Shown here: in pieces, positions 1-22,557 of the stretch
How positions within the stretch are numbered: position 1 is the first letter of the stretch
How the letters are laid out: the number at the start of each line of letters is the position of its first letter
Origin: a virus
Reading direction: 5' to 3' (one strand)
Length of the DNA stretch: 22,557 bases
Virus record (IMG/VR): IMGVR_UViG_3300032236_000641
Coordinates: 1-22,557 of that record
Position numbers and translations under genes: made by a program
The notes under the pieces: generated by a model
Seen by the model: only the letters and a program-made list of their open reading frames with translations
Told to the model about the DNA's origin: nothing
Databases searched by the model: none

Positions 1-468
1 ATAAACTGCACCGTAAGGTGGTAAAGATTCAATTTGCATAGATTGAATACCGGGCATTGGTCTATACCCTAATTCGTTAATACCACCTGCACCGTATGCA
101 CCTGTGTACCTATCAGCTCCAAATCTTAACCCGCTACTTAGTGCATTACTGTTAGGGTCGTTATCGGTATGTGTATTAAGTAGAGATCCTCCTGCTAATC
201 TCCAGTCAGAAGCCAGTGAAGTTAGGCTTGTAACCGGTACCTCTCCTCCAAGTAGATTCTGAACTAATTTTAGAGTAGTTTCGTCTCCTACTATTTCAGA
301 AAAAGAAGTCATTTTAATCCAACAGTTCTTATTGGATAAATAAAGTAAATTTTCATGGGTACGAGTACCTGATTCACCTAATGTCTTAAGGCGTAATGTT
401 AACTGGTCTGTAATATCGCTATTAAGCGGTTTACCGACTATATTTGTATTCTTATCTCCTGCTGCCAT
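1..468 (-). CDS. Hypothetical tail/baseplate structural protein (C-terminus cut by window edge)
   Basis: An open frame starts at the ATG ending at 468 and runs off the window at position 1, giving 156 residues with no stop. The visible part begins MAAGDKNTNIVGKPL and includes a segment around residues 20-60 (QLTLRLKTLGESGTRTHENL, then NKNCWIKMTSFSEI). The rest is rich in G, S, N and Y (residues 90-150), as in virion proteins. I do not recognise the family with certainty. It lies 15 nt after the gp53-like gene in the same direction, at the end of the tape measure-baseplate block, so a baseplate or tail-tip structural role is inferred from position alone. No ribosome binding site is visible; the leader is A/T-rich. 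Confidence 0.7.
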   Translation of the reverse strand, partial: MAAGDKNTNIVGKPLNSDITDQLTLRLKTLGESGTRTHENLLYLSNKNCWIKMTSFSEIVGDETTLKLVQNLLGGEVPVTSLTSLASDWRLAGGSLLNTHTDNDPNSNALSSGLRFGADRYTGAYGAGGINELGYRPMPGIQSMQIESLPPYGAVY

Positions 469-483
469 ATACCTATTTTAATT

Positions 484-789
484 TTATCTATTTCTATTAA
501 TTTGCCCATAAGTACCTAGTATACTTTGAATATCAGAAGGGATTCTTAGTTGAATGCCCACCGGTGGTGATAAACTATCTCCCGGTAAAGCATTTGCTGA
601 TGCTATAATCCACCATAACGAAGTATCTTTGTAATATTGATATGCTAGTAAATCTAGTCTATCACCTAGTGTTGTAATAACATAAATATCATTTCCAGTT
701 GGAAGAATATCCGGGTATATATTATTTACGTAGTACTTTCTACCTTCTTGATTTTTTGTAGTCTGTATTGAAATATATCTGTTTGGCAT
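484..789 (-). CDS. LysM-like baseplate wedge protein (T4 gp53 type / tail protein X type)
   Basis: A 101-residue protein. Residues 33-68 read as a LysM-type fold typical of small baseplate proteins: ITTLGDRLDLLAYQYYKDTS, then LWWIIASANAL, followed by a proline-rich turn and QLRIPSD. In T4, gp53 carries such a domain and joins baseplate wedges; in P2-type phages gpX has a similar one. The short N-terminal part (NRYISIQTTKNQEGRKYYVN) would be the arm. It lies between the 655-aa baseplate/tube-end protein and the next structural gene, with 10 nt and 15 nt gaps, which fits baseplate assembly. It could equally be called tail protein X; the LysM-like domain is the firm part and the gp53 equivalence is inferred from the T4-like surroundings. 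Confidence 0.7.
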   Translation of the reverse strand: MPNRYISIQTTKNQEGRKYYVNNIYPDILPTGNDIYVITTLGDRLDLLAYQYYKDTSLWWIIASANALPGDSLSPPVGIQLRIPSDIQSILGTYGQINRNR

Positions 790-799
790 TACTCTAATT

Positions 800-2767
800 T
801 TACTTTATTGGCGAGATAGAACTTTGAAACTGAGAATTCTTACCTATACCGAATAGGTTGCCGTTTGCAGTAGTGGTATTACCACTCTTATTTGGCGTTA
901 TTAACGGTGTTATATTAGCGTAATCTCCTTGTTTATTTCCCTCTAGTTTGTTTTCTGGGATCCAAGATCTTCTTGGTAAGAAATCATGAATTGGAGTAAA
1001 TTGACAAGCTACATCCAAGACGTGAGGTAATTGATAGATATCGCTACTATTTTCATAATTAATTTCCCAAGGTGAATCATCTGGTACTGTTATGTTCATT
1101 GAAGTTATAAATCCGGGCTGTGCTGCTATATAATCTCCAATAGTTAATTTAACCAGCGGTGATCGCATGAATCCATTACCTAATGTACCTCCAAGTTTCA
1201 TAATAAAATCTTGGTAATCAGGGTACATTTGTGATATCAAGTAGTTTAATTTTCTATAGAGAGGCTGCATCTCTTCTCTTGATTGTGCAGCTATCTTGAA
1301 GTTAAAAGATAGAGTTCTTGTGAAACCGTCGTAAGTATAAAACTTATCACCTCTACCTACGTACTTAACTGAGGAATATTCTGCAGCATGATTATCAGTG
1401 AGACCTGTTAAGAAAGCTCTAAAAATTAGAGCTGTACTACCTGCTGCTCCATTTGTCTTTTGATCACTTTCTATTTCTACTGTATCAAACCTAAACGTAA
1501 TAAGATCTTTTGTATTTGCATTTTCAGCTTCTTTTGCACTCAGTATATCAAGCATATTAATTCTGTCCTGCCCATCTGGGTATGGTTCAAGGTAATTTAC
1601 TCTTTGCTTTGGTAACCTGCCTCCTGGTTTTCCAATACCGTATCTAGATTCTAAACTTCCGCTTGTACCGGGAGCTCCGCTATAACCTTTAGTAGAGGCT
1701 ATGTCTTTAAGTTCTAACCTAAAATCTTCACGAATATTATGTGTTAAGTTTTTATCTTTACCGGGGATAGTACTTATTTGATGATAATTCCAGGTATTAC
1801 CTTTATTAGTTGTATTAACACTACCTACCTTAGGTCCTTCAGGTAATGTACTTGGATCTGTTGTCTGGTAACCTGGTGCAAATGTTATTTTACCCGTATC
1901 TCCTTCAACTATAGTAGTTGTATATTCAACTACAAGGTTTGAACCTGATTGCTGTGTGTCATAATAATAACCTCCTTTGTTGTTTTTAGAAAGATTAGCA
2001 GTCGTATAGATATCCGTGTAAGAAAGAAACGAAGTACCTGATATAGTTTTATTATTACCTCTAGGTGTTCCAATTCCCGAATTAGGAGTGCCACTGAGTA
2101 GATCTGTATTATTAAAGCGAGGTATTGTAGTTAAACCAATTCCACCTATCGAATTTGGTCCACCAACATACTGTAATAGTAGTGTACGGTCTAGAGAGAT
2201 ATTAAGCTTACTTGCATCTTGTATAACCGCACCTGTTGTATCACCTGCTATTTTTAGATTATAAAGAGTACGAAGTCTTTCTGGGTTAGGGTTACCTTGA
2301 GTTGGAGTGGCGATAAAGTCATAGGTTGTACCATAAGGATTCACAGGTACACTTCCATGTCTATCAAAATGAAAACCTGATCCCTGTACTGATACTTGGG
2401 CTGATGTGTTATAACCATTGTAGATTCTTGTTGCACCTAATAACCCTAATCCAACTACACCTCCTAAAGCTATTTCTTTACCTGATTGTATATCCGGGTT
2501 AGCTAACTGTAGATACTGTTGACGTGTAATAAACATCTGACCGGCAGGTGATTTCAAAAACCTATTGATACGTTTTGTATCAGCCTGACCTTGAATAGGT
2601 ACAGTTGGGCCAGTTACGGTTAGGTTATATAAATTATCAACCGCACTTACAGGCGGTACCTGATCAGGAATTGGAGTTTGAATAAAAGGTTGTCCACTAC
2701 TTCCTCCACCTGGTCTATCGTTACCAAATTTTAAACTCTTTAAATTAGTTTTTATGTTTATTAACAT
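800..2767 (-). CDS. Large baseplate / tail-tube-end structural protein
   Basis: A 655-residue protein with two parts. The first roughly 400 residues are low in recognisable motifs, rich in G, T, N and P, with one hydrophobic stretch near residues 100-115 (GKEIALGGVVGLGLLGATRI). The last 250 (from about KDLITFRFDTVEIE) look like a compact conserved domain with LIFRAFLTGLTDNHAAEYSS, VKYVGRGDKFYTYDGFTRTL, FMRSPLVKLTIGDYI and a final beta-rich DVACQFTPIHDF. In T4-type gene orders the protein made just after the tape measure caps or starts the tail tube on the baseplate (gp48/gp54 role), and that is my inference here. It starts 13 nt after the tape measure stop. The family could not be confirmed from sequence alone. 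Confidence 0.6.
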   Translation of the reverse strand: MLINIKTNLKSLKFGNDRPGGGSSGQPFIQTPIPDQVPPVSAVDNLYNLTVTGPTVPIQGQADTKRINRFLKSPAGQMFITRQQYLQLANPDIQSGKEIALGGVVGLGLLGATRIYNGYNTSAQVSVQGSGFHFDRHGSVPVNPYGTTYDFIATPTQGNPNPERLRTLYNLKIAGDTTGAVIQDASKLNISLDRTLLLQYVGGPNSIGGIGLTTIPRFNNTDLLSGTPNSGIGTPRGNNKTISGTSFLSYTDIYTTANLSKNNKGGYYYDTQQSGSNLVVEYTTTIVEGDTGKITFAPGYQTTDPSTLPEGPKVGSVNTTNKGNTWNYHQISTIPGKDKNLTHNIREDFRLELKDIASTKGYSGAPGTSGSLESRYGIGKPGGRLPKQRVNYLEPYPDGQDRINMLDILSAKEAENANTKDLITFRFDTVEIESDQKTNGAAGSTALIFRAFLTGLTDNHAAEYSSVKYVGRGDKFYTYDGFTRTLSFNFKIAAQSREEMQPLYRKLNYLISQMYPDYQDFIMKLGGTLGNGFMRSPLVKLTIGDYIAAQPGFITSMNITVPDDSPWEINYENSSDIYQLPHVLDVACQFTPIHDFLPRRSWIPENKLEGNKQGDYANITPLITPNKSGNTTTANGNLFGIGKNSQFQSSISPIK

Positions 2768-2780
2768 AGTTAGTTATCTT

Positions 2781-5279
2781 TTATCCGCCGTATACTCTTG
2801 ATGACGGGTTTAATAGGTTACCATAACTCGTTGGTACGTTCTTGGCTACTGTGTTAGCTAGTGTTTGACCATCTACCTGTATGTTTACCGGTCTATCGGC
2901 TACTTTATGAATTGAAGATCTTAAGTCTGCTAATGCACTTACTAGCATAGCTGTATCTTGATTGTTACCACCATTACCTAAGATGTTATTAGCTCTTGGT
3001 GAATTTAGAGGTATAATAGCTTCTGGTCCAGCTTCACCCACGGTTGCATTATCAATTCTACTTGTTACGATACCTCCATCGGCAAATTCTGTTTTCGATT
3101 TTGATCCTGCTATAAGGCTATATAAGCCTGCAACTGCTGTGCCTGCAACTGCTAATCCTGCAAGAGCATATAGTGGATTTGCAACTGCCCATGCTGCAGC
3201 AATTCCTATTTGAGTTGCTAATTCTTCTCCTTTCATCATCACTAAAGCTTCCTGTAAAGTAAGTCTTTCACCTTCTACGCTTAGTTGTACACTTTCATAT
3301 CCTGCTATTGCTTGCTGAATTGTTTTATTTTCAAGTAACACTTTATTAAGTCCTGTAACTGCCCCGATTGTTCTTAACACAGGAATAACTATTGAAGCAC
3401 TCCAAATTGCTGCCACTCCAAGTAATATACCCTGTAATGCACCTGCTTTATCTAGTAAATCTATAAACTGACCTAACATGACTGCAATTGGACCGCTAGC
3501 GATATCTGTTAAGGTTTGTTCTAATTTTTCTACTAAACTATTAAATTTTTCTTGAATTGATCTCTGAGTGTCTTGATCTTGTAGGTAATCTTTTAGAGTC
3601 TTACCTGATTTAAGTAAATCTTTCGCTTGTGCTGCGTTTAGCTCTGCTGCTTTATCACCATACTTAGTAATTGCTTCTTGTTTTAATAGCATCTCAGACA
3701 TTTCTTCTCTTGACATTCCAAAAGCTTGTGCTAGAGATTTTTGTGCAATTACGTTTAGTTTTTGGTAATCAGCTAATGAACCTACTTGACTTGCTATTTC
3801 TTTTTCTAGAGTTAACTGATCACCGGTTAATGCAGCGTACCTAGCTTTTTCTAAATTTAATGCTCTACCTGTTATTAACTCGGCTTCCATTTGAGATTGT
3901 ATAGATGATTCAAAGTTTAACATTGATTCACCTATTTTATCTACACCTTCAAGAGTAGTTCCTAGTTTTTTTGCTTGTACCACTGCTTCTGCAATTGCAG
4001 TAGGATTTTCTTTAAATTTAACAAGTATCCCCGCACTTAGTTTAGAAATTTCCTGTAAAATTTGTTTATCGGTAAAATGTGTCTTGGTTTGTTGTTGAGT
4101 GTAGTATGTAGAGATTCTAATATTATCAATATACTCTTGAAGGTTTTGATTAGCACCTGCTGATGCTAGATCTAACTTAGCTGCTTCAGATGCGGTTAAA
4201 CCTACGATTCCTGTTAATTTAGAGAAAGTAACTAATTCTTCGTTTGAATACTTTACAGCTATACCTAATTCATCTGTTAATTCTGTTTGTGCTTTTAACA
4301 GTTTAGAAGTAGTAACATACCCGTCGTTAGTAGCTTTAGCAAATGCAACCACGTCCTCTCTAACATTTTTTGCTAAATTTGCACTTATACCAAAAGATTT
4401 ACCTAATGCGGTAATTTCTGTACTAGCTCTTCCGATATTTTTTGCAAATAATGCAATAATAGCTGCAGGATCTGTAAGACTTCTACCTAGACTTCTAACT
4501 ATTTCGTTAAGGCCTGTTCCTAATACTCTTAATTGGGCAAAACTTTGTTTTGTTTCAACAGCATATCTAGCTGTAACTCTCATTTTTTCGGCTATACTAC
4601 TGGTATCTACACCGAGTTTACTTAGCCCAGTTGCAAGTGCTGTTACTGCTGTGCCGCTGATGCCCATTGCTCTTGCAATCTGTTCTTCTAGTTTTAATCT
4701 AGCCCTAAGAGCTCTTTCAACTCCAGCGTACCCTAGCTCAGCATCTGCTAAAAATTTCTTAGTTTCACTTTGTGCATCTTTTATTTCTTTTCTTTCTTTT
4801 CTCAAAGCTTTTGCTTCTCTAGACTTTGTATCTACACTTTGTAATTCTTTCGCTATCTGTTCTAACCTATCTTTATTCATAGTTTTAGCAACAGTTAACT
4901 CTGCTTTTTGGATAACTAGTTTCTGTGCTAAACTCTTTAAGTCTTTTTTATTTAATTCAGATATGCCATCCTGATCGTATTTAAGCTTATTTGCTATACT
5001 AGATAAGTTACTAAAAGCTTTTTTAGTTAGAGATAATGCATTATTTTGATTATTTAACTCTGCTACTACTTTTTTTAGTGATTCATAGTAATAGTTTACA
5101 TCTGTATCTAAACCCCTGAACTCTGTACGTAACGATTTTACAGCTTTTTCTACTGCAGAAACACCGGAACCGAAGCTAGCTATAAAAGCATTCATATCCT
5201 GCCGAAAACCACCTCCTGCATCTCTTATCTTTTTATTAAGATCATCTAACTCTTTCTTTAAATCAGCTTCTGTTGCCAT
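2781..5279 (-). CDS. Tail tape measure protein
   Basis: An 832-residue protein. The N-terminal half (residues 1-300) is charged and alpha-helical with likely coiled coil (LKKELDDLNKKIRDAG, several K/E-rich heptads). Two hydrophobic stretches lie at about residues 605-635 (ILLGVAAIWSASIVIPVL) and 690-725 (AAAWAVANPLYALAGLAVAG). Residues 732-758 hold the classical tape-measure C-terminal signature: FADGGIV, then TVGEAGPEAIIPL. It sits directly after the tail-assembly-chaperone-like gene with a frameshift, the usual place for a tape measure. By the general rule of about 0.15 nm per residue, it would set a tail of roughly 125 nm. A TATTTATA motif lies 26 nt ahead of the ATG, so the gene may have its own promoter. 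No lytic transglycosylase or peptidase motif was noticed. Confidence 0.9.
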   Translation of the reverse strand: MATEADLKKELDDLNKKIRDAGGGFRQDMNAFIASFGSGVSAVEKAVKSLRTEFRGLDTDVNYYYESLKKVVAELNNQNNALSLTKKAFSNLSSIANKLKYDQDGISELNKKDLKSLAQKLVIQKAELTVAKTMNKDRLEQIAKELQSVDTKSREAKALRKERKEIKDAQSETKKFLADAELGYAGVERALRARLKLEEQIARAMGISGTAVTALATGLSKLGVDTSSIAEKMRVTARYAVETKQSFAQLRVLGTGLNEIVRSLGRSLTDPAAIIALFAKNIGRASTEITALGKSFGISANLAKNVREDVVAFAKATNDGYVTTSKLLKAQTELTDELGIAVKYSNEELVTFSKLTGIVGLTASEAAKLDLASAGANQNLQEYIDNIRISTYYTQQQTKTHFTDKQILQEISKLSAGILVKFKENPTAIAEAVVQAKKLGTTLEGVDKIGESMLNFESSIQSQMEAELITGRALNLEKARYAALTGDQLTLEKEIASQVGSLADYQKLNVIAQKSLAQAFGMSREEMSEMLLKQEAITKYGDKAAELNAAQAKDLLKSGKTLKDYLQDQDTQRSIQEKFNSLVEKLEQTLTDIASGPIAVMLGQFIDLLDKAGALQGILLGVAAIWSASIVIPVLRTIGAVTGLNKVLLENKTIQQAIAGYESVQLSVEGERLTLQEALVMMKGEELATQIGIAAAWAVANPLYALAGLAVAGTAVAGLYSLIAGSKSKTEFADGGIVTSRIDNATVGEAGPEAIIPLNSPRANNILGNGGNNQDTAMLVSALADLRSSIHKVADRPVNIQVDGQTLANTVAKNVPTSYGNLLNPSSRVYGG

Positions 5280-5303
5280 ATTTTATTCTTTCTATATTAC
5301 AGA

Positions 5304-5312
5304 TATAAATAG
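5304..5312 (-). promoter_or_regulatory. Candidate late promoter motif ahead of tape measure gene
   Basis: Coding-strand CTATTTATA, 26 nt from the ATG ending at 5279, just after the hairpin at 5315-5339. One of eight copies of this motif in intergenic gaps. Assigned as promoter by recurrence and position only. Confidence 0.45.
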
Positions 5313-5314
5313 TG

Positions 5315-5339
5315 AAAGCGCCTATTTTTTAGGCGCCTT
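5315..5339 (-). terminator. Hairpin over the stop codon of the frameshifted frame, possible weak terminator
   Basis: On the minus strand AAGGCGCCT, a 7-nt loop AAAAAAT, then AGGCGCTTT form a 9-bp stem with one G-T pair. The TAG stop of the downstream chaperone frame (5322-5324) lies inside it. The tail after the stem is CACTATTTAT, not a clean T run, so termination may be partial; it could instead protect the mRNA end or attenuate read-through before the tape measure promoter. Confidence 0.5.
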
Positions 5340-5594
5340 CGTTGATGTTTTATAGTTAGGTGTGATAGCAGGTCGAGCAATTGGTTTAGGTTCACTCTTA
5401 TTATTTAACATATTCTGCTGCTTATCCTGGATCTCTTTTTGTTTATCGTAGTACTCTTTTAACTTATTAAATGTAAACCTACGTAACCATAACGGCATCT
5501 GGTATACTGTCTCCCAATCATATCCTCCTTGTCCATTAAAAACTATTTCATGGATTTCAGTGAATATATTGATTCTATGCTGTGGTGTCAGGCC
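5322..5594 (-). CDS. Second frame of tail assembly chaperone, reached by ribosomal frameshift
   Basis: After the run of seven T at 5601-5595, the +1 frame stays open for 90 codons to the TAG at 5322-5324. It reads GLTPQHRINIFTEIHEIVFN, then GQGGYDWETVYQMPLWLRRF, TFNKLKEYYD and a lysine/proline-rich tail. The frame has no ATG, GTG or TTG between the upstream TAA and a methionine at residue 33, which lies in the middle of the conserved-looking part, so it cannot be a normal separate gene. Joined to the first 243 residues of the upstream frame it gives a 333-residue protein. Tail assembly chaperones made as short and frameshifted long forms directly upstream of the tape measure gene are established for many phages (lambda G/GT). 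The alternative is a single-base error in the T run, which would fuse the frames outright. Confidence 0.75.
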   Translation of the reverse strand, partial: GLTPQHRINIFTEIHEIVFNGQGGYDWETVYQMPLWLRRFTFNKLKEYYDKQKEIQDKQQNMLNNKSEPKPIARPAITPNYKTSTKAPKK

Positions 5595-6324
5595 AAAAAA
5601 ATGATACAGTAACTGGTATATTTACACCCTCCCCTATGTAGTTATCTGAATCCGGTATAAACTTCATATCTAAATCTGGTGAGATAGAGCTATAGTATTG
5701 ACGTAGAGCTCTTGAATCAGGTGCAAGTAAGTAGTTATCTACGAATTCACGTATTGCTTTTTGTTCTCTATCACCGTTTACTGATGTAATCATAAACTTC
5801 ATCCGTGTTGTGATATCGGTAGTAGTGTTAGGAGAGATCTTTTTAAGACCTTTTATCTCTTTTTCTATCTTTTGTTCATCACCATGAGTTAGTAACTTAA
5901 AGGTCACAACGTTACCTGATTTAGGTAGAGTGTAGGTAAAGTCATTAAGACCTGATTTATACAAATCATAGTCTACGGCTTTGTTCTCTAATATGGATAA
6001 ATCAACAGATACCTGTTGTCCTTCATAGGAAAAGGTGTAGTCTTTACCGTAACCTAAAACCCTTGCAGCTACTAAGATTGCGTTTTTATCGCCAATAAGT
6101 AGATCGTCAAAGTTGATTGGAGTAACGATTAGAGACTGTAATAACTTGTCTAATACTGTACCGTCTTTGATGTAATTACTGTTAGTAAGGATATCTTCCT
6201 CTCTAGCGGTCATATACTTCATTTCTACGGTACCTGATGATAAAGGTGATTCTTTTGGATATAATAACCCTTTGGATGGTAACTCTACCGTTTCTGTTGG
6301 TAGTTTAAATTTTTCTGTTGTCAT
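5575..6324 (-). CDS. gp26-like baseplate hub / tail assembly chaperone protein, zero-frame product
   Basis: A 249-residue protein. The N-terminal part carries the signature seen in T4-type gp26 baseplate hub proteins: VELPSKGLLYP near residues 13-23, then EMKYMTAREEDILTNSNYIK and a DLLIGDKNAILVAARVLGYG stretch around residues 74-93. In T4-like phages gp26 is assigned to baseplate hub assembly; its place just ahead of the tape measure suggests a chaperone that binds the tape measure. The reading frame ends 6 codons after a TTT TTT T run (VSFF then WPDTTA), and another frame continues for 90 codons; see the slippery-site entry. A TATTTATA motif lies 28 nt upstream, and the preceding tube gene is closed by a strong terminator, so this gene probably starts its own transcript. 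Confidence 0.75.
   Translation of the reverse strand: MTTEKFKLPTETVELPSKGLLYPKESPLSSGTVEMKYMTAREEDILTNSNYIKDGTVLDKLLQSLIVTPINFDDLLIGDKNAILVAARVLGYGKDYTFSYEGQQVSVDLSILENKAVDYDLYKSGLNDFTYTLPKSGNVVTFKLLTHGDEQKIEKEIKGLKKISPNTTTDITTRMKFMITSVNGDREQKAIREFVDNYLLAPDSRALRQYYSSISPDLDMKFIPDSDNYIGEGVNIPVTVSFFWPDTTA
5592..5604 (-). promoter_or_regulatory. Slippery heptamer for programmed frameshifting
   Basis: Minus-strand TCA TTT TTT TGG C. Two adjacent Phe codons lie in a run of seven T; moving forward one base lets both tRNAs re-pair on TTT TTT and the next codon becomes GGC, entering the 90-codon open frame. A -2 slip reaches the same frame but pairs worse. A -1 slip would hit TGA two codons later. 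Confidence 0.65.
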
Positions 6325-6350
6325 AAATTGTTTAAGTGTTTATCTATATA

Positions 6351-6359
6351 TATAAATAG
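6351..6359 (-). promoter_or_regulatory. Candidate late promoter motif ahead of gp26-like gene
   Basis: Coding-strand CTATTTATATATATAG, 28 nt from the ATG ending at 6324 and downstream of the terminator at 6396-6421, so it would restart transcription after the tube gene. One of eight recurrent copies. Confidence 0.5.
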
Positions 6360-6395
6360 ACAAAATAATGCTTTTATGCCCTAAATAATCTAAAT

Positions 6396-6421
6396 AAAAA
6401 ATCCCCTATTTTCATAGAGGA
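6396..6421 (-). terminator. Intrinsic terminator after tail tube gene
   Basis: On the minus strand TCCTCTAT, loop GAAA, ATAGGGGA, then TTTTTTATTT. The 8-bp stem (one T-G pair) with a GAAA tetraloop and a T run is a textbook Rho-independent terminator, 30 nt after the tube stop codon. It would cap the highly expressed sheath-tube transcript. Confidence 0.88.
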
Positions 6422-6450
6422 CTTTAGAATATGTGTTTTGTAGTTTGCTA

Positions 6451-6936
6451 TTAGAAGTTTAGTACACAATAATCCATTGCTATAGTAAGATCGATTTCTA
6501 GTGCATCTGCTGTAGCCCAGTCAAATTGACCGAATGTACCTGTCTTAACATATGCACCTTTTATGATCCATTCACCAACTATATCACCTACTGGACCTAA
6601 AACGTTTAGAGTTAAATCTTTCTTGTAGAAGTCAGAATAACCATCTCTACCTGTTACAGATTCATGTGATAGACGTACCCACTCCATTACTGCTTGAGCA
6701 CCTGAAGGTGTGATTGGGTTGTAAAGAGCTAAGGTCATATCATTCCACTTAACCTTACCTTTTAACTTACGGTAAACGTTGATATGATCTAGAGTGATTT
6801 CACCTGCATCAAAGCCTGGTGCTGATGCTTTCTTGATTAAGTAAGATGGTATACCGTCAATATACATTATAAATCTATTCTGTACTTGAGGTTCAAAAGC
6901 GGTGAAAAATATTTCGTTTGGATCTAAGACTGCCAT
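6451..6936 (-). CDS. gp19: Tail tube protein (T4 gp19 type)
   Basis: A 161-residue protein of the usual tube-protein length. It shows the family pattern: QVQNRFIMYIDGIPSYLIKK near residues 17-36, SAPGFDAGEITLDHINVYRK at 38-57, then KGKVKWNDMTLALYNP and a C-terminal beta strand pair ending EIDLTIAMDYCVLNF. These proteins form the inner hexameric rings through which DNA passes. It follows the sheath gene with one unknown gene between them and is followed by a strong terminator, as expected for an abundant virion protein. A TATTTATA motif sits only 18 nt ahead of the ATG, suggesting a promoter giving extra tube transcript. Confident on fold and order. Confidence 0.92.
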   Translation of the reverse strand: MAVLDPNEIFFTAFEPQVQNRFIMYIDGIPSYLIKKASAPGFDAGEITLDHINVYRKLKGKVKWNDMTLALYNPITPSGAQAVMEWVRLSHESVTGRDGYSDFYKKDLTLNVLGPVGDIVGEWIIKGAYVKTGTFGQFDWATADALEIDLTIAMDYCVLNF

Positions 6937-6952
6937 TGTTATGTTTATTTAA

Positions 6953-6961
6953 TATAAATAT
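6953..6961 (-). promoter_or_regulatory. Candidate late promoter motif ahead of tail tube gene
   Basis: Coding-strand ATATTTATA in the 53-nt gap, 18 nt from the tube ATG, the shortest spacing among the copies. No terminator precedes it, so tube mRNA would come both from here and from read-through of upstream genes. Confidence 0.45.
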
Positions 6962-6989
6962 CCTTTGTTAATAAAAACTGTAACTTATT

Positions 6990-7739
6990 TTACCATCTTC
7001 TAGACATACCAGGTTCTGGTCTGTATCTTTGAGGATTTGTATAGTAGTCTGTATAATGTCTATTTGCAATACATGGACCTGATACTGAACAGCTTTGTAG
7101 TAAGGAAACAATTGCTGCTACTGCTGCTATCTTAAGTAAAGATTTATTAGTTTTAACTTTTTCTAGGAATGTCTTAGGTGAAGGTGTAACTAAAGATTTT
7201 AATTGAGGGTTGCTTTGTGCTTCATCGTTTAGATCATCTAGAGCAACAGTCATTTCATCTTTAACTTCTTCTTCTGTCAACAGTCTGCCCTCTACTAAGA
7301 AAAATCCGGTACGACGATCTCTTAAAACTTCGTTTATTGCTTCATCAACACCACCTCTATATGCTTTATCCATAGTAGCGTGAGTGTCTTCTAGTTTCTT
7401 ATAAAGCTCAGGATTCTTTTTCTTGATATAATCTTGTATCTTAGCGATAGCTAAACCACCTAGACCAAGGCTACTTATACCTGCAATGATACCCATAAGT
7501 TCTTGAGTTGAAGGTATATCTTCGTTTAAATGATCTCTACTGTTATTGTACGTACCTCTTCTTTTACATTTGCTAGAATCTACTTGCCAAACATTACCTT
7601 CATCATCTTTAGCATAGCATTTTTCAGATCCGTATCTATCTTTCTTCCAGAAGTAGTGAACTTCAGATTCGTTTAAAGCAGCTTTCTCTTTAATAGATTC
7701 GTACAGTTTCTTAGGTATTCTTATTTTTATATTATTCAT
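6990..7739 (-). CDS. Hypothetical protein between sheath and tube, with internal lipobox-like segment
   Basis: A 249-residue protein I do not recognise. Residues 1-25 are basic and helical (KIRIPKKLYESIKEKAALNE); residues 26-62 form a Cys-containing beta-like segment (HYFWKKDRYGSEKCYAKDDE, then NVWQVDSSKCKRRG). Residues 81-100 are a Gly-rich hydrophobic stretch (LMGIIAGISSLGLGGLAIAK), followed by charged helices. Residues 200-217 (SLLKIAAVAAIVSLLQSC) look like a lipoprotein signal with a lipobox-like LQSC, but placed internally, with a Tyr/Arg/Pro-rich tail after it. Position between sheath and tube genes, with a 16-nt gap to sheath, suggests a virion or assembly role, or an unrelated inserted gene. 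No catalytic motif was found. Confidence 0.7.
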   Translation of the reverse strand: MNNIKIRIPKKLYESIKEKAALNESEVHYFWKKDRYGSEKCYAKDDEGNVWQVDSSKCKRRGTYNNSRDHLNEDIPSTQELMGIIAGISSLGLGGLAIAKIQDYIKKKNPELYKKLEDTHATMDKAYRGGVDEAINEVLRDRRTGFFLVEGRLLTEEEVKDEMTVALDDLNDEAQSNPQLKSLVTPSPKTFLEKVKTNKSLLKIAAVAAIVSLLQSCSVSGPCIANRHYTDYYTNPQRYRPEPGMSRRW

Positions 7740-7755
7740 TGTTTTATTTTATTTC

Positions 7756-9546
7756 TTATGATCCAAATGTTGCACCAGTAGGTAAGATATTGAAGTTTAA
7801 TAGGATATACTCTGCAGTCTTAGTAGGTTGTAAGTAGATAGCTCCTACTAATTGGTTTCTATCAATTATTGATGGAGTGTTATTTGTATCGTCCATTACT
7901 ACGTTGAATGCATATAAACCTTGTTTTTGCTGTACTGATTGTAGATAAGGGTTAACTTGGTTTAAGAATGAGTTACGAGTAGTTTGTGTGTTTTGTTCGA
8001 ATACTAATGTATTAGCAATACCACCTATATAACGTTTTAATGAGATTAATAATCTTCTTACGTTAACTCTATCTAGTGCAGAAGCTTTAGCTTGTAAAGT
8101 CTTTTGACCGTAGATTACTGTACCTTGACCTGGGAATACTGCAATTGGATTTACTTTTGCTCCGTATAGTAGATCACGTTGTGCTACTGTTAGTCTTCTT
8201 TCTGGTTGAATAACTGTTGTTAAACCACCTCTTGTTAGACCTGCAGGTGCAAACCATTCAGCTGAAATCTTATCACTGTATTCATATACTGCAGGTACGA
8301 TTGTAGATGCAGGGCAGAAAACTAATTTACCAGTTTCGTTTGATGCTAATTGTACCCATGGCCAATATGTAGCTCCGTATGAGTTATCTACAGTTTGTGC
8401 AGAAGTCTTAGCGGTTGAAATATTTTGACCGAATACTGTTGTATCTACTACTGCAATAGCAGTTCCTCTATTTTGTGCTAATGTTAGTAGTGTATTTGCT
8501 ACTGAAGAAGCAGCCTGTAAAGTAATACCCGGAGCGTATATAGTTTTGTAGTCGTATTGGTCTTTATTTACTAATAGGCTTAATGCAATAGTGTAATCAT
8601 TTTGATAAACACCTTGAATGTTATTACCCGCAGTAGTTGGTGCTGTTCCTATACCTCCACCATCTGATGTACTAGGTATATTTGTATAAAGGTTAATTGG
8701 TGCGTTAGTTGGGAAGTTACTTCCTATTGCTGTACCGAAACTACCATTTGCTGATCCAGATCCTACTAGAGGAATTGAACCGGTGTATTGAGTTTGCGGA
8801 GTACCTTGAGCATCAAAGTAGTTAGGTGTTGGCTGTAGAACAGAAGCTACTCTTACGTAATTACTTTGATTTACATATGAACCACTTGTCTGTAGATAGT
8901 AACTATTATCTGTAGGATCTTGAGTTGGAGTAAATGTTTGATCACCAATTACGTAGCTGATATAGTTACTCTGGTTTGGATCTAGAGATAGATTAGCCCA
9001 TGTTTCTAATACAGTCTTACTGTTTTCATAATCATTACCTCTTCTTATTGTAAGAGTGAATAAACCAGATCCTGAACTAGCTGCAGATATCTCCCATCTA
9101 ATATTGCTAACTGAACCTGATGGTAGTAGGCTGCTGTTAACAAGTGATGCACTGAAATCATTATTCATTACAGTACCTTGACCTAAAGTAGCAAGTGTGA
9201 ATGCTACACCAGTAGGGCTTGTTACAGATGCTGTAGCTGAAGTCCAACCTGCTGTATTTGCACTACCTGATGCAACTCTCGTTACAAGTAGAGTAGTACC
9301 ACCTTGTTGGAAGTAGTTGTAAGCTGCTATAGAGGTTAGGTACTCGTAGTTATTACCACCGGTTACAAATAGAGCTCCAAATTGAGATCTAAATGAACTG
9401 TAGGAAGTTACTACGGTTGGAATATTAACTGGACCAAGTACTGTTGGTCCTACAATTGCTGCACCAACCTGTAAAGGTCCTTGCGTGATTTGAGATAGGT
9501 CATTTTCTCTTAAAAAGACCCCTGGAGATATTAAAGTTTCTGCCAT
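7756..9546 (-). CDS. gp18: Contractile tail sheath protein (T4 gp18 type)
   Basis: A 596-residue protein, close to the T4 sheath (659). The N-terminus MAETLISPGVFLRENDLSQI is the usual sheath opening, followed by GAAIVGPTVLGPVNIPTVVT and a SYSSFRSQFG motif near residues 50-59. The middle (about 110-300) is S/G/T-rich and variable, as in surface-exposed sheath domains. The C-terminal third holds the conserved core: QAKASALDRVNVRRLLISLK, then TRNSFLNQVNPYLQSVQ, and the closing AEYILLNFNIL. The sheath polymer contracts to drive the tube into the host envelope. A CTATTTATTATTAAG motif lies 24 nt ahead of the ATG and is nearly identical to the one ahead of the PhoH gene, suggesting strong co-regulated late expression. 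Confidence 0.95.
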   Translation of the reverse strand: MAETLISPGVFLRENDLSQITQGPLQVGAAIVGPTVLGPVNIPTVVTSYSSFRSQFGALFVTGGNNYEYLTSIAAYNYFQQGGTTLLVTRVASGSANTAGWTSATASVTSPTGVAFTLATLGQGTVMNNDFSASLVNSSLLPSGSVSNIRWEISAASSGSGLFTLTIRRGNDYENSKTVLETWANLSLDPNQSNYISYVIGDQTFTPTQDPTDNSYYLQTSGSYVNQSNYVRVASVLQPTPNYFDAQGTPQTQYTGSIPLVGSGSANGSFGTAIGSNFPTNAPINLYTNIPSTSDGGGIGTAPTTAGNNIQGVYQNDYTIALSLLVNKDQYDYKTIYAPGITLQAASSVANTLLTLAQNRGTAIAVVDTTVFGQNISTAKTSAQTVDNSYGATYWPWVQLASNETGKLVFCPASTIVPAVYEYSDKISAEWFAPAGLTRGGLTTVIQPERRLTVAQRDLLYGAKVNPIAVFPGQGTVIYGQKTLQAKASALDRVNVRRLLISLKRYIGGIANTLVFEQNTQTTRNSFLNQVNPYLQSVQQKQGLYAFNVVMDDTNNTPSIIDRNQLVGAIYLQPTKTAEYILLNFNILPTGATFGS

Positions 9547-9569
9547 GATTATAAATTAGTTTCTTAATA

Positions 9570-9577
9570 ATAAATAG
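9570..9577 (-). promoter_or_regulatory. Candidate late promoter motif ahead of tail sheath gene
   Basis: Coding-strand CTATTTATTATTAAGAAAC, 24 nt from the sheath ATG. It shares its first 15 bases with the copy ahead of the PhoH-like gene at 22279. One of eight recurrent copies. Confidence 0.5.
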
Positions 9578-9610
9578 TTCACTTTATGGCAAAACCTAAA
9601 AACTTTCTAC

Positions 9611-9856
9611 TTAGTTAATATTACCTGTCTCGATATCAATCGATACATTCCCGTACTTAGCCACTAGACTATCTACCATTGCTTTTTCTCTGGTCTTTAG
9701 GTCTAGAATACCATCTTTAAGTTTCTGTTCTTGTGCTTCAAATAGCACTTTTTGGAATTGGATTTCTCCTAAATTAATTACAAATTGATCTGCTTCGTTA
9801 CGTAAACCTTTTAATGATTGTAACTCCTCTTGGGTGATTGTTGCTTGTTCTGACAT
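9611..9856 (-). CDS. Small coiled-coil protein of unknown function
   Basis: An 81-residue, acidic, almost fully helical protein. Residues 8-65 show coiled-coil-like spacing (EELQSLKGLRNEADQFVINL, then FQKVLFEAQEQKLKDG and LKTREKAMVDSLVAKYG); the end is a short beta-like NVSIDIETGN. No signal peptide or membrane segment. It has its own candidate promoter motif 31 nt upstream and lies just ahead of the sheath gene. Small coiled-coil proteins near sheath genes may be assembly factors or scaffold-like, but I cannot assign a function. Start codon chosen as the only ATG giving the full helical frame. Confidence 0.7.
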   Translation of the reverse strand: MSEQATITQEELQSLKGLRNEADQFVINLGEIQFQKVLFEAQEQKLKDGILDLKTREKAMVDSLVAKYGNVSIDIETGNIN

Positions 9857-9885
9857 AATACTTTATTTGTGTTTAGATATATACA

Positions 9886-9894
9886 TATAAATAG
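9886..9894 (-). promoter_or_regulatory. Candidate late promoter motif ahead of coiled-coil gene
   Basis: Coding-strand CTATTTATATGTATATA, 31 nt from the ATG ending at 9856. The upstream hairpin at 9900-9922 abuts it. One of eight recurrent copies. Confidence 0.45.
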
Positions 9895-9899
9895 GCAGG

Positions 9900-9922
9900 A
9901 ATCTAGTTAGAAGCACTAGATT
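9900..9922 (-). other. Perfect inverted repeat at the end of the small membrane-protein gene
   Basis: AATCTAGT, 7-nt spacer, ACTAGATT: an 8-bp perfect stem covering the last codons and stop of the 81-aa membrane protein. On the minus strand it lacks a T run after the stem, while on the plus strand it is followed by six T (9921-9926). As an RNA hairpin it could be an mRNA 3' end or processing site; as a terminator it would act only on antisense transcription. Confidence 0.45.
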
Positions 9923-10148
9923 TTTTACTTTCTTCTATTGCTTTTTTCATTGCCGCTCTTGTTTCGGCAGCAAATGTCTTCATTGATTCGTCAAGCTTTT
10001 GTTCTACTGCTTGTATAGCAGCTTCTTCTTTCTTTACTTCGGTTACTACGTCAATCTCTAATTCAGCTATATCACTATCTTTTACTGCTTTGTAAATATA
10101 AACTCCAGCTACAATTAAAATTGTGAATAAAATGATTAGTCCTAGCAT
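9903..10148 (-). CDS. Small N-anchored membrane protein with helical stalk
   Basis: An 81-residue protein. Residues 2-19 are a single strong membrane segment (LGLIILFTILIVAGVYIY) followed directly by a positive residue, then a charged helical domain (residues 24-75: E, K and A rich) ending in a Ser-rich tail. This type II single-span layout with a long coiled region resembles inner-membrane spanins or membrane-bound accessory proteins, but there is no overlapping lipoprotein partner, so lysis function is only a guess. It follows the APS-kinase gene with its promoter-like motif lying across that gene's stop codon, 20 nt ahead of this ATG. Confidence 0.7.
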   Translation of the reverse strand: MLGLIILFTILIVAGVYIYKAVKDSDIAELEIDVVTEVKKEEAAIQAVEQKLDESMKTFAAETRAAMKKAIEESKKSSASN

Positions 10149-10156
10149 AGTATATA

Positions 10157-10176
10157 GTTTTATACTAATAAATATA
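10157..10176 (-). promoter_or_regulatory. Candidate late promoter, 20-bp perfect copy of the one at 14453
   Basis: Coding strand TATATTTATTAGTATAAAAC, identical over all 20 bases to 14453-14472. It overlaps the last codons and stop of the APS-kinase gene and would drive the small membrane-protein gene whose ATG ends at 10148. Confidence 0.55.
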
Positions 10177-10599
10177 GTCAGAAAAGAAAATATTACATAT
10201 TTCTGACGCTGTTTTATTTGTTGTATCTACAGCAATAAAATTAGTAAGTGGTTGTTCGTAAATAGTATGGTAGTTTTCTTTACCCCTAACCTCACTAGTG
10301 TGAATATAGTATTCTGTTAATTTATTTCCAACCTTTTGTTTGAAATTTTCACGTTGGTCTCTATAAGGTGAAACCATTGCTACTATTACATCTTTATTAT
10401 TTTGATGTAGATAGTAAGCTATATTTTGAGCTAACTCGATATTATCTCGTCTACCTTTTTCAGAATAGTCTTTATTATTGAATAATTTTCTCATCTGGTC
10501 ACCATCTATTAAAAATGCTGATTTGAATCTATCTTTTAATAGTTCTCTGGCAATTGTAGTCTTACCTGCACCCGGTTGTCCAGTTAACCAAATTATCAT
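10165..10599 (-). CDS. cysC: Adenylylsulfate (APS) kinase-like protein
   Basis: A 144-residue P-loop kinase. It has the APS-kinase landmarks in order: Walker A GQPGAGKTT at residues 7-15, FLIDGDQMRKLF at 29-40 (the family's DGD motif), DYSEKGRRDNI at 44-54 and VAMVSPYRDQRENF at 73-86, with Ser77 at the place of the phosphoryl-acceptor-site serine. APS kinase turns APS plus ATP into PAPS, the sulfate donor of sulfotransferases. It is shorter than bacterial CysC (about 200 residues): the lid region before the final YEQPLTNFIAVDTT is cut down, so activity or specificity might differ. The ATG overlaps the sulfotransferase stop (ATGA), tying donor supply to use. No ATP sulfurylase lies in the window, so APS would come from the host. 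A generic phage nucleotide kinase is the alternative. Confidence 0.8.
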   Translation of the reverse strand: MIIWLTGQPGAGKTTIARELLKDRFKSAFLIDGDQMRKLFNNKDYSEKGRRDNIELAQNIAYYLHQNNKDVIVAMVSPYRDQRENFKQKVGNKLTEYYIHTSEVRGKENYHTIYEQPLTNFIAVDTTNKTASEICNIFFSDYIY

Positions 10600-11414
10600 C
10601 TGTATCTAAATTTTTCGTTATACCACTTATAGTTATTCATTATCCAATCACAAACATCTTTACCTAGTATTTGAGTAGCTTTAGATGTTACTGGTTCTAG
10701 TTTAGTTCTGATAACATGATCTCCATAAACACCGTATACTTCATCATCTTCTTTTGTAACCTGTTCTATGTTATCAAAATCATGTTCAAAGAATGGTATG
10801 TCTAGATAAGTGTAAATTCGCTGCATTTCTCTTTCTGGGTATAGACATAAATCTTCAAACTTAACAAATAGTACTTTACTATCTATTCCCATTCTAAGCA
10901 TTTCATTAAGTCTTTCAAATGCCATACCAACTGGTGGATTTTGTACCCACAAATCAATACGCTTAGGTGTTGTAGTACCTTGCATCTTAGACCAATCTAA
11001 TAATGGACTTGCTTTATCACTAGCCTTTCTAAAATTCTTTTCCATTGAAGCAAATATATCTCTTGGATCTCTAACCATACAGATAATCTTTGGATCTGGC
11101 TGTATCATGTTTAGAAAATCATAATGAATACCCCATCCTCTACTCTTATCAATAACATATTTCTTGTCTGTTATTCCATTGTAAAAACCATACATCCCAG
11201 CATGACAGAAATTAAGAAAACCTAATTTCATTAATTCTGCATCTTGTGCTTTGAATTCTGGTGAGTTGGTGTAGTTACCTCTAGCTGCAAATATTAGTTC
11301 AAGAACACCTGAAGTTGGTGTTGCATACATATCTGGATTCTGTGCTAGGATATTTTGTAATAGAGTTGAACCTGCTCTTGGTAATGAGCTTTGATAAAAT
11401 ATTTTTTCTACCAT
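10596..11414 (-). CDS. PAPS-dependent sulfotransferase
   Basis: A 272-residue protein with the two PAPS-binding signatures of the sulfotransferase superfamily: the 5'-phosphosulfate loop SLPRAGSTLLQNIL at residues 10-23 and the 3'-phosphate motif ICMVRDPRDIFASME at 111-125. A later FVKFEDLCLYPEREMQ and the helical C-terminus also fit. Such enzymes move sulfate from PAPS to a hydroxyl on a sugar or on a protein tyrosine; the LPRAGSTLL form is seen in both glycan and tyrosyl-protein types, so the acceptor cannot be told. It starts inside the TAATG junction with the glycosyltransferase and overlaps the APS-kinase ATG by 4 bp, so the three are translated together. No signal peptide: it acts in the cytoplasm. 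The likely substrate is a phage fibre glycan or tyrosine, or a host surface-sugar precursor (inference). Confidence 0.88.
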   Translation of the reverse strand: MVEKIFYQSSLPRAGSTLLQNILAQNPDMYATPTSGVLELIFAARGNYTNSPEFKAQDAELMKLGFLNFCHAGMYGFYNGITDKKYVIDKSRGWGIHYDFLNMIQPDPKIICMVRDPRDIFASMEKNFRKASDKASPLLDWSKMQGTTTPKRIDLWVQNPPVGMAFERLNEMLRMGIDSKVLFVKFEDLCLYPEREMQRIYTYLDIPFFEHDFDNIEQVTKEDDEVYGVYGDHVIRTKLEPVTSKATQILGKDVCDWIMNNYKWYNEKFRYR

Positions 11415-12286
11415 TATTGTTGTTTGATTGATGTAACTATTTGATCTATGTTGAATATTTCTGTTTCACTGTTATATGGAAACTCTAATAAATCTCCTGA
11501 TATATTGAACTTACTTAAATAAGCTCCTTTTAATTCAGGTTTTGTTGTAAATGGATTAGATAGGATATTATCGTGTAAGTCATACCCAAATACATACGGA
11601 TTATTAGCTATCCAGCAAACTGTTGATTTTAATCCTAATGCAGCAGCGGTATGTTGAGCAAAACTATCTATAAATAATCTCTTAGTACTTAGGCTAATCA
11701 AAACAGATAGTGATCTAAAGTTGTCTGTTACCGATACAGTATTATCGTACTGAAATTGGTCTTCTCTCCTTATATGTACTATTGTATACGAATCTTTGAA
11801 TTGGTCTATTACTGCTGTAGCAACAGATCTTGGAATATCTCTAGCCCATGAATACTTCATGTCTGATAAAGCTCCACCATTTGTCTGTAGTAGTAGGATT
11901 GGCTTGTCAAAGTTAAACTTAGTGCTGTAGAATTTCTGCTCTCTACTACTCAAATATACCTTAGGTACCTCACCATCATACTCAATACCAAACATATTAC
12001 ACCAGGTAGCTATTAGATGCTCTTCTTGTAAGAGATGGCTTGTTTCTAGGTATGGATCATGTGCAAATACTTTGAAGTCTTTACCTTCAATATAATCCTC
12101 ATAGAAATAAGAGAAACCTCCAAATGCAAATGTTCTATCTACATTTGGATTATTTAAGAATACATCAGGATAACCTGATACTACGATTAGAGTGGATTTA
12201 GGATACTGTTTTTTAATTGCTTCGCATACGGCTGTAGCCATAATGCATTTACCCATCCCACCATTTATTTGGAAGATAATATTCAT
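11414..12286 (-). CDS. Glycosyltransferase family 9-like (heptosyltransferase-like) protein
   Basis: A 290-residue protein with a two-domain GT-B look. The N-terminus MNIIFQINGGMGKCIMATAV and AIKKQYPKSTLIVVSGYPDV (about residues 24-43) match the ADP-heptose:LPS heptosyltransferase fold with its GGxGK turn. The second domain has LLLQTNGGALSDMKYSWARD (131-150), TIVHIRREDQ (168-177) and LISLSTKRLFIDSFAQHTAA (196-215), then a GLKSTVCWI strand, the region that binds the sugar nucleotide in GT9 proteins. It would add a sugar, unknown which, to a glycan or protein. It is the first of three coupled genes; its TAATG overlap with the sulfotransferase suggests the sugar is then sulfated. Family call is good; donor and acceptor are unknown. 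Confidence 0.75.
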   Translation of the reverse strand: MNIIFQINGGMGKCIMATAVCEAIKKQYPKSTLIVVSGYPDVFLNNPNVDRTFAFGGFSYFYEDYIEGKDFKVFAHDPYLETSHLLQEEHLIATWCNMFGIEYDGEVPKVYLSSREQKFYSTKFNFDKPILLLQTNGGALSDMKYSWARDIPRSVATAVIDQFKDSYTIVHIRREDQFQYDNTVSVTDNFRSLSVLISLSTKRLFIDSFAQHTAAALGLKSTVCWIANNPYVFGYDLHDNILSNPFTTKPELKGAYLSKFNISGDLLEFPYNSETEIFNIDQIVTSIKQQ

Positions 12287-12311
12287 GTAACTAATTTAAT
12301 TCTATAATAAC

Positions 12312-12656
12312 TTAGAATGACATACCAGGTATGTTAGAACCGCTTACTATACCTGTAACAGTAGTACCTACTTGACTAGCTATTATGTGTAGTACAGTAG
12401 TATCATCTGATCCCCAAGTTGATAGTTGGTCAGAAGTTAAAGTTACTTCTTGCTGTGTTACTCTTTCAAATGCTATAACACCGTCTACTCCCATTACTAC
12501 ATTACCGTATAATACTTCAAATCTTGTTTTGTCAGCACCTAATTTATATGGACGTGCTATTGCAGTCATTGCTGAACCAGATACTATTGTTGATTCACCG
12601 AATGGTCCTTTGTTTTGGACTTGTGTTGCTGCAGGATTAATTGTTGCAAATATCAT
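12312..12656 (-). CDS. Hypothetical small protein following the repeat fibre
   Basis: A 114-residue protein with no cysteine, no signal peptide and an all-beta feel: alternating V/T/G stretches such as GESTIVSGSAMTAIARPYK, RFEVLYGNVVMGVDGVIAFE and VTQQEVTLTSDQLSTWGSDD, ending ITGSNIPGMSF-like (TGIVSGSNIPGMSF). I do not recognise the family. It lies 67 nt after the 563-aa repeat fibre and 25 nt ahead of the glycosyltransferase, in the same direction. A fibre-associated tip, adaptor or chaperone is possible from position, as is a small virion decoration protein. Leader is A-rich (AACAATAACAAATG) with no Shine-Dalgarno. Confidence 0.7.
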   Translation of the reverse strand: MIFATINPAATQVQNKGPFGESTIVSGSAMTAIARPYKLGADKTRFEVLYGNVVMGVDGVIAFERVTQQEVTLTSDQLSTWGSDDTTVLHIIASQVGTTVTGIVSGSNIPGMSF

Positions 12657-12723
12657 TTGTTATTGTTTTTATGTTGTTTATAAGCAAATATATGAAATCT
12701 TTTTTGACTTTCCAAAACTATTT

Positions 12724-14415
12724 TTATGTTAATCTTATCTTTAATATACCTGCAGTATGGTAAACACCTCCTACCGGTATTCCTCCGGCTGCTGCTGCTG
12801 TATCATTTGTGAAGTTTTGAGTTTTTATAGTTGGTGATACTAGATTATTTATGTATAGAGAGCAGTCACTAGATGCTGTTAATCCACAACCAATTGCTGC
12901 TGAATAATTTCCTGATACTGTGTTGCTTTTACCACCCGGTATTATTCCATACATTCCAGTAATATTATTGCCATAACCGCCACTTATTGTTGAATAGTTT
13001 GAATTATACCCTGAAATACTATTACCATTACCGCCACTTATTGTTGAATAGTTTGAATTAGTTCCGGTTATACCGTTACTCTGTCCCCCACCTATTATGG
13101 ATTGTACTGAATGTTGTCCAGTTATACTGTTAAAACTACCACCTCCTATAAATGAATAGTATGTACTCTCTCCACTAATACTATTATTGTAACCACCACT
13201 TATTGTTGAATAGTTTGAACATGTTCCTGAAATACTGTTGCTATAACCACCACTTATTGTTGAATAGCTTGAATTACAACCACAAATATGGCTATTTTTA
13301 CCACCACCTATTGTTGAATAACATGAATTTGTTCCTGAAATAGCATTGTCACGGCCACCACCTATGGTTGAAAATTGTGAGTGTTGTCCAGAAATACTGT
13401 TAGTACTACCGCCACCTATTGTTGAATATTGGGAATATGTTCCACTAATATTATTATTGTAACCGCCACTTATTGTTGAAGTTTGTGAATAACACCCTGA
13501 AATATTATTACCTGTACCACCACCAATTGTTGAGTAATATGAATTACACCCTGAAATACTATTAACTACCCCACCACCAATTGATGAGAAGTATGAATTA
13601 TTACCATTTATACAGTTACCCTCACCACCTGAGATTGTGGATCCTTGTGAATTAATTCCAGGAATCTGATTATTGTAGCCACCACTAATAGTTGAACAGT
13701 TTGCATTATTTGATGATACAATCGAATTATTGTACCCTCCGCTTATAGTTGCATTACAGGCATATGGTGATGATATTATATTACCAAGACCTCCTCCTAT
13801 TGTTGCAAACACTGCGTAACATCCAGAAATAGTATTACTACTACCCCCACTAATTGTCATACCTACACCGTAATATCCTGAAGCAGTGTTGTTACTACCT
13901 CCTGCTATTGTTGAGCGAGATGTATCATTTGAACTATTAATAGTGTTAGTACAACCACCACTTATTGTAGAGCATTGGCCTAGAACGGTGTTATTGTTAC
14001 AGTCTCTAACTGTAGATCCAGCACCTGCTCCTTGTATCATAACACCACCTCCCCCACCACCATTTAAAGCGTATGAAGCAGTAACTGCACAACTAGCAGT
14101 ACCTGTGATACCATTTGTTACAGTCAGTGAACCAGTTATAATAAGTGTGTCAGCATTCGATGTAAACACGCTACCCGTTACAGATGAAGATACTGCTAAT
14201 GAACCTGTGATAACAGCATTACCTGTATATGGAAATGCAGCTCCACCTCCTCCATTCATTGCATATGAAGCGGTTAGTGCGTAAGAGGCTGATGTTGCGT
14301 TTGTGGCAGAACCAGATAGACTACCTGTGATACCGTTTGTTACGATTAGAGAACCGGATACGACTGTATTGTTCTTGGTAATAATACCATTACGGGCTAT
14401 AAATTCATTTGCCAT
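12724..14415 (-). CDS. Tail fibre with about twenty 18-residue STIGGG/SISG repeats
   Basis: A 563-residue fibre-type protein. Residues 1-128 hold ITGSL-type beta repeats and ASYA segments (SATNATSASYALTASYAMNG, FPYTGNAVITGSLAV) also present in the 946-aa fibre. Residues 149-511 are about twenty 18-residue repeats of the pattern YSTIxGGxxNxISGxxSx, much like the left-handed beta-roll of YadA-type adhesin heads, ending in a degenerate unit AAIGCGL. The last 50 residues (ending GGVYHTAGILKIRLT) form a separate cap. The protein has 16 cysteines, mostly at fixed repeat positions, which is unusual for an external phage fibre. It is likely a trimeric host-binding fibre. Candidate promoter 49 nt upstream; the sugar/sulfate genes follow in the same direction. 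Confidence 0.82.
   Translation of the reverse strand: MANEFIARNGIITKNNTVVSGSLIVTNGITGSLSGSATNATSASYALTASYAMNGGGGAAFPYTGNAVITGSLAVSSSVTGSVFTSNADTLIITGSLTVTNGITGTASCAVTASYALNGGGGGGVMIQGAGAGSTVRDCNNNTVLGQCSTISGGCTNTINSSNDTSRSTIAGGSNNTASGYYGVGMTISGGSSNTISGCYAVFATIGGGLGNIISSPYACNATISGGYNNSIVSSNNANCSTISGGYNNQIPGINSQGSTISGGEGNCINGNNSYFSSIGGGVVNSISGCNSYYSTIGGGTGNNISGCYSQTSTISGGYNNNISGTYSQYSTIGGGSTNSISGQHSQFSTIGGGRDNAISGTNSCYSTIGGGKNSHICGCNSSYSTISGGYSNSISGTCSNYSTISGGYNNSISGESTYYSFIGGGSFNSITGQHSVQSIIGGGQSNGITGTNSNYSTISGGNGNSISGYNSNYSTISGGYGNNITGMYGIIPGGKSNTVSGNYSAAIGCGLTASSDCSLYINNLVSPTIKTQNFTNDTAAAAGGIPVGGVYHTAGILKIRLT
12883..13971 (-). repeat. In-frame 54-bp tandem repeat array of the fibre
   Basis: About twenty tandem 54-bp units coding for 18-residue repeats with core STI(S/G)GG and (N)SISG. 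Units differ in sequence, with the TTGTTGAATA-like stretch most conserved on the plus strand. Unit number may vary between relatives through slippage or recombination. Confidence 0.88.
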
Positions 14416-14452
14416 TTATATGGTGCTTCAGTTCACTGTCCCTAAAGCGTGG

Positions 14453-14472
14453 GTTTTATACTAATAAATATA
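14453..14472 (-). promoter_or_regulatory. Candidate late promoter of the repeat fibre-glycan cassette
   Basis: Coding strand TATATTTATTAGTATAAAAC, 38-57 nt from the fibre ATG and identical over 20 bases to 10157-10176. The long leader contains CCCACGCTTTAGGG and CAGTGAACTG, small inverted repeats. No other copy of the motif occurs until 10176, so the fibre, the 114-aa gene and the three enzyme genes may share this transcript. Confidence 0.55.
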
Positions 14473-14478
14473 CTGAAT

Positions 14479-15318
14479 TTACGATATTCCGTAGATTGAT
14501 TTTAGGTAAGTGTAATTTTGCTGTACTTCAGCTACACTCAATGCTCTATTATAAATAAAGGTTGCATATAGATGCATGTAAGCTCCTTGACCGCCTGGTG
14601 TATATCCAGGTCCTACAGCACCTATAGCGTAATTTGTTGTTCCATCAGGCCATGTGGTATCCACAGAAGTTGGACTACTACCACCTTGATTACTGCTAAA
14701 TGTAGATATGTTATAATACATAACTCCTGTATAAGTAGAGTGATCATAAGTAGCTGTTATCAAGTATATTTGATTGGCATTAATGGCTGTAGTTCCTCTA
14801 TAGTCTGTACCGACACCTGCATTACTTCCCTGTACATACCATCTTCCTGTATTTGTCCATAGTCCACTTATAGTTCCTAATTCAAACTCATATCCGTATG
14901 GAGTATTCGGATAACTATACTTACTAAATAAAGTGGACCGTTGTGACATATCTGTCACACTTACTACAGACGCTATTGTAACACCTCCAGTACCTGATAT
15001 GATAGGAGATGCTAAAGACGTATTACCTAAAAAATAAGGTGGATTTGTACTGGCAAATGAGAAATAACCTGGACTACCTGCTGTATAACCTACAGTACCG
15101 TTGGTCATTGATGCATTATACCCATTACCTGATATATCATACCATGTTGTACCGCTACCGGGGTATGAAGAAGCATTAGCTGTTTCTAATTGAACCACTA
15201 GCCCAGTTTTTACTAGGGAAGGTGGTGGTAATTTAATAAAACTAATGCTGCCACCGGTACCTGTATTAATTAAATTAGTTCTACCTCCTGTGCCGCTATT
15301 TATTAGATTTGTAGACAT
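14479..15318 (-). CDS. LamG/concanavalin A-like lectin domain protein, likely fibre accessory
   Basis: A 279-residue protein. The first 30 residues are a short Gly/Asn repeat (TNLINTGTGGSISFIKLPPP). From residue 33 to the end it reads as a Laminin-G/concanavalin-like jelly roll: GLVVQLETANASSYPGSGTT, WYDISGNGYNASM, then VTIASVVSVTD, LITATYDHSTYTGVMYYN and the closing LHLYATFIYNRALSVAEVQQ-type strand (seen here as MHLYATFIYNRALSVAEVQQ). Such domains bind carbohydrate. It sits 2 nt after the ASY fibre and ahead of the repeat fibre, so it probably forms a sugar-binding part of the tail-fibre apparatus. No catalytic residues were evident, so lectin rather than glycosidase is preferred. Confidence 0.8.
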   Translation of the reverse strand: MSTNLINSGTGGRTNLINTGTGGSISFIKLPPPSLVKTGLVVQLETANASSYPGSGTTWYDISGNGYNASMTNGTVGYTAGSPGYFSFASTNPPYFLGNTSLASPIISGTGGVTIASVVSVTDMSQRSTLFSKYSYPNTPYGYEFELGTISGLWTNTGRWYVQGSNAGVGTDYRGTTAINANQIYLITATYDHSTYTGVMYYNISTFSSNQGGSSPTSVDTTWPDGTTNYAIGAVGPGYTPGGQGAYMHLYATFIYNRALSVAEVQQNYTYLKSIYGIS

Positions 15319-15320
15319 TA

Positions 15321-18161
15321 TTATATGTAAGTTACCTGTGATTTAATTGTCCAACCTGCTGCTGGAGTATAAGTACTTAGTACTACGTTTGCTCCTGATA
15401 TTGAAACTGATGATGTAACAGCTGCAGTATTACCAATATCCGGTGTTGAATTATCTGTAAATTGTACTGATGTACCGTTCCATATCGCCATTACTTCACC
15501 TGCTCTTGCATTTGACTGCGACGTAAATGTATACTTATAGAATGCTGATGTATAAGAACCGGTTGCTTGTGTGAATACAGTATTACTACCTACAGTAGAT
15601 GTTATTGTTGATGTTGTAATAGTACTTGGTCCTATGTTTAGAGAACCTGTCACAGTTATACCGCTTCCTGATACTAATAATGAACCTGTTATAGTTTGGT
15701 TACCTATAAAAGTATTTGAACCTGTGGTTGCAAGTGATGCACTTAAAGAAGTAAATATTGGATCTTTCTCGTTATAGTAAGATGCAGTAGCAACTGTCAT
15801 TGAAGAAGTTGTACTGGTCAGTACATATAAAGGTGCATAAGATGCTGTTGCTGCATATGATGCAGAAGTTACACTACCTCCGTAATAACTTGCAGTTGCA
15901 GCGTATGAACTAGTAGTAGCTGTAGCAGCATTTCCTGTTATTGATACTCCAAGATTATTTGATGCTATCCATTTTGCTGTACTATTATCATATACTAACG
16001 CATACTTATCAATACCACTTCCCTCAGTTACGTTGACATCTGATAGACCATCTAATCTCTGTGTTATTACAGAACCTCCACCTCCTGACCCTCCAACCTG
16101 TCTGAATAGACCACCAGGTACTATAGAGTAGGAGGTATTATCGGTAAAGTTAGCATTGTTTCTTACTATCAAAGCACCGACATAGATAGCATTAGCTGCC
16201 GTATTAGGTGCTTCTACAAATGATTCTATGCTTATATTAGCGATAGCATCGGCCTGTGTAGTATAAGTTGCATTACCGTAGTACACTACTATTGCCTTAG
16301 TTACAGAGTTTGGATACCAGAATACACGTTGTATTGACCATTGTCTATTTGGACCACCACCCGGTACTGCTGTCAATACTCCGTTATTAGAATATTGAGT
16401 TGGATCTATTGCACCATATCCAGCACCATTATTTGTATTATAAACCCAGTTATTATTACCTGAACCAGATTGATAATATCTGTATATCTTAGATACTGAT
16501 GTACCATTATCAGTTACGTAAGCCGGATTATTTGGGTCAGTTTGATAATTAGCACCATCAGCAAATGAAGTACCACCCGTCACTACAATACTTCCGGTTG
16601 ATGAACCGCTCACTGCTAGTATGTGACCAGATAATTTTAATGGTCCGAAAGCAGTTACAAATATATTTGATCTCTGTTTCCATCCATATGCTAAAGAAGG
16701 TTGTGTCTTGACACCATTTATTGTTGAGTGGTTTTGGTGTAGTACAATACCTAATGGTATTAACGTATCAATTTGACCATCATAATAAGGTGTGCCTGAA
16801 GAATTTATTTGCCCTGAACTGTTTATAGCTATGAATGTCTGGTCATAAGAAGCACTTAGAGGTGCTATACTTGATGACAGGTTAGACCAGTTTAAGTATT
16901 GTATAGTAGGAAATGGATTATTGGTTAAAGAGGCATTTAGGTTTACTATTATGCCGCTACCACTAGCTACTTGATAAACAGTAGCTGATTGAGTTGTTAT
17001 TAGTCCACCATTTAATAAACCTGAATACAAATTACCTTCAATCCATCTTAAACGCGTTACATTATTATATCCGCTACCATTTTGACTAAAGTATAAATCA
17101 TTTGTTGAACCTGATACGTAAATATAAGATGCTGATATTGATTGATTTGTGTTTGTATTTACAGGTAGGTATTCACTGTATCCTGCTATAATACTATTAC
17201 CTGCTACTTGAACACTGCCAGTTACTATTAAACCACTACCTGTTATAAGTAGTGAACCTGATATAACAGCATTTCCTATGTATGGGAATACTTGATTTCC
17301 TATATTAGGTACATAAGAGGCTGTTGCTGCATATGAACTTGATATAGCGTTTAGTACGTAACTAGCTGTTTGGGCTTGTTGTACATAAGATGCAGTACTA
17401 GCATATGATGCACTTGCAACAGACATTGAACTAGTTTGTGCAGTAGTTATAAATGATGAGGTATTACTGCTTAATACATATGGACTAAGCATTGAAGCAG
17501 TAGTGCTAGTTAATACATACAAAGGGGCATATGATGCTGTAGCAGCATAAGATGCAGAAGTAACACTACCTCCATAGTATGAGGCTGTACTGGCGTAACT
17601 AGCCGATACTGCGTTTAAGACGTAAGATGCTGTAGAACTATAAGAAGCACTTGTAGCAAAGCTGGATGATCCTGCATAGCTAGATGTAGCTGAATAACTC
17701 GATGATATAGCATAAGAAGCTGATGTTGCATTTGATACTGAACCGCTATAATAAGATGCTGTAGCCGCGTAGGAAGATGATATTGCGTTTAAAACATAGC
17801 TTGCTGTTTGGGCATTAACTACATAAGAGGCTGTAGCAGCATAAGATGCAGAAGTAACACTACCTCCATAGTATGAGGCTGTACTAGCAAAGCTAGATGA
17901 TACAGCATTTTTTACATAACTTGCTGTTTGTGCTGTTTGTACATATGATGCTGTGGCAACTGTCATTGAACTAGTCTGACTAGTTAACACGTAAGGGCTA
18001 AGCATTGACGCAGTAGTACTAGTTAGTAGGTATAAAGGTGCATACGATGCTGTACTAGCAAAACTAGATGATATAGCATTTGACGCTGTACCTTGTAGAG
18101 AACCACTAAATGACCCAGATAACGGGTATAGTATTTGATTGCTATGTATTAAATTTGCCAT
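15321..18161 (-). CDS. Large tail fibre rich in ASY repeats
   Basis: A 946-residue protein. Residues 30-283 carry 19 copies of ASY in S/A/T-rich units such as SASYAATASYV and YYGGSVTSASYAATASYAPL; a further short cluster lies near residue 745-800. A FPYIGNAVISGSLLITGSG stretch at about 292-310 repeats the module found in the 563-aa fibre. The middle (310-740) is mixed beta-rich sequence with INSSGTPYYDGQIDTLIPLG, and the C-terminus has an Ig-like look. A 55-nt stretch is repeated exactly within the gene. It starts in a TAATG overlap with the gp15-like gene. The composition fits a long trimeric fibre shaft; which end binds the host is not clear. Confidence 0.8.
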   Translation of the reverse strand: MANLIHSNQILYPLSGSFSGSLQGTASNAISSSFASTASYAPLYLLTSTTASMLSPYVLTSQTSSMTVATASYVQTAQTASYVKNAVSSSFASTASYYGGSVTSASYAATASYVVNAQTASYVLNAISSSYAATASYYSGSVSNATSASYAISSSYSATSSYAGSSSFATSASYSSTASYVLNAVSASYASTASYYGGSVTSASYAATASYAPLYVLTSTTASMLSPYVLSSNTSSFITTAQTSSMSVASASYASTASYVQQAQTASYVLNAISSSYAATASYVPNIGNQVFPYIGNAVISGSLLITGSGLIVTGSVQVAGNSIIAGYSEYLPVNTNTNQSISASYIYVSGSTNDLYFSQNGSGYNNVTRLRWIEGNLYSGLLNGGLITTQSATVYQVASGSGIIVNLNASLTNNPFPTIQYLNWSNLSSSIAPLSASYDQTFIAINSSGQINSSGTPYYDGQIDTLIPLGIVLHQNHSTINGVKTQPSLAYGWKQRSNIFVTAFGPLKLSGHILAVSGSSTGSIVVTGGTSFADGANYQTDPNNPAYVTDNGTSVSKIYRYYQSGSGNNNWVYNTNNGAGYGAIDPTQYSNNGVLTAVPGGGPNRQWSIQRVFWYPNSVTKAIVVYYGNATYTTQADAIANISIESFVEAPNTAANAIYVGALIVRNNANFTDNTSYSIVPGGLFRQVGGSGGGGSVITQRLDGLSDVNVTEGSGIDKYALVYDNSTAKWIASNNLGVSITGNAATATTSSYAATASYYGGSVTSASYAATASYAPLYVLTSTTSSMTVATASYYNEKDPIFTSLSASLATTGSNTFIGNQTITGSLLVSGSGITVTGSLNIGPSTITTSTITSTVGSNTVFTQATGSYTSAFYKYTFTSQSNARAGEVMAIWNGTSVQFTDNSTPDIGNTAAVTSSVSISGANVVLSTYTPAAGWTIKSQVTYI
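17313..18074 (-). repeat. Degenerate ASY repeat region with a 55-bp exact direct repeat
   Basis: Codes for residues 30-283 of the fibre. Positions 17537-17591 and 17831-17885 are identical over 55 bp and lie 294 bp apart, which is 98 codons, so recombination between them would delete an in-frame segment. A third, diverged copy lies near 15840-15895. Confidence 0.85.
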
Positions 18162-19432
18162 TACTGTATTTTACCTATTAGTTCTATTGTATCTGTTGAT
18201 TCTAATCCATAACCTAATGAACTTGTATTTAATGTTACTACAACATCTGTATTAACTTGTGATATCGATATAATATATTCACCTCCTACATACTGTCCAT
18301 TTCTATATAACGTGAAGTTAGTAATAGAAGTAGGTGGAAGTGTAGATCCAGCAGACGGTTGTACGATATACCTATTATTAAATGTAGCTACATTACCGGT
18401 TATAACACTGGCTGTAAATGAATTATTTGTATTTAAGTAAGATGAATCTAGGTTACCTCCTCCTGTATTATAGATGTTATTCACTGTTACGTTTATTGAG
18501 TCATTAGCTGTCACTGCTGCAATAGACTGTCTAGCAGGTTTATTAACGTTGGCATTAAACTGATCTGTAGATCCTGCAACTTCAAGTCCAAATATGACTT
18601 GTGAGGTTGAGAATAATCTATTCGAGCTAGCTACCTCTTTATTCAAACTTTCAGGTATGATATACCCGTTTAGTACAATATTAAAGGTACTCTTAACGGC
18701 TCTATCTCTACCAATTTCTAAAGAAACTTGTGTAGAATAGGAATCAATCATTGCTCTAAATTGAAACTTCTTAGGATCACCCCAATACGAATCTGATGCA
18801 AAGTTTATACTTTCTACCAGTTTATCCATCTGTTCTACATAATCTGTAAAGATGATACATTGATAGGTTACAGTAACATAATCAGGTGGAAATGCAACGA
18901 TATATTCTTTTTGAGGTACTCTATTGGTTAATACGCCAAAATTACTATAAACGTTTCTTCTATTGTATTTCTTTTCTACTAAGATTAGATTATGAACCTG
19001 ATTACCATCTAGTTTATTACCAAGAGATCTGTTTCTTTCAATGCTATCTCTTTTAAACATTAGTAGAGGTACCTGCATACTTCCTGCCGCATCTTTATAG
19101 TACCCATCTACTTGAACTGATTTCCATCTCTCTGGTGCACCATATAAAACCGGCACGTCATATCTTAATCCATTCTGAATAACAGATGGTTTTATTACAT
19201 TTTTGAAGTAGTACATCACTGCTTCATCTATGTCTTTAATTCCAACTGCTACATTAATATCAGTATCTTCTTTCTCAGATATCTCTAGAGCACGATTAAA
19301 TTCTGGCTGACCAGGTCTCACTGTTTTAGAGTAGACGCTATTTGGATTTCCAATCGTAGGATCATACGGAGTTACTAGACTGTCTAGTAGCTCTCTTTGA
19401 TTCAACGGACGTGGTACATATGTGTTTGCCAT
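18161..19432 (-). CDS. gp15-like tail completion / tail sheath terminator protein
   Basis: A 423-residue structural protein. Residues 1-280 hold the likely core: DEAVMYYFKNVIKPSVIQNG, VPVLYGAPERWKSVQVDGYY, the strand-rich VAFPPDYVTVTYQCIIFTDY, VEQMDKLVESINFASDSYWG and STQVSLEIGRDRAVKSTFNI, VLNGYIIPE. This resembles T4 gp15, which caps the finished tail and joins it to the neck. T4 gp15 is 272 residues, so the last 130 residues here (S/T/N-rich, with TNFTLYRNGQYVGGEY) look like an added Ig-like domain. Order neck-13, neck-14, 15 supports the call; sequence likeness alone is modest. It overlaps the next fibre gene by one base (TAATG). Confidence 0.6.
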   Translation of the reverse strand: MANTYVPRPLNQRELLDSLVTPYDPTIGNPNSVYSKTVRPGQPEFNRALEISEKEDTDINVAVGIKDIDEAVMYYFKNVIKPSVIQNGLRYDVPVLYGAPERWKSVQVDGYYKDAAGSMQVPLLMFKRDSIERNRSLGNKLDGNQVHNLILVEKKYNRRNVYSNFGVLTNRVPQKEYIVAFPPDYVTVTYQCIIFTDYVEQMDKLVESINFASDSYWGDPKKFQFRAMIDSYSTQVSLEIGRDRAVKSTFNIVLNGYIIPESLNKEVASSNRLFSTSQVIFGLEVAGSTDQFNANVNKPARQSIAAVTANDSINVTVNNIYNTGGGNLDSSYLNTNNSFTASVITGNVATFNNRYIVQPSAGSTLPPTSITNFTLYRNGQYVGGEYIISISQVNTDVVVTLNTSSLGYGLESTDTIELIGKIQ

Positions 19433-19442
19433 ACTTTACATT

Positions 19443-19898
19443 TTACATGTGAATTGTTTTTACACCAGGACACATTTCTCTAATTTCTTCTTTAGTGTAT
19501 TTTTTAGAAAATGGAGTATTTCTTAAATAAAGAGTTCTACCTACTTTTAAATCTTGAGGTAGAGAAGTGATTTTACTACTGTTCAAATTAAGACCTCCAC
19601 CTATTTCTAAACCTTGAGGTAGAGAGGTAATTGAAGTATTATATAAAATAAGATTTCCGCCTACTTTAAAATCTTTAGGTAAAGATGTGATTGAAGTACT
19701 ACTTAACCAAAGATCACCACTTACTTTTAAATCTTGAGGTAGAGAAGTGATTTTAGTGCCACTTAAATCAAGATTACCTTCTATATTCAAATCTTTAGGG
19801 GTTAGAGATTCAGGTTCGTACACAAACCTGTACTTAATAGGCTTTTTTCTACCATCTTTCTTTTCTAGAAAATCAAAAAATTGTTTTATGTGATTCAT
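19443..19898 (-). CDS. Small leucine-rich-repeat protein inserted between neck genes
   Basis: A 151-residue protein, read from the ATG ending at 19898; an ATG at 19952 would lengthen it by 18 residues but overlaps the gp14-like gene by 44 bp and adds unlikely sequence. After a charged N-terminus (MNHIKQFFDFLEKKDGRKKP) come four full 20-residue repeats at 37-116, of the kind GNLDLSGTKITSLPQDLKV, then a fifth partial one and a C-terminal cap YTKEEIREMCPGVK. This short LRR type with the same cap recurs in phage genomes. No signal peptide, so cytoplasmic or virion. Its site between two neck genes, 10 nt from each neighbour, marks it as a likely late insertion (moron); function unknown, possibly protein binding. 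Confidence 0.8.
   Translation of the reverse strand: MNHIKQFFDFLEKKDGRKKPIKYRFVYEPESLTPKDLNIEGNLDLSGTKITSLPQDLKVSGDLWLSSTSITSLPKDFKVGGNLILYNTSITSLPQGLEIGGGLNLNSSKITSLPQDLKVGRTLYLRNTPFSKKYTKEEIREMCPGVKTIHM
19509..19790 (-). repeat. 60-bp tandem repeats encoding LRR units
   Basis: Four full and one partial 60-bp in-frame unit, core ITSLPQDLKVGGNLxLxxT. The plus-strand text aaatcttgaggtagagaagt recurs with few changes. Confidence 0.85.
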
Positions 19899-19908
19899 TA
19901 TATTATAA

Positions 19909-20406
19909 TTAATTACCCGGTATAACCTTATCAAGATTAAGTCTAAATCCACGAGTTAAGTGAGTTGATAATACTACAGAATAGTTATTACCAAAGTTTT
20001 CTAATCCTGATGAATAAGCGTATTGATTATCTTTACCCATTACAAGTTGATTGAAGTTAACATTATCTACTTCGTAGAATACTTCATTATACATCACAAT
20101 ATCACCTACTTCAGACATTATATTTGCATCCTCCATATCATCACGTAGGAATCTAAATGTAACGTCACGATCTGTATCAACCCCAAAATCATCTACTGGT
20201 GCTCTAAAATCTCCTCTTTCAATTAAACAGTTAAAAAGTACCGGTCCTATGTAGCTTTTATTTAAAGACTCACCGTAGATATTTGCCGGTGTGGACTGTA
20301 GAGAAAGCTTATAATACCCAACTTGTTGCGTGATAATATCATTTACAAGCTCTTTTGAGAAAAGCTTGAAAGTATCTATATCGTTTATTGATCCAAAGAT
20401 TGCCAT
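19909..20406 (-). CDS. Neck protein (T4 gp14 type)
   Basis: A 165-residue protein: MAIFGSINDIDTFKLFSKEL, LVNDIITQQVGYYKLSLQST, a beta-rich middle with NCLIERGDFRAPVDDFGVDT and FRFLRDDMEDANIMSEVGDI, then VMYNEVFYEVDNVNFNQLVM. The GD(I)V..NE.FYEVDN..NQ pattern is like T4 gp14, which with gp13 forms the neck between head and tail. It starts 2 nt after the gp13-like gene, matching the 13-14 order of T4. A possible copy of the TATTTAT motif lies 10 nt upstream, within the end of the preceding gene, but coding need explains it. Confidence 0.65.
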   Translation of the reverse strand: MAIFGSINDIDTFKLFSKELVNDIITQQVGYYKLSLQSTPANIYGESLNKSYIGPVLFNCLIERGDFRAPVDDFGVDTDRDVTFRFLRDDMEDANIMSEVGDIVMYNEVFYEVDNVNFNQLVMGKDNQYAYSSGLENFGNNYSVVLSTHLTRGFRLNLDKVIPGN

Positions 20407-20408
20407 AA

Positions 20409-21575
20409 TTACCCAATAAATATTTGAAGAGGCATGTAGTCAAAGTTAGCTTTCATTGCCACTGCTTCTGCCTGTTTTCTTTCTAATTGTTTCTGTCTTG
20501 TAGTTTCATCTAAATCACCTCTAAGTTTCTCGATTAGAGCAGCTTTTTCTGCACGTGCATCTGTTAATAGTTCAGACTGGTTTAGAGTAGTTTCTGCACC
20601 TGGTATTTGAATTGTTGTATACTTACCTCTAATATAGCCAAGCATCTCTTTTGCTAAGGCAGCTGCATATTCATAAATCCAATACTTTCCAGTTGAATTA
20701 ATTTGAGAATAAACAGGGTTTGCATAAGGTACATTACTAATATTAGATACTAGATTAGTAGATCCAGAATACGGTCCATTACCTGGGCTTAAACCTTCTG
20801 ATCTCTTAGTATACTGTATTGCTATATGACCATCTTCTTCAGTAGGGATTGGGAATATAGTTAACTGATTATTAACTAATTCAAATGTATATTGAGATCT
20901 TCTAACATAATCGGACATTTCTATAGCTTGGATTCTTTGTATATCCCAGTATAGAGGAAACATCATATATGATACAGCAGGCGAGTAAGATCCCCAACCG
21001 AAAGTCTCTAATAAACCTTGGTAGTTATAACCAGATCCAAGAAACGGGTCAAAATATCTAACAAGAGCCGGGCTCTGTTCAAAGAATACTCTACGTATAA
21101 TAATTGAATCACCGGGTTGAATTACACCAGTTGATGCTGCCCAATCATTCAAGTCGTAAATTTGCTTATGTCTTGTAACAGGTACAGAACCTGTATACCA
21201 AGTTTCATATCCACCTGCACCAATTTCAGACCCGTACAAGCTCTCGGCAATAGTGATAGTCGCTGTTAAGCTTGGGGTTATCACGGTATTATTCAAATTT
21301 GAACCAGTATTACTACCCTCAATAGATAAGTAATTGTCCCTTATCTTAAAGAGGAATAACTCATTACCGTAAGTCGTGACTGCCTCTTCAAAACAGGTAT
21401 AAAAATTTGTATCCTGTAATTCGACATCCATTATTGGGTAACCTAGTTTACGTGCAATAAAGTTTGCTACGCTAGGACCTTCGGCTTGGTACACAGGATC
21501 GTTATCATAAAACTTAAATGGAGTTGATCCTGATATTGGTCCTGGTGAGCCGTTATAGATTGGTTTATTTGCCAT
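20409..21575 (-). CDS. Neck protein (T4 gp13 type)
   Basis: A 388-residue protein. The N-terminal part has ARKLGYPIMDVELQDTNFYT, CFEEAVTTYGNELFLFKIRD, which is like the first domain of T4-type gp13 head-completion/neck proteins; then a long variable segment, SYMMFPLYWDIQRIQAIEMS, FELVNNQLTIFPIPTEEDGH and a C-terminal helical part (LLTDARAEKAALIEKLRGDL, DETTRQKQLERKQ). It joins the portal/head side to gp14. Placement after capsid and PhoH genes and 2 nt before the gp14-like gene supports it. Confidence is in the neck assignment more than in exact equivalence to gp13. Confidence 0.65.
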   Translation of the reverse strand: MANKPIYNGSPGPISGSTPFKFYDNDPVYQAEGPSVANFIARKLGYPIMDVELQDTNFYTCFEEAVTTYGNELFLFKIRDNYLSIEGSNTGSNLNNTVITPSLTATITIAESLYGSEIGAGGYETWYTGSVPVTRHKQIYDLNDWAASTGVIQPGDSIIIRRVFFEQSPALVRYFDPFLGSGYNYQGLLETFGWGSYSPAVSYMMFPLYWDIQRIQAIEMSDYVRRSQYTFELVNNQLTIFPIPTEEDGHIAIQYTKRSEGLSPGNGPYSGSTNLVSNISNVPYANPVYSQINSTGKYWIYEYAAALAKEMLGYIRGKYTTIQIPGAETTLNQSELLTDARAEKAALIEKLRGDLDETTRQKQLERKQAEAVAMKANFDYMPLQIFIG

Positions 21576-21577
21576 AT

Positions 21578-22249
21578 TTAATCTCTAAGAGTTTTGTATA
21601 TTTCTAGTATTGGTGCTATAATCGGATGTCTATGGTTAGTCTTTAAATGCATTGAAACAACACCTGGTACTTGACCTGCTATTGCTTTTGTAAAGAAAAA
21701 TAAACCAGACTCTTTTTTATTTTTTAAATCTATTTGAGAGACATCACCTGATATCACCATCTTAGATCCTATACACAACCTACCTACAATTAGCTCTAAC
21801 TGACTGTCGGTTATATTCTGTGCTTCATCTAATATAACAAAGCTATTTGAGAAGTTTCTACCTCTCATAAATGCAATTGGAACTACTTCGATTATACCTT
21901 CTGAGATTAGAGAATCAACTTTTTCTTTATTGTATAACCTGTATAAGTTATCGAATACCGGTGCTACAAATGGATCTAGCTTATCCTTTAATCCTCCAGG
22001 TAAAAAACCAATTTCTTCTTTTGCTGTTACAACTGGTCTTGCTACTATTATCTTCTCAACCTCTCTATTAAATAGAGCATCAAGTGCTGCTTGACAAGCT
22101 ACAAGAGTCTTACCTGAACCTGCTTGACCCGTTAGAACTGTAATATCATTCTCAACTATTAGAGCTTTTGCTTCTTTTTGCTCGTCTTTTAACTGTATTT
22201 GAAACTTAATAGGATTTTTTGGTTTCCTTTTTTGTTGTTGTTCGGTCAT
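21578..22249 (-). CDS. phoH: PhoH-like P-loop ATPase
   Basis: A 223-residue protein, close to the usual phage PhoH length. Motifs: Walker A TGQAGSGKTLVACQAAL at residues 40-56, IIVARPVVTAKEEIGFLPGG at 67-86, Walker B SFVILDEAQN at 136-145, SGDVSQIDL at 167-175 and a late NHRHPI near 205-210. PhoH-like proteins are ATPases, often linked to RNA metabolism or phosphate starvation; in phages the role is not settled. The gene lies between the capsid and neck genes, a common spot in environmental T4-type phages. A CTATTTATTATTAAG motif sits 23 nt ahead of the ATG and a terminator lies between it and the capsid gene, so it opens a new transcript. Confidence 0.92.
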   Translation of the reverse strand: MTEQQQKRKPKNPIKFQIQLKDEQKEAKALIVENDITVLTGQAGSGKTLVACQAALDALFNREVEKIIVARPVVTAKEEIGFLPGGLKDKLDPFVAPVFDNLYRLYNKEKVDSLISEGIIEVVPIAFMRGRNFSNSFVILDEAQNITDSQLELIVGRLCIGSKMVISGDVSQIDLKNKKESGLFFFTKAIAGQVPGVVSMHLKTNHRHPIIAPILEIYKTLRD

Positions 22250-22271
22250 ATACTAATTAGATTGCTTAATA

Positions 22272-22279
22272 ATAAATAG
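22272..22279 (-). promoter_or_regulatory. Candidate late promoter motif ahead of PhoH-like gene
   Basis: Coding-strand CTATTTATTATTAAGCAAT, 23 nt from the ATG, sharing 15 bases with the sheath promoter copy. It lies just after the capsid-gene terminator, as a restart promoter would. Confidence 0.5.
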
Positions 22280-22303
22280 ATAGAATCCTTGGTATATAGA
22301 CAT

Positions 22304-22331
22304 AAAAAAACCAGCATTTTATTGCTGGCTT
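22304..22331 (-). terminator. Intrinsic terminator after major capsid protein gene
   Basis: On the minus strand AAGCCAGCA, loop ATAAAA, TGCTGGTTT, continuing into a run of seven T: a 9-bp stem with one G-T pair. It follows the capsid stop by 26 nt. The plus strand also gives a stem followed by TTTTCTATTTTT, so it may work in both directions. Confidence 0.88.
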
Positions 22332-22357
22332 TTCTATTTTTATTTACTACCTACGTA

Positions 22358-22557
22358 TTAGATTACGTTTAGATCACCTACCCATACTTTACCGTAGTAT
22401 TCAGGACGGATCATCTTCTTAGCGTATCTTGTCATAATACCCTTGCGAGGGGTAAATGTGTTAGGATCATACACTAGAGGAGTCATGATTAACGGAATGT
22501 AAGGAGCGTAAACGGCACCACATTCAAGGAATTGGTTACCACGGAAACCTAATAGGA
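22358..22557 (-). CDS. gp23: Major capsid protein (T4 gp23 type), C-terminal 66 residues only
   Basis: The 5' part lies outside the window; the visible frame begins LLGFRGNQFLECGAVYAPYI and ends at TAA 22358-22360. The stretch LECGAVYAPYIPLIMTPLVY, DPNTFTPRKGIMTRYAKKMI, RPEYYGKVWVGDLNVI is the well-known C-terminus of T4-type gp23 capsid proteins of environmental phages (the FAPYxPL..T, PRxGIMTRYAKK pattern). It forms the hexamers of the head shell. The strong terminator just after it fits a very highly expressed gene. The partial length prevents checks on the prohead-protease site. Confidence 0.85.
   Translation of the reverse strand, partial: LLGFRGNQFLECGAVYAPYIPLIMTPLVYDPNTFTPRKGIMTRYAKKMIRPEYYGKVWVGDLNVI

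Follow-up and report, generated by a model that had tools for sequence, protein, structure and literature searches.

A probable programmed +1 frameshift in the T4-type tail assembly chaperone gene of a contractile-tailed virus

We have analysed a stretch of 22,557 bases, the virus record IMGVR_UViG_3300032236_000641 (hereafter the window), on the minus strand of which a gene for a protein resembling T4 gp26 ends shortly after a run of seven T's and a second open frame, out of register with the first, continues beyond it. The question raised by this locus is whether ribosomes reach the second frame through a programmed shift, as an earlier note on this DNA had proposed, and, if they do, in which direction they slip. 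We consider it highly probable that the locus is a chaperone gene of a T4-type contractile phage from which a short protein, G, and, through a +1 slip of the P-site tRNA, a longer protein, GT, are made.

The probable chaperone gene and its neighbours

The gene for G (5575..6324, minus strand) encodes a probable short tail assembly chaperone, a T4 gp26-like protein of 249 amino acids that matches phrog_150 (E=6e-10). The seven T's lie at 5601-5595 and are read in the zero frame as TTT (5601-5599), TTT (5598-5596) and TGG (5595-5593), followed by CCT GAC ACC ACA GCA TAG; the zero-frame product ends in SFFWPDTTA*, with its stop six codons past the two Phe codons, as had been claimed. The +1 frame opens just upstream of the T run, resumes at GGC (5594-5592) and stays open for 90 codons, also as claimed, up to a TAG stop at 5324-5322, which coincides with the lower limit of the region originally marked. 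This extension, T (5322..5594, minus strand), is a helical stretch of 90 amino acids (GLTPQHRINIFTEIHEIVFNGQGGYDWETVYQMPLWLRRF...) for which relatives were found with the T part alone, and, again in line with the earlier reading, the +1 frame of the window, followed from its upstream stop as far as the conserved core of T, is free of ATG, GTG and TTG codons. When TGGC is read as one step, G and T join into a predicted GT of 333 amino acids (5322..6324, minus strand). The two-frame arrangement, with T out of register at the seven-T site, is confirmed as real. We note that there are four T7 or A7 runs in the 22.5-kb window, so the T run by itself could be due to chance.

The minus strand of the window carries a contractile-tail module made up of sheath, tube, the G/T pair, tape measure and a baseplate wedge-like protein. 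The sheath gene (7756..9546, minus strand; PF04984 E=1e-13, phrog_23 E=6e-72) shows that the tail is contractile. The next gene upstream of G (6451..6936, minus strand) encodes the tail tube protein (phrog_4542 E=4.8e-19; its PF06841 gp19 match, E=4.2e-5, is under Pfam's cut-off) and the next gene downstream of T (2781..5279, minus strand) encodes the tape measure protein (phrog_167, tail length tape measure protein, E=7.8e-6). G and T therefore sit between the tail-tube and tape-measure genes, the placement typical of G/GT-type pairs, and just before the tape measure gene, as had been claimed.

Several other features of the region deserve mention. At 5313-5340, overlapping the stop codon of T and just before the tape measure gene, the sequence reads as a perfect hairpin, GCGCCTAAAAAATAGGCGC, followed by TTT, which may be an attenuator, a terminator or a processing site. 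Among the tail genes, an APS-kinase-like gene (PF01583, E=2e-19) adjoins a sulfotransferase gene (PF13469, E=6e-21) at 10165-11414, a pair that could possibly serve phage-encoded sulfation. Repeat-built tail-fibre-like proteins are encoded at 15321-18161 and 12724-14415 (SASYAATASYA; ISGG.NN.ISG), the second of them with no Pfam match, and a small leucine-rich-repeat-like ORF, with LRR matches below threshold, lies at 19443-19952 over the 3' end of a neighbouring gene.

Judged by sequence, G is homologous to T4 gp26, and GT is homologous to T4 gp51 from end to end. Both T4 proteins belong to phrog_150 and PF12322, and gp51 covers the phrog profile to its end, which gp26 does not reach. A GT profile aligned co-linearly with a profile of gp51 and of cyanophage and Firmicute GT proteins (E=2.8e-20), a strong match to gp51 that was obtained only with the cyanophage and Firmicute intermediates; with hhalign against T4 gp51 alone the matches were weak (GT, E=8e-4; T alone, 0.015). 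The T profile by itself matched the cyanophage T domain with E=6.5e-6. The PF12322 score of G in the window is 19.5 bits, against a Pfam cut-off of 24.5 bits and scores of 100.4 for Bacillus phage SP-15 and 89.1 for Streptococcus phage GXN1, and a PF12322 search in the window's own record gave no match. Matches in BFVD include the baseplate hub subunit of SP-15. The structures of G and T were predicted separately, as plain translations of the window, and the fold search was made with G. The model of G has a pLDDT of 90.9, with the last residues past the slip site disordered, and that of T consists of three helices with a mean pLDDT of 76. Among PDB structures the one ranked first for G is 2OB9, the tail assembly chaperone of HK97, with a weak Foldseek E of 0.71; in VIA-align the same structure (Z 4.8, rmsd 4.6, 98 residues) is top-ranked with a score that is weak by itself. 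We regard the claimed role as a tail assembly chaperone as probable because the homology to gp26/gp51, the position before the tape measure gene and the 2OB9 match all point the same way.

Conservation of the slip site in relatives

Searches for relatives, which the earlier note had called for, were made as two IMG/VR scans, one with a G query and one with a T query, that gave 131 loci, some of them on the same contigs. The junction could be read in 128 sequences including the window, and T is in the +1 frame in all of them; two further scans, seeded with Microcystis phage Mel-JY01 and with a jumbo phage, added 94 more loci, also +1. Every one of the 222 loci whose slip site can be read thus has T in the +1 frame at the same Phe-Phe pair, and so do seven distinct phages, cultured or jumbo: Flavobacterium phage immuto (TTT CTT TGG), Microcystis phage Mel-JY01 (TTT TTT TGG), Bacillus phage SP-15 (TTT TTT CAC), Listeria phage LIS04 (TTT TTT AGT), Streptococcus phage GXN1 (TTC TTT CGT), Rhodothermus phage RM378 (TTT TTT TGG) and jumbo phage LR756508 (TTT CTA). 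The frames stay out of register in close relatives (96-98% identical in G), in more than 100 diverged contigs and in the cultured phages. The loci are phylogenetically related, so counts of loci and of representatives are not independent of one another.

The slip codons are under a constraint that sets them apart from the rest of G. The site, TTT TTT TGG CCT (UUU_UUU_UGG_CCU; 5590..5601, minus strand), has three near-invariant codons, and codon diversity relative to expectation is 0.19 at codon 242, 0.00 at codon 243 and 0.05 at codon 245, against a mean of 0.89 over the 104 testable columns of G. No other of the 104 columns falls below one fifth of expectation; the three are the pair of Phe codons and, two codons further along, CCT. 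The Leu codon of T that overlaps CCT also keeps it fixed, whereas the Phe codons are free of such a restriction at their third bases. Among 113 representatives sharing less than 90% identity, the P-site codon is TTT in 109 and CTT in four, and never TTC, which accounts for 20% of the Phe codons in other parts of these genes. In all 222 loci the P site is TTT or CTT followed by T, and the A-site codon is UGG, UAC or UUC. The earlier note had supposed that a pure T run was involved, which turns out to be unnecessary: 28 loci have TTTCTTT and 14 have TTCTTTT, with T runs only three or four long, and the conserved element is YUU and then U (rarely C or A). The junction thus has the conserved slippery site of a G/GT-type pair. 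Given both the +1 frame in 222 of 222 loci and the collapse of codon diversity, conservation of this arrangement is not due to chance, and at the level of sequence it settles that the frameshift is programmed.

The relatives also bear on the likely host. Immuto infects Flavobacterium and RM378 infects Rhodothermus, and a scan of genome contigs returned, as its sole result, a fragment of a Sphingobacteriales MAG with a close match to G but without the junction. These observations are consistent with a Bacteroidota host for the virus of the window, which the earlier note had supposed. The +1 arrangement also occurs outside that phylum, as SP-15, LIS04, GXN1 and Mel-JY01 demonstrate.

How the second frame may be reached

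The frame architecture and its conservation, the constraint on the slip codons, the homology to gp26/gp51 and the position of the gene can all be read from the sequences; from them we infer the production of a fused GT, a +1 slip in the P site, the ratio of G to GT and the roles of both products. Most ribosomes would stay in frame and make G. A minority would slip one base forward while Phe-tRNA occupies UUU in the P site (in some relatives, Leu-tRNA on CUU) and UGG waits in the A site. The Phe-tRNA would re-pair from UUU at 5598-5596 to the overlapping UUU at 5597-5595, and decoding would restart at GGC to give the G-T protein. By analogy with λ G/GT, the tape measure protein might then be coated by many copies of G and a few of GT, with T recruiting tube subunits.

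The same programmed event could in principle occur through a -2 slip, as is known in phage Mu (PMC5009743), which would give an identical net frame and one extra residue. TTT TTT TGG re-pairs after a -2 slip too, and the TTT TTT AGT of LIS04 re-pairs perfectly by -2 only. However, at TTC TTT TGG (14 loci, L224-L238) and at the TTC TTT CGT of GXN1 a -2 slip would leave Phe-tRNA mismatched at the middle base, on UCU, and at LR756508 (TTT CTA) it finds no good register. A +1 slip keeps P-site pairing at both of these TTC TTT sites and, at all sites, either keeps it or changes it by no more than G-U or wobble, LIS04 being a wobble mismatch; with that one reservation +1 fits every site. We therefore favour the +1 direction, with Phe-tRNA re-pairing as the earlier note had suggested, and regard a -2 slip as unlikely. 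That note had also stressed that most phage cases are -1; a +1 shift is of interest here, but it is less exceptional than was claimed (PMC5009743, PMC10885494).

A quite different possibility is that no fusion is made and that T is an independent small protein translated from a rare start codon or by re-initiation past the G stop. The GenBank records of the cultured and jumbo phages give T as a small separate ORF or leave it unannotated, and submitters annotated such ORFs in immuto, Mel-JY01, SP-15 and RM378; nevertheless, in immuto and SP-15 the starts so annotated fall within or past the conserved core, and 87 of the 113 representatives, the window included, have no ATG, GTG or TTG between the slip site and the T core. 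A separate start for T, which the earlier note had named as evidence against a frameshift, does occur in three metagenomic loci and apparently in the distant jumbo phage LR756511. In one of the three (L044) T has its own ATG after a homing-endonuclease-like insertion, and the slip codons read TTC TTC TGG CCC; in the other two T begins at an ATG just past the G stop, in another frame, and the sites read TTC TTG TAT CCT (L233) and TTC CTT TGG CCA (L239). Judging by these sequences, the three loci have no more need of a shift, and the slip codons are altered in all three, which supports a frameshift at the other loci and suggests that covalent fusion of G and T may be dispensable in some lineages. 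An independent T leaves unexplained why the slip Phe codons stay TTT or CTT and why they change once a real start appears, and we consider it very unlikely as a general account. Two details of these loci may be added: between G and T of L044 (L044:3721-4700) lies an ORF of more than 200 codons (MINTSNNIPLIGIYKITSPTGKIYIGQSKN...) that, judged by eye, resembles a GIY-YIG homing endonuclease, and in LR756511 (L138:3690-3800) a T-like ORF in the -1/+2 frame has a TAATG start over the G stop, which suggests coupled re-initiation.

Transcriptional slippage at the T run, giving mRNAs in which the frames are fused, might be entertained for a seven-T run within an A+T-rich gene. Efficient slippage by bacterial polymerases usually requires longer runs, and the frames and T are kept in the 28 TTTCTTT and 14 TTCTTTT loci. 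TTT CTT TGG and TTC TTT TGG break the T run, which makes polymerase slippage and homopolymer error alike unlikely, and we judge the former still more improbable than an independent T. That one plain gene, with six T's, has been split by a sequencing or assembly error, a concern natural for a homopolymer in a metagenome record, is scarcely conceivable when contigs from different samples, more than 200 in all, and the finished genomes of cultured phages show the same out-of-register architecture, some of them at sites that lack a run of seven.

Returning to a ribosomal +1 slip, we looked for elements that might stimulate it. Folds of the RNA around the slip site are at the level of shuffled sequences. 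Shine-Dalgarno-like elements upstream of the slip site show no clear excess (9 of 42, against a background of 14%) and, where present, mostly start 12-13 nt before the P codon. A hungry or rare A-site codon was also considered and rejected, since in the window TGG (7.5 per 1000) is not rarer than GGC (5.1 per 1000).

Comparison with known frameshifting systems

The pair resembles G/GT of bacteriophage λ in having a short and a frameshift-extended product encoded upstream of the tape-measure gene (in part after PMC5009743). It differs from λ in that the λ shift is -1 and the shift here would be +1 (or formally -2) at UUU_UUU_UGG, and in that the protein, judged by sequence, is a member of the T4 gp26/gp51 group and the phage has a contractile tail. 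T corresponds to the C-terminal part that is present in gp51 and missing from gp26, and the C-terminus of T4 gp26, KEFFELL*, resembles the NFF or SFF at the slip site. In T4, however, the short and long forms come from two genes, whereas the window has one gene with an out-of-frame extension, so the pair is a T4 homologue that is expressed differently and not the T4 arrangement. Some T4-like phages have short and long gene copies instead of a frameshift, according to PMC10885494, which cites Vladimirov et al. 2022 for this.

The gp26/gp51 genes of S-PM2-type cyanophages belong to the same family, share the gene order and have T out of frame past the same Phe-Phe. In these phages (L251-L330 and L250:471-1363) T is in the -1 frame and T TTT TTC is invariant in 80 of 80 loci, so that from sequence a -1 frameshift, opposite in direction to that of the window, is likely. 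Poly-T -1 signals have been credited to T4-like phages (PMC12846349), which fits these 80 loci. At RF2 (prfB), where the site is CUU_UGA, a P-site tRNA likewise slips on YUU followed by U, and CUU_U is a natural variant here; at RF2-type +1 sites the codons most liable to shift include CUU and, after it, CCC and UUU (PMC10885494). The present sites differ from RF2 in having UGG, UAC or UUC in the A site in place of a stop codon, and a consistent upstream Shine-Dalgarno-like element is not seen. The difference from phage Mu is that re-pairing two bases back fails here at the TTC TTT sites.

Frameshifting in tail chaperones, +1 included, is already known. The G/GT shifts of tailed phages may be -1, -2 or +1, and +1 shifts are on record for the haloarchaeal myovirus HSTV-2, for actinophage tail chaperones and for Listeria phage PSA (PMC5009743), the last of which shifts on CCC codons, unlike the present sites; the training set of PRFect holds 350 forward frameshift cases (PMC10885494). 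In the open literature searched, which excluded Vladimirov et al. 2022 (Virology 566:9), we found no report of +1 shifting in T4-type gp26/gp51 chaperones. What appears to be new, with priority uncertain, is that the T4-type family has a conserved RF2-like YUU_U site, putatively +1, for which no stimulator could be detected.

A widespread aquatic group of T4-type phages would thereby join the tail-chaperone frameshifters, with T split off or missed by annotators, and Flavobacterium phage immuto offers a cultured system in which to test the +1 slip. If the site is truly free of stimulators it would be a simple natural substrate for studies of +1 slippage. We offer more tentatively, as a reading with somewhat less than even chances, that the direction of shifting has switched within one chaperone family at a homologous Phe-Phe, being +1 in the group of the window and in SP-15/RM378-type phages and -1 in cyanophages, with a pair of genes taking its place in T4 and a separate T start doing so at a few loci, and that a bare YUU_U suffices for the +1 slip without mRNA structure, Shine-Dalgarno element, stop codon or rare codon. 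Changes among a +1 shift, a -1 shift, a separate start and gene duplication could then be traced inside a single protein family.

Follow-up and report, generated by a model that had tools for sequence, protein, structure and literature searches.

Among the enzymes that modify repetitive surface proteins of bacteria, TibC O-glycosylates serines in the beta-helical repeats of an autotransporter (PMC4358343). In viruses, cysC has been considered mainly from a metabolic perspective: freshwater phages bearing this gene are reported to be widespread and transcribed, and have been read as affecting sulfate assimilation (PMC10914622), and viral cysC from both freshwater and the deep sea has been interpreted as a gene of assimilatory sulfate reduction (PMC10914622, PMC9529941), with no mention of a sulfotransferase in the main text of either paper. 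No sulfated bacteriophage virions were found in the open-access literature searched.

The stretch of DNA analysed here (the window) is a 22,557-base IMG/VR virus record, IMGVR_UViG_3300032236_000641, from a virus that infects freshwater bacteria. The genes are encoded on the minus strand and mark the virus as a contractile-tailed phage, with PhoH-like, head-tail adaptor, fibre, sheath, tube, hub, tape measure and baseplate wedge genes among them. Three of them are placed between a repeat fibre and a small gene on one side and tail genes on the other:

12724-14415, minus strand: repeat fibre with 19 repeat copies, the putative substrate
12312-12656, minus strand: small conserved gene (114 aa), situated between the fibre gene and GT
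12286-11414, minus strand: GT, candidate GT9-like (GT-B fold) glycosyltransferase, 290 aa
11414-10596, minus strand: ST, predicted PAPS-type sulfotransferase, 272 aa
10599-10165, minus strand: APSK, short-lid APS-kinase-like protein, 144 aa

The three overlapping open reading frames described in the initial annotation are present, and their junctions read TAATG (GT/ST) and ATGA (ST/APSK). The same annotation had placed them right after a fibre gene; the fibre is indeed adjacent, but contact is not immediate, as the small gene intervenes. Many loci have a homologue of this small gene immediately before GT, with an identity that is mostly 30-56% and reaches 99% in the closest relatives, and its product is probably a fibre-associated protein. 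Two other ORFs of the window were noted: one directly after APSK (9903-10148), encoding a small membrane-type protein with a weak Rz-like spanin match (phrog_5151, 0.0013), and a leucine-rich-repeat-like ORF with a GTG start (19443-19952), which overlaps the neighbouring gene at 19909-20406.

Scans of viral contigs yielded 74 distinct GT loci, 67 of which have at least 2.5 kb downstream of GT and were eligible for the gene-order count. In 58 of the 67, ST is found no more than 1 kb from GT, and GT, ST and APSK occur together in 47; the neighbourhood, which the initial annotation allowed might be conserved in no relative, thus recurs. The commonest spacing between ST and APSK is a 4-nt overlap (31 loci). 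With dN/dS values of 0.04-0.15 against the close relatives L001 and L002, the three genes are under purifying selection, and these low values, together with a gene order kept in dozens of viral contigs, argue that the module is not a product of chance. ST is single-copy where examined and is absent from two GT-bearing phage records (L155 and L173). Some modules contain additional enzymes: L122 and L152 have a GT25 homologue, and in L153 ST is fused to an FkbM methyltransferase. A marine virus of the Kyanoviridae (L218, MH319754.1) carries two sulfotransferases and the GT (470-1297, 10690-11616 and 11980-12876) near large fibre-like ORFs, and no APS kinase was recognised in the stretch read.

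Judged by its sequence, ST belongs with the PAPS-type sulfotransferases. It matches PF13469 (Sulfotransfer_3; 5.9e-21, 76.2 bits against a cut-off of 27) and PF00685 (Sulfotransfer_1; 1.3e-15), both above the curated cut-offs, and the two PAPS motifs that had been recognised initially are conserved throughout the family alignment:

ST residues 9-18: 5'-PSB motif, SSLPRAGSTL
ST residues 115-123: 3'-PB motif, RDPRDIFAS

The invariant residues of this alignment are R13, S16, T17, K109, R115 and S123. The family profile also matches solved sulfotransferases, the best in the PDB being protein-tyrosine sulfotransferases (5.9e-12).

GT has no credible Pfam match, with none to PF01075 at E ≤ 0.1, and neither single-sequence nor profile searches of the PDB gave a credible match. 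Structure prediction, a check suggested with the initial annotation, placed both GT and APSK, whose models match GT9 enzymes and APS kinases, respectively, in Foldseek. The AF2 model of GT (pLDDT 92.8) begins directly with the GT-B N-lobe and matches the GT9 structure 3tov (3.5e-13), WaaF (1psw, 1.5e-10) and TibC (1.1e-7), as well as WaaC. The GT9-like label proposed at the outset is therefore retained for the fold and not as a PF01075 family match; it rests on structure because Pfam offers nothing credible. On the model, GT appears to be a GT9-like enzyme of GT-B fold whose nearest counterparts are GT9 enzymes, among them TibC, a protein O-heptosyltransferase. In GT9 enzymes such as WaaC, the catalytic residue is an Asp in an N-terminal G-D motif. 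At the apparent position of this residue, the sequence alignment of the GT family shows an invariant lysine, K13, an apparent substitution that counts against the reading favoured below. The counterpart of the catalytic Asp in TibC is Asp110 (PMC4358343).

APSK exceeds the cut-off of PF01583 (2.3e-19, 70.4 bits against 21.1) and reaches 69.6 bits against TIGR00455, below the cut-off of 138.7. Each of the best 42 Foldseek PDB matches of its model (pLDDT 89.9) is either an APS kinase or a PAPS synthase, the APS kinases 8a8h, 1m7g and 7yq1 among them. Zeta toxin and polynucleotide kinase were set aside on score. Across 35 sequences, K13 of the P-loop, D32-G33-D34, R37 and R50 are invariant, and N53, P78 and R83 are further invariant residues of the family; the two arginines that bind the phosphosulfate of APS in M. 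tuberculosis CysC, Arg483 and Arg497 (PMC4373884), are kept. As for the key residues on which the initial annotation made its proposal depend, those that bind APS are thus in place, but the canonical lid is largely gone in all phage members: compared with canonical APS kinases, APSK lacks approximately 20-30 residues, chiefly from the lid, most of which is missing in all 41 viral sequences aligned. The lid of M. tuberculosis CysC spans residues 552-581, with Lys562 and Phe576 contacting APS, and one mutation in this lid is enough to abolish activity (PMC4373884). Given that mutation and the extent of the loss in the phage proteins, the APS kinase activity of APSK is uncertain; an invariant R105-G106 may stand in for part of the lid.

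In one locus, L210, GT, ST and a repeat fibre are accompanied by a canonical full-length APS kinase in the APSK slot, which scores above the NCBIfam cut-off (143.7 against 138.7 bits). In many module loci, a nucleotidyltransferase of approximately 133 aa with an HxGH motif overlaps or follows APSK (L069:8425-8826 and L158:10116-10514, among others). This partner also accompanies APSK in 72 of the 72 APSK-only loci, which lack GT-ST, and phrog_10255 unites the two in one protein. The closest sequence relative of the partner is NMN adenylyltransferase, and a role as ATP sulfurylase would be a guess. The partner is absent from the window and was not found in the window's 139.9-kb relative or in four other near relatives, all of which may be fragments; because it was not found there, the APS of the window module would have to come from the host. 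PF01507 (CysH/CysD) was detected in 0 of the 25 GT-ST-bearing viral records (control genomes were positive in 14 of 14) and the ATP sulfurylase family PF01747 in none, the 25 records totalling approximately 3.1 Mb and including some near-duplicates and many fragments. Another sulfotransferase-like family, divergent from ST, is represented close to APSK in 18 of the 38 APSK-only loci whose upstream sequence is long enough (L115:6837-7544; L072:4800-5600 and 5692-6399), and since only about half of the phages that have the APSK-nucleotidyltransferase pair without GT-ST, and enough sequence, show such a neighbour, the pair may have further uses. A few genes after this pair, L069 (11659-13074) and L072 (10432-11847) carry a gene like those of DHH-type phosphoesterases, enzymes able to clear the PAP that sulfation leaves behind.

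The window fibre is built from a repeat of mostly 18 aa, S-T-I-x-G-G-x-x-N-x-I-S-G-x-x-S-x-Y, and fibres of relatives match the beta-roll family PF21300, one of them with an S74 chaperone. A repeat-fibre ORF is present in 49 of the 74 distinct phage GT loci, as scored with a loose pattern; a strict pattern overlooked the majority of fibres, the one in the window among them. The upstream sequence is short in 15 of the remaining loci; the other 10, with at least 5 kb upstream, have no repeat-fibre ORF, showing other fibre types or no detected repeat fibre. The 72 APSK loci lacking GT and ST (479 kb) yielded no repeat ORF, and few of them include fibre genes. With the repeat fibre as query, tblastn against annotated phages gave no match, for which the low-complexity filter is perhaps responsible, and the viral scan returned two already known loci only. 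Serine occupies repeat position -4 in 78% of window, 64% of phage and 57% of bacterial repeats.

The bacterial repeats were obtained when the GT alignment was run against genomes of bacteria and archaea, which gave homologues almost only in Bacteroidota MAGs. There, ST usually comes after GT, and a repeat protein resembling the phage fibre comes before GT. A repeat ORF lies within 4 kb upstream of GT in 13 of the 16 loci with enough upstream sequence, compared with 3 of the 191 ORFs that make up the rest of these stretches. The bacterial GT is in some loci fused to an FkbM methyltransferase. In most, a gene lying between those of the repeat protein and GT encodes a secreted protein with NHL repeats and a T9SS sorting domain (L193:7609-9492, L200:8614-9954), which may act as a partner or as another substrate. 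CysD, CysN and CysC are also present in L200 and L203, as fits a PAPS-using locus, and a full-length APS kinase homologue in L196 and L204. No other phage genes were recognised in the Bacteroidota MAG loci except in L208, a phage contig binned with a MAG; because of this contig, and because the GTs of L210 and L211 group with phage sequences in the GT tree, not all MAG loci are chromosomal. With these three excluded, 20 GTs form one clade (100/100) among the phage sequences, in a tree rooted at the midpoint, which gives no direction of transfer between phage and Bacteroidota. The bacterial GT-ST cassette and the fibre gene may have moved as one block, and for this reason the bacterial linkage is not fully independent.

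Because relatives of GT and ST adjoin a similar repeat protein on bacterial chromosomes, the three enzymes probably equip the fibre with sulfated sugar, and linkage makes the repeat fibre a reasonably probable target. The explanation that we favour, with a confidence somewhat above even, is a virion-modification cassette. GT would transfer a sugar from a host nucleotide-sugar donor to Ser/Thr of the beta-roll repeats in the adjoining fibre, ST would move sulfate from PAPS onto that sugar or, less likely, directly onto the protein, and APSK would produce PAPS locally from host APS. TibC, which shares the fold of GT, provides a precedent for the first of these steps. The fibre might benefit by acquiring charge, and so, for instance, withstand proteases, mimic or bind the host surface, or alter adsorption. 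We infer the reactions, the fibre target, the order of sugar then sulfate and the benefit alike. That the module performs sulfation chemistry is likely, this part being well supported by the families, the folds, the gene order and the canonical APS kinase that replaces APSK in L210. The initial interpretation, a sugar followed by sulfate with a phage-encoded PAPS supply, keeps its chemistry, and between the fibre and host targets that it left open, linkage favours the fibre. The main weaknesses are the loss of the APSK lid, the catalytic residue of GT and the possible block inheritance of bacterial fibre and enzymes. The ten phage GT loci with at least 5 kb upstream in which no repeat fibre was detected, and the two GT-bearing records that lack ST, also count against this account.

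A different target is conceivable, with the enzymes altering LPS or capsule glycans on the surface of the infected host so as to change the receptor and exclude other phages. WaaC and WaaF, both of GT9, are LPS glycosyltransferases, some cyanophages have a sulfotransferase near glycosyltransferase and nucleotide-sugar genes, and other glycosyltransferases lie nearby in related phages. The module, however, sits inside a same-orientation run of structural genes, next to fibre genes, and the bacterial GT-ST stands beside the repeat protein, largely among housekeeping genes, in the loci listed, which are not evident polysaccharide clusters (L205 is a partial exception). Linkage in phages and in Bacteroidota chromosomes therefore favours the fibre, and a host glycan seems rather unlikely. 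Alternatively, ST could sulfate Tyr (or Ser/Thr) of the fibre directly while GT acts on other residues, an arrangement that we regard as improbable. Many window repeats end in Tyr, and the best PDB profile matches of ST are to protein-tyrosine sulfotransferases, but in bacterial repeats the conservation of Tyr is poor (27% at best), ST almost never occurs apart from GT, and the catalytic Glu of TPST enzymes does not appear conserved in the ST alignment.

The remaining alternatives concern APSK. Its invariant APS-binding residues speak against a pair of APSK and nucleotidyltransferase that makes a product other than PAPS, for instance in NAD or nucleotide metabolism, and is merely carried along with GT-ST. 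So do the window and its nearest relatives, which keep APSK without the nucleotidyltransferase, the canonical enzyme of L210, which replaces APSK beside the same nucleotidyltransferase partner, and the divergent sulfotransferase-like genes near APSK in 18 of 38 loci. Such a product would nevertheless suit the constant pairing in the 72 loci without GT-ST, several of which show no sulfotransferase nearby, the fusion in phrog_10255, the likeness to NMN adenylyltransferase and the missing lid; we assign it a low probability. Disfavoured, and very improbable in our view, is a sulfur-assimilation auxiliary metabolic gene, the usual annotation of viral cysC in the published work: PF01507 was not found in the 25 GT-ST-bearing records, many of them fragments, and the APSK gene overlaps the gene for a PAPS consumer, the sulfotransferase.

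On a broader and more tentative level, phages may make sulfated glycoprotein fibres with their own PAPS supply, Bacteroidota may have taken over (or given) the fibre-GT-ST cassette as a sulfated surface protein, and some phage lineages may add a PAPS route of nucleotidyltransferase and short-lid APS kinase. If this is true, much aquatic viral 'cysC' would serve virion sulfation and not sulfur assimilation. A common inference of viral ecology is thereby questioned, as freshwater cysC phages (PMC10914622) may make PAPS for sulfation instead, and the locus gives this general idea testable enzymes and a named target.

Among known systems, four come closest to the locus. The sulfotransferases of cyanophages S-SKS1, S-SCSM1 and S-SRM01 are of the same broad family as ST (28-29% identical), but the regions read show no GT-ST-APSK arrangement. 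The 'kinase' phrog_10255 matches APSK in its N-terminal half and the partner nucleotidyltransferase in its C-terminal half, and differs from the window APSK in being a single fused protein. Published viral cysC, like APSK, comprises aquatic viral APS-kinase-like genes, whereas APSK overlaps a sulfotransferase gene in a fibre locus, and no PF01507 gene was found in the 25 records. With TibC-TibA and AAH-AIDA-I, the locus shares a GT9-like GT-B fold, a repetitive beta-helical surface protein as the target of the known enzyme, and a glycosyltransferase gene adjoining that of a repeat protein. Unlike TibC, GT (290 aa) is without an N-terminal beta-barrel, and the window module adds a sulfotransferase and an APS kinase and sits in a phage tail region.
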